Source: Buxus sempervirens
Lineage: Eukaryota > Streptophyta > Magnoliopsida > Buxales > Buxaceae
Length of the DNA stretch: 64,000 nucleotides
NCBI GenBank assembly: GCA_947561395.2
Contig: OX387187.1
Coordinates: 3,540,976-3,604,975 of the forward strand
Direction: 5' to 3'
The notes beneath the pieces were generated by a model. That model was not told where the DNA came from and searched no databases. It saw only the letters and a program-made list of their open reading frames with translations. Below are positions 1-64,000 of the stretch, piece after piece. Every line of letters starts with the position of its first letter. Positions within the stretch are counted from its first letter, which is position 1. The position numbers and the translations under genes are program-made.

Positions 1-829
1 TCGATTCTAAATCCTTATATAATCACAAAACCGTGCGAATATCTGATTTTAAAAGGTGCTACTTGCTTGACTATGCTGGAAATCCAACTCAACAAAATTT
101 AGCAATGGCCTAACAGATCCTGAACGCCTAGTCTCCTCTAACGAACTGAAATTTGCAGAACACAAATCTTAACGTCTGGTCCAATATCTCTGCTAAAACC
201 TTGATGAAACTTAACCAAATCAAACTAAATCTAACACTGAATTGATCTTACCTAATCTGGACTGAGGATTGGACGAAAATTCTGATCTGATAGATCAGAC
301 GCACCTTCAATTGAACAAAGCTCTCTTCACCACACTTCCTTCAGTTTCTACAGATCAATTGACTCAACATCACCTCTAATGATCAGGTTTCTCTTCTCAG
401 AACTCTCTGATCCAAACTTCTGTTGCTTAGAATTCTCCAACGACCAAATGAATTCTGATCGTGCGCATTGAGCAAATTTATAATGCGCTCAAAACTCTTC
501 CACTCCTTTACTTCATGATCCATTGAAACACCTCTCCACCGAAATTCCTACACCATCACTCTATTAAAGCCTTTGATCCGGTGGTTTCCCACCTTACCCA
601 GCTGCATACAATATCACCTAATTTCATCTATTAAATTCACCTTATATTATGTATTTAAATATTGCAACTATAATATAGCAATCACTTACTCGCATTAACA
701 TAATCACCGATTTTCTGAAAATTCCCAAAAAACTTACTTTTCTCCATTTTTGAAATTTTCCATTAATTAGATAATTTAATCAACCATAAAATCCAATTTT
801 TAATGTTATTAAAAATTCGGGATTTTACA
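1..829 (-). mobile_element. LTR fragment, 5' part, cut by window edge
   Basis: The plus-strand right end is TTCGGGATTTTACA at 829, which reads TGTAAAATCCCGAA on the minus strand. This is the start signature of the other Tekay-type LTRs in the window. The piece is AT-rich and has no useful open frame. Its other end lies left of the window, so length and TSD cannot be checked; the expected duplicate would be caagg (830-834). The flank to the right is retroelement coding sequence, which places this LTR as an insertion there. Confidence 0.6.
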
Positions 830-1853
830 CAAGGTTTGCAGTTGTTTCCTTTATAATCTTATTGCCTATCTCGTGCTTCAGCACATTTGGGTGTGCGTCG
901 AGATCAACACTAAGATTATAGGGTTCAGCATGGTTATTTTTGTTTTTACTTTCATTTCCAGACACATGCAAATAGAAGAACTCATTTAGATATTCATTGA
1001 AAAGAGTAGAGTTTTCTACAACAAAAGCATCAAAAGACGTTGTGGGAACTCCCTACAGGAGGTCAGCCTTGCTGACTGCAAAAGGGACGGACTTCCAGTT
1101 CTTGAGCGGCACAACATTTTTCTCTTCAACTACATCTATCTTTGGTTCAACATTGCCCATCTCGACCATACAAATATACTCATTTGGATCACTTTCATCG
1201 CTTGACAGATAGATTATTTCATCAGCTACACAGGCAGGCTCACCCTGGCTTTCTTCCAAGTCAAATATGTGGATGACAGGTGGGGGAATAGCAACTGGGA
1301 CTTGTTGTGGCAGATCAGGCTCTAGCAGAGGTACGGCAACAGGGGCTGGCGGAGGCAAGTTTGTTGAAGACATACAATCGGTAGGCCATTCAGCAGACAT
1401 CTGGGGATGGACTTCTGGAGCTCCAATGTGTGGAAGTAAGACATGTGGCATGCCTTGAAACATTTGTGCCAATCACCCGAAATTTCCCATTCCTTCCCTG
1501 GGAGGAGGTGATGGAGACTCACTGAGCCATCCACATTTGATTGGGTGACATGGCCCCTAGACTTCCTCACTGCTTTGGGGTTCATCCTCAATCACACAAA
1601 TGTAGACATCTGGATTTTCTTCAGTTTTGGATTCTTTGGAGGGAGCAGATGGTAAGATTCCATTAGTGGTGATCGCGAGATCGGTGAGTGATTCTTCTAT
1701 GTGCAATGGTACAACAGTTGGTGGCAGCGATGTAGCAACTTGTTCATTCATTTCAAGTACTTCCAGCAGGCCCTCATGTGACCGGTCAAGGGATGCTTTT
1801 TCTACTTCCATGGTCATCTCAATTGAACCCAGAAGGTGGGAACTCATCGCCCC
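830..1853 (-). pseudogene. Broken retroelement internal ORF, unassigned
   Basis: On the minus strand two open stretches (1847-1557 and 1472-1053) are joined by a frame change near 1500-1560. An open tail continues after a TAG at 1050-1052 down to about 830. The predicted protein is acidic and low in complexity. It carries two similar short segments, DVYICVIEDE and NEYICMVEMG, and a proline-rich stretch. It is bounded on both sides by LTR ends (829 and 1854), so it is most likely an internal region of a Ty3-gypsy element. I do not recognise a catalytic motif. It could be the gag-pol linker of the same minus-strand Tat-like element seen at 42491-52146, but I cannot show continuity. The frame break and stop mean it is not a working gene. 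Confidence 0.5.
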
Positions 1854-2472
1854 TGTGAGATCCCAAATTTTCAGTAAATAAATAAAAAGAAATTAAATAT
1901 TAATATTTTGAAAGATAATAATTTTATTTGAAACAATCGGAGATTGAACATATATTATAATGATTTGAGAAAGTGTGCATTAATCTAGGATGCATAATTG
2001 ATCCAAAATAATGAGGATATTAAATCTGAAGATTTTGGAAGAAAGTTAATGGTTAAATATGACCAAATTGAAGGAAAGGGTATTTTGGTCATTTTTAAAT
2101 TAGCAAAAATAATAAATGAATTAATTAATGATTATTAGACTTAAGGAATTAAGTTAGACCTAAGTTAGGTTTGATTTGAATATAAATAGAAAGATTTATA
2201 GCCTAATAGGTGAGAAAAGGACATATTGGTAATTATGGTTAGTAAGGAGCCTTAAATTGAGGAGAAAGAGGAGCTTTTTTATGAGTTTTGTTAATATTTA
2301 AAAATATGAGAAATAATTAGCACGAAAATAGATTAAATTAGGAGTTTCTTTTGTATGGGATATTTAAAAGAGGAATTAGAAAGGAACGATAAGATAAGGA
2401 AGTTTTCCGAATAGAATCAGGAATCCTAATTAGAAATTTTCTTAAACCAATAAGGACTTGTGTTTGGGTGAG
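1854..2472 (+). mobile_element. LTR 5' part (family F)
   Basis: Starts TGTGAGATCCCAAATTTT, a variant of the TGTAAAACCCCGAATTTT start of other LTRs here, directly after coding remnant. The preceding 5 bp are gcccc; a matching right copy was not found. The AT-rich body resembles, in reverse complement, 16190-16888: for example gttagacctaagttaggtt here and the complement of cccaacttaggtctaac near 16417, and both have a gagaaataattagcacgaaaa-type block. LTR C begins at 2473, so the rest of F lies beyond it, perhaps at 15851-16190. Confidence 0.55.
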
Positions 2473-2635
2473 TGTTACGACCCTGAACCAGGTATGCCTC
2501 TCCAAGGCATCCCCTTGCCCCTGGTCGTCACAGGTTGTTCTTTCGACCTAATAAAAATACGGATAATTTAAAAAATTTTCCTAAGACAAGTGCAAATGGT
2601 ATACAATTGATTCATGTGCATATTGAAGGTTTATT
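2473..2635 (-). mobile_element. LTR family C, terminal piece (3' end on minus strand)
   Basis: Begins TGTTACGACCCTGAACC, the reverse complement of an LTR end of the GGTTCAGGGTCGTAACA type (compare TGTAACGCCCCGAACC at the ends of B LTRs read the same way). The piece stops at the LINE insertion (2635/2636) and the same LTR resumes after the LINE poly(A) at 11154. The layout of the rejoined parts follows that of A3 at 43614-43870, which supports one LTR split by the LINE. Confidence 0.7.
2626..2635. repeat. LINE target-site duplication, left copy
   Basis: aaggtttatt occurs here and again at 11152-11161 directly after the LINE poly(A) tract. The ten-base direct match flanking an L1 element fits target-primed reverse transcription. 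Part of the right copy overlaps the A-run, so the exact length is uncertain. Confidence 0.6.
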
Positions 2636-2727
2636 CAATCTAAAAGGATATCACTTGGGACAGGAAGAGTGGGGCGATTTTGAAGTTTGCTTAGGGGTGA
2701 TTTGGGTTTGCTTGTTTTCTTCCATTA

Positions 2728-4365
2728 ATGGCAGATTTAATACATGGAGGATCCTCTTCTATTCCCCCTAATCGTCCTAGATCTTTCGCATCTGTTGTTG
2801 CTTCTTTGCCAACTTCTCTCATTGTTGAAGACGTGCATATACCCAGAAAACCAGTTACCTCTTTTCATGGGTGCCCTGCTGTGGAGTTCTCGGATGTCGA
2901 GATCAACAAATCTCTAAGTGCCTTTACATATGCTTTGATTGCAAAGTTTACATCTGGAAGGCCTTTGGTGGACATTGTTCGAGAAGCCATCTTCAGAACC
3001 TGGGGAGTTCAAGGAAGCTTTCACGTAGGAGTATTGGATGGGCGTCATCTTCTGCTGAGATTCAAAGAAGAAAAAGATTTCATTAAAGTCTGGACCAGGG
3101 AGTCTCTTGTCATCAAGGGATTTTATTTTCGTCTTTTTCAATGGAGCTTTCGTTTTGATCCTTCTAAGGAATCGTCTTTGGCTCCGGTATGGATATCTCT
3201 TCCTAACCTTCCTTTAAATTTATTCCCAGAATCCTTTCTATTCTCTATTGCAGGAGTGGTAGGCAAGCCCTTATGCACAGATGCGCCTACAAGAAATTTT
3301 ACAAGACCTAGTCTTGCTAGGGTCTGTGTGCTGATGGATTTGTTAAAACCAAGACCAGACAAGGTTTGGATCCGGCTGGGATCAGATTATGGTAGATGGC
3401 AAAAGATTTTATATGATAAAGTCCCTTTGTTTTGCACGGGTTGTTGCCACAGAGGCCATGAAGTTTTATCTTGCCGGCTGTTACAAAAAAAGAAAAATTC
3501 AGAAGGCATTAAGCAAAGTTATGTTCGTATTGGGCAATTTGAGAAGTATCCCTCTCTTGAGAATTCATTTGACCTTATTTCAGATAAACCTGTTGAAGGT
3601 TCGAATGATCAGATTATTCTTGAGAATCGGAATGAAGATCCACATAAAATAACGAATTCTGGTAATATGCTGGAACAACACATCTTGAAGGAGTCTGAAA
3701 ATTTACAGCAAGGTTCGAAAGATGACATTGAAGATTTGAATGAGAATACTGATATGGAAGTTTTGCAAGAAAATAATGTTGTTGGTGCTGCTGGAAATCA
3801 GCAGAAAAGTTTACATAAAATAACATGTTCTGGCCATATTTTGGCATCCCAACTGACGAAAGAAAAAGGACATATTATGTCTGTGGGAATTTTTCTGGAG
3901 AAGAATCAAGTCCAGCAATCTTCTCTTGCTATTTCGTCTGGAGATAGCCTTGTTCAAAATAGAAGGCGTGTTCAATCTGTTTCCAATTCGAGTGATATTC
4001 AACCTACAATGGAAAAAACTGATTTAGAAGGATTTTATCAAAAAGGAAACATGAAAGAAATTGGGTCGACTTCCATTGTGCAGGTTCTGAATTTTGGAAG
4101 TGGTCGGTCAGCCTTTCCTGAGGGATATTCTTCATTGAGCAGTGCTAAGAATTCCTAACTTCGAGATCAAGAATTTCTTTCACAAAAGCTTCAAACCACT
4201 TTGGCTAATCCGGATATCTCATTGATTAGTGGGAAACAATTGCTTATGGAATCTGGAAACACAAGTCCGAAAATTAAGAGAAAAAATACTAAGGTGGCTT
4301 CTAATATTAATACTAGGTCCAAGCATAAGGGCCCTTCAAAGCACTCTTCTTCATATTTATCATGA
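2728..4365 (+). pseudogene. LINE ORF1, gag-like RNA-binding protein with premature stop
   Basis: ORF1 proteins of plant L1 elements bind the element RNA to form the ribonucleoprotein. The frame from ATG 2728 runs 476 codons to TAA 4156-4158. The same frame then stays open for another 68 codons to TGA 4363-4365, so the original protein was probably about 545 residues. Residues about 50-160 look like the DUF4283-type domain common in plant L1 ORF1. A CX2CX4HX4C zinc knuckle is visible at C236, C239, H244 and C249. The tail beyond the premature stop is basic (KIKRKNTK, RSKHK). The last codon overlaps the ORF2 start as ATGA (4362-4365). The start is the first ATG of the long frame and lies just inside the element. 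Confidence 0.88.
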
Positions 4366-6503
4366 TCACTACAATGGTCTGGAATATAAGGGGGGCCGCT
4401 AATTCTGATTCTATAGACATGCTGAAGTATCATGTTACTACTAAGAAAATCCAGCTTCTTGCTGTTTTAGAACCTATGACAGGTATTGCGAAGTGTAAAA
4501 ATTTATCTAAGAAGATCAAAATGAGGAACTTTCAGCTTAATTCAGAGATGGACAGTAAAATCTGGATTTTTTGGTCTGATTTAATTAGCTTGGATTTCAT
4601 ATCTCTTAATACTCAATTTGTCACAGCTGTAGTCTCTTCTAATAATGCTGAGTTTAGCCCTTTTCTAATCACCTTTGTCTATGCTAAATGTGCTGTCCAA
4701 GAGCGAAGAATTTTGTGGGATGATTTACTGACTTTTTCTAGTTCAGTTACAATGCCATGGTTAATTGGAGGGGACTTTAATTCCATTCTTTCGATTGATG
4801 AGAAAATTGGGGGCAGATGTCCTGACAGCAGATCAATGCAGGATTTTCAAGACTTTACCCACAGGGTTGGTTTGAAGGATCTGGGTTTTATGGGAGAAAA
4901 GTTCACTTGGTGCAATGAGCAAGTTGGTCAGAGGAGGATATGGGCAAGACTTGACAGATTTTTCATCAATCACTTGGGTTTAAGCATTGCTTCTTCTTTA
5001 AGAATTTCCCATCTTCCAAGGGTTTGTTCGGATCACTCTCCTCTGTGTCTTTCTTTCATTCAAGATTCAAATAGAGCTGGTCCTTCTTCTTTTAAATTCC
5101 AGAAAATGTGGACTTCCCACCATTTGTTCTTGGATGTGGTGAGAAATTCCTGGAATAATCATATGGATGGTTCTCCTCTAATTGTACTCTCCAGGAAATT
5201 GAAGAATTTAAGATTTGTTCTTCGTAAGTGGAATTGGGAAGTTTTTGGGGATGTTCATAGAAGGATTGATCAATTATCTTCTAAAGTGGTGGAACTTGAA
5301 AATATTCTTTCTCATCAGTGGAGTCAGTCCATTTCTGATCAGATTCATCAATGCAAACGAGATCTCATTCTTAGCATCTCTCAACAGGAGACTTTATTCA
5401 GACAGCAATCTAGGGTGAAATGGCTTCAAGATGGTGATAAAAACACTAAATTTTTTCATGCTTCTTTGCAAATTCGTAAGCAAAAGAAATTATTGCAAGG
5501 TAGTGACTGGATATCTGATTCGGGTACTATTCAGGATGAGGCCATTTCTTACTTCTCTTCTTGTTTCTCTTCTGTTCCTCATTATTTCAATGAAAGTTTG
5601 CATGTGATTCCCTCTCTTTTGGAGAGCAGCCAAAATGATCTTCTTTCTTCGGTTCCTTCTTTTGATGAAGTCAAAAAGGCGGTTTTTGATCTTGATCCTG
5701 ATAGTGCCCCTGGTCCTGATGGTTTCACAGGTTGGTTTTTTCAGTACTGTTGGGAGGTTATTGCTTCTAATATTTATGCAGCTGTGCTTGATTTCTTCAA
5801 TGGTAGTCCTCTTCCAAAATCTTTTACTGCTTCTCTCATTGCTTTAATTCCCAAGGTGGATAAACCTAGAGCCTTTTCTGAATTTCGCCCAATAAGCCTC
5901 TGTAATTTTTCTTACAAAATTATTGCAAAGATCTTAGCTTCAAGGCTTTCTTTTATTCTTCCTCTTATTATAAGTAGATAGCAAAGTGCTTTTGTTAAAG
6001 GTAGAAATATATCTGAAAATATCTCTCTAGCTCATGAATTATGCCAAGATATTAACAGGAAGTGCTTGGGGAGCAATATTATGCTTAAGTTAGACATGGC
6101 TAAAGCATTCGATAGAATGGAATGGGATTTCATCATTGAGGTTTGCTAGAGGTTTGGGTTTTCTGATACTTGGTGTAATCTTATCAAAAGGTGTTTGGAA
6201 AACTGCTGGTTTAGTGTTCTCTTGAATGGTAAAGCTTGTGGGTTTTTCAAGTCCTCAAGGGGGCTTCGCCAAGGGGATCTGTAAAACCCCGAATTTTACT
6301 TAAATAATAAATTAAATTAGTAAATAATATTACTGAGGGTTATGATTGATGGGAATATTTTATTCTTGTAGGGGGTGATCAGTTTAGTGAAGATCCAGAA
6401 TTAGACGCAGATCTGACCGTCCGATCTTGAGATATCGAGGTACGTATTTTAATTGGGCAAGGTGTATGGGAGAGTTTGCATGGGAGATGCATGGGATCAG
6501 GGA

Positions 6504-6514
6504 GTATATATATG
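6504..6514 (+). promoter_or_regulatory. TATA-like box of LTR B1
   Basis: tatatatatg follows AT-rich U3 sequence and lies about 200 bp before the donor-like GT at 6706. The same spacing is seen in A1 (TATA at 20875, donor at 21083). The start of transcription is not visible from sequence. Confidence 0.45.
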
Positions 6515-8162
6515 TATTAAATAACCTAATCGTATTCTCGCTCGTATTATTCAGCCGCAAACGACGAGAGTTGAAACGACCGAGAAGAGAAGAAAGAGAA
6601 GGAAGGGGGAAGACCAAGGGAACTTGCTCAGAGCCTTGCCTTGCAACTGAGGAGAGGTTTGGGGGTTTGCTGTTCAGAAGAGAAGAGGAGAAACGTGTAT
6701 ACGAGGTAGGTGACACCGTTTTGGTTTTGAAATTGGATTTTTCCTTGGTTAATCGCAAATGCATGTTTCTATGATATGTAATGTTGTATTTAGTTAGCTA
6801 AGCATGTTAGAAATACACTAGAATGAGTTTAGACGAGAAAAATCGTGATTTAGAACTATTTCTGCTCGATTTCGCACGACCGCCGACCTCGACTGTGCTC
6901 GGCGCTCGTCGGCGATCTTCGGCGCTGGTTAAATAAAATTAGGGCGCCGTAGACCGCGAGAAGACGGACCGCGGGCGCTCGAAAATACACGACCGCTGAC
7001 CTGGGACCGCCAGGGCGATCCTGAGCGATCCTAGGCGCTCTCAACAGAATTTCCAATTTTTCATAATTTCGAACCTAATTCAATTCTAAACTATTTTTAG
7101 ACAATTTTAATGATTAATTAAGGTGCTTTAAGACCAAAATAAACTACCTAAACCCCTGTTTTACAGAAAAACAAATTAGGGAGATATTTAGGACAATAGT
7201 TGCCAAGTTTTGAAGGTAAATGAGAAACGTGATTTTGGAAAAGCCTAACTACCATTTGACTATCTAAATACCTCTAAATGACATTATAAATCAGAATACC
7301 TTCTAAAGAGAATACTGAATTCAGATGAACAAATATTGAAGTAAATGTACAGATATAACCATTATATGCCGCTAGGCACCAACCCTTATAGAATATGACA
7401 CTTTAGGGAAGTTTTGGAGTCTAGTGGGCATAGCTGGTTGTGGATCCATAGTCGTAGCTAGATAGCTGAGGGATATGTCATTTGGGTTGAGTTACTCCTA
7501 TATGCGACGCGCTTCCTTTGCAAGTTAGTTTGTCTGGGAAGGTCCTATGTCTGGAGGGACACCCCGGTGAGCCGCTGGTGATTCCCTGTACATGTGGATA
7601 AGCAACCACCTCCATGTATTGATTCTGGTGCTGCATGCTGGTGGTACATGCCAACTCTGATGGGTACGTGTACAATAAGTCGGTGACTACGGCTCTTGTC
7701 TAAGCTGCGCTGCATGGGGCTTGAGTATCATTAGTAGCATCGCTCCTAAGTCGCACGGTGGTATAGCAATTGGTTGAGAATCATCTCAAAAGGTTTATCT
7801 AACTTTGTGAGTCCTACAATGACCCTGAAATCATAAATCTTGTTATTATTGTGGTACATGCGGGAGGCATGTGTTTGGGATATTGGTTGGATGTGACTGT
7901 TTAGTACATCCTGGCAATGTATGAATTATGTTACTGATTTGACTATGGTATTTTCATATTAAACTTGCTGGAATTCATCTCTAGAACTGTTTAGTATATT
8001 GTTTTGTATTTACGAATGATACGAATGATTATACGAGCCTGATTAATCGATGTGACTTATTCGTGCATGAACTGCTACTTTCCGTATATTAACTGTTTAA
8101 TCATGCATGTGTTACCTACTGGGATATTCGTATCTCACCCTACTGTTATTCCATTTTTTCAG

Positions 8163-8251
8163 CTGATACGCGAGAGGGGGATCTCTTAGACTTCCAGGGA
8201 GAGATAGCTGAGTATTCTCCAGAGGATTACTATTATCCCGATCTTATCTGA
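8163..8251 (+). other. Candidate conserved terminal exon in LTR B1
   Basis: Directly after the CAG at 8160-8162, two bases (ct) are followed by 28 open codons and TGA 8249-8251. The peptide starts DTREGDLLDFQGE and ends SPEDYYYPDLI. The same phase, start and tail occur in B2 (41581) and B3 (13342, minus), with substitutions and a one-codon length difference. No start codon is seen in the upstream candidate exon, so how it would be translated is unknown. Confidence 0.45.
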
Positions 8252-10879
8252 GGTGGATTGATGTTAGAGACTTAGCATTTTTAATTGGTTCATTATCATT
8301 AATTGGATTTGATGTATGAGAGAGGCAAGAGAGAGTTAGTAACCAGTTCATTCTACCAGACTTTGATACTATTGATTGATGGTCAAGCTTCATGCTTGTT
8401 TGATGATTTTAATCTACACTTCCGCACATACTTGTTTCCGCAACTCTGATGGATTAATATATGGATTGGATTTACTTTCTTTGGTCTGGTATGTTATTGA
8501 TGTTGTAATTGATATGGGCCAGTAACACCTCGGATTTGGTTGTTGAACTAAATTCGGGTTGTTACAGTAGCGAACCGGGTTCGGGTCAGGTGCCGGTTTG
8601 GACTGACCCGGGTTCGGGGCGTTACAGGATCCCTTATCTCCTTTGTTATTTATCATTGCTGAAGAGGTTATGAGTAGGGGTCTGAATTTGATGCTTCAAG
8701 AGGGTTCTTTGGGGCACTATCATATTGGTAGAACTTCTATTAATGTTTCTCATCTGTTATTTGCGGATGATGTTCTTATTTTTACTAATGGAAGAAGGGC
8801 TTCATTGGTTAATCTGCTGAAGTTTCTAAGATCCTATGAAGATGCTTCTGGTCAGCTTATTAATGTTGAGAAAAGTTGTTTATTGGCTTCCTCCAAAATC
8901 TCTAATTCCAGATTAGACATGCTGTTAGCTATCTCAGGATTCAAAAAAGCTAATTTCCCAATTAAATACCTTGGAGTGCCTCTATTTCATGGAAGAGCTA
9001 ATTTGAATATGTTTGCTGATTTGTTAGAGAAAATTCAAAGAAAAATCAGTGGATGGAAATCGAAGATTCTTTCTCATGGAGGTAAAGTCATCCTTATTCA
9101 AAGTGTTCTTGCAAGCATTCCAATACATTCCCTGTCTGCCATTCCTGTTCCAAAAGCTGTATTACGTAGAATCGAAACTATCTTCTCCAATTTCTTTTGG
9201 GGGGAAAGTTCTGAGCATGGCCTAAAGAAGCACTGGTTGAGGTGGGATAAAATTACAAAGCCTAGAGTTGAGGGAGGCCTGGAAATAAAATCGGTTGTTG
9301 ATGTTATGCAGAGTCTTCAAATGAAAATGGCTTGGAAGGTTTTTCATGGGGAAAGCTTATGGTCTCAATGCATGAGTGCTAAATATTTTCCTTCTAGAGA
9401 TTTTCAGCATATTAAAGATAAATGTGGAAGTTCTAAGATCTGGAAATCCATTCTCAAAGTGAAGAATATAGCTATTGATAATACCGCCTGGTTCTTGGCG
9501 GAAGGAAACATTAGTTTTCTTTTTGATCAATGGTCTCATCTCGGGAAAATTTCAGATTATGTTATTCAAGACCCATCTCCATATGTTGATTTAAAAGTGG
9601 CTGATTTCATTGATGGAAATGGATCTTGGAAAACTCAAATTCTTGCTCAGTTCCTTCCTCAAAATATCGTCTCAGAAATTGCTGATATTCAGTATAGACC
9701 ATCCACTTTGAAAGACAGAGCTCTTTGGATGCCTTCTTCTTCAGGTTCTTTCTCCACATGTTCTGCTTGGAATTTAATTAGAACAAGAGGTACAACGTTT
9801 ATTTGGGGTAAGTGTTTGTGGCACAATTTCATTCCATCAAAGATTAGTGTTTTTATTTGGAAGCTTCTAAAGGGTGCTGTGTCAACTGATGATAGAATTC
9901 AAGGAAGTGGGGTTAGTATGTGCTCCCAATGCAATTGTTGTCTTCACAAAAGAAATGAGTCCGTTAATCATCTTTTTTCGTTTGGGGATATAGCTAAAAC
10001 AGTTTGGGATCACTTTTCTGGTTTATTTCAGTGCCACTACCATCCTCTTCATGATCTTAAAACCAGAATTTCTTTTTGGTTTTCTCATCCAAATGTGAAT
10101 GATCAATTGGGTATTCTCTTTAAAGTCATGCCTTTATTTATATGTTGGGAAATCTGGGCTGCTAGGTGTAAAAGAAGATTTGAAGATGTCCCCATGTCTG
10201 GTACTCATATCATATCAAAGATTCAAAAGTGGATTCAAGAGGTCTCATACTTTACCAAACCGACAATAGCTTGTGGAAATCAAAGAGCTGCAATATTAGA
10301 TCGAATAAATGCTTTTCATCCTCCATTTAAGTTCCTTATTCCTAAATTCATTCGGTGGAAAAGACAAAGAGTTTATCCTTATATTTTGAATGTTGATGGA
10401 GCTTCTAAAGGAAATCCTGGAATTAGTGGAGGAGGAGGAATTATTAGAAATTCTTCCGGGCATTTTGTTGCTGCCTTTTCGGCTTACTATGGTCATAATA
10501 CTAATACCTTGGCAGAACTCTTGGCTCTCAGAGATGGTCTTCGTCTGGCTGACAGGTATGGAATTCAAGAGCTTCATATTGAATCGGATTCAAAACTCAT
10601 TGTGGACACTTTTGTGGGATTGGTATCCAATCCTTGGAAATTTTTGCTTTGGTGGAGAGAAATAAAAGATAGATTGATAGCTTTCAATCGGGATATGTAC
10701 CATGTTTACAGGGAAGCCAATACAGTGGCAGATGGTTTGGCAAATGAGGGATGTATTCATTTCACGAACAGCTTTTATGATTCTATTTCTAGCTTGTCTC
10801 AGAATGTTAGAACTTGCTTGTTCCATGATAGCACTGGATTATTTTCTATTAGATATTAGCTTTAGTCTTTTGTATTTGA

Positions 10880-11030
10880 TCAGGTGTAAGGTTTTATGTC
10901 CCCCCCCCCCCCCCCCCCAGGTTTTGTTTTGTCTATTGTTTTTTGTCAGGGGTAAGGTTTTATGTCCCCCCCAGGTTTTGTTTTGTCTTTTGTTTTTTGT
11001 CAGGTGTAAGGTTTTATGTCCCCCCCCCAG
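10880..11030 (+). repeat. Triplicated segment in LINE 3' UTR
   Basis: Three copies, about 55-65 bp apart, of a unit that begins tcaggtgtaaggttttatgt, runs into a C-homopolymer (19, 7 and 9 C) and continues with ttttgttttgtc. They start near 10880, 10946 and 11000. The unit lies between the ORF2 stop and the poly(A). Confidence 0.8.
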
Positions 11031-11140
11031 AATTTGTATTTTTCATTGGAATTTCTAATCTACAGGTCAGGGTCTGCCTCAACCCTCCTCCCACCGCTGG
11101 AGTGCCACTAAGGTTATTCATGCCTTAATGGGTTATTGCT

Positions 11141-11153
11141 AAAAAAAAAAAAA
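11141..11153 (+). other. LINE poly(A) tail
   Basis: Thirteen A residues after ggttattgct end the LINE; the right TSD copy follows. The tail fixes the 3' boundary of the element. Confidence 0.85.
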
Positions 11154-12882
11154 GGTTTATTTGTATAAAAGAAATCTAACAAGTCACGTGGACTAAAATG
11201 TTAATTACAAAATAGTGAGTGACTAAACACTCCTCTCAGTTAGAAGGTTTACAAGTCCAAAATAAATAACTACCATATACAAAACAAAGTAAACATCCTA
11301 AGTAGGCCGGTAATAGTCTTCCTCTCTATACCCTGGTGCCTTATCCTTTCCTTTATCCCCAATCCGGTCCTTCACGCCAGATGTCGACAGCTTTGAAAAT
11401 AATATGGTCAAACAACTGTGAGATGAATGTCTCAGTAAGCAACACATGCATGCTCGGTGAAAACACAGTTTATGCAGATATTATTCAGTAAACCATAGCA
11501 TGCGAGTAGTTGAAATAATTGTAAAAGTGGCAACAAATTGTGCAAGATAAATAGTGCAATTCAGTGCATAGGTGTACAATATAATCCATTTAAATAAACA
11601 TGCGTTCATGTATTCTTATCACTTGTTAATTAGGTTGTTTTGTATATTATGCACATGACCTCATCTAGCTTCATCGATTCCACATGGTGGCTAGGCATCC
11701 ATGCCGATTACCCTTGACGTGGGTATCCATACGCTGATTACCCTTGACGTACAGGCATCTATTGCCGATTCCCCAAAGCAAATGGGCATCGGCCACCGAT
11801 GTTGCTAGTGCCGGGATGATATAAACAATGCAATAATAGTAACAACACTTGGTCATGGCATTTATATACAAACAATCCTATTTAAGTTTTTGGATCCATA
11901 TCTTAAGGGTTCATCATGAAAATATTCAATTCAACACTTTCACATCAAGTGTAACATGCACTCATGCATGCAAAAAATTCTCAAGGATAGCCCATGGCCT
12001 TACCCGAGTCATTCTTGAGCCAAGCCCTCTTTCATTTCTCATGGAATCTGGGACACTACCCTCCATATAATACATCAATAACTGGGCTAATGCCCTTCAT
12101 ATCATGATAACAACATGTATGGCATGCTAGACAAATGGGACAATGCCCAAATATAAATTGCATGCTTATAAGGAAGATCAATAACAACGAAATACCTTTT
12201 TATCAATAATTCCTACATTTCATGGCTTACTTGGGCAATCTAGGCCCCAACTCTTTGGATATAGGTGCAACTTGAATTTGGCTTTGGTTTTCTACTTGCA
12301 AGGGTCATTTGGAAGGTGTTCCAAGTGGTAGAATCAAATTATCCCACTTCTATAAAAATCTGGAACGTAAACTCTCTATAAATCCTATTTTAGGGAAAAC
12401 GTACACAAAATCTTTGTTATTTGGAATTTTGAGATAATTCCAGTTGGTACACTTCGTAGACACCTAAATCCTACTTGTACATTGGTTGGATTCCAATAAA
12501 AACAATCCGTAGTTTAATTTGGGCTTAAAACCAAAATTTTGGAAAAACTGTTCAGGTCGCTAGAAGGGGCGCTCGAGCGGTGCTTCGGGCGCTCGGCTTA
12601 CCTGGGAAAATAGCTCTCGGGTTTGGAATTTCTAAAAAGCATAGGCGGGGCACTCGAATTCGGGCTCTAGTGGCAACAAGTGGCCTCGCCTGCTAACTAA
12701 TTCCTATGTGGACGCCTGAGAGGTCGCTCGAGCGGCGGTTTAGGTACCCTCGCAATTTCTCAGGTTCACGAAAATCCGATTTTTCCTAACTTCTAGGATT
12801 TTTCAAATCTCACTATTTTCTATGGTTTGTGGTCTCTAAATTGTCTCTAGCATGTGTGGTTACCTATTTCTTACAAAACCCC
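11154..12882 (-). mobile_element. LTR family C, middle piece
   Basis: Continuation of the minus-strand LTR C after the LINE. Read on the minus strand it ends with the open tail YREEDYYRPT before TAG 11300-11298. It also carries a family-specific repeat block (11690-11800; units with gccgattacccttgacgt) and a GC-rich island at 12550-12775. No ORF of note. It is cut at 12882 by solo LTR B3. Confidence 0.75.
11298..11395 (-). other. Candidate conserved terminal exon in LTR C
   Basis: On the minus strand an open frame of about 30 codons runs to TAG 11300-11298 and ends GYREEDYYRPT. The tail matches A2 (YREEDYYYHP) and A3 (YREEDYYYLP). The acceptor is degenerate here (TTTTCAAAG rather than TTTTCAG). 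Confidence 0.4.
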
Positions 12883-15270
12883 TTTAACGCCCCGAACCCA
12901 GGTCAATGCAAAACCAACATCCGACCCGAACCCGATTCACTACTGTAACAACCCAAATTCAGTTCATCAACCAAATCCAAGATGTTACTGGCCCATATCA
13001 AATAAACATCAAGAATATACCAGACTAAGAAATAAATGATCCATTCATTAATTAACTATCAGAGTGCGGAACATGTATGTACGGAAGTATAGTCTAATAT
13101 CCTCAAGAAACTAAGGTATAATTAACCATCCAAAATCAATATTAAAGTCTGGTAGAATAAAAGGGTCACTAATCTCTCATCTCTCTAATACATCAAACCA
13201 AATGAATAATAACCTGATCAAAATAACTAAATCTATATCAATCCACAACCTTAGACAATATCCGGATAATAGTACTTCTCCGGCGAATAATTAGCTAGCT
13301 CTCCCTGGAAATAACTACTATGATCCCCCTCTCGTGTATCAAATGAAAAATGAAATAAATGTAGGGTGAGATACGAATATCTCAATAGGTAACACATGCA
13401 TGTTTAAACAGTTCATGCATGATTCAGCAATCTCGACTAACCAGGCTCGTATAACCATTCGTATCGATCATGAATACAAAACAGTATAATAAACAGTTCT
13501 AAATATGAATTTCAGCATGTTAAATTAGAAGAATCCAATATCAGAAATCAATAGCATAATCCATAAGTTACTAGGATGCGCTAAATAGTCACATCCAACC
13601 AATATACCAATTACATGCCTCCAGCATGTATGCAACAGTAACATCATGTGTTTGAGATTTTAGTGTCATTGTAGGACTCACAAAGATAGATAAACCTTTT
13701 GAGATGACTCTCGACCAATCGCTATACCACCGTGCAGCTTAGGAGCAATGCTACTAATGATACTCAAGTCCCATGCAACGCAGCTTAGACAAGAGCCGCA
13801 GTTATTGACTTATTGCACACGTACCCATCAGAGTTGGCATGTACCACCAGCATGTAGCACCAGAATCAATACATGGAGATGGTCGCTTATCCACATGTAC
13901 AGGGAATCACCAGCGGCTCACCGTGGTGTCCCTCCAGACATAGGACCTTCCCAAACAAACCAACTTGCAAAGGAAGTGCACTCCCACAAGGGAGAAACTC
14001 AACCCAAATGAAATATCCCTTAGCTATCTAGCCACAACTATGGATCCATAACCAGCTATGCCCACTAGACTCCAAATATCCCTAAAGTCTAATAATTCTA
14101 TAAGGGTTGGTGCCTAGCGGCATATAAAGAGTAAATCTGGCATTTCCTTTAATATTCGGGTTAACTGAGTTGAACTTATGATCTAAATTCTTTTTATGTA
14201 TTTATCTGGTTTATAGTGTAATTTAGAGATGTTCTGGTAATCAAATAATAGGTCAAATCTTCCAAATACTAGATTTCACAGTTTCATACAAAGTTTGGCA
14301 ACTAGTGTCATAAATATCTCCCTAATTTATTTTTCTGTAAAACAGGGAATTTGATAAATTATTTTGGTCTTAAAACATCTTAATTAATGATTAAAATTGA
14401 CTAAAAATAGTTTGGAATTGAATCAGGGTTTGAAAATACAAAATTCTGCAATTTCTACACAGAGCACTTAGGATCGCCCCAGCGATCTAAGGTAGGCGGT
14501 AGTTCATTTTAGGTCGCCGAAGATAAGTCATCTAGCAGTCTCGGGCGGTCTCAAAATTTGTACTAGCGCCTAAGAGCGCTGAGGATCGCCGAGCACAATA
14601 AGGTTGGCGGTCACTCAAAAACGATCAGAAACAGTTTAAAAATGTGATTTTTCACATCCAAGATTATTCTAACATACATATAACATTGTTATCTAACTAA
14701 ATACATGATTATATCATATAAAAACATGCTTTGGAGATTAAACACACGTAAATCCAAAAACGAACGATCAAACGGTGTCACCTACCTTGTTCGCGTTGTT
14801 TTTCCTTATCCTCTTGAACAACGACGACCACTATCACCCAGCAATGCTCTGGACGATGAAGAGCACAAGACACGAGTCCTCTCTTCCTCCTCCTTATTCT
14901 TCTCTTCCGGTCGCACAGTCGCTCTCGGTCGTTTCTGTCTTGCGGCTATCGAATACGAAGAGTATGAGCAAATACAATTAGGTATTCCCCAAACGTATTC
15001 TTCTAGGGTATTTAAGTTGTATATATACTCTTTGATCCCACGCAACCCACGTACAAAACTAAACGTACATTGCCCAATCAGAATACATCTAAATTAGCGT
15101 ATCAATCATACCTCATATCTCACGATCAGACGGTCGGATCTACGCCCAACTCTGGATCTCCACTATTTATATTATCCCCTACATTAATAAAATATTTCCA
15201 TCAATTAAAATTCTCAAAGATATTATTTATTAATTTATTATATTATTTAAGGAAAATTCGGGGTTTTACA
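12883..15270 (-). mobile_element. Solo LTR B3 (Tekay/Del-like), 2388 bp
   Basis: The plus-strand left end reads TTTAACGCCCCGAACCC (family TG mutated to TT) and the right end TTCGGGGTTTTACA. The perfect TSD acccc lies at 12878-12882 and 15271-15275. It is inserted in LTR C. On the minus strand it has the B layout: donor-like AAG|GTAGGT near 14790, GC-rich island 14455-14620, the ctttgtgagtcctacaatg block near 13680, and the terminal exon. The acceptor AG is mutated (CAT at 13345-13343). Confidence 0.92.
13251..13342 (-). other. Candidate conserved terminal exon in LTR B3
   Basis: Two bases plus 29 open codons end at TAA 13253-13251. The peptide begins DTREGDHSSYFQGEL and ends PEKYYYPDIV. Relative to B1 it has one extra codon, silent changes and a different stop codon at the same place. 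Confidence 0.45.
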
Positions 15271-15850
15271 ACCCCCAAACTAATACTTCTCCTATTTGTA
15301 TGGAAAATCAAATCTCACATTCAAACCCTCAAACCTTCACATGACATACAAAAATAGGCAAAATGGAAATATAGGTTAGGGTGGTGTTACTTACCTCTTC
15401 TAATCAAGCAAGCAAGCTTCCTAGCTCCTATTGCAACCCCCAAACAGTACCCTTGCTTCCCTTTTGGTCGTTTGCTCCACGAATCCCGCCAAGTAACCCA
15501 AACGAAAATCTCCTCTTGGGTTCTTCTTTTTCTTTTCTTGCAAGGATCTCTTCACACTTGGATAACTAGATGGGTGGGTGATATGGAAATGAGAAGTAGA
15601 AGATGAGAGTAGAGAGTGGGGGAGAATGGAAGAAGAAAATGAGGTTGAAGATGAAGATGAGAAAGGGTGGTGGTGTTTCATACAAATGGAGCAAGGTGAG
15701 CTCCTTTACACTTAAGCAAATGTTCTCAACTTTTCCAAGGCATTTCCAAGTTTGCCCTTATCCTCCTATTGCACACACAACACATCACCACTTAGCTATA
15801 TTTTTCGTCTCAACAATTAAATTGATTTAATAATCTCGGGATTTCTTACC
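15271..15850 (-). mobile_element. LTR family C, 5' piece
   Basis: Resumes LTR C after B3 and runs to ATTTCTTACC (15850), which on the minus strand is a mutated TG start followed by TAAGAAATCCCGA. It carries a donor-like GAAGAG|GTAAGTAAC on the minus strand (GT at 15394-15393). Purine/pyrimidine-rich 5'-leader-like sequence covers 15420-15700. No gene. A clean TSD for C was not found (gtgag at left, ttcac at right). Confidence 0.65.
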
Positions 15851-16189
15851 TTCACCCATTTCTGATAAGCCTGGACTTAGCCACTTGGCTGGCTTCAAGT
15901 CTGGGCTTCTCCAACTTCACCTACAGAATAAATTACACTGTTTAGGGTGTAGTAATAGTATTGAAATCTGGGGTTTCATAGTGAGCCTATAAAAGGAAGG
16001 CTTTAGGGAAGATTTGGGGTTTCCTACTAATTGAAAAGTGAGGAGAAAGGAAGAGAAAATTCGTGCTCATAAAGGGAGGAAAATATAGAGAGATAAAGGA
16101 GAGAAAGTAAGTCACTTTTTAGAGAAAAGAGGAGTTGCAGAGAAGTCCAACCAGCAAAATTCTAACAACTTAGAAGCTTTCCTAATCTT
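15851..16189 (+). mobile_element. LTR promoter-like segment, possibly rest of family F
   Basis: Contains ctataaaagg at 15987 followed by purine-rich leader (gaaaattcgtgctcataaag, then many gaga runs). This resembles 54370-54450 of LTR B5 (tataaataaggg, then gagaattttcgtgggt and gaga runs). It is likely the plus-strand continuation of an LTR interrupted by C. No ORF. Confidence 0.4.
15988..15995 (+). promoter_or_regulatory. TATA box in LTR segment
   Basis: tataaaag is followed within 60 bp by purine-rich leader sequence, as in LTR B5. It is a likely retrotransposon promoter; activity is not shown by the sequence. Confidence 0.45.
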
Positions 16190-16888
16190 TCACTACTCTT
16201 CCTTCTAATTCTTCCCTCTTAATACTAAATAAGAGAAACTTCTATTTTTCCTAATTTTCGTGCTAATTATTTCTCCTATTTTTAAATATTACAAAAACTC
16301 CCCAAAACTCCTCTTTTCCTCAACTTAAGGCTCATAATCAACTAAATTACCAATATGCCCTTTTCCCACTTATTAAGCTATAAATATCATTATTAATAAT
16401 TAATTTAAACCCAACTTAGGTCTAACATAATTTCTCAAGGCTAATAATAATTTAATTAATCTATTTAATTATTTACCAATAATTGGTAGGAATTGACCAA
16501 AATACCCTTCTCTTAATAATTTCATCTCTACCCATTGGATTTCTTCTAAAATTTCCAAATTTATTATCTATAGTATTCTTGGCTATAATACACACTTGGA
16601 TTAATACCTACCTTTCCCAAACTTTATATTTAACTTACTTTCCCAATTATTCTAAATTAATTCTTCACTTTTCCTATTACTATTAATTAAGGTGAAATCT
16701 ATAATTAATCTTCCAATTAATTTAATTACTATTCCAATTCCCAATAACTCGTAATTACTATCATTTATTTAATTACTAATATATACATACTTGGAACATA
16801 ATGCTAATCCACCAATACTTGGATTAATTATTTATTCCTTAACATTTTTCATGTTTATCTAACTTATTATCCAATATTTAGATTTATT
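16190..16888 (-). mobile_element. LTR family E, body
   Basis: AT-rich sequence similar in reverse complement to 1854-2430 (shared antisense blocks around tgctaattatttctcctat and cccaacttaggtctaac). The giant Tat-like element is inserted at 16889. The missing 5' tip of this LTR is 42449-42490, which ends TTCGGGGTTTTACA. The 3' end of the LTR was not found. Confidence 0.6.
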
Positions 16889-17249
16889 TGTAAGCACCTC
16901 ATTTTTGTGCCTCTTGGAAGGGCTGGAAATGCAAACCCTAACTAAAAAGTCAAACCCTGAGGGGGCAAAAGTTGAATTTTTGATCAAGTACTAATTGGCT
17001 ACCTTGCCCTATCCCAATGGACATAGATTTCTGACACGGTTCCAACGCAACTGAGTTTGCCGGAATCAGAGTTTAGATGAAGGATTTATGGGCAGATCAA
17101 GTCCCGGGGGTGTAAGCACCTCATTTTTGCGCTCCCATAAAAACCAAAGATGCAAACCCTGGAAAGAAAGTCAAACCCTAAGGGGTGAAAAGTTGACTTT
17201 TTGATCAAGTGAAAATTGGCCACCTTGCTTTATGCCATTGGATAGAGAA

Positions 17250-17600
17250 TCTCGACACGGTTCCAACGCAACTGAGTTTGCAGGAATCGGGGTCCGGATG
17301 AAGGTTCTGCGGGCGGTCAAACTTGAGCAGAGCCAAAAAGTTCACTTTCTGCTAAAATCCGATCCAGAGGCCTACCCCTAGGTCATTGGATAGAGAATCT
17401 CGACATGGTTCCAACGCAACTGAGTTTGCAGGAATCGGGGTCCGGATGAAGGTTCTGCGGGCGGTCAAACTTGAGCAGAGCCAAAAGTTGACTTTCTGCT
17501 AAAACCCGATCCAGAGGCCTACCCCTAGCTCATTGGATAGAGGGCGCCGATACAATTCTAACGCAACTAAGTTTGCCCAGATCGGAGCCTGGATGAAGAA
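17250..17600 (+). repeat. About 148-bp tandem repeats in LTR U3
   Basis: Units begin near 17250, 17399 and 17547, each with a gttccaacgcaactgagttt-type core followed by a cggggtccggatgaag-type segment. The same core occurs singly or repeated in every Tat-type LTR here (17041, 20130, 20285, 37075, 37210, 37365; reverse near 62780 and 62930). Confidence 0.8.
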
Positions 17601-17940
17601 AATATGAGCTGACGAAATTCTCGAGCAGCAAAACCGGTAATCTGCGCACGTGGCAAAAAGCTGCACACGTGGCGAGTCGCGCAGGAAAATATCTCAGGGA
17701 TCAAATCCGTGAATATCCAAACATTCAAAATATCCCAGGGACCAATCTAAAAATATCTGGAAATATCTGAATAAAATAATATTAAACCTAAATATCCCAG
17801 GGACTATATCTTAATTTCCGGATTTTTTAGACAAAACCGCGGCCGCATTAAATTTTTGGCAATGATTTTGTCGCTCGCGCCGAGCGACAGCAAGTGGGTG
17901 CGAGCTGGGCGCCAAAGTCGGCGGATACCCTTTTCTCCTT

Positions 17941-17949
17941 CTATAAAAG
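17941..17949 (+). promoter_or_regulatory. TATA box of solo LTR D'
   Basis: ctataaaag lies about 830 bp into the LTR, followed by agccgcagcagcc and a pyrimidine-rich leader. It is a typical LTR promoter arrangement. Confidence 0.55.
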
Positions 17950-18629
17950 CCGCAGCAGCCTTCATTTGCAGGGGTTCGACCTTCTTGTGGTTGGAGATTT
18001 TTTTTGGCCGGGCATTTTTTTAAGGTTGCCTGTTTCTTTCGGCATTCTTTGTTCGGCTTTTGAAGACCCCGTTCCTCTCTTCCTCTTCTTCCTCATCAAA
18101 CCCGAAGGAGACCTCGCTGTGGGTGTGGAGAGTAACTGCTCCGGCAACCATTTGTGCTTCAAGGAGATGCTTCCCCCCCTCTAGGGTCTCGAAACATTCA
18201 AGGTAATGTTCTCTCTTGTATTTTTTACACAGCATATCTAAGATTAGATTCATTTGGCCATGTTTAGAAAGATAAGTCTCTCCCGGGACCGGATCTGGTC
18301 TTTTGCCTGCTTCAGATTCATTTTGCCTGCTTGCTTTTGTTATTGGTTTTATTTTAAAGGAGTATGTTCCTGCGAAGATCTAATGTATCCCGATAAAGCC
18401 CCCCGTTCCCTTCTTCCTTATTCGGGTTCTGTTAATTCATGGTGTTGTTAGTGTCTGTTTCCGGATTTTATTATGTTCTGTTAGTGTTTTGTTCCGGATT
18501 TGGGGTTCCGAAGAGATTTGAGTCCGGATGTTGAAGTCAAGTTGTGTTCGAAGGTCTCTTGGGAGTCTGGGGAACACCTGGGAGGGAGTACAGAGCTTTA
18601 AAACCTTAAAATGGAGTCTCGAAAGAAAA

Positions 18630-18965
18630 ACAGGGAATCAGGGTTTGGCGCTGAGCTCGTGCCCACTTGGCGCTGAGCTCGCGCCCACTTATTTTGGGTG
18701 CGCGGAGATCGCGCCCACTTGGCGCTGAGCTCGCACTCACCTGGCGTTGAGCTCGCGCTCACCTGGCGCTGAGCTCGCGCTGAGCTAGCGCCCACTTGGC
18801 GCCGAGCTCGCGCCCACTTCTTTTTGGGTGCGCTGAGCTCGCGCCCACCTGGCGCCTAGCTCGCGCCCACCTGGCGCTCACCTCGCGCCCAGTTCATTTT
18901 TTTGTGTTTTTTCGCTGTTTTTGGTCCGCCCATTTCGCGTCGACCTCGCGCCTACTACCTGAGGT
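18630..18965 (+). repeat. GC-rich degenerate tandem repeat in LTR D'
   Basis: More than ten copies of a 20-24-bp unit with core ggcgctgagctcgcgcccac. GC content rises sharply compared with both flanks. Shorter islands with the same GAGCTCGCGCC vocabulary occur in the unrelated A LTRs. Confidence 0.8.
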
Positions 18966-20874
18966 CGGGTACCTCTCCTTGGACCCAGCACAATGAGCCA
19001 ATTTTTTCCTGATAGAGTGTCAATCTTGTGTACTTTCTTGTTATGATTATTACTGGATATGAGTGCCATTTCCGAACCGAACCGGATAAACCAACAGGGT
19101 TTCCGGGTCACCCGGAAATCCGACATGGGACTTGGACTCCCGGTCCAACTTGACTTCCAGTGGGCCTTCCAACGGGGCCCACCCAGCCCAATAAACACCA
19201 AAGCATGCCATTAAATAACTTAAGTAAAATGAACAATTTGAACCGGGCGGGCCAAACCCAATGCGGCCCACCCGAGCCTTGTTATGTGAAATTGATGCAT
19301 GAATTGCGTGGTTTGGCCGAGACCAAGGGCAAGGGCCTACCGGGCCCGCCAAAGCCCACCAACCGAACCAAGGAAGGGTGCAAACCCTAACTTCTGGTAA
19401 CTTGGGCTTACAAGCCCAGATTTGGACTACGGGCCCCAAGCCCAGTGTCCAACTCACTTTGGTAGATTAAAAAGATAACTCCAATAAAAATACTTGGCCA
19501 CCATGTGGGCCCACCTTAGGGGCCCATGAACCTATCCGGCCCACCTTTTCATGAAAAACACTTAAATTTTAAATCTGAACCTAAAGTAAAATCAATTGAA
19601 CTAACCAAAGCCCAAAGGACCTCTCAGGCTAGACTGAGGTCCACAAGGGTACACGGGCTTGACTAAGCCCACCAAGGATACCGTGGGCCTTCCAACAGGG
19701 CCCACCCAACCAGACTCAGATCACCTAAGTAATCAAGATAAAAGCAATTAAAGGGACCCACACCACTCAGGTGGTCCCGCCAGACTTAACCCAACTGCAT
19801 ATCGGATTAGGAATCGGGTGAGACCAATGTAAGCTGACTCAAACCAGGATAAACCTACGGGACCCGTCATCCGACGGGGTGGACCGGGGTGTCTACGGAC
19901 TTCCCCGGACCGCAACCGAGACCCTACTTAGAATCTCAAAGCCGCAGACCAAAAGCCATAATAGACAAGATTAGGCACCCAGGTGTCCGCTTGCACCTCA
20001 TCAGGCGGTGGCGACTCCGAATTTTCCCGTGCCACATTTCCGACGCGCGCACAGGGGGAGTAGAAATTAACTTTTTGCTCAAACCCAGATTAACTGCTAT
20101 TTCTGTCCTAAAAGAAAGAAAATCCCGACATGATTCCAACGCAACTGAGTTTGCCAGAATCGGGGTCCGGATCAAGGAGATATGAGCAGATTAATATTCT
20201 GGACACGACTTCGGCTTTCTGCTAAAAACTTGAATTATCTACAAAACCCTATCACAGTGAACAGAGGATCTTGACCCTATTTTAGCACAACTGAGTTTGC
20301 CAGAATCGGAACTTAGATGAGAGAGTTATGAGCAATTAAACTCTCAGGTAGAATTGCAGAAAACTGCCCATGTGGCAAATATGCAGAAATCTGCCACGTG
20401 GCGAAGAAATGACGAAAAGGACAACAAAAGAAAATATCTCGAATATAATATTAGTATCTTAAAAATATCTAGAATAAAATAATATTTTATCTCATTTTTC
20501 ATATTTAAAATAAATAAAAAAATCTAAAAATAATCCCCCACCACATGTTGCTTCTCTCTCTCTCTCTCCCCCCATGTGCTCTCTCTCTCCTCCATAACTC
20601 ATTTCCCGATGTGCTTTTCCCCCATCACATGTTGCTCTCTCTCTCTCTCTCTCTCCTCCAAACACATTTCCCCCATGTGCTATTTCCCCCATGAGCATCC
20701 CATCATGCATCATCATCATGCATCTCTCTCTCTCTCTGTAAAACCCCAATTTTCTACATGATTTTTTTATTGGTGAAAATTAATAAGCTGTGTATGTAGG
20801 GAAACTTGGTGGGCAAGCGTGCACTGAATCATGGGTTTCAAATCATCGTCGAGCGGCAAAGTATATAGAGTAAG

Positions 20875-20882
20875 TATAAATA
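20875..20882 (+). promoter_or_regulatory. TATA box of LTR A1
   Basis: tataaata lies 208 bp before the donor-like GT at 21083, the same spacing as in B1. Confidence 0.45.
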
Positions 20883-22124
20883 CTTAAGGTATTTAGTTTC
20901 GTAGGTTTCCGTATACCTTGAGTTGAAGGAAGTTTTCGGCTGGAGTTCTAGGGTTTTGGAGAGAAGCCGACATGTGATTCCTAGTCACTCAGAGAGTTTA
21001 GAACGTCATCGTGTGAAGAGGAGATCGACTGTTGGACCTGCTATCGTAGGAGTTGCAACACAAGGGGTTAAGCGTATAAGAGGTAAGTAGCATCGTTTTA
21101 ATCTGATGTTTTTGGGTTTTGTCTATTGGATTTAGCCGTATGCATGATCTCGGAAAAATAACGATTCGCACATGTTTTTGGAATAATTTTAGAGGCGAAA
21201 AATACATGTTAGATTAATTTCGAATCGTGTCTAATAGTCTTTGGAAGATGGTAGGAGTATAGAAAAGTCGTTACAGAGGTGAGAAAATGGGACAGTCATG
21301 GATTTCTGGGAGTTACAGAGAGTCGCGAGTCGAAGGAGGTGTCAACCGACTTGGCGCCTACCTAGCGCAAACGGGTTGAGTCAGCGTGAGATATGGTTTG
21401 GGGTTCTGCCGAGTTCGCGCTCATCTCGCGCCAGGAGTTTTTTGTTAGCGCGAAGTGTTTTTTTTTTATCGCCGAGTTCATGCCGAACTAGCGCCAACTG
21501 TGCTGAGGTTTTACACAGTGAGTTGCAGCTGATCAGATTGAGTCTATTTTTGGTATTTTAGGGATTAAACCTTTTTTTCCAAAACCTAGATTAGGATACT
21601 AGAGGTATCTTAAGTTAATCAAAAACCTTCGTAGATATAATTACATGAATTGTGGGATTCTACAAGGCAAGTTTGGGAAAATTGTTGAGTTAAAATTATT
21701 GTTCTAAATGCCATGAGTTAAGGACTTAGTTTTATATCATGTTTTATATTTTTTTCTAGTTTATGAACTTGTTCTAATCGGGATTTGCGTGATTTTCAAG
21801 TGTTGAGCCGTATGTGCCACAATATCTTTGTGCAAATAGAAAATGGGTCTTATTACCAGTGGTCTTGTGTTTTGGGATTTGAGTAATTACTGAAAGTACA
21901 TGAGGTACTGTTCTGGTCCGGAGTGACCTGTGTTGAGCTGTGTTGTGTTATACATGATGATGGATATGTTTGGATTAATGTGATGTCAAAGTTGAGTTTA
22001 TACGATGGTTTTTCTGTTTTGGTTTAGCTTGTCCTGGACACATGTCTAAGCTTAGTAATGTGATGGTATTGTTTGTTGATGTAATTGCATGGCCTTGTGT
22101 GTTGCCACGACCGGTGTAGAGCAG

Positions 22125-22245
22125 CCAAATACCCTGAGTAGGCCTGGTTGTCAGTGCCGATACCCGGAGTAGGCTGGCATTGGATGACGATACCTTGAGT
22201 AGGCCATCATTTTAGAGTGTCCGATACCCTGAGTAGGCCGGAACT
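22125..22245 (+). repeat. gtaggcc tandem block of LTR family A
   Basis: Four degenerate copies of gataccctgagtaggcc separated by 15-25 bp. A2 has five copies at 26225-26385 and A3 four on the minus strand at 44220-44335. Copy number and spacing differ between LTR copies. Confidence 0.8.
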
Positions 22246-22524
22246 GTGTACATGGAGGTGTGGATGTCTCCTTGGCATGTGAATTAACCAATTTAAGCAA
22301 TATGCATGACATTGACCTTTCATTGATTTATCGGTACTATGGTTGTCATTTGATGGGAACTATTATTAAACTTATGGATTTCCATTTCGTATTTATCTCT
22401 ATTGACGTATTGGTGTTGGTTATTTATCGAAGCATGTTTATAACTGTTGATAACTATTTTTGCATGCATATGCTGCTCGCTGAGATATTCGTATCTTATT
22501 CTTTTATTTTTGTTTTGTTTTCAG

Positions 22525-22601
22525 ATATTCGTGGTGAGGCGCCTACTGGGGTAGATCCGACTGATACATATAGAAAGGAAGACTATGAGTATCATCCATA
22601 G
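22525..22601 (+). other. Candidate conserved terminal exon in LTR A1
   Basis: After CAG at 22522-22524, two bases (at) are followed by 24 open codons and TAG 22599-22601. The peptide begins IRGEAPTGVDPTDTY and ends RKEDYEYHP. A2 and A3 encode the same frame with mostly conservative changes. Confidence 0.5.
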
Positions 22602-25152
22602 ACTAGTAGGTTTAATTTAGATTGGAACTTTGATTCATTTGATTTTGGGAAATGTAATAAAGTAGTTGATGAGGAATCGTTTGATTTTAATTAAAGATTA
22701 TTTTGGACTTCTTAGTTGATATTTGATTGTGCACTCTGATATGGTAAATGAGGTGCTTTTTCCAGCGATTACATAAATTTTAGATCCTTACCTAACACTC
22801 CGTGAGACGTGTTATACCTTTATTGAACAACACGAATCCAGGGCATTACACACACACACTCTCTCTCTCTCTCTCTCTCTCTCCCCCCCCCCCCATGCAT
22901 CAATGTGCATCTTCCATTCTAAATATCCCCATCCCACCCCCATATGGATAGAGACTTTCATTGTTTCATCTCTCCCAACTCTCTCAAGGCTCTTTTCCAT
23001 TCATCTCCTCCACACCCTTCTCCCAACCTCTAAAAAACCACTCCTAAGCCTAGCCAAACCCCCTTCTTCCTTCTTCCCCTTTTTTGTACACCTTTCAGGA
23101 AGCTTGGAAGTGCTCTTTGGTGGATCAAAGGAGGTGTCCAGCAGCTCTTGGGTTGCAAGAGGAGTCCAAGTACACCTCAAGAAGAAGTGTAAGTGCCAAG
23201 GTAAGCTTTCTTGCTAGATTTTATTTATCATATATGGAAATGAGCTCACAAAGAGCATGTTTTGTCTCTACATCTTTGTAACTTCTTCTTGTATGCGCCA
23301 TTTGTCTTCTTCCTCTTCTTGTCTCTTCTTTTATGTCCCCACAAGCATGGACAAATCCCTATGGTAAGAGGGAATGATCAAGAAAACGGGGAGGAGAGAC
23401 CGACCAATAGCATGTAAAGTGTCATTTAAGCTTACTTTCTTTATCATCTTTCTTACTTTTACATTATCGAAAAAGGGAGCATGTTCCCTACCTCTTATTT
23501 CCATCCTATGTACCCGTAATTTCTCCCCCTCTTTCCCTTCACCTAGGGTGTGTTGTTGATCCCTTTTGGTATGCTTGTTTATTTCTTGGGTTTCTAATCC
23601 TTTTCCATGATATTTGCATGTGTAATAAGAACATGTCACACACGTACACAAGCAGCACCCAAAATTCTTGTTTAGAACCCACTTTGGTTGTCTTCTTTCA
23701 TTTTATATGAGCAGTAGTAGATGGTGTCGTCATCAGCATATTCTATCCCACGGTCAGGTCACTTTGCACACACTCGAGCCCTTTTAGAAGGCATGTAGAA
23801 CCCGCTTAGTATTGTTTTTATCTACTCTTTTCATGTGTTACAAATCTCTTCCTTCATGCATGATCATCACTGTTCTATTTGCTTCATGCATGTTTGTGAT
23901 TTTTGGTTAAATATAGGAAGGATTGAATTGCCGATTGAGATGTGATCAAGGTCTTTCGGGCCATGTTCCTTCTCCCCCATGGAGAAGGATGAAGACCTCC
24001 AATAACACCATGAATAGGGACTTCTAGAGTCCTTACTACAAACCTCAAATATCTGTTCCAAGAGGAGGGAGAAGCCCCAAGCTTCCCCCTTCCATTCCCC
24101 CCTTGGAACACCCTTGAAAGATGGTGTTTTGGCAAAAAATCAGATTTCTAAGGCTACTGTGGGTCTATTTTGAGACACACAGACATAGGGAAGCAGGTGA
24201 AGAAAGGTCACCCCTTGACCCCCCCCCCCCCCCCGCCCCGCGCAGATTTTGACTTTTGGGCTTTGTGGGCTGGATCCACAAACACAGAGCGGTTCGGGCC
24301 TGCACGCACAATATTGCAGACAATGCTTGTCTGCACAGGTTCTGCGATCAGACCCAGTGAGCCCTCAAACCTTGTTTCCTTGGGCTTAGGCCCACTTGAC
24401 TCATCTCAAATAAGATTAATTAGATCCTTTGGGCCTCTGGGCAAGCCAGGCCCTCTTTTGGGAGACTTGGGCCTAATAAGGCTTTTTGGGCCTTCCAACG
24501 GAGCCCATACCCTGACCAACCCAAACCAGGGGCCCATTCTGAAGATGGTTCTCCAAAGGCAATTTGGATAATCCCTTGGGCCAATCCCAAGCCCAATGGG
24601 CCTATTAAAAGTTTAAACCCACTAATCATTTGGGATGTTTAATTAGCCCCCAAAATCCAATAAACCAAATCCAATAAATAGGGTTATCCAACGTAACCCC
24701 AAAAGGGATTTGGGCTTGAACCCAATATGGCACCCTATTGGCTTCCAACGGGGCTCATAATATACCAACCTTACAAATGGATAAAAAGATAAAATCAAAT
24801 AAAAGGAAGGGGACCCACACCACTTTGGTGGACCCCACCCAGACCTAAAAATAAGTGTACATGTTTGGCTTAGGAATAGGGTGAGTTAGACCAAGTTGAC
24901 TCGAACCAGAGAGACCCGAGGGACCCACCGAACCGACGGGGCAGACCGGGGTGTTTTCGGACTTCTCTGGACCGTAACCAAGACCTTAGTCAGAAACTCA
25001 AGCTGTAGACCATCTAAATAGACCAACATAGGTATCCAAGTGTCTGCCTGCATCCCGTCAGGCAGTGGCGACTCCGATTTCCCCATCTACCCTTTAGGAG
25101 GCACATACATCCTGTGCGCCTCGCGGTGGGGCGTTACGACGTGCGCACAGCC

Positions 25153-25170
25153 TGGCGACTCCACGAGGGA
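25153..25170 (+). other. Primer-binding site of the giant Tat-like element
   Basis: tggcgactccacgaggga starts three bases after the LTR end. Its first 12 bases match the complement of a plant tRNA-Arg 3' end (…GGAGTCG-CCA), with drift after that. The intact version is in the minus-strand element (50864-50882). Solo LTR A2 is inserted 4 bp downstream. Confidence 0.7.
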
Positions 25171-25174
25171 CTTC

Positions 25175-27523
25175 TGTAAAATCCCAGATTTTAGTGATAA
25201 ATAAAACTAATTATTAAATCGACTTATTGGGTTAATAATATGCAGGAGATGAGATATTGGTTCAAACCAGAGGAGTTCAAGGTGAGTTTATTTGATGGGT
25301 TTAGAAGTCGTGATTTTTAAAGTTGTTTAGATTAAATCCGAAATATGTTTAAAGGTGTTTTGGTAATGGTAGAAGCATAGATGAGTGGTTACAGAGGTCA
25401 AAAGTAAGGTCGGTCATGGAGTTCTGAGATTAACAGAGAGTCGTGTGTCAGAGGTAGGGTTCGCCGAGCTCGCGCCAACCACGCGCGAGGTATTTCCTTG
25501 TATCGCTGAACTCGCGCTTGTCTCGCGCCTAGTAGCTTTATTCCGCGCGAAGTGTGGTATTGGTATACGCTGAGTCCACGCTGACCTCGCGCCAAGCGCC
25601 AGATGTCAGCGCACCCAATAGAATTTTCCGAAAGTTGGTTTTGGCCAATCCAAGCCAATTTTTGATACTTTGAGACCTCAAACTCATACCCAAAGACTAT
25701 ATTAGGATATTAGAAATATTATATCTGTTCAAAACAATTGGGGGGGTATTGAATCAAATTCTGGGTATGTCTATAACTTGTTGAAGGGTGAATTTAAGGA
25801 ATCTGGGTAGGTTATTGCTATTCATGATCCTATAAGTAAATGAGCCAATTTGGTTATGTATTTTATTTGTTTTCTGATTTTGAATTTGTATAATCTGGTT
25901 TTGTTCGATATCAAAGGACTGAATAGTATTGAAAATGTCTTGTGTGAGTAAGAGGATTTTACCGCAATGAGTTTTGTTGTTGTGAGGTTGGGATACCTAC
26001 TGAATTTATATGAATTGATGTTCTGGTTGGAACAATTTGTGATGAGTGTATTGGGATACACAGGATGGTAATCAGTGTGGGTTATTGTTTTGCAATTACG
26101 GAGTTTTGTGAACTTGTTAATTTGGTTTTGGGTTTAGCTTCCTTTGGATCCATGTTAAGCTTAGTAATGTGATGGTATTTGTTTGTTGGTGTAATTGCAT
26201 GGCCTTGTGTGTTGCCACGACCGGTGTAGAGTAGCCAGATACCCTGAGTAGGCCTGGTTGTCAGTGCCGATACTCGGAGTAGGCCGGCATTGGATGACGA
26301 TACCTTGAGTAGGCCGGCATTGGATGATGATACCTTGAGTAGGCCGTCATTTCAGAGTTTCCGATACCCTGAGTAGGCCGGAACTGTGTACATGGAGGTG
26401 TGGAGTGTCTCCTTGGCATGTAAATTAACCAATTTAAGCAATATGCATGACATTGACCATTCGTTGATTTATCGGTGCTATGGTTGTTTATTTGTTGGTT
26501 ATTTATCGAAGCATGTTTATAACTGTGGATAACTATTTTTGCATGCATATGTTACTCGCTAAGATATTCGTATCTCATTCCTTCGTTATTGTTTGTTTTC
26601 AGATATTCATGGTGAGGCGCCTTCTGGGGTAGATCCAACTGACACATATAGAGAGGAAGACTATTACTATCATCCATAGACTAGTAGGTTTATTATAAAT
26701 TGAAACTTGATACAATTGTTTTTGGGAAATGTAATAAGGTAGTTGTTTGGAATCATTTGATTTTAGTTGAAGATTATATTAGATTTCTTAGATAAGAATT
26801 TTAATTGTGCACTCTGATATGGTATTAATTGCGTGATTATCCAGCGATCACATTTATTTGGATCCTTACCTAACCCTCTATGAGACATGTTATATCTTTA
26901 ATGAACAACACGGATCCGGGGCGTTACAGGTGAACAATTGGATTTGATCTGTTTTTATTATATTGTTGTTTGTATTGTATTGTGGTTAATCTGATTAGTC
27001 GTTACATATTTCCTTGTTGTCAACTATTTGCATGACTACTTACTGAGATGTTGTTTTTCACATTATTATTTATCGGTTTTGTTTTCATATATTCCTAGTA
27101 AGGACGTTGCTGGGGTAGAGACTCCAGGGGATTAATGTGATTACCAGGAAGAAGATTATTTCATTCCTGTGTAGGTTTAGGAGGATATGGATTTGACTTA
27201 GTTTTGTTTAGGGATTGACATTAGTTATTTTATTTGAGGATTTTGATGTTATTAAAGGGATTATTTGGAAATTTTATTTACACAACTTTACTGGATGTCG
27301 CTTATTTTATTTAGTTGAACCCTTTCCAGACTTTATGAATATACTAATATTGGATTATTATTGGTGGTTTAATTCCATGATTCTTGAAGAATTGTCATTT
27401 ATTTCCGCAGTCTGATATATTTAATGGAATCGTTCAAGTCTGGATTAGTTGTTTTGGGCCATTATACTAACGAACCAGATTTGGGTTTATATTTTTAAAT
27501 AAACCTGGATCCGGGGCATTACA
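25175..27523 (+). mobile_element. Composite solo LTR A2, 2349 bp
   Basis: Starts TGTAAAATCCCAGATTTT and ends GGATCCGGGGCATTACA, with perfect TSD acttc (25170-25174 and 27524-27528). It contains a second LTR end GGATCCGGGGCGTTACA at 26928, after which sequence resembling another LTR tail follows (26929-27523). ggtga occurs at 25281-25285 and 26929-26933, so 25286-26928 may be a 5'-truncated A-type LTR inside a divergent outer LTR. GC island 25440-25620; gtaggcc block 26225-26385. Confidence 0.82.
26603..26679 (+). other. Candidate conserved terminal exon in LTR A2 (inner)
   Basis: After TTTTCAG ending at 26602, two bases and 24 open codons run to TAG 26677-26679. The peptide begins IHGEAPSGVDPTDTY and ends REEDYYYHP. 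The outer LTR tail has a related frame ending QEEDYFIPV at TAG 27174, with one internal stop and a mutated acceptor. Confidence 0.48.
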
Positions 27524-27528
27524 ACTTC

Positions 27529-29948
27529 TCAACCCAGTCGGACCCTGGTTAGAAATGAGTCAACATAGGGGGTATAGATTGGTCTAGGGGATATTACTGG
27601 CCCGCCTTAGTAGGGTGTAGAATACACGCAATTACGTATTCTGGGGAGTCCTGTCATAAAGGACGAGATAATTGCTTAAAGTAATTGGATTTTAAGTGGG
27701 ACCCCTGTGACCCTTCCAATTACCTGGGAACTTTCTCGGAACATCGTATTGCATGCCAATTCTACATTTTACTCTACAGGGACAATAAGAACCCCTTTTT
27801 CAATCAATATCCAGACAAAACTCACCCGATTAGACACAGCACTCAGCCCAACATCACACACGGGCACCCACCACATCGTGAATGGTTTATTGCTTTGATA
27901 AAAATTGCGTGGGGTGACACGCTTGAGGGAGACTGTGTGAATTATCCGACCCTGAATGAATTGTGAATGATGCATCTTCTCTACCAAAACTTAGATCTCT
28001 TTAGTAGCCATCCTTTTGATTCCTATAAACATATTTTTGGGATGTTATTAGCCCCACGCTCCCGTGGCTTGCCGGGGAAAGCAGGGTAAACCCATCTCCC
28101 CAGGTTTCTGGTTTCCTATAGAGCCACTGGTTTCTTGCCGTGGTACGCGAGGGTCTAGTACTTGGCTTAGACCCTTATAGGCGAATGTTTCGAGCTGGGT
28201 ACCCTTCCCCATCTTTTGCTTCTGAATAAACCACGATTTTGTGAATGTGCTTGAATGATGGAAATAAGAAGAATAAAATCAATTTAAAAACCAATAGTCC
28301 ATAAGGTGCAGTAACCCCGTCTTTTTTGCATCAAACTGAGTAAACTCTAGATCATGGGCTACCTCAGCCCTAATTTAGGAAGCCAACCAAATTTTGATTA
28401 GGGGAGCCACCCCAGATCCGTGCATCGAGTCCTGTGAGCCGTGGGCCTCGACCCATTGAGTCCACTGGAAGCACCCTAAGTCCCGATTGGCCTTTTTGAG
28501 CAGATGAAAGCCGGCCAGATCAGACAGTCAGATCAAGGCAAGCCAGATCAGAACAAGGGCACAAAACCCTAGATCTAGGTATTCGGCCTACCTGCCCTGA
28601 AGTAATTTGTACCCTTCTTCTGGGCTTCCAACAGCCCTAAAGATGAAATCTTCACAGATTTTTGTAAATATCATGTAAATTTCACCCTCGCTGGCAAGTT
28701 GTAAGCCTTGCTGTGGTTTGACACCAAAAGCAGACGAAAGAATAGATGAAAGAAAAAGGCTGATCAGGACTTGGACGTACTTCTTTACACAAGTATGTCT
28801 AAGAGTCGTGTCTTGATAAGCACCAACCTTTCTTAGGACTGTGCACACACTTTTGGGTGTGTTTTTAATATCTATCTGTTAACACAGACTCTCAGGAAGG
28901 TAATATCACTTAACCTTCACTTTATTTGCATGTGTGCATATTCATGCATTAAGTGCACGCACTTCAAGATCATTTACGCAAACCTGTTTGGCCAAACTAT
29001 TTTCAAAGATGCACAAAAGAATTTCCAAAACCAAAGTTGCCTTCGGGCATACATCAAATCGCCTCTGGGCGTACACTAAATCGCCTTTGGACGTACATCA
29101 AATCGCCTCCGGGCGTACATCAAATCGCCTCCGGGCTTACACCAAATCGCCTCTGGGCGTACACCAAATCGCCTCCGAGCGTACATCAAATCGCTTCCGA
29201 GCGTACATCAAGCCGCCTTCCGAAGCGCACATCAAAGTTGCTTTTTCAAAGCACACAATAAAGTGGCCTCCGCGCCTACATTGAATCATCTTCCACGTTG
29301 TACATTAACATTGTCTCTTGCGACGTGCAATAAACCGTTATTTGTGGTTATATTGAGCTAGCCATATAGACGTAAATCAAATTGCCCATCTTATGGTGTA
29401 CATTCTCCATGCCATTCATGGCATGATGCGAGCTGTCCAGGATGAGTTTCCTAATTTTTATGATTTGCTTACCACTACATGATTTCAAAGGAATTTACAA
29501 TTTATGCCGATCAAGGCACGGATTTTGAGGTTTAATCCTTATGACATGATTTTCTCGGGTTTCCGCTCATAAAACATGTGTCACACATGCTTGAAAACCG
29601 TCAGATATGGTATGGTCTCTAGGGTGTCGGGTCTCTGAAAAATCAAATTGCAAAGTTTTTAACTTCACAAATCTCGGAAGGAATTTTTCGATTAACTGGG
29701 GCACTGTCACACACTCTTCACAGTGTTGCTTTGTCAAGCCATGACTTTCATGCATGAACCTCATTGTATTTGTTTTGCAACCACGACACAAGAGTGTCGC
29801 TCATGGTGTAATGTTCTCATCACACACGACACCACATTTCTAGTTAGAGAAGGAACTAATCAAGATTCCTAATAAATAGGTACAATTCGGATATTTCACA
29901 TTGAGAGCACCACTCAGAACGCTACATTCACAGTGAGAGAAGACTGCA
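27529..29948 (+). other. Leader of the giant element, no gene seen
   Basis: Untranslated region between PBS and gag. It begins aacccagtcggaccctggtt, the usual sequence after this PBS. 28040-28330 resembles, in reverse complement, 50250-50460 of the minus-strand relative (…ccggggaaag…, …ggtttctggtttcct…). It holds the 22-bp minisatellite at 29050-29290. Short open frames here are not convincing. Confidence 0.6.
29050..29290 (+). repeat. 22-bp minisatellite in retroelement leader
   Basis: About nine head-to-tail copies of tacatcaaatcgcctccggg plus two bases. The first seven units are exactly 22 bp; later units drift to 24 bp and decay near 29290. There are no unique spacers. Confidence 0.85.
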
Positions 29949-31315
29949 ATGAATTCATCTGAGGCTTCAATTCCATCATCATCACAGCAAAGGGCCGAAG
30001 AGCAGCTAGTCATATTGGATCTAAGCCAACAGGTGGCCATGATGCTAGCCATGGTAATTCAAGTGCCAGAAATCCAGCAGGGGCAACCACCTCAGCCAGC
30101 ACCCATGCAGCACATCCACCACCACGGGACACTCCATTCCCACATTCGGCGGCAATTCCCATCTGTTCCTGTCCAACTGGGGCAGGAAGAGCAAGATCGG
30201 AATAGGGCACGGGAGGCCCAGCTTGAGGAAATATTGGCAGCAATGAAGGAAAACAAGGAGGCCCAAATGGCCACAATGAAGGAAGACCTCTTGAAGAAAC
30301 TCTAGCCCAACCCAACGCAGGATGAAACCACTCTAGAGAGCCTGTGTTTCTTCCCAAACATCCAACTGCCAACAAAATTTTGATGTCTTGAACTGCATAG
30401 TTTTGACGGCACTGGCTGTCCTTTGATACACTTACGATCGTATGTTGGCGACATGTGCCAATATGCGAAAGATGAAAAGATTATGGTTCAATTCTTCCAG
30501 AGATCTCTAATTGGGGCTGCATATTCTTGGTTCCTAAGTCTGGATAAACAGAAGGTTAAGACATGGAATGACCTTGCCACCATGTTCATCTAACAATATT
30601 GCTTAAATAGCCAAATGGTTCAAACTAGAACAGAATTGTAGAGGCTGTCAAGAGGAATAGTGAGTGTGTGAGAGACTACGCTAGAAGGTGGATGGAACCA
30701 GCGAACGTGGTACAACCCCCTCTTCTTGAACAAGAGCGAACTTCCTTGTTCATATCCTCATTGGGACAACCATACATCACAGTGCTATTGGTACAGTGTG
30801 TTGTAAGTTTCACTGACCTAATCATGGCGTCAGATAGAATTGAGGATGTGGTTAAAGTGGAAAAGCTTGGAGGCTCCATGACAAGCTTGTTGCATGGAAC
30901 AATCGTAAGTGGCAAGAAGCGTGAGAATGACGATTGCACAAGTACAGTTACCCATGTACAACCTTTTGTGTCGTTTAACATCCCTTCCTCAAGAAGCATG
31001 AACCTCCCCTCCGCTAACAATACCTTGTCTCGCCTCAGGAGGCGTCTCAACAAGGAAGAAAATAAGAACCAGGAGTTCACTCCGCTTTCATATACGGTGG
31101 TTGAATTGTTACCAACGCTCTTGAGAGAGGGACACCTACAATTGGCAACGCCAAATCCCAAGACATTAAAAATGAAGGGCTATGATCCAAGCAAGAGCTG
31201 TGAGTACCACATGGGTGCACAAGGCCATGATACTGATGGATGTTAGGGCCTCCGTCATGCAGTCCAAGATCTTCTGGAAGCTAGGGAGCTCAAAATCGAA
31301 CCTCCGCCAAAATAA
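29949..31315 (+). pseudogene. Broken gag of the giant Tat-like element
   Basis: Gag packages element RNA. The frame opens at ATG 29949 with a proline/glutamine-rich N-terminal region and a coiled-coil-like acidic helix (RAREAQLEEILAAMKENKE). It hits TAG at 30303-30305, then continues with the recognisable core (HSFDGTGCPL, YAKDEKIMVQFF, YSWFLSL, WNDLATMF) with more stops near 30380, 30591 and 30640 and a frameshift before 30668. From 30668 it is open again (YARRW, LLEQERTSLF) to TAG 31244-31246, with a zinc-finger-like CEYHMGAQGHDTDGC just before. The same order is seen in the minus-strand element (42491-46625). It cannot make a working protein. Confidence 0.85.
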
Positions 31316-31455
31316 AAATAAATAAAAAGAGAGAGGAAAAACAAAAAAAAAAGAAGCAAAAAAAAAAGAGAAAAAAAGGAAAGAAAAAAAATCATCATCA
31401 TCATCATGCATTTCATATCATGTATTCTGCTTTCTAATGTTTGTTTCTCTTGGTA
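31316..31455 (+). other. A-rich spacer ending in a splice-acceptor-like site
   Basis: A-rich runs and an atc microsatellite, then ttctgctttctaatgtttgtttctcttggtag. The last part has a branch-point-like ctaat, a pyrimidine tract and AG. Ogre-type elements are known to carry spliced introns; whether this is one is not shown. Confidence 0.35.
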
Positions 31456-32249
31456 GGAACCCCATCAACGATCAACATGGACTGTACCTCAAAGACAAAT
31501 CATGACGTAGCCCAGCAAATAACCAGCATAGTGGCCTCTCTATAGAGCCTACTACGGACAATAACAATCAGGGAAGAATCGTGGAACAAATGCTTGGAAG
31601 CATTAGGAGAAGAAAATTTCAAACTACGATCCCCGAGTAAGGGTCCTTGAAGAAGAGATCAAAAGCATGAAGGGAAAGATACCCCTGAGCAGCGAAGAAG
31701 TGAGCTGTCCAAAAACCGTAGCAGATGATCAAGCACAAAGAGATAAAGGAAAAGTCGTAGCAGCAGATGTTCCCCAACTCATAAAGAAGCTGAATGTCTA
31801 TTATGGCAAAGGGGGGCATGACAGATTGATGAATCATTCGAAGGATCTTCCAAGGAGAATGAAAGAGGAAATGGAGGCCAAAATGAGGAGGGTTTTTACC
31901 CCTACCATATGCACTGGCAGAGTTACTGTCGACATTGTTGAAGAAGGGGTATGTGTAGATTAAGCCCTCGAACCCCCAGATGGTTAATGCCAGAAGCTAC
32001 AATGCCTCAGAACGATGGGAGTACCATTCTAGTGCTCCAGGGCATAGCACAAAGCGATGTTGGGATCTGCAACATGACATTCAAGATCTGATTGATCAAG
32101 GGTTCTTGAAGCAACTGCTCGAGAAGCCAAGATCCATCGAAGGACAAGACATCTCTGACATGTTAGCACAGATTCGAACCTCTGAACCAGCGGTCTTCCC
32201 ACAGGAAAGGGAAGATGATGTGGAAAAGGGTGATGAGGAGAGCACTTAA
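31456..32249 (+). pseudogene. Second, divergent copy of the gag C-terminal region
   Basis: An open stretch 31667-31963 contains EEMEAKMRRVFTP, matching EEMETRLRRVFMP of the minus-strand gag. After a frameshift, 31980-32249 continues with ERWEYHSSAPGHSTKRCWDLQHDIQDLIDQG and an acidic tail ending at TAA 32249. This is the same region as 31020-31315, so the element holds two gag C-terminal/zinc-finger copies in tandem. In this copy the first cysteine of the finger is tryptophan. Frames are broken. The part 31456-31666 is poorly recognisable. Confidence 0.7.
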
Positions 32250-34194
32250 AAGCTTCCTTCCATGGCATGCAACTGAATTCCAAGAACGGCGATTTGCATC
32301 GGCCACTCCTTGCATAGTTTGCTGCTCTATTTTTGTTTATCTCTTCTCTTCTTTTAAATTCAGAACTTGACAGCATGTTTCTTTTTTGCAAACTCATGAA
32401 ATATTTTGGGAAATCACTAGAGTGTCGAACTACACCAAGGAATGACTGTGATCTCGAGATAAACCTGAACAATCAAATTTGACAGATGGAATGTGCCAAA
32501 CAACACAAACTGTGCGGGTCTCGACATAGCCAAGGGATCCCCCACCAGCACCACATTTGTAACCTACCTTGCCAAACACAAGGGCAAGCTATGATATGAG
32601 AGAAAAAAAGAAGGGGCAAGGTACCCACACCAGTCAAGTGTCACTGACATGATCCAGAATCAACGATCTTGATGAAATGATAAGAGGCCATTTTCGGCTG
32701 AAACACTTCAAACAAATTCCGCTAGTCAAACGTGTTGAGCTTGATCATCTCATTTCTAACCCATGTTATGTCTAGCCACCCGAAACTGGGGCAAAGTCAA
32801 AAAGCAAAGAAGAGAAGACAATGAATAAAGATGAAAATGGCTCTTGAGCCAGTTAATTGTGCAAAGACAAGTGAGTGTTACATTCTCTGTAAAAGGATGA
32901 AAGGGTATCCTTGATTTTCTCCATAAATCATCTGACACAAGATGAAACCCTAGCAAAACACTTTGGGCCTAACAATTCCTTCGTTGACCCTACCATGTTT
33001 TGTCTTCAAAATTGGGGCATGAAGCTTCGTGAAATTGGAGGTACAAGAAAGACAAGGGTGAAGATAAGACAAAGTGAAAAGCACCCTAAAAACAAAGGGG
33101 CAAAAAAGAGGAACGGGATAAACCCTAGAAAACAAGAATGCGAAGAAAGAACTGGGGCAATCCCTTAAAAGAAAGGCAAAAAACAAAAGCCAGGGCAAAC
33201 CTCGAAAGTAAGAGCCAAGGATTGGGGTAAAGAACCCAAGAAAAAAGAAGAAAAGAACAAAGATGGAAGAATGAGAAAAGCTACAAATCAAAGGTGGACA
33301 TAAAGCTGGAGGAACAAAAGATGAAGCAAGCCCTAGCAAGAAAAGTGGACAGGACATGGCCTTCTCCCCATTCATCAATTTTGAGCCTTCATATCATTTC
33401 TTCTAGACCCCTGAACCCAGCCTACGTTTCGTCCTATCATGAAGTCCTTTCTGATTATAGAGAATGTAACACTGAAGCTCGGACAAACTGGCAATGACAG
33501 AACCAAAAGAACAAAAGAACTTTGGCCAGACATAATGATTACCCATAGAGTGAAGCTATGTAGGGTTTGAGCCCATTTATCCTTCATTTCTAAACACCGG
33601 AAGCCTACATTTTGTCCTACTGATAAGTCCTCTCCGATTGCTAGATCATGATCCGTGGAAATTGACAAGGCCCTCAAACTGGGGCAAGACACTTAACCTA
33701 AGAGAAGGAACCAATCGAGAGAAAAACCATTCCACAACCCTCAGATAAGGGTGGGAAAAGAAAGACAAGAGAGAGAAAGTCAAAAGAACTGGGGAAGGGC
33801 AGTCCCAAAGAAACCCCTTGAACAAAAACAATTCATTTCCTTCTAACCTGGGGCATGCTATTGAAGGCAAAAAGGTTGATACTCACATAGGGAGTGCCAA
33901 GAAGCACCATTTCATAAGTCTAAATGAGATTGTCAGGTGACTAACCCAAATATTACTGGTCCTGTCGTGGACCTACTTTAAGGAGGAAACTCTGAACACT
34001 TGATGAATTCCTAAGAGATTTTAATCAAAGAGAAATTGCTTGAACTTGTATGTAATTTTGATAATAAACAAATGAAGTCCAATTGACTGAACTCCACATG
34101 AATTTTTGCAGGTACTGATGAAATTTACAGCAAATTCATCATGATGTATTTACACATCGGATGCAAGACAAAGACATCCCAACACATCTCACGT
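32250..34194 (+). other. Internal region without pol; repeated ctggggca modules
   Basis: No RT, integrase or protease motif in any frame. The motif actggggca, or close forms, recurs near 32785, 33013, 33148, 33680, 33790 and 33848. A module containing gcctac.ttt.gtcctac...agtcc is duplicated (33395-33510 and 33575-33690). Probably decayed former coding and spacer sequence. Confidence 0.5.
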
Positions 34195-35470
34195 GTTGGA
34201 CAGAGATTGAAGGATGTGGGAAAGTGTCCCCAAGGAGCAAGGTGTCTGCCAAAATTGAAGAATTAAGGAGCAAGGTGCCTCTTGAAAATCAAGACATAAG
34301 GAGCAAGGTGCCTCCCAACCCTAAGGAGCAAGATATCACCCAAAATTGAAGAATAAAGGAACAAGGTGCCTCCTAAAAATCAAGACATAGAGAGCAAGGC
34401 GTCCCCCAAAACAGAAGGAGCAAGGTGCCTCCCAACCCTAAGGAGCAAGATGTCTCCCAAAATTGAAGAATTAAGGAGCAAGGTGCCTCGCAAAAATTAA
34501 GACATAAGGATCAAGGCGTCTCCCAAGACAGAAGGGGCAAGGTGCCTCCCAACCCTAAGGAGCAAGATGTCTCCCAAAATTAAAGAATTAAGGAGCAAGG
34601 TGCCTCCCAAAAATCAAGACATAAGGAGCAAGGCATCTCCCAAGACAGAAGGAGCAAGGTGCCTCCCAACCCTAAGGCGCAAGATGTCACCAAAAATTGA
34701 AGAATTAAGGAGTAAGGTGCCTCCCAAAAATCAAGACATAAGGAGCAAGATGTCTTCCAAGACAAAAGGAGCAAGGTGTCTCCCAAAAATCAAGACATAA
34801 GGAGCAAGGTGTCTTCCAAGACAGAAGGAGCAAGGCCCTAAGAAGCAAGATGTCTCCCAAAATTTAAGAATTAAGGAGCAAGGTGCCTCCCAAAAATCAA
34901 GACATAAGGAGCAAGGCGTCTCCCAAGACAGAAGGAGCAAGGTGTCTCCCAAAAATCAAGACATAGGGAGCAAGGTGTCTCCCAAGATAGAAGGAGCAAG
35001 GTGTCTCCCAACCTTAAGGAGCAAGATGTCTCCTAAAATTGAAGAATTAAGAAGCAAGGTGCCTTCCAAAAATCAAGACATAAGGAGCACGGTGTCTCCT
35101 AAGACAGAAGGAGCAAGCTGTCTCCCAACCCTAAGGAGCAAGATGTCTCCCAAAATTGAAGAATTAAGGAGCAAAGTGCCTCCCAAAAATCAAGACATAA
35201 GGAGCAAGGTGTCTCCCAAGAAAAAAGGAGCACAGTGTCTCCCAAAAATCAAGACATAACGTACAAGGTGTCTCCCTTGACAAAAGAAGCAAGGTGTCTC
35301 CCAAGACAGAAGGAGCAAGGTGTCTCCCAACCCTAAGGAGCAAGAATTGAAGAATTAAGGAGCAAGGTGCCTCCCAAAAATCAAGACATAAGGAGCAAGG
35401 TGTCTCCCAAGACAAAAGGAGCAAGGGGTCTCCCAAAAATCAAGACATAAGGAGCAAGGCGTCTCTCAAG
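34195..35470 (+). repeat. Higher-order tandem array, about 117-bp unit
   Basis: Each unit has four submonomers of 25-33 bp sharing the core ggagcaaggtgtctcccaa, with tails aaatcaagacata, gacagaa, ccctaa and aattgaagaatta. The order repeats about ten times with deletions. Because the unit is a multiple of 3, open frames survive (34567-34800, 34942-35259) and would encode a basic 39-residue peptide repeat with RSKVPPKNQDI. I regard these frames as by-products. Confidence 0.85.
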
Positions 35471-36300
35471 ACTAAAAAGGGCAAGGCGTCTCTGAAGCAA
35501 GGCAACTCCGAAACTAATGGAGCAAGGCGTCTCCCAACCACAGAGAGCAAGGCATCTCTCAAGACTAAAGGGCAAGGCGTCCTTAGAGCAAGGCGACTCC
35601 GAAACTAATAGAGCAAGGCGTTACTCAAGACTAAAAGGGCAAGGCGTCCTTGGAGTAAGGCGACTCCAAAACTAATGGAGCATGGTGTCTCCCAACCACA
35701 GAGAGTAAGGCGTCTCTCAAGACTAAAAGGGCAAGGCGTCCCTGGAGCAAGGCGATTCCAAAACTAATGGAACATGGCGTCTCCCAACCACAGAGAGCAA
35801 GGCATCTCTGAAACTAATGGACCAAGGCATCTCCCAACCACAAAGAGCAAGGCGTCCCTGGAGGAAGGCGACTCCAAAACTAATGGAGCAAGGCGTTCCC
35901 AACCACAGAGAGCAAGGCGTCTCTCAAGACTGAAAGGGCAAGGCGTCCCTGGAGCAAGGCAAATCCTAAACTAATGGAGCGAGGTGTCTCCCAAGATTGA
36001 AGACCTCCAGAGCAAGGCATCTCCTACAACTGAATGGGCACGGAAATGTGTCCCTAAGGACCAAGGCGTCTCCCACATCTGAATGACACAGAAATGTGTC
36101 CCTAAGGAGCAAGGCGTCTCTGGAGCAAAGAATTTCCAAAACCCAGAAAATTGAGGCCAAAGCCTTCCAATTGAAGGAGAGTAAACAAAGACATTAAAAG
36201 GAGCAGAGCATCTCCCAAGACTGAAGGACAAGGTGTCCCTAAGGAGTAGAGTGTCTCCCAATACTAGGGGACAAGGCGTCCCTAGAGCAAAGTATCTCCG
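35471..36300 (+). repeat. Related tandem array, about 92-bp unit
   Basis: The same ggagcaaggcgtctc core continues with different tails (ccacagaga, aagactaaaa, gaaactaatgg), giving a roughly 92-bp higher-order unit. It becomes irregular after 36000. It is adjacent to the 3' end of the element, where Tat/Ogre relatives often carry tandem arrays. Confidence 0.8.
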
Positions 36301-36910
36301 CAAAATTGAACAAGATGTTTCCATTCTTGAAAATGACGGAGAATCAAGACATAAAGAAGAAAGCAAAATGAATAACTGTTGGGCGGATTGGCCCCTTTTG
36401 TAATTTTTGATTTCCCACTTTTGTAAGTAGAGTAGGACAGGTGTACAAGCTTCCTTGAGGCTTTAGACAGCACCAAGAGCACCTCCTCCTCCTCTCCTTC
36501 TTCCTCCTCCCACCTCCCTTCCACTCCCTAACAAATTTCACAACAAAAAAAAAACTATCCTCAAAAGTCCTAAGTCAAGGGCCTGAAATCACTTAAAAGC
36601 TTTAATGGAACAAACAAGAGAAAAGAACATCATCGAGCGTCTTGCATCAACGCCGAAACAAGTTGGTGAGCTCGAGTCCAATCTCATCTCTCTCAAATAT
36701 AAACTAAAGGCCAAGGAGTTGTCCTACAAAAACCCAAGAAACAAAGGGTAAGGAAGCCCCGAAGTCGGGAAGTGGCGCTACATCATCTAGACGCTTCCCT
36801 TTCATTGAAAACATAAAAAAAGCGAAGCTCGTCAATCATGTTGACAGAAATAAAGGGCGAAAAAAGGAGGTTCTTTTATTCTTTGCCATTCATTCGCAAG
36901 GTGATTCCGG
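36301..36910 (+). other. 3' untranslated spacer of the giant element
   Basis: No convincing ORF. A pyrimidine-rich stretch lies at 36420-36540. The end runs into the polypurine tract. Confidence 0.5.
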
Positions 36911-36924
36911 CAAAGAGGGGCAGC
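36911..36924 (+). other. Polypurine tract before the 3' LTR
   Basis: caaagaggggcagc directly precedes TGTAAGCACC of the 3' LTR. It is the expected priming site for plus-strand DNA synthesis and confirms the element's orientation. Confidence 0.75.
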
Positions 36925-37639
36925 TGTAAGCACCTCATTTTTGCGCCTTCCGGAATGGCGAGAAATGCAAACCCTAACTAAAAAGTCAAACCCTGAGGGG
37001 GGCAAAAGTTGACTTTTTGATCAAGTACTAATTGGCTACCTTGCCCTATACCGATTGATAGAGATTTCTGACGCAGTTCCAACGTAATTGAGTTTGCCAG
37101 AATCGGAGTCCAGATGAAGGATTTATGGGCACATCAAGTCTCGGGGGAGCAGAATTTGATATGCTCAAACCCAGATTAACTGCTATTTCTTTTCTAAAAG
37201 AAATAAAATCCCGACGTGAATCCGACGCAACTGAGTTTGCCAGAATCGGGGTTCAGATCAAGGAGATATGAGCAGATTAATATTCCTGACACAACTTCGG
37301 CTTTCTGCTAAAAACTTGAATTTTCTGCAAAACCCTGTCCCAGTGGACAAAGGATCTCAACCCGGTTCCAGCGCAACTGAGCTTGCCAAAATCGGAGCTC
37401 GGATGAGAGAGTTATGAGCATTTCAAACTCTCAGGCAGAATTGCAGAAAACTACCTATGTAGCAAATATGCAGAAATCTACCACGTGGCGAAGAAATGAC
37501 GGAAATGACAACAAAAGAAAATATCTCGAATATAATATTAGTATCTTAAAAACTATCTTGAATAAAATAATATTTTATGTCATTTTTCATATTTAAAATA
37601 AATTAAAAAAATCTAAAATTAATCCCCCACCACATGTTG

Positions 37640-37677
<38 letters not shown>

Positions 37678-39682
37678 CCATGTGCTCTCTCTCTCTCCTC
37701 CATAACTCATTTCCCCATGTGCTTTTTCCCCCACCACATGTTGCTCTCTCTCTCTCCTCCAAACACATTTCCCCCATGAGCATCCCATCATGCATCTCCC
37801 TCTCTCTCTCCCCCATGAGCATCCCATCATGCATCTCTCTCTCTCTCTCTCCCATGCATCCATGTGCATCTCCCATTCTAAATACCCCCATCCCACCCCC
37901 ATACGGATAGAGAATCTCATTTTTTCATCTCTCCCAACTCTCTCAAGGCTCTCTTCCATTCATCTCCTCCACACCCTTCTCCCAACCTCTACAAAACCAC
38001 TCCTAAGCCTAGCCAAACCCCCTCCTTCCTTCTTCCCCTTCTTTGTACACCTTGAAGGAAGCTTGAAAGTGCTCTTTGGTGGATCAAAGGAGGTGTCCAG
38101 CAGCTCTTGGATTGCAAAAGGAGTCCAAGTACACCTCAAGAAGAATTGTAAGTGCCAAGGTAAGCTTTCTTGCTAGGTTTTATTTATCATATATGGAAAT
38201 GAGCTCACAAAGAGCATGTTTTGTCTCTACATCTTTGTTACTTCTTCTTGTATGCGCCATTTGTCTTCTTCCTCTTCTTGTCTCTTCTTTTACAATAGCT
38301 TGTAAAGTGTCATTTAAGCTTACTTTCTTTATCATCTTTCTTACTTTTACATTATCAAAAAAGGGAGCATGTTCCCTACCTCTTATTTCCATCCTATGTA
38401 CCCCTAATTTCTCCCCCTCTTTCCCTTCACCTAGGGTGTGTTGTTGATCCCCTTTGGTATGCTTGTTTATTTCTTGGGTTTCTAATCCTTTTCCATGATA
38501 TTTGCATGTGTAATAAGAACATGTCACATACATCCATTCACTCTTCTTCACCCATTGTCTTAGCATGTTTTTATGAGAATAGAATGAGCACCACACACAC
38601 ACGAGCAGAACCCACAATGCATGGTTAGAACCCACTTTGGTTGTCTTCTTTCATTTTCTATGAGCAGTAGTAGATGGTGTCGTCATCAGCATATTCTATC
38701 CCATGGTTAGGTCACTTTGTGCACACCCGAGCCCTTTTAGAAGGCATGTAGAACCCGCTTAGTATTGTTTTTATCTATTGTTTTCATGTGTTACAAATCT
38801 CTTCCTTCGTGCATGATCATCACTGTTCTATTTGCTTCATGCATGTGTGTGATTTTTGGTTAAATATAGGTAGGATTGAATGGCCGATTGAGATGTGATC
38901 AAGGTCTTTCGGGCCATGTTCCTTCTCCCCCATGGAGAAGGATGAAGACCCCCAGTAACACCATGAGTAGGGACTTCTAGAGTCCCTACTACAAACCTCA
39001 AATATCTGTTCCAAGAGGAGGGAGAAGCCCCAAGCTTCCCCCTTCCATTCCCCCCTTGGAACACCCTTGAAAGATGGTGTTCTGGCCAAAAAATCAGATT
39101 TCTAAGGCTACTGTAGGTCTATTCTGAGACCCACAGACATAGGGAAATAGGTGAAGAAAGGGCACCCCCCCCCCCCCAGCAAATTTGGACTTTTGGGCTT
39201 TGTGGGCCGGATCCCAAACACAGAGCGGTTCGGCCCTGCCCGCACAATATGTGCAGACAGGGCCTGTTTGCACAGGTTCTGCAGTCAGACCCAGTGAGCC
39301 CTCAAACCTTGTTTCCTTGGGCTTAGGCCCACTTGACTCATCTCAAATAAGATTAATTAGACCCTTTGGGCCTTTGGGCAAGCCAGACCCTCTTTTTGCG
39401 AGACTTGGGCCCAATAAGGCTTTGTGGATCTTCCAAGGGGGCCCACACCCCAACCAGCCCAAACCAGGGGCCCATTCCAAATATGGGTCTCCAAAGGCAA
39501 CTTGGATAATCCCTTGGGCCAATCCCAAGCCCAATGGGCCTATTAAAAGTTTGAACCCACTAATCATTTGGCATGTTTAATTAGCCCCCAAAATCCAATA
39601 AACCAAATCCAATAAATGGGGTTATCCAACATAACCCCAAAGGGACTTGGGCTTGAGCCCAACATGCACCCTATGGGCCTTC

Positions 39683-42043
39683 TGTAAGACCCCGAATTTT
39701 TCTAAATATAAAAAATAATAATTAATATTCCTGGAGATTTCTATTGATGGAATTAATTAATAATTGTAGGTGATATCGTTATTAGAGAAGATCAAGAGTT
39801 TGGCAAAGATCAGGCCGTTCGATCGTGAGATATCGAGGTAAGATTAATATTTTAATACTAATGTGTTTTGATTGGGCGGATGCATCGTGAATGATACATG
39901 TGTGTGGCATGGGATTGTATATATATATATATATATATAGACAAGTGTAGAGTATGCCCTAACATACGGTGTGCATACTCTTTCGTATTCTGTTGGTATT
40001 AGACAGCCGCAAGAACAAAACGCACGACCGAGAGCGACCGAACGACTGAAGAAGAAGAAGAAGGAAGGAGAGAGGAACTGAGTCTCTTGTTGTTCCAAGG
40101 TCTTTCTGCAACCGAAAGGGAGTGTGATTCGTTTGCATGATTTGTTAATGTATATGTACGTAAATAGTTCAATTATAAGTAAATAATTGTGTTAGAACTG
40201 GCTAGAATAGGAAAATTTGGATTTTCAATTGCAGATTGCCGTTTTTCTATGGGCGCTAACGTCAAGTCCCTGAGTGCCCGTAAGCGTCCGTTGGCACCCG
40301 TACAAAATCTCTAGCCACCAACCACTGCTTAGAGGAGGAAGGTGAGCGTTTAAAAACTGAAATAGCACTAACCTTGGACACCTAAGCGTCCCTGAGCGCC
40401 TATTGAAATTATAAACCAATTGAAATATAACTGGTGCTAATCCAAATTCAATTCTAAATAATTTTTAATAAATTTTATCAATTAAATTAGATGTTTTCAG
40501 TCATAATAAATTACCAAATACCTTGTTTTACAGAAAAATAATTAGGGAGTTATTTTAGAGTATTAGATGCCTAATTTTGAATATAGTAAGAAATTCTAAG
40601 TTTTTATACAAGTTAAACTTTATAAATGGGGAGAATTAACCAAGAGATATTAAATTATATATTATAAACCAGATTTCTACAGATAGAACTATATGATCAA
40701 AATTTCAACCTATATACCCCGAATGTTGATAAAATTATAGAATTGACCTTTATATGCCGCTAGGCACTATTGTTTACATAAAGATGAGTCCTTAGGAATT
40801 TTTGGTGTCTAGTGGGCATAGCTGAGTATGGATCCATAGACTAAGCTAGATAGCTAAGGGATATTTCATTTGGGTTGAGTTAATCCCTTGTGCAAGCGCG
40901 CTTCCTTTGCAAGTTGGTTTGTGCTAGAGGGTTTCGTGTCTGTAGGGTCATTTCGAGCCTCACTAGTGATTCCTATACATTTGGATCAGCGGCCATCTCC
41001 ATGTATTGATTTCGCTGCTGCATGCTAGTGGTTAATGCCAACTCTATTGAGTCGTGTGCAATAAGTCGATGACTATGGCTCTTATCTAAGGAGATGTCTC
41101 GGGTTTGAGTATCATTAGTAGCATTGCCCATAAGCCACACAATGGTATATCATTTGGTCGAGAGTCTTCTCAAAAAGTTTATCTTTCTTTGTGAGTCCTA
41201 CAATGACATTGAAATCATGTATACTTGTTACTATATCTTGGCGCATGTGAGATGCATACTTGTGATACCTTATGGTCAGATGTGACTGTTTAGTACATCC
41301 CAATTTTATTTAGACATGGAGTTGTCTACATTGGTTGGATTATGTTGTAAATTCTGTATCTTTGTTCTTACTATAAATGCTACTATTCTCTGATACTTAG
41401 AAATGATTTAATTACTGATTTGTATTTCAAGTTCACTATGAATGTTTAATCGAGCCTACTTATCCATGTTAGCTTAATTGTGCATGAATGTTTATTTTAT
41501 ATATAAACTGGTTATAGCATGCATGTGTTACCTACTGAGATATTCGTATCTCACCCTACCTTCTTATCGGATTTTTTCAGTTGATACGTGAGAGGGAGAT
41601 CATAGTGGTGATTTCCAGGGTGATCTTGCAGACTTTTTGCCAGAGGCGTACTATTATCCAGACTTAAGCTGAGGTTGAGGAGAGATGATTATATGAGACT
41701 AATTGACTGTTTATTTTGATTATTTGGTTTTGATGTATCTGAGAGATTGAGAGTTTTGGTACCCATTGATACCAGAGTTGATTTATTTCGATTGAATGGT
41801 TATATTTATTTTATGTTTATGATGATGTTAGGTTACACTTCCGCACAATTAAGTTTCCGTACTCTGATAGTTAATGATGAATGGTTTATTTAAAATTTCA
41901 GTCTGGTTATTGTTGATGATTATATTTATATGGGCCTAGTAGCACCTTGGATTCGGTTGTTGAGCTAGATTCGGGTTGTTACAGTAGCGAACCGAATTCG
42001 GGTCAGGTGCCAGTTTGCATTGACCCGGGTTTGGGGCGTTACA
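39683..42043 (+). mobile_element. Solo LTR B2 (Tekay/Del-like), 2361 bp
   Basis: Starts TGTAAGACCCCGAATTTTT and ends GGGTTTGGGGCGTTACA, with perfect TSD ccttc (39678-39682 and 42044-42048). It is inserted in the 3' LTR. It has a TA dinucleotide run at the TATA position (39917-39939), a weak GC island 40245-40400, the conserved tcctacaatg block near 41197, acceptor TTTTTTCAG ending at 41580, and the terminal exon. The donor-like site is degraded. Confidence 0.93.
41581..41672 (+). other. Candidate conserved terminal exon in LTR B2, one stop
   Basis: Two bases plus 29 codons run to TGA 41670-41672. The third codon is TGA where B1 and B3 have CGA, as expected from CpG decay. The remainder reads EGDHSGDFQGDLADF and ends PEAYYYPDLS. 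Confidence 0.42.
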
Positions 42044-42448
42044 CCTTCGAACAGAGCCCATAACAAACCAACCTCACAAATGGATAAAAAGATAAAATCA
42101 AATAAAAGGGGACCCACACCACTTTGGTAGACCCCACCTAGACCTAAAAATAAGTGTGCATGTTTGGCTTAAGAATAGGGTGAGTTAGACCAAGTTGACT
42201 CGAACCAAGGAGACCCGAGGGACCTGCCAAACAGTCGGGATAGATCGGGGTGTTTTCGGACTTCCCCGGACCGTAACCGAGACCTTAGTCAGAATCTCAA
42301 GCCGCAGACCATCTAAATAGACCAACATAGGTACCCAGTTGTCTACCTGCACCCCATCAGGCAGTGGCAACTCCAATTTCCCGATCTACCCTATAGGAGG
42401 CACGTACAACCCATGCACCTCGTGGTGCGGCGTTACAACGTGCGCACA

Positions 42449-42490
42449 GTATTTATTATATTACTATTTTCAAAAATTCGGGGTTTTACA
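42449..42490 (-). mobile_element. 5' tip of LTR family E
   Basis: Forty-two bases ending TTCGGGGTTTTACA, the minus-strand start of an LTR, between the giant element and gag coding sequence. It is the other side of the LTR in which the giant element landed (16190-16888). Confidence 0.65.
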
Positions 42491-43613
42491 GGTATTGATT
42501 TTGAGGTGGAAATGCACTTAAGGGAGGATTCTTTGTATTATCCTCTTCTTCCACGACATTCACTTCCTACTTGTTGACCCCATATCGAAGGTGTACTCTT
42601 ACTATCTGTCCTGGTTGCCCAATCAAAACAGACGGATCAAACTGCATGTTATTGCTGCTGACATGATTCATTGCCTTGCTTGTAGAGGTTTTGGAATGGT
42701 CCGGAAGGGGATTGGTGGTTACACCAGTAGCTAGGCTGGTGCAGGTGGTGCTGGCGGATCAACTGTGAGACTCTTCTAGTCAAGGAGGTCCTAGATGTCA
42801 TGCCTTAGATCCCAACAACAGTTGGTACTGTGCCTCGGTGCCCCAGAGTGGTATTCACATCGCTTTGCAAGGTTGTAACTCTTTCCCATGATTGTCTGGG
42901 GATTTGACGGTTTAAGCTGCACATATCCTCCCTTCAAGAGTGTCAGCAACAGTTCTGCTGGAGAATATGGGAGTGGCATAAACACCCTCCTTAGCCTTGT
43001 TTCCATCTCTTCTCTAGTTCTCCCGGGTGCTCCTTGGTATGGCACCACCATCTGCCCCAAGTTCTGTGGTGCTGTTGCTACAGGTCTCTGGGACATGTGG
43101 TATGGGTGTGTTGGGTGCACATAATTGACCGCTTGGCCCTCGTTTCTTTTCAGTTCTTGTCCCTGGTTCCTGTAACCTTGACTTCCCATGGGCCTTCTCT
43201 GGGTGGTAGTCTATCCACCACCATCTATCTTTCCTACCCTTACGGTGTCATAGATTCTATCTATTGTCAAGATCAAATCATTGAAATTCGAAGAACTTTG
43301 CCCCAATAACAGAGTAAAGAATGGTTGTCCCAATGAGGCAATGAACAAGGACGTCATTTCCTGCTCCAGTAAAAGGGTTGGACCAACACTACCAATTCTT
43401 TCCACCTCTTGGCATAGTCTCTCACGGTCTCCTGGTTCTTCTTTGCCAACCTTCGCAGTTCGACCCTCATCTGCACCAGTTGACTGTTTAGACGTTATTA
43501 TTGGATGAATACTGCTGCAAGGTCATTCCAAGTCTTAATCTTTGTTTTATCAAGGCTCAAGAACCATGAGTAGGCTGCCCCAGTTAGTGACATCTGAAAG
43601 AACTGCACCATGA

Positions 43614-45980
43614 TGTAACGCCCCGGATCCGTGTTGTTCAATAAAGATATAACACGTCTCACGGAGGTTAGGTAAGGATCGGTAATGGTTTATGATCGCT
43701 GGATAATCATCTAACTATAACCTGTCAGAGTGCACAATTTCATTAATCCAAAATGTAACATTTAGAACTTAACTAGAAATCATATGGTTCAACCCCAAAA
43801 GACTTTAATACACCTCAACATTCAAATTTCTCAAATTTGAAACAAGATAACCTACAAGTCTAAGGAAGGTAATAGTAATCTTCCTCCCTATAAGCCTCAG
43901 ACGGATCTACCCCAGTAGTCGCCTCACCACGAGTATCTGAAAACAAAACAAAAACAACAGAGTGAGATACGAATATCTCAGCGAGTAGTACATGCATGCA
44001 GAAATAGTTAATCACAGTTCAAAATTATGCATCGATAAACATTCCGTACGATTAAACAACTAACATCAATTTCAACTTCAAACCAAAACCCATTTCATCA
44101 GTCAAATCACATCTCAGTTAAGCACGGCAACACATCGATTGGTAAATGTCATGACTATCGTTTAGTTGATAAATTAAACATGCCAAGTAGACACTCCACA
44201 CCTCCATGTACACAGTTCCAGCCTACTCAGGGTTTCGGAAACTCTGAAATGACGGCCTACTCAGGGTTTCGTCATCCAATGCAGGCCTACTCCCTGGGTT
44301 TCTGCATTGACAACCAGGCCTACTCAGGGTTTCTGGCTGCTCTACACCGGTCGTGGCAACACACAAGGCCATGCAATTTCAACAACCAACAATAACATTA
44401 CATTACTAAGCTTAAGCATCTGGATCCAGGAAAAGCTAAACCAAACAGTAAATCATCGTATAATCGCAATTCCGACATCAAAATAAAGTCATTCATTCCA
44501 CATCGTATATAACTCATTACGGTTCATCACCTGTCCCTCTGGACCAAGCAGTATCTCAAATACTTTCAGTATTTTCTCATTTCCGCAACACATGCCATTT
44601 GAATACAAAACACAGTTATTCATGCTAAGAAAAACTTTACAATACATTCAGAATTTTCCAAACAAGTGAAACCAGAAGTTAATAATTTCTCAATCAAAAC
44701 AGTGTATAAATTCAAGGGAAAAACTAATTAGGAACTTCCATTGTTTTGGTATCCAGCACAATACATACAAATAACCTAAACTCAACCTTAGATGCCTTTA
44801 AGAATTTGCCACTAGAATTTCTTCTAGGAATTTAATCGGTAATACAGGTTCCAAGGTTCCCAAACAAGTGATTGGTTAAGTGGTATAAACCTCAAGACAT
44901 CAAAATCCCCCTTGGTTCAGTCAAGAATCAATTTCGGTAAGTTAAATTGGGTATGCGCTCACTTCCTGAAGTGAGCGCCAGTCGGCGGATAGGAATCAGG
45001 CCACATTTGGACTATGCGCTCACTCGACACTAAATGAGCACGAGCTGAGCGGGAAATGGGCGCGAGATGGGCGCCGGCTTCGTGCGAGATTTGCGCATAC
45101 TATTTAGTGAGCACGAGCTGAGCGCCAAGTGGGCGCCAGCTCGGCGGATAGTGTGATTTTAATGGGTGCCTACTTCCTAAGTGAGCGCGAGTGGGCGCCA
45201 GGTCGGCGGATACCCACTGCGATTTTCAACACTCTGTTATTTCGAGATCTCTATCTCTGGCCGATCTGTTTCGGTCTGTAATTGTTCCAATACACTCCCA
45301 ATGTTCCCAGAATACTTCCCAACCAGTTTTGGATTTAATCTAAACACATTTAATTTCCAGTTATAATTTTACCCTCATGCTCGGACTCATGATGTTCCAG
45401 AAAACCCAGAAAACTCACAATACAACCATGCAATCAAAATACATCACGAATAAACTAAAACCTCAGTTGTAAATCAGTGCTACTCACTCTTATACGCTTA
45501 TCCCAGAACAACAGCTTATTCCACAACCACGGCCGATCACGACTCCGGCTGTGCGCGTGGATGCAAAGGTAGCCGAACGAATCCTCTGCTCGCGAGAGAA
45601 ATAACCCACCGAACTCCGACTCCAATAATCTCCTAGTAGCTCTTGCGATTCTTGTTCTTCACAGGCAGAACCCTAATCGCCACACCAGCCGCAAATCGCC
45701 AAGTCGCCCAGTTCTCCAGATAACGAGAGTAACGAAAGTATTGCCAAAAGTATGATACGAGTATTCTAAAAACCCAAAGACCTAACTTTCCCTTTTGGTA
45801 TATTTACCTCATACGCTACATATGCATTGCCGCTCGACAACCCTTTTAAAGTCCTTGCTACTGTGCATGCTCGCCCACTGAAACCCTACATATTCCGGCC
45901 ACTTAAGTTAACAAGCGCCCAAGCTATATTTTAATAATAAATAAATAAATAAAAAGTCTACCAAAAATCAGGGTCTTACA
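43614..45980 (-). mobile_element. Solo LTR A3 (Tekay/Del-like), 2367 bp
   Basis: The plus-strand left end is TGTAACGCCCCGGATCCG and the right end CAGGGTCTTACA. The perfect TSD catga lies at 43609-43613 and 45981-45985. It is inserted in gag between the codons for DEKIM and VQFF. On the minus strand: donor-like AAGA|GTGAGTAG at 45487, GC island 45225-44950, gtaggcc-type repeats 44335-44220, acceptor TTTTCAG ending at 43937, terminal exon. Confidence 0.94.
43860..43936 (-). other. Candidate conserved terminal exon in LTR A3
   Basis: After the acceptor, two bases and 24 open codons run to TAG 43862-43860. The peptide begins TRGEATTGVDPSEAY and ends REEDYYYLP. Phase and length match A1 and A2. 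Confidence 0.5.
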
Positions 45981-46625
45981 CATGATCTTTTCGTCCTTGG
46001 CGTATTGGCACATGTTGCCAGAATACGACTTCAAGTGATTTAGAGGGCAGCCTGTACCGTCAAATTGGTGGAGTTTCGGACATCTGAATTTAGGTGTCAA
46101 TTTTATGTCCAAGAAGAAGCAAATATTCTCTAATGTAGCCTTGTTCTGTATCGTACTCGGATGTAGCTGCTTTAGTAAATCTTCTTTCATGGCTGCCAAA
46201 CAGGCCTCAAACTGGGCTTCCTGCGCCCTATACCAGTCCTCTTCATCTTGCCCTAGCTGGGCAGGCATCGGTCCCATAGGCGCAAATTGCTCTAGTTGCT
46301 TAATGGGGTAGCTAGGAACAACTGTGGGTGGTGCGAGCTGTGCTGCTGGCTGCAGCAGAGGTGGTGGTGCCACTGGTGCAAGGTGCACCGGGAATGGTGG
46401 TAATGGTGCGACTAGTGCTTCTACTTGTTGTGTTAGTGGTGGCTGTTGCTGCAGAGCAACATGAATGATTGGCTGAACTTGTTTCAAGTCATTGATTTCT
46501 GTCAGGAGAAACTGAATCAATGTTCCCATGGTTTCGACCTTTTGCATCAGGTCGTTGATCACTTGGTTCTGACTGGACTCAGCTCGATGTTGAACTGGCG
46601 GTGCTTGATTTCCTTGTGCATCCAT

Positions 46626-47974
46626 CTCTGGTCTCCGGCTCTTGGGAGCAATTTTGGTACCTGTTTGATCATTTTACAGGCATTAGTGTATTTCATTGAC
46701 ATTTGACTGAATTTTTTTTTTCCTTTGCTTTTGGAACCTGTTTGCAGATTCTTATGAAAATTTCCCCTTTGGCGTGGTCTACTTGAGACCAGATTTATTA
46801 TCTGGTTTAGCTGCTTAAGAGCAACAAGGGAAGAGACCCCAAGGCTGAAGGAGTGATCTGGTTTAGTCACCCAGGTGCGACAAGGGGAGAGACCCTAAAG
46901 TGCTGACCTATTTTAGCTGTGCAAAGGTGCCTAGGAAAGGGAACCTGGATTTACTGAGGAACTAACCTATTTTTGTAGCATAAGAGCAACAAGGAAAGGG
47001 AACCTTGGTTTGACTAATCTGATTTAGTCATTTTAAGGACGACAAGGGAAGAGACCCTAAGGAGCAGACCTATTTTAGCTACATAATAGTAGAAAGGGAA
47101 GGGAACCTTGGTGTTACTGACCTATTTTAATTGCACGAAGGCAATAAGGGAAGGAAACCTTGGTTAGATTGATCTGGTTTAGTCGCTTAGGAGCGACAAG
47201 GGAAGAGACCCTCTTGGTTTAAGTTTGATTAAACTAGAGAATGGATTGAGGTCAGTATCATGGGGTTGGACTTGTGGGAGTCTCCATAGGGGGAAAGCTA
47301 AACAGCAAATACCTGGGCTTACCTAGGCCTGTCTTTGACTCACACGTCGGCTGCTTCGACACCACCAATTTGGACTCTAGTCGAGTCTCTGCAGGGGAAG
47401 GGTTAAACAATCTCAACCGGGCTCACCTAGCTGGTCTTTGATTTAAGAATCAGTTGCTAGGCGCCACTGATTTGGACTTATTGGAGTCTCCATAGGGGGC
47501 AAGTTAAAAAGCAATGCCCGGGCTCACTTAGCTGGTCTCCGATTTAAGAATCGGTCTCCAAGCGCCACCAAGTAGGATCGTTGGATCCAAGTCTAAAACC
47601 GAGTGATCTTAACAAAGAAACATTCGGGTGTGATACAAGCTCAATCTTGGGTGTTTTAAGAAACACCTACTAGATTGTTCATGTCATTTAATCAACATGA
47701 TTGGTTTGAAAAAATGGTTATGAGGCGACCAGAAAGCGCGATCTTGTATGACAGGAAAGAAGGAGGGTTTGTCGGAGACCAAAAGGCAACTTTGCACAAG
47801 GAACTGCAAAATCAATTCACTATTTACATCATGTCCATGTTCTACCAATTCAAATTGCACTCAAGTCAAAGCATTTAATTGAGAAGGAAATCTCATGTTC
47901 AAGTGACATCAAAAAGCCTGACATAGCTAAAAAATACATCAAAATCCCCGATCAAAATACAACACAACCAAAGT
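46626..47974 (-). repeat. Inter-ORF spacer with two tandem-repeat blocks
   Basis: 46800-47220 holds about seven degenerate units of about 60 bp with gatctggtttagtcgcttag and gacaagggaagagaccct. 47265-47600 holds between two and three units of about 127 bp containing ggagtctccatagggg and tttaagaatc. No ORF. It lies between the DUF7745-like ORF and gag. Confidence 0.7.
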
Positions 47975-49404
47975 CTAACTAGGTGAGTCATCATCATAAT
48001 GGGAGGACACGTCTTGCCTCCTCCAGGCATGTAGAATCTTGTTTCGCAGACGTCGGTCCTCATCCGCTTGTTTGCGCACGATTTCCATTTCTTGTTGAAG
48101 GACTACATTAGCTTGTCTACTTTCCCTTTCCGATTCAACGTAAGCTGAATGGATACGAGAGTGGGTCTCTTGCATTTTGACCACCCTATCTCGGTAGGTT
48201 TCAAGGGGCGGAGCTGGAATGTCCTCAAGTATGCCGGTTTCGAAAGGTGGGACGCCACCATGGCAAAAAGTCCTCACCAACCACACCTCATATTCTTGAA
48301 GGTGGCCTTTCGAGAATATATCTTCCCTATGTACTCGCACGGTTCACCATTCTGGCAATAATCTTCCCCTCAACTCCTTTGTGAGTGGGCCTGTTAGATC
48401 CGTCGCATCATCCATAATGGGGAATCCCTGCGGTTTCCCAAATTGTCTTAAAACCCTAATCGGATAGTAGGGTACAGCATGAGTAAGGCCAATTAAGTCC
48501 AGGCACCTCCTGTCTTTGAAAGCTAGGATGGGGGAGCAATCATACTCAAACGTTCCCCACCATCTGAGGTCATGATCTCCATCAAGTTGGAGGCAATGGT
48601 TCAGCCAAGCATCTTTAGTTGGTAGGTCTCGGCATATCTCTCTCATAGACATGTGGGTGATGATGTCACAAGCTATCCCGTACTTGGTAGCGCAAGGTTC
48701 AGCCACCCTCAAATGGTCTTGTATCCATAGATGCAGAATGGAAGCACATCCCTGGAACTTTCTAACTTTGTTCTTAGCCGACGAGGTCAAGGAGTGATAC
48801 AATTGGGCTAAGATTCATGGCATGAGTTTGCGTCCCAAAAGGAGTTGATCCACCACCTCCATGAGGGCCAAATTAATGGTGTCTCCCCCAATTGGAAAAA
48901 AATCTATGCAAGAACCATGAGGGTGAAGGTGTCCCACCAAACACGAGGTCTTTCCTGCTTTTTGTTCCTTATCTTTTCAGCTAGAAATTTCTTGGAGACC
49001 CGTATGAATGATGTTTCACCTCCAAAAGTCTAGAATTCTTGCCTTGAAAGGCCAAAGAATTTACAAGCCTCATTTTTATAACTGTCTTTGAGGTTTGGCC
49101 TGATTGGCTCCCTGCGGTGCTCAAACCTAAGGAGTAGGTCTAACTCCTCGATTGTGGGTGTCAACTCCATGATCCCAAATCGAAAAACTGAAAACTGGCG
49201 ATCCCAGAACAATAGAGATGCCTGAATTGGCACATTTAACATGGACAGAGTTTGTCCCATATGGTATTTCATTTCCCACTCAATTTGTTCGCTCTCTTGA
49301 AGTTGTCTAGTCCAAGAACGGATCCAGGGAGTGTCCAAGGCATGTTTTTTCCAGTCTAGGGAATTTGGTCTTTTCAAATGATGAGGACGATGCCATTGTT
49401 GCAC
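47975..49404 (-). pseudogene. DUF7745-like accessory ORF of the Tat-like element
   Basis: Accessory ORF upstream of gag; function unknown. The open part from 49404 (MQQWHRPHHLKRPNSLDW) contains the early block with QFSVFRFGIMELTPTIEELDLLL and ends at TAG 49030-49032. A frame-broken stretch 49029-48803 follows, still recognisable (TFTLMVLA, IFFQLG). Open frame 48802-48344 carries GCASILHLWIQDHL, a typical segment. Another frame, 48340-47975, supplies a charged coiled-coil-like tail (QQEMEIVRKQADEDRRLRNK). At least two frameshifts and two stops show it is dead. The family name is from memory of plant proteins with this pattern; no search was run. Confidence 0.7.
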
Positions 49405-50862
49405 TATCCGATTGGTGTTTTAAACCATTTGGGAAATTCAAAGGAGAACATGACATAAGTGCACAGAAATCAAAGAAAAGCAATTAATCCGATTAAACCA
49501 ACTCAAAAAGGAAAGCAATTAAAGCCAAGGGCTACCATTCAATTGGAATTCCTAAACAACCATAGCAAATAGTCAGGTTAAGTTGAATCAAGGAAAAGAA
49601 ATGCACCAGTGTGTGCAATCCTTAGGGTTGGTGCCTATTGAGGCACAACTCCTAAACATACTTGTGTATGGAAGTACTTCCAAGTCCAAACTAGTATCTC
49701 TTTCATCTGTCCTTTAAATCTGCTTCAATTTATGGTGTCTAACCAAACAAAAAAATTTACAACTTGCCATCGAGGGCAAAAATTACATGTTATTGAAAAA
49801 TTGAAAAATGAATCATCTTTAGGGTTGTTGGAAACCCCAGAGAAGGATACAATGTTACTTCAAAGGGCAGGGTAGGTTAAAAGACCTATTCCTAGGGTTT
49901 GCTACCCCTGTTCTGATCTGGCATGCTTCCATATTTTCATTTATTTGTTTTGGTCGGCTTTCATTTGTTCAAAGACTGGCTCGGACTCAAAGCACTTCCA
50001 GCGAACTCAAATGGGTCAAGGCCCATGGCTCACAGGATTCAATGCATGGATCTGGGGTGGTTCCCCTGATCAAAGTTAGGTTGGCTTCCTAATTTAGGGC
50101 TGAGGTAGCCCATAGTCTAAGGTCCCCTCAATTCGATGCAAAGAGGGTAAGGGGTTGCTACCCTTGATGCACTCTTGGATTTTAGATTGACTTTACTCCT
50201 CTTGTATCATCATTCACAATCACATTCCATCACAAAAAGTGTATTAGAACTTTGGGTGGGGAAAGGGTACACAGCCCGAGACAAATGCCTACAAGGGTTT
50301 TAGCTAGGTTCAAGACCCTTCACGTACCCCGGCAAGAAACCAGTGGCGCTATAGGGATCTAGAAACCTGGGATGATGTTTTACCTTCACTTTCCCCAGCA
50401 AACCAGAGGCGCATTAGGCTAATAACATCTCAAAAGTCGTTTAGACGGTAAAGAAGGGTGGCTGCTAGAAAGGTCTAGGGTTAGGTTGAGAAGATGTGGC
50501 ACATGTCATTCAGATCGGATCACCCACGCAGGCACCCTCATGCGTGTCACCCCATGCAGTTCATATCAAAAGCCAGTAACCATTCACAATGTGGTGAGTG
50601 CACATTGTGTGCCTGTGGTTTGGTGCTGTGCACTAAACACGGTGAGTTTCAGTTGACTCAGCATTAGTAAGGTGTGAAACTATGATGCAAAAGTAACCAG
50701 GAAAGCTCCCAGGAAACTGGAGGGGTCACAAGGTTCCTCTTAAAACCCAGTTTCCTTAGGCCATTTAATTCCTTTGTGACAGAGCTTCCTAGACATGCAA
50801 TTTTTACATATTTTACACACCTAAAAAGATAAAGTGACCAACCAGGGTCCGACTGGATTGGA
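49405..50862 (-). other. Leader of the minus-strand Tat-like element, no gene seen
   Basis: Untranslated sequence between PBS and the first ORF. 50250-50460 resembles the leader of the giant element at 28040-28330. Small open frames are not convincing. Confidence 0.6.
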
Positions 50863-50863
50863 G

Positions 50864-50882
50864 TCCCCAGTGGAGTCGTCAA
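50864..50882 (-). other. tRNA-Arg primer-binding site
   Basis: On the minus strand TTGACGACTCCACTGGGGA follows the LTR end TGTGCGCAC after a 2-3-base gap. It matches the complement of a plant tRNA-Arg 3' end (…TCCCCAGYGGAGTCG-CCA) with one or two changes. This is the usual primer of Tat/Ogre-type elements. Confidence 0.75.
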
Positions 50883-50884
50883 GC

Positions 50885-52146
50885 TGTGCGCACGCAACGG
50901 GTCGTGAAATGCAAATGTCAAGGGTATGGAGTCACCACTACCTAAAGGGGTGCAGGTAGACACCTGGGCTAATTGGCTTGGTCTGCTATTAGAGATTCAG
51001 GTAAGAAACCCAGTTATGAACCGGGGAAGTCCGTAGACACCCTGGTTCGCCCCGTCATAAGACGGGTTCCCTTAGTTACCCGGTTTAGACTAATCGAGTC
51101 AACTCGGCTCACTTTAATCTTGATCCAACATGTCTCATTTTTGGTCTATCACTTTTGGGGCTTCATGCGGTTTAGCGGCCCCCACCCCCCCCCCCCCCCC
51201 CCCTTCCCTTTTTTTGTTTATTTTAAAAGACTTGATAATCCTAAATAGGAAAACTCAAAATGCCAAATAGTAAATAAAATCATCCTAGAGAAAACATGAA
51301 ACAATAAAAGAGAGGCAAACCTAAATAAAATGATAAAACACATAAAACAAGAAGAACTTGAAATATACATGGGGACATAAATCACATAAACGAAATCATG
51401 AATTATTTAAACATAAGAGGGTTAGAACAAAAAAACTTCAAACTACGTACTCTCTGTTTTTTTTTTTCTTCCCCTTCTTAGAGACGACCTGCATCCCTTC
51501 TTGTGTTCGTCCTCCCCATTTAGACAAGTGATGAAGTGACTTGATGTCTCTCTTGCCAAACTAGTCCCCACCGTCCTTTTCCACCAAGAGAGTGAGAGCC
51601 TCCAAGAGGGGGAGAGTGTGCCAACAAGAGTGAAAGGGCCGTCCTTTTCCACCAAGAGGAAGAGGAAGAGCCTCCAAGAGGGAGCACCTGCGCCAGCAAG
51701 AGTGAAAGGGGAGAGAGAAAAAAGAGAGGGACACACACTGGTCCCTCTCTTTATCTCCCATCTTCATAAATAAAGGTGAAAAGAGACCCCGTGGGGTCTC
51801 TCTTTATCTCCCATCTTCATTAATGAAGGAGCCTCCTTCTCGGTGACACAATCCTTTAAAGGTTTTTATATATTTTTATTTTATTTTTTTATTATCTTTT
51901 TTTTCTTTTTTTCTTATCTACTTTTTAAAACCTTTTTCTTTTGTGAACTCTGGTTTTGCCATGTGGCAAATCAAATTACAAAAGTTTATATATAAAAAAA
52001 CTTGAAACAATTTTAGCCATAACTTTTTTATTTGGACCCCGATCCACATAATACAGTTAGTGATGTTGGAATCATGTCAAAATTCTCTTTCAAATGATGT
52101 GAAAATTAATGACCAATTCTTCCTTTAGCAAAATTGGGTGCTTACA
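50885..52146 (-). repeat. 5' LTR of the minus-strand Tat-like element, 1262 bp
   Basis: On the minus strand it starts TGTAAGCACCCAATTTTG (52146) and ends next to the PBS (50885). A C19 run on the plus strand (51185-51203) interrupts it. It is shorter than the 3-4-kb LTRs of its relatives. 51450-51840 contains duplicated ccgtccttttccaccaagag and ctctctttatctcccatctt segments. The outer flank is atagg (52147-52151), the expected TSD. Confidence 0.75.
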
Positions 52147-53250
52147 ATAGGACTGTTCTCCTAGAGAGGAAAGTGTCTTTTGAGACCTTTGACCCGAGTG
52201 TCAAAGAGATTTTTAGGGCTAGGGGTTGGGATTCTTTATTTGACTGCCCTACCCTACCATGTGCCGACAAGGTTAGGGAATTTTACAGTAATATTCATGG
52301 GATTACACCTAACAGGACTACCTTTCTAGGGTGTGTGAGGGCACACATTTCCCTATTACTCATGACACTATTGCCTCATGTCTTAGCATTCCTAGGGTGC
52401 AGTACCTTGTCTACCCTTATACTGCACCTCTCGATTTCTCTATGGTTGCCACACTCCTCATGGACCAGGAGTGTGCCTATGATGGTGTGGCTTCCTTCAC
52501 CACTTTCCACTTTCCTGTTAACACTCACATCCTTCAAAGAATTGCTTTTACTAACTTTTGGCCCGTTTCTCATTTCTCTTCTCTTTCTAGCTCCAAGATT
52601 CTCTTTCTTTACGCCCTTAAGAAGGGTGATTCCATAGACTTTGCCTCTCATATCATTTCTGTTATTCTTGGGATTCTTGATGATCCCAAGAAATCCTACT
52701 ACCTTCCTTATGGTTGCCTGATTACTAGACTTATCCTCTCTTCTCTTGTTAGTTACCCATCTTACATTCCTATGACTTCAGGACAGCCTATAAACAAGAA
52801 GACCATGTAGTTGAGTTCGTCCCACTCTAGAGGGTTGAGATTGGGAGTCAAGCTCCTCATACTATTTTTCGACATTAGTTGGCTCCTACTCCTAGCGTTC
52901 CTTCATCTTCTTTTACCCCTGCTTCTACTTCTACCTCATCTACAAGTGATATGGCTTCTCTTCAAGTGCATATTTCACGGATGGCTCTCAGCCAGGGTAG
53001 GATGGAGGAGATGATGGTGGGGATGCAGCAGTAGCTGTCCAGGCTATTCGAGGAGTTCCATGCTTACATGGGATCTCCAGACACTCCTATGCATGGAGCT
53101 GGACCATCTACTACAGCAGCGACTGAGGATGAGGAGGGAGACGATGATGAGGAGGGTGAGGACGAGGAGGCTGATGATGGAAAGGAAGAGGACGAGGATG
53201 AGGACGATGAGGAGGGTGATGGAGGAGATGGTGCTGGGCCATCGAGTTGA
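52147..53250 (+). pseudogene. Putative plant transposon protein, 5'-truncated and frameshifted
   Basis: The reading frame begins inside coding sequence right at the LTR end (the upstream ATG at 52134 belongs to the LTR) and gives VLLERKVSFETFDPSVKEI, RGWDSLFDCPT and VREFYSNI. This is the N-terminal pattern of the 'putative plant transposon protein' domain. A frameshift near 52325 moves to frame 52331-52810 (EGTHFPITHDTIASCLSIP). After a stop at 52808 a proline/serine-rich linker and helix (LQVHISRMALSQGRMEEMM) lead to a strongly acidic tail (53100-53230) ending at TGA 53248-53250. Such proteins occur as extra ORFs of plant Ty3-gypsy elements. The 5' part was separated by the minus-strand Tat element and lies outside the window or is lost. 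Confidence 0.7.
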
Positions 53251-53664
53251 TGTATTCTTTATTTTTGTTTTATGAGATGAGGGATATTTGTACTTATTAC
53301 TTTTGTCTTAGTTTATTTTGTATTCCTTTTGGAAACAAAATTGCAATCTTGTCATCATATATATCATGATCTATTTTTTTTCCACTTTCTTTGTGGTCTA
53401 TTTTCTTTTCTTGCAATAATATTTAGATTTTATATTACTAAAAATTTAACTGATCTTTATAATTTAAACATATCCATCAAAATAAGCAAACAATATAACA
53501 CATAAATTAAATCAAGCAGCAACAATTATAAGAATTTCAGAAAACTTAAGATCTCCCATCCTAATATGGCCCTAAAATTTCTAACTAACAAGTACACATT
53601 CCCAATACCCACCTAAGATTTGGCTTCCTAGGTTTAGGGATCCTATATGCTCTAATACCACCTC
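53251..53664. other. AT-rich intergenic stretch, nothing recognised
   Basis: Follows the acidic-tail ORF; likely the 3' untranslated or spacer part of the same old element. LTR G begins at 53665. Confidence 0.4.
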
Positions 53665-53808
53665 TGTAACGCCCTGGTTCTGATTCAATTGTCCAACCCT
53701 GAAGTGTTAGTATATGTGGGCCAAAGCAAACTAAAATCCAGAATAATTTAAAACTTTTATTCATGTCTTTATCAGAATTATTATGAGGAATAAAATTCAT
53801 TAAAATTT
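53665..53808 (-). mobile_element. LTR family G, terminal piece
   Basis: Starts TGTAACGCCCTGGTTCTG on the plus strand (an LTR 3' end read backwards), preceded by acctc (53660-53664). It is interrupted at 53808 by B5 and continues at 56783. Confidence 0.65.
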
Positions 53809-56782
53809 TGTAAAACCCCGAATTTTCACATAATAAATAAAAGAAAATATGAGTTGAGTCCTGGTTAAAATAAAAAAAATGAAGATTTAGAGGATAAGTA
53901 ATTCGAATAAGTCATAAGTTGTAAATAAAGAAAGAATTTTAATGAAATTAGCCTAAAAGAGTAAAAAGGGTATTTTGGTAATTTTCAGAAAAGGGTAATT
54001 AATAAATAGATCAATAAATAATAACTAGAATTAGAAAATAGAAGAAAATAATTTATTTTGACGAGTTAGAAATTAGAAGGAATTAATAAAAGCCTAAAAG
54101 TGGGAAAAAGGGTAATTAGGAGATTTCAAGTCTTAATTTGGAGAAAATAAGATTTTAGGTGATAATAATGTTTAATTAAAAATTATGCACAAAAATAGGT
54201 TGTAAATAGGAGTTTAGATGATAAGAGATTAAATAATTAATGTTTAAGTAGAAAAATAAAAGGTGGAGAAAAAGTAGGAATTAATTAGAATGGGTTAGAC
54301 TTTAATTAGACCATGGTTGGGTTAGCCCAAATTAAAGTAGTCTATTAGGGTTGGCTTAGGACTTCTAAAGCCTAATATAAATAAGGGATTAAGGTTAGAC
54401 AAGAGAGAATTTTCGTGGGTTTATTATTGAGAGAAAAGAGGGAGAGAAAGGAAGGAGGTTGCTAATGGAGATGTCTGACCAGCCATCATCAAACCATGAT
54501 CGGGGAAAATCCGTACGGTGGATCACCGTCAAATTTGGGGGTTTTGTTCATGGCTGATGGAACTACAATGTGAGCGGTGGAGATGTGGATTGGAGAACTC
54601 TAGCTTGGTGCGTTTGGGAGCAAAAGTAAGGTCCAGCATTAGGAGTTTCAATGGAAGAAGGATTTTAGCGTATAAGGTAAGTAGTAACCCTTGGAAAACT
54701 GGAGGAACTGCATGATTTCGTTTTTTGTGATTTCATATGGTTTGAATGGATTAGTCGGAACTATATTTACCTGGAATCAAAGTGCTTATATTTTCATGAT
54801 TGGTATTCTTGATGGATTTGTTGAAATAAAGAAGAAAACTTAGTTTGATTATGTAAATAAATGTAGGAGAGTATTTAATTAATAAGAATTGATCTAGAAG
54901 GCTTTAGGAATGTTTTAGAATGTTATTAGATTAATTTAGAAGAAAGAAACATATAGTAAAAGCATAAAAATCCGAACTTTGTAAATCTGGAAATTTTCTG
55001 TTTAATTTTGCACGAGCACCTAGGATCACCCAGGATCGCCTAGTCCTGTAAAGGTCGGTGCTCTATGTAAAATTTTCAGATTTTGGGGATTTTGTAATAT
55101 GAATAAATATCCAATAATTTTTCTGATTAGTTAAGCATGTTAGCATCTTTATAAGGACATAATTAAGGTATAAAAATTATAAAATTGATTTGGAAAGATT
55201 AAGCAATAAGTTGAAGGTTATAATGAAAGATTTGTCCATAAAAGGGTCAAATGGTATAGATATTGAGATAAATAGTACTACTAGAATTTATAGGATAAAA
55301 ACACTTTCTAAAATTCATTCTAGGTCTGTAGGACATGCTAGAGAATAAAAATACAGAAAAGTTAAATAGAAACTACTTTAGGTGTTAAGATAGGAAATTG
55401 GATTCTAATAAAGGGATTAATAAGGAAAACTCTAAGTAGGATTTGATTTCCTTTATTTTGAGCTTTAATATGAATATTGGTTTATGGAATTGGAGAAACA
55501 TTGATTTCTATCGAATTTATGATACATGAGCGTTACTTTGAATATAATTGGGAAATTGCATATGAAATTCTGAAAAGGCTTCATCTGGATTATTAAGGAT
55601 TGAATCATGGTTTTCACTTGGAATTGAATATTCTGGTATGGATTGGTATGTGGTATGAAGTTATTAGCTTTTCTTTTACAGTTGAGTGGTACGGCTTCTA
55701 TGGTGGAGTTCGATACTATCTTTTATGGCAGAGATGGGTAATCCTCTATGTAGAGATGTGTAATCCTTTACAGATAAAGTGTGTATGCCTCCTACCGTAG
55801 CGTGTCCTCCCGTATATGGTTTTATCGTGGTTTGTGTCAGTGGGCTTAGCTGTATATGGATCCATAGTTTTGGCTGGTTAGCTAAGTAGTATTTAGTTTG
55901 GGTTGAGTTACTTCTATATGCGAGCGCGCTTCCCTTGCAAGTTAGTTTGCTTTGGGAAGGTCCTATGTCTGGAGGGACACCCCGGTGCGCCGTTGGTGAT
56001 TCCCTATACATGTGGATAAGCAATAATCTCCATGTATTGATTCTGGTGCTGCATGCTAGTGGTACATGCCAACTCTGTTGAGTTCGTGCCCAATAAGTCG
56101 GTGACTACGGCTCTTGTTTATAGCTGCGCTACATGGGGCTTGAGTATCATTAAGTAGCACTGCCCTTAAGCCGCACGATGGTATAGCAGTTAGTTGAGTG
56201 TCATCTCAAATACTTATCATCTTTGTGAGTCCTGCAATGGCACGTGTTTTATCGTTTTTGTCGGTTTTACCCCGTTAACATCAAGTTACTGGTATTTATA
56301 CATGATCATCTGTTTTATCGCTTTATTTGTAATTGCCATGGATAACTTGGATTTCTCATCTTATCGTTGATTAATCGAATACCTCATGACTATTTGCTTG
56401 CATTTGACTGTTTCTAATTGCATGCACCTGCTACTTGCTGAGATGTAAATCTCACTCCGTTTTCCCCTATTTTTCAGGTTGCTTGGAGTGATCGTGAAGA
56501 TGGGGTTTTAATTTGATGGGTAGAATTGTAATTGGTATTAATGTCACATGTTGATTAGATAAATGTTACTGTAAACTGAATTGAATAAAGAATTGTTTTA
56601 TTTTCCACCAGAACTCTGATATAATTAATTAGTTTAAAATTTATTGTGAATCTTTTGTATCTGACCCCAACTTCGTGGTAACACCTCGAGTTTGGTTGTT
56701 GAACCGGACTTGGGTTATTACAGTAGCGAACCGGGTTTGGGTTGGGTGCCGGTTTGCACTAACCCGGGTTCGGGGCATTACA
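53809..56782 (+). mobile_element. Solo LTR B5 (Tekay/Del-like), about 2.97 kb
   Basis: Starts TGTAAAACCCCGAATTTTC and ends GGGTTCGGGGCATTACA. Flanks share only aatt, so the TSD is imperfect. Layout: tataaata 54376, donor AAG|GTAAGTAG (GT at 54677), a very weak GC island near 55015-55065, block ctttgtgagtcctgcaatgg near 56221, acceptor TTTTTCAG ending at 56477. The EDYYY tail is not recognisable in this copy. Confidence 0.82.
54376..54383 (+). promoter_or_regulatory. TATA box of LTR B5
   Basis: tataaata, followed by gagagaattttcgtgggt and gaga-rich leader, about 300 bp before the donor-like GT at 54677. Confidence 0.45.
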
Positions 56783-58600
56783 CAATTAATCTTAACATTT
56801 ACAATTGCTTTTGAACTCATAACTGGTTCACAACTAATTGGCTACCCCTTTTACATACTATCCCAAGCTTGTCGGTCTCACAAGAGTACTTGAAAAATAG
56901 TGAAAACCGAGTAAGATATAAATCTCAACAAGTAACAAGATGCATGAAATAAAACAGTCTAATTTCTTTACAAAAATAAAGTCATGAGGTATAACGATTA
57001 ATCCAAATCGCAATAATAATATTCAAAGCATTCATCAAATCAAACCATGCGTATGTTATGACATCACAGGACTCATGAACTAAAAATACTTCGACAAACT
57101 ACTCCCTGTTCCCAAGTCGCCACCTTACGAGCTTACATGATATCGAGCCGAGATACACAGACCCCATCCTCTGTCTACAATCAATCCGGATCACCCAGCT
57201 GAGTACACAGGGGGCTGGCGCATGCAATCCAATCAAATACAACTATCCAACAAATGGGAATACCGGTCCGATCAAATATATATGGATCCTCGACAATACA
57301 CGGCTAATACCAGTAGATGTACAAGCCACAAGTGAACTACAAGCACGGCCAAAATATAACTCTCAAGTGCGAGTCACATGTAAATTATAAGCATGACCAA
57401 TAAAAAGCACATGTAAGCCAATGTTTCATTAAAGTGCATGGTGGTAACCCAAATAAACCACGTTGAATACACAACGGGGGAAATACCAGACCAAGATACA
57501 TGGTGGGTAATCCAATAAATTCCGATGCCGAGGTACACGGCTAATGACCAGGCCGAAATACACGACGGGTCAGGATTGATTAAAGTGGGGGACAAGTTTA
57601 ACTTACCAAAGATAATTCCATTTCACTTCCTAGCTATGCTATGGATCCATACTAAGCATTGCCCACTAGACACAACTCACAACCAAAAACATTTAATAAT
57701 AATTTGTCTCAAAAGTAAGATATGCTTAACAATAAAATAAATTATCATTCTACCATAAACATCTTATCTCAAGATACATGAGAAAGGAATTCCGCCACTC
57801 CGAGATACACGGAGTAAAACAATGATTCTGCCCTCTTATCAATAAAACCGTATGCAAATATCTAGAAATAAAATATTGAAAGTAAGAAATCGCTCAAATC
57901 TGAAAATAAATAGAAAACACATCCAAACATTAAAAGCCATATCATCTTTACCAAAATATACCCAATTTCTTGATTAATTGCCTAAACAGTAATTTATTAA
58001 TGTGAACACTCTTAAATTACTCATATTTAAGTGTTAGATAACTTAATAAATCAATATAAAAAGTCTTACTTAAATTCATCTCCTAATTGGTTGATCTTCT
58101 CAATAATTTGCTCAACAATGTTCAAATTTCTTCTTTTAAGAACCTAAGGTATCAAAACTTATTAAAATTAATACTTAATCCTCCAGAGGTAAATTTAGGT
58201 ATGTGGTGAAGTTTAGGAATAGGTAAAGTTACCCAAAACCTGATCTAAATAGGTTAAGTCCACATATTCCTCAAAACATCTCTATAAAATCCCTCTTTAC
58301 ATTCATCGTTCCAAATTACTATTCTTTTATCCAAATTTGATTCCATCACTTCCTACATTTCAAATTAACCCAATTACAGGTGTTAAAATTTTAGAATTCT
58401 TAGAAAAATCATTAAAAATAGATTTGGGCACAAATTCCAAAGTCTAGAAATATTTGACAGTGGTCGCTAGACATTGTGCTCGAGGGGCCTGTCAATTGCC
58501 CTTTTCTGGGTGAAATTTTGCTTAGACGCTCGGGATCGCGCTTGAGCGTCCTCCCGGGCGTTTAGTTTTCAAGGTTCTGTTATTATTGTTTTAAAATACA
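56783..58600 (-). mobile_element. LTR family G, continuation
   Basis: Continues LTR G after B5. On the minus strand it has the usual gagatttatatcttactc block near 56910, a family-specific repeat block with cgagatacacgg-like units (57150-57560), and a GC-rich island at 58455-58570. The expected LTR start was not found; A4 sequence takes over near 58600. No gene. Confidence 0.6.
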
Positions 58601-59058
58601 CAGGTGAGCAGCACATGCATGCACAAAACCATTTAGTTCAGTTCTAAAAACATGTCACGGTGCAACACATATACAATGACGATAACACGTCTAATCCGAG
58701 TAATCCAATAGAATCCCAATAATCCATGTGATATAAAATGCGGAAATCCATCATATAAATCAAACAATACCGTCGATATCAAATCATGCAAATAGCCGTA
58801 AAGTCACGTATAACCCCAAATATAAAATGAATCTAGTACCAATCTCATGTCAAACTCGATGAGGGAACCACGCTGAGTCTATGTACCTCATCCCAATACC
58901 ATATCCGATGAGGGAGCCACTCAGGCCTATGTTACCTCATCCCAACACAACACTCGATGAGGGAGCCACAGGGGCCAATGTTACCTCATCCCAACACAAC
59001 ACTCAATGAGGGAGCCACACGGCCTATGTTACCTCATCCCAACACAACACTCGATGAG
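58601..59058 (-). mobile_element. LTR A4, left piece (truncated)
   Basis: Begins abruptly within an A-type LTR (gtgagcagcacatgcatgca, the block normally just inside the acceptor), so the 3' end of the LTR is missing. It contains four to five copies of a 48-bp unit with cgatgagggagccac and cctatgttacctcatccc. It is interrupted by D''. Confidence 0.65.
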
Positions 59059-62000
59059 GAAACTATACACAGGGTCGCACGGCGGGGCGTATAGATTCTG
59101 CGTGCCTCCGGGAGGGTAAAATAGGAAATTGGAGTCGCCACCGCCTGATGGGGTGCAAACAGACACCTGGGTGCCTAAGTTTGTCTATTGGGCTGGTCTG
59201 CGGCTTGCGATTCTGAGAAAGGTCTCTGTTACGGTCTGGGGAAGTCCGTAGACACCCCAGATCACCCCGTCGGATGACGGGTTCGGTAGGTTCCCTGGTT
59301 TGAGTCAACTTACTGTGGTTTCACACCCGATTCCTAATCTAGCATGCAGTTCAGTTAAGTCTGGCGGGACCGCCTGAGTGGTGTGGGTCCCTTTAATTGA
59401 TTTTATCTTGCTTATTTTAAGTGATCTGAGTTTGATTGGGTGGGCCCTGTTGGAAGGCTTACGGTGTCCTTGGTGGACTTGGGTAAGCCCACATATCCCC
59501 TGTGGGCCTCTGTCTAAGCCTAAGAGGCCTTTTGGGTTTTAGGTTTAGTGAATTAATTTTTATTTTAAGGTTTAATTCAAGAATTTAAGTGGCTTTTATG
59601 CAAAAGTGGGTCGGCATCGGTTTGCGGGCCCTTAGGTGGGCCCCCACGATGGTTGCCAACGTGTTTTCGAATTATCTTATTAAAATTTGCCAAGGTGAGT
59701 TGGACATTGGGCTTGGGGCCCGTAGTCCAAAGTTGGGCTTGAAAGCCCAGTTCTTTGAGGTTTAAGGTTTGCACCCTTCCTTGGTTCGGTTAGTGGGCTT
59801 TGGCGGGCCCAATAAGCCCTAGCCCTGGGTCTTGGCCAAACCATGCAATTCAAACACATCATTCCACACATCAATTTTGGACGGGCCACATTGGGTTTGG
59901 CCCGCCCGGTTTGATCAATTGATTTTTGCTTAACTTGCTTATTTGCATGAATTAGGGTTTATCAGGCTTGGTGGGCCCTGTTGGAAGGCCCACGAATGTT
60001 CCGAGTTGGACCAGTGGTCCAGGTCCCATGTTGGTTGTTGGTTTACTTGGTTTGATGGACATAGCATTCAAACACAGCAAAAGAAAAACCTGAAATGAAC
60101 AAATTCAAATGTAGCCGACCCGAAAGGTCAACTACAAGCAAGCTGTGGGTGATTCGACCTGAGTTGTCGGATCACCCTCAACTTGCCTTTTTTTGGGATT
60201 TGGTCATCTCCTAGGGGGCTTCTACAAGTCGTATGGGCCCCTGGGCAGGCCCACATTGGTTCAAATATGGGGGAGAGGCCTCCACTTTGGCCTCCTTTGT
60301 GGTCTCCAACAAAGACAAAAGGAAAAGGGGCATGGGAGTTGCTGCCCCCTTACTTTTCTCAACAATGCAACAGCAGCAAGGTAGGGGTCTTGGTACCCCA
60401 AATTCCATGATTCCATATCATCAATCAATAAACAATTAAAGATAAACAACCAGACATTTCAAGCGAAATAAATTAATCACCAAAAACCCACATGTTATAA
60501 GGCATGGAACAGCAACAATGAGAAAATAGGGACTAATGGGCAGGGATTAGAACATTACTAAATGGGGTGAGGGATGCATGGGGTTTAGTGTGTGGGGCTG
60601 CCTTCATACATGGACTTGGGGATCATCCTAGGGATGCAAAATTGACAATTAATCTTGCTAGGACAGCAGTTGTCTCAAGTGGTTTTGGGTATGCTAGAAA
60701 TCAGCTAAGGTAAAGGAGGTGGGTATCATGCTTTCTCATGTATACCAACAACAAGTTACGGGGAAAGGGAACATGCAATCCTACTCAAAACAAAAGGATA
60801 ACACAGGGAAAGAGAGGCATATATATTGGCCAACTTGCTGGGAACAGCAGTAACGTAGGGGCTCCCTGCTGTTCCCTACAGCAACTTAAGTGGATTAATA
60901 TAAAGGGGGTTGTGGGGTGAGGGGAGGGTACAATTGTACCTTAGGAGACCTGCTGGGGGTGCGGGGCAGCCATTAGCAACCTGAACCTACTGTTGTTCCC
61001 AGCAGCAGTTCACATGGATCTTGGGTGGGCTTGGAGGGCCAAGTTAAACAAGGTAAAGGCATGCCAAAAGAACACAAAAGGGAACAGCCTACATGTGCAT
61101 GTATGTGCTTCTCACACCTGCTGTGCATGCTCATATATATGTAAAAAATGGACAGAAAGAACCTGCTATACCATGGAGGAACAACAACTACCCAAGTGAG
61201 TTTGCTCATGCCAATGGAGTCAAAACAACATAAGGAGAGGGGAGGAACTATGGAGCTGTTGGGACAGCAAGCATCGCATGGATTGAAATGGGTACAGCAG
61301 TGACTCAACACAACAAACTCATGGGGAAAGGGATCATGTTCCCATGCACCCAGAGAGTAACAGCAGCAAAGAATAGGGGGATTGGGGAGCATGTTTAAAT
61401 ACACAAACAAAAAGACAACAAATGGTAAAGGGGTTAGGGGAGCATACATCAACACAAAGAAAAGAAAAAACATGTGGACAGGGGTTGAGCAAGCAGGTTT
61501 GGGTCTCCTGGGATCAAAAAAAGAACACCAAATCATGCATGCAAAAATAGGAACAGCAAATCATGTACATGCAAGAAGATCTCAAGTGGAACTCTAACTA
61601 GCATGTATAACCCGCAATCCTATCAAAACCTGAACCCGAGACGCATGCTTAAACTCACGAAAATTTAGAGAAAGGGAAGAGGAGGGGGCTTATATGGGGA
61701 TAAAAGGGATGACCAAGTATGAGGAGACATGCCTCCTCTCGAAATAACCCAAACAAACCCGAAACAGTAACTGTAGTGGCCAAAAATGCCTAGAAAAACC
61801 TCACCTTCTCCGCTTTAAAACCATCTACGTACCTCTCCCTTACTTGGAGGTCTTCATGGGGTGAGATGAGAACAAATACATGCTTAAAATATCATGGAAG
61901 TGGGCTCATGCACAAGAAGAAGACAAGCATGGGAAGGACTGTAGAAAATTCTAACTTTAATATATGTGGAATACAATGGGAAGAGGAACCTCACCTGAGA

Positions 62001-63086
62001 GTTCTTGAACTTCTAGGCAGTGTGAAGGTACCTCCTTGGGGCTAGATAGCAGCTGGAGGCTCTTTCTTTGCAGCACCAGCAGCAACTAATCACCTTGGTC
62101 ATAGAAAAATGAAGAAGAAGAAGAGGAGAGGATGAGAAGACATGGTGGGGTGCTTGAAGGTCTAGGGAGCCAAAGGGGGCAAGAGGGAGGGATTTCGCAC
62201 CAGGGTGGATGGAGAAGAAGTGGAAAGGGGCCAAATGAAGCCAACCCCCGGCAAGAGGTTGCTGTTGGCCTTTTAAAGACAAACGAATTGTATCCGGCCT
62301 TGGAGGCCAGATACACTAAGTGCTATGTGTATCCGGCCTTCAAGGCCGGATACACTAGGGCTTCCTTGTATCCCACATTTTATGTCGGATACAATAGCAA
62401 TTATTTCAAAATTTTAATGCCGCCGCGTATCTGTCGGCAAATCTGCGCGAATCCAGCGAACAAATCTTTTGTATCCGGCAATATATGCCGGATATGAAGA
62501 GAAGAGTGTGTATCCGACATTAAATGTCGAATACAAATCGGATATTTATAGATTTAGTCCCTGGATATTCGCAGATTTGGTCCCTGTGAATTTTTTCTTT
62601 AATCCCTGGGATATTTTACATGTTTGGATATTCACAGATTGCCCCTCGAGATATTTTCGTGCACTTCTCGCCACGTGTGCAGCCATTTGCCACGTGTGCA
62701 GCTTTCTGGGTTTTTTTGCTCAGAAACTTTGTCAGCTCATATCTCCTTCATCCGGACTCCGATTTGGGCAAACTCAGTTGCGTTAGAACCGTATCGGAGC
62801 CCTCTATCCAATGACATAGGGCTAAGCACCTGGTTTGGGGTTTGGCAAAAGTCAACTTTCGGCTCCCCCTCAAGTTTGACCAGCCCATAGATCCTTCATC
62901 CGGACTCCGATTCTAGCAAATTCAGTTGCGTTGGAACCGTGTCGAGATTCTCTATCCATTGAGATAGGGCAAGGTGATCAATTATCACTTGATCAAAAAG
63001 TCAACTTTTCACCCCTTAGGGTTTGACTTTCCGTCTAGGGTTTGCATTTCCAGCTTTTCCAGTGGCGCAAAAATGAGGTGCTTACA
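59059..63086 (-). mobile_element. Tat-type solo LTR D'', about 4.0 kb
   Basis: On the minus strand it starts TGTAAGCACCTCATTTTTGC (63086) and ends near 59060 in sequence like the D' 3' end (cgccaccgcctgatggggtg near 59136). It is inserted in the 48-bp repeats of A4; the same repeats resume at 63087. The left boundary and TSD are not clean. Contents on the minus strand: U3 ttccaacg blocks, palindrome array, TATA-like tttaaaagg (62278-62269), leader, long body, GGCCCA-rich 3' part. No gene; short frames at 60183-60439 and 61536-60973 are not supported. Confidence 0.8.
62290..62534. repeat. Array of five 25-bp palindromes, 39-bp period
   Basis: Palindromes at 62290-62314, 62329-62353, 62368-62392, 62471-62495 and 62510-62534. 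Each has 12-bp arms around one central base, starts gtatcc and ends (g/a)gata(c/t) or gaatac. The second is perfect. Arm interiors differ between units (ggcctt/aaggcc, gacatt/aatgtc, ggca../..tgcc) but mostly keep pairing. The array lies directly upstream of the TATA-like box of the minus-strand LTR. Confidence 0.85.
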
Positions 63087-64000
63087 AGAGCCACATGGCT
63101 ATGTTACCTCATCCCAACACAACACTCGATTAGGGAGCCACACGGCCTATGTTGCCTATGTTACCTCATCCCAACACAACACTTGATGAGGGAGCAACAC
63201 GGCCTATGTTACCTCATCCCAACACAACACTCGATGAGGGAGCCACACGGCCTATGTTACCTCATCCCAACACAACACTCATCACAAGTCATTCCAACCA
63301 GAACAGCAACTCATGATATCTCAGAAAATAATTCAACCCCAAATACACTGGTAGTACACCCATTTTACTCACACCAAATAATTTTACAAATCACATTTCA
63401 GCACTCTAAATCAAATAACACCAGGTTAAACAATTTCTCAATCGGAAAACAAGTGTAGAACCTAAAGGAAAACTAATTCATTAACCCATGGTGTCAGGAA
63501 CAACAAATAACCTACCAACAGTCCTTAATTTATCACTTCGGGAACTCATAAGACTACTAATAAATTTGACTTAACAATCTCCGGGTGTTTTAAGCAGATA
63601 AAATAATTCTAATATCCTAATCTAGTCTTAGGCTAAGAGATTTAAGCCTCACAGTTTCGAAATTTTGCTTGGTTTGGTCAGATGCACCTTTATAAGGAAT
63701 TTAGTGGGTGCGCTGACCTCTGGCGCTTGGCGCAAGGTCGGCACCAACTCGGCGGTAACTCAAAACACAACTCGCGCTGAGCTCAACCACTTGGCACTAG
63801 GTAGGCGCCAAGTCGGCTCACGTCGACTCGCGACTCTCTGTAACTCCCAGAACTCCATGACTGTCCCATTTTCTCATCTCTGTAACGACTTTTCTATACT
63901 CCTACCATCTTCCAAAGACTATTAGACACGATTCGAAATTAATCTAACAACATGTATTTTTCACCTCTAAAATTTTTCCAAAAACATGTGCGAATCGTTA
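63087..64000 (-). mobile_element. LTR A4, right piece, cut by window edge
   Basis: Resumes the 48-bp repeats (63091-63285), then A-type LTR sequence. The last 200 bases are nearly the reverse complement of 21170-21320 of A1 (aatcgtta, ctgtaactcccagaactcc and so on). GC island 63705-63830. The LTR start and its donor site lie beyond 64000. Confidence 0.8.
63091..63285 (-). repeat. 48-bp tandem block of LTR A4
   Basis: About four units with ctatgttacctcatcccaac and cgatgagggagc; the same array as 58855-59058, split by D''. It occupies the position of the gtaggcc block in A1-A3. Confidence 0.8.

What the first reader, a model, noticed from the sequence alone, without database searches (positions are those of the whole stretch)
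8163..8251. A conserved short coding exon hidden near the 3' end of solo LTRs of several families
Directly after a pyrimidine-rich CAG, LTRs B1 (8163), B2 (41581), B3 (13342, minus), A1 (22525), A2 (26603) and A3 (43936, minus) all have an open frame in the same phase (two bases, then codons). It stops after 24-29 codons with an acidic, tyrosine-rich tail: EDYYYPDLI, EAYYYPDLS, EKYYYPDIV, EDYEYHP, EDYYYHP, EDYYYLP. LTR C ends YREEDYYRPT and the outer part of A2 ends EEDYFIPV. Between B1, B2 and B3 the only indel is one whole codon, several differences are silent (CCA/CCG, CCC/CCG/CCA, GAT/GAC), and different stop codons (TGA/TAA) sit at the same place. The single internal stop in B2 is a CGA to TGA change. 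Upstream conserved DNA lies in a different frame relative to the exon in A and B, as expected if an intron ends there. Non-coding LTR sequence should not keep this pattern.
Basis: partly seen in the sequence, partly recalled or inferred. Interest (0 to 1): 0.82.

Follow-up and report, generated by a model that had tools for sequence, protein, structure and literature searches.

The report
Hidden protein-coding exon in retrotransposon LTRs
The long repeats at the ends of a large group of plant retrotransposons appear to hide a short protein-coding exon that splicing would attach to the element's own coat or polymerase protein; this has not yet been seen in RNA.

Summary
A 24-29 codon frame follows a polypyrimidine tract near the 3' end of six LTRs in the window, always in the same phase. 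Genome copies extend it to seven LTR lineages (A, B, C, D, F, H, I; 23-30 codons); an eighth, E, is open for only 12. Exon length is fixed in most copies, the core motif differs between lineages mainly at third codon positions, and variants shared by copies show moderate purifying selection while private ones do not.

The elements are Ty3/gypsy retrotransposons with one gag-pol frame. No shared start codon plus in-phase donor was found inside the LTRs, so the upstream exon is probably in gag-pol. Best candidate: AG|GTA at the gag/protease boundary, in phase, its GGA GGT codons identical in 9 of 9 family representatives while 44 of 47 comparable columns vary. A second in-phase donor ends pol in B, E, F and H, not A. 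I infer alternative splicing into the 3' LTR, giving Gag (and often Gag-Pol) an LTR-encoded tail. No RNA evidence was available; a non-coding leader role may coexist.

The parts
6280..8626 (+). LTR B1 (about 2.35 kb) of a Ty3/gypsy element with a weak chromodomain match; complete elements with this LTR exist elsewhere in the genome
   Evidence: L009-L014
8121..8162 (+). conserved box GGATATTCGTATCTCA, pyrimidine tract and acceptor TTTTTTCAG before the exon
8163..8251 (+). LTR exon of B1: 2 bases, 28 codons, stop TGA (ADTREGDLLDFQGEIAEYSPEDYYYPDLI if the split codon starts with G)
6706..6718 (+). candidate 5' splice site in the LTR (ACGAG|GTAGGTGACACCG), donor of a possible leader intron ending at the same acceptor; a like site in B3 and A-type LTRs, not found in B2 by the pattern used
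41581..41672 (+). LTR exon of B2 (29 codons, internal CGA-to-TGA stop)
13251..13342 (-). LTR exon of B3 (29 codons; acceptor reads CAT in this copy)
22525..22601 (+). LTR exon of A1 (24 codons)
26603..26679 (+). LTR exon of A2 (24 codons)
43860..43936 (-). LTR exon of A3 (24 codons)
27089..27174 (+). LTR exon of lineage D (27 codons; acceptor CAT and one internal stop in this copy; CAG in 18 of 21 D copies)
11298..11392 (-). LTR exon of lineage C (30 codons; acceptor CAA in this copy, CAG in 15 of 19 C copies)

Best explanation
The stretch is a terminal protein-coding exon of a plant Ty3/gypsy retrotransposon (probably a Tekay/Del-like chromovirus), carried in the LTR. In RNA running from gag-pol into the 3' LTR, an inefficient splice joins a donor at the gag/protease boundary (AG|GTA, after the first base of a glycine codon) to the TTTTCAG acceptor near the LTR end. 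That removes pol and gives a Gag-only mRNA whose last 24-31 residues and stop codon come from the LTR. In the B, E, F and H families, but not in A, a second in-phase donor at the end of pol (CAAG|GTAAA) can add the same tail to Gag-Pol. Shown: the exon, its phase, its selection signature, the conserved donor codons, matching phases. Inferred: that splicing happens, which donor is used, that the tail is made, and the purpose (raising Gag over Pol from one frame and giving Gag a special C-terminus).
For: Same phase and homologous tail in A, B, C, D, F, H and I. Fixed exon length. Differences between 7 lineage representatives in the core Y/E/D/Y/Y codons: 0 at position 1, 16 at position 2 (all Y/F), 52 at position 3; 44 codon differences synonymous, 16 not (pairwise, so not independent, on hand-picked sequences). 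Selection on shared variants. gag-pol of A and B is only 64-75% identical in DNA, so synonymous sites should be largely saturated; yet GGA GGT at the gag/PR boundary is identical in 9 of 9 representatives (three of them A subfamilies), the only neighbouring pair at 100% among 47 comparable columns (3 columns at 100% in all), and the next codon begins with A in 9 of 9 though its residue is I, M or T. The PR/RT site, a rival donor, does vary. No coding start shared between LTRs. Pol-end donor in phase after an open last stretch in 10 of 10 B tails and 4 of 4 E, F, G, H tails (F and G nearly alike).
Against: No RNA or protein data. The gag/PR donor is weak beyond GTA (score 2.2 on a recalled matrix). 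GT is lost there in 2 of 7 C copies (L171 and the C12 copy). The one family fetched for comparison (L176, clade not determined) also has AG|GTA there, and I could not see whether its LTR has the exon, so the donor is not shown to go with the exon. Lineage E opens only 12 codons. D's gag and pol were not seen. The exon is ATG-free in 6 of 7 lineage representatives, as a leader exon would be. Selection within lineages is moderate (Fisher p 0.034).
Confidence: 0.55

Rival explanations
1. The exon is the C-terminal exon of Gag-Pol only: pol's last donor CAAG|GTAAA is spliced over the polypurine tract and most of the 3' LTR into the exon, extending the integrase/chromodomain tail. No Gag-only message is made this way.
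For: Donor, open last stretch and phase in 10 of 10 B tails and 4 of 4 E, F, G, H tails; in those families the unspliced stop falls at several different places (E and H share one).
Against: In the A lineage 20 of 20 tails and L053 have TGA or TAA in the codon just before the donor position, and two (L055, L064) have lost GT, yet A keeps the exon frame.
Confidence: 0.17
2. It is an untranslated exon of the 5' leader: transcription starts after the TATA box in the 5' LTR, a donor in the LTR is spliced to this acceptor, and the exon lies between cap and gag. The open frame is a by-product of avoiding start codons or of descent.
For: LTR donor with like downstream bases in B1, B3 and A-type LTRs; exon ATG-free in 6 of 7 representatives; acceptor-like TTTGCAG or TTTACAG at most 7 bases before the gag ATG in B and A; AG|GTT or AG|GTG soon after the exon's stop in A, B and D.
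Against: A non-coding exon should not show third-position bias, fixed length, shared stop position and equal phase in seven lineages. Leader frames before the LTR donor are not open in a consistent phase. The AG|GT after the stop is absent in C, F, H and I. Does not exclude that the exon does both jobs.
Confidence: 0.18
3. A small LTR-encoded protein of its own, started by ATGs in the conserved GCATGCATG 60-80 bases upstream (hydrophobic leader plus acidic tail).
For: In A1 and A3 and in 10 of 18 fetched C copies an unspliced frame runs from such an ATG through the exon.
Against: The frame differs between families and between sister copies because the pyrimidine tract varies by single bases; no ATG-plus-donor chain in phase is shared between LTRs.
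Confidence: 0.04
4. Conserved DNA or RNA element (promoter, packaging or processing signal) that happens to be open.
For: The neighbouring box GATATTCGTATCTCA is conserved as DNA; parts of the exon are nearly identical between A and C.
Against: Codon-position pattern and near-neutral behaviour of private variants.
Confidence: 0.06

Closest known systems
BARE1 (barley, Ty1/copia) spliced Gag-only RNA (PMC3735527, abstract and passages)
   Same: One gag-pol frame; alternative splicing with a CAG|GTAT donor 2 nt beyond gag gives a Gag-only message.
   Different: BARE1 removes 104 nt and stops 3 residues on by frameshift; here the tail would come from a conserved exon in the 3' LTR. Splicing shown by RNA there, not here.
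copia (Drosophila) Gag RNA (mentioned in PMC3735527, passage)
   Same: About 2.9 kb of pol sequence is spliced out to leave a Gag message.
   Different: Copia superfamily; no LTR coding exon is mentioned in the passage.
EVADE/EVD shGAG (Arabidopsis, Ty1/copia; passages of PMC12786077 and PMC7730604)
   Same: Alternative splicing after gag to make excess Gag.
   Different: Protease domain removed, frameshift and early stop; no LTR coding exon mentioned.
Ogre and CRR (plant Ty3/gypsy; passages of PMC6317226 and PMC3735527)
   Same: Plant gypsy elements with spliced transcripts; CRR is, by recall, a chromovirus of the CRM clade, so splicing in chromoviruses is not new.
   Different: [quoted passage not shown] The exon downstream is not said to lie in the LTR.
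CERV of Cer1 (C. elegans, Ty3/gypsy; PMC10309623, passages)
   Same: Spliced mRNA joins gag-frame exons to a 3' exon with a TTTCAG acceptor.
   Different: [quoted passage not shown] here it is a 24-31 residue tail inside the LTR.
Retroviral accessory genes whose coding sequence overlaps the 3' LTR (recalled, no call)
   Same: Coding sequence inside the LTR.
   Different: There the frame overlaps U3; here a separate terminal exon near the LTR's 3' end.

Membership tests
Ty3/gypsy chromovirus, Tekay/Del clade | gag, PR, RT, integrase in this order, integrase downstream of RT | tested here: met
   on pieces of L012: Retrotrans_gag, RVP_2, RVT_1 above cut-off; rve below cut-off (27.5 vs 32.6 bits) but in place; RNase H was not scanned
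Ty3/gypsy chromovirus, Tekay/Del clade | chromodomain at the integrase C-terminus | tested here: inconclusive
   Chromo E 0.00098, 19.4 bits, below the curated 25.1
Ty3/gypsy chromovirus, Tekay/Del clade | RT phylogeny inside the Tekay clade | not tested
   no reference sequences used; clade name rests on long LTRs (as most Bongo LTRs in PMC3605345, passage) and recall
Spliced subgenomic Gag RNA (BARE1/EVD type) | spliced RNA observed | not testable with these tools
   no RNA data held
Spliced subgenomic Gag RNA (BARE1/EVD type) | conserved donor at the end of gag | tested here: met
   GGA GGT, then A, in 9 of 9 family representatives; 2 of 7 C copies lack GT; one outside family (L176) also has AG|GTA. 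A conserved sequence, not a proven donor
Spliced subgenomic Gag RNA (BARE1/EVD type) | stop shortly after the junction | tested here: met
   23-30 codons then stop in A, B, C, D, F, H, I; 12 in E
Protein-coding exon under selection | excess of synonymous change, whole-codon length differences between lineages, stop at the same place within lineages | tested here: met
   moderate within lineages, clearer between lineages; 6 of 76 copies (4 B, 1 C, 1 D) have frame-breaking length changes and some others internal stops, as decayed copies would

The most novel reading that the evidence does not exclude
In this plant chromovirus group the LTR is a coding exon: one terminal exon near its 3' end serves as alternative C-terminus of both Gag (donor at gag/PR) and, outside the A lineage, Gag-Pol (donor at the end of pol), while the same acceptor in the 5' LTR trims the untranslated leader. 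One acceptor, duplicated by the LTRs, would set the Gag:Pol ratio and give both proteins a shared acidic, tyrosine-rich tail.
Probability: 0.3. Interest if true: 0.85.

Novelty: new variant of a known kind. Interest (0 to 1): 0.74.

Why it matters
LTRs are usually annotated as non-coding. If this holds, a gypsy group with many copies in this genome encodes part of Gag (or Gag-Pol) in its LTR and may solve the Gag-over-Pol problem by splicing. Spliced Gag messages are described for copia elements and splicing for Ogre and CRR, but I found nothing on this clade or on an LTR coding exon in searches of an open-access library. Even solo LTRs would carry coding exons with acceptors that neighbouring genes could capture. 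The prediction is exact to the base and testable in long-read RNA.

Tried and rejected
Pol tail as the general donor: first fitted B (L012), then excluded for A by 20 of 20 tails. Donor TGGGAAG|GTGAGG at the chromodomain: only some A tails have it. PR/RT donor CCTG|GTACGGC: identical in A', A'' and B, but GGC, GGA or AGT in H, I and some C copies. RNase H donor: not among the phase-1 sites shared by A', A'' and B (piece borders could hide a site). LTR exon 1 or U3 segment as coding partner: frames not open or not shared. Retrocopies lacking the leader intron: none among the 40 scored of 2076 candidates, B family only. In-frame gag deletion in a tandem family as a possible processed copy: 4-base microhomology, not GT-AG. 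Resampling lineage A'': the best 40 copies are 99-100% identical, no information. Comparison family for the gag/PR codons: one locus (L176), inconclusive. Structure prediction was not used. Two exon peptides have no Pfam match at E up to 0.1 (2 of 2 tried).

Rows dropped: one search used only copies of reference exon length (13 of 13 A, 18 of 23 B, 18 of 19 C, 20 of 21 D). One search used one C copy of 7 and left out G (near F) and D (not fetched). One search used 13 hand-picked sequences, 7 of them for the pairwise count. A script that was to align the exons timed out and was replaced.

Full report
Observation. reproduces the six frames exactly: after the acceptor, two bases, then 28-29 codons (B1-B3) or 24 codons (A1-A3), then a stop. 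Two older LTRs in the window carry the same tail: C (11298-11392, minus) and D, the outer LTR around A2 (27089-27174). Three window copies have lost the AG of the acceptor (B3 and D: CAT; C: CAA); over all copies examined CAG stands in 11 of 13 A, 17 of 23 B, 15 of 19 C and 18 of 21 D.

What the LTRs belong to. The window lies in a 676.5 Mb genome with many copies of these LTRs. Complete B elements exist, with about 2.35 kb LTRs and a repeat period of 7146 in tandem arrays. Pieces of their internal region match gag, protease, RT and an SH3-like integrase domain above Pfam's cut-offs, and integrase core and chromodomain below them. I call them Tekay/Del-like from domain order, LTR length and recall; no RT tree was made. 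Lineage letters are mine, by LTR similarity.

Is it coding? Exon length equals the reference in 13 of 13 A, 18 of 23 B, 18 of 19 C and 20 of 21 D copies, while the pyrimidine tract just upstream varies by single bases. Variants present in at least two copies, which should mostly reflect evolution of active elements, are synonymous in 41 of 94 cases (28% expected, p 0.0007); private variants, which should mostly have arisen after insertion, in 30 of 100 (p 0.33). The direct contrast is moderate (odds 1.8, one-sided p 0.034). Between seven lineage representatives the core codons Y/E/D/Y/Y differ at third positions 52 times, second 16 and first 0. Families fetched through their RT have the exon in the same phase: F (and near-identical G) DPSTSGAKADKGKEKALGYREEDFFRPARSP, H DPPGEPRIEGDPDYRPEDYYYYPQ, I DKSAEQPQAEVGRINEQDDDYNPEDYYYPG. 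E has the acceptor and phase but a stop after 12 codons, which is evidence against a uniform need for the tail.

Which exon precedes it? The phase demands a donor after the first base of a codon. Inside the LTR no ATG-led frame with an in-phase donor (score at least 2.5, at least 4 codons) exists in 10 of 12 LTR stretches scanned; the hits in the other two are not alike. The LTR donor found in B1, B3 and A-type LTRs, not in B2, follows a stretch with at most one ATG in its last 190 bases and with inconsistent frames, so it fits an untranslated leader. At the end of pol, B, E, F, G and H have CAA G|GT AAA in frame (14 of 14 tails), but 20 of 20 A tails have a stop just before. At the gag/protease boundary GGA G|GT A is found in A, A', A'', B, E, F, G, H, I and 5 of 7 C copies. 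Of 47 columns of the protease region whose degenerate residue is conserved in at least 8 of 9 families, only three are identical in codon throughout: these two neighbouring glycines and one isoleucine. The following codon always starts with A although its residue is I, M or T. The competing PR/RT donor varies. One further family of undetermined clade (L176) has GAA GGT ACC there: again AG|GTA, so the site may be older or wider than the LTR exon; only 313 bases of that LTR were seen and the exon could not be tested.

Model. In RNA covering gag-pol and the 3' LTR, a weak donor at the end of gag is joined to the LTR acceptor. The product is Gag plus an LTR-encoded tail, without pol. The unspliced RNA gives Gag-Pol; where pol ends in an in-phase donor, Gag-Pol may gain the same tail. 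The same acceptor in the 5' LTR may remove a leader intron; exon ATG-freeness (6 of 7 representatives) fits that second use. No step has been seen in RNA. A search for B-family LTR copies lacking the leader intron found none among the 40 scored of 2076 candidates, as expected if only unspliced RNA is copied, or if no splicing occurs.

Known work. BARE1 (PMC3735527, abstract and passages) splices at CAG|GTAT just after gag to make Gag-only RNA; the same passages mention copia, Ogre, Bagy2 and CRR as further spliced elements, CRR being by recall a chromovirus. EVD and Ogre also appear in passages of PMC12786077 and PMC6317226, Cer1 CERV in PMC10309623 (passages). A review states that plant LTR elements generally lack introns, with Ogre and EVADE as exceptions. 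Searches of an open-access library listed no paper that I recognised as treating splicing of Tekay/Del elements or an LTR coding exon; I saw listings and, for six papers, passages only. PMC7730604 (passages) found no Tekay elements among the highly expressed ones in sunflower. Most subscription papers are not in that library.

Verdict. A conserved coding exon in the LTR is likely (about 0.8). That it is the spliced C-terminal exon of Gag, with or without Gag-Pol, is my best explanation (0.55).

Noticed in passing
G000:C4:17092283-17104788 (L155); also C1:46.53M, C6:10.76M by spacing: B-family arrays with period about 6207-6230 instead of 7146; in L155 gag residues about 60-372 (capsid and nucleocapsid region) are deleted in frame (939 bases) with 4-base microhomology: an amplified gag-deleted derivative. 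Only L155 was read.
   Followed up: partly
L012:9149-9168 and homologues: Near the end of pol AAATTTCGAGGACGAAATTT is an inverted repeat (AAATTTCG..CGAAATTT) just upstream of the polypurine tract, found with few mismatches in the 20 A and 10 B tails (the tails were located by this motif, up to 3 mismatches).
   Followed up: no
window 6369-6439 (B1 LTR, U3 part) and B2/B3 equivalents: A block of about 68 bases between TGTAG and AG|GTA, ending CCGTCYGATCKTGAGATATCGAG, is conserved between B1, B2 and B3 upstream of the TATA box; its stops suggest DNA-level conservation.
   Followed up: partly
L054:1580-1790, L055:1650-1790: About 30-base tandem repeats (TGAGTTGATGTTCTGGTTGGAACACTTGTG) and CCCTGAGTAGGCC repeats inside A-type LTRs.
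   Followed up: no
L009-L014, G000:C6:11569908-11591546: Several LTR-internal-LTR-internal tandem arrays of nearly identical B elements, probably from recombination between LTRs.
   Followed up: no
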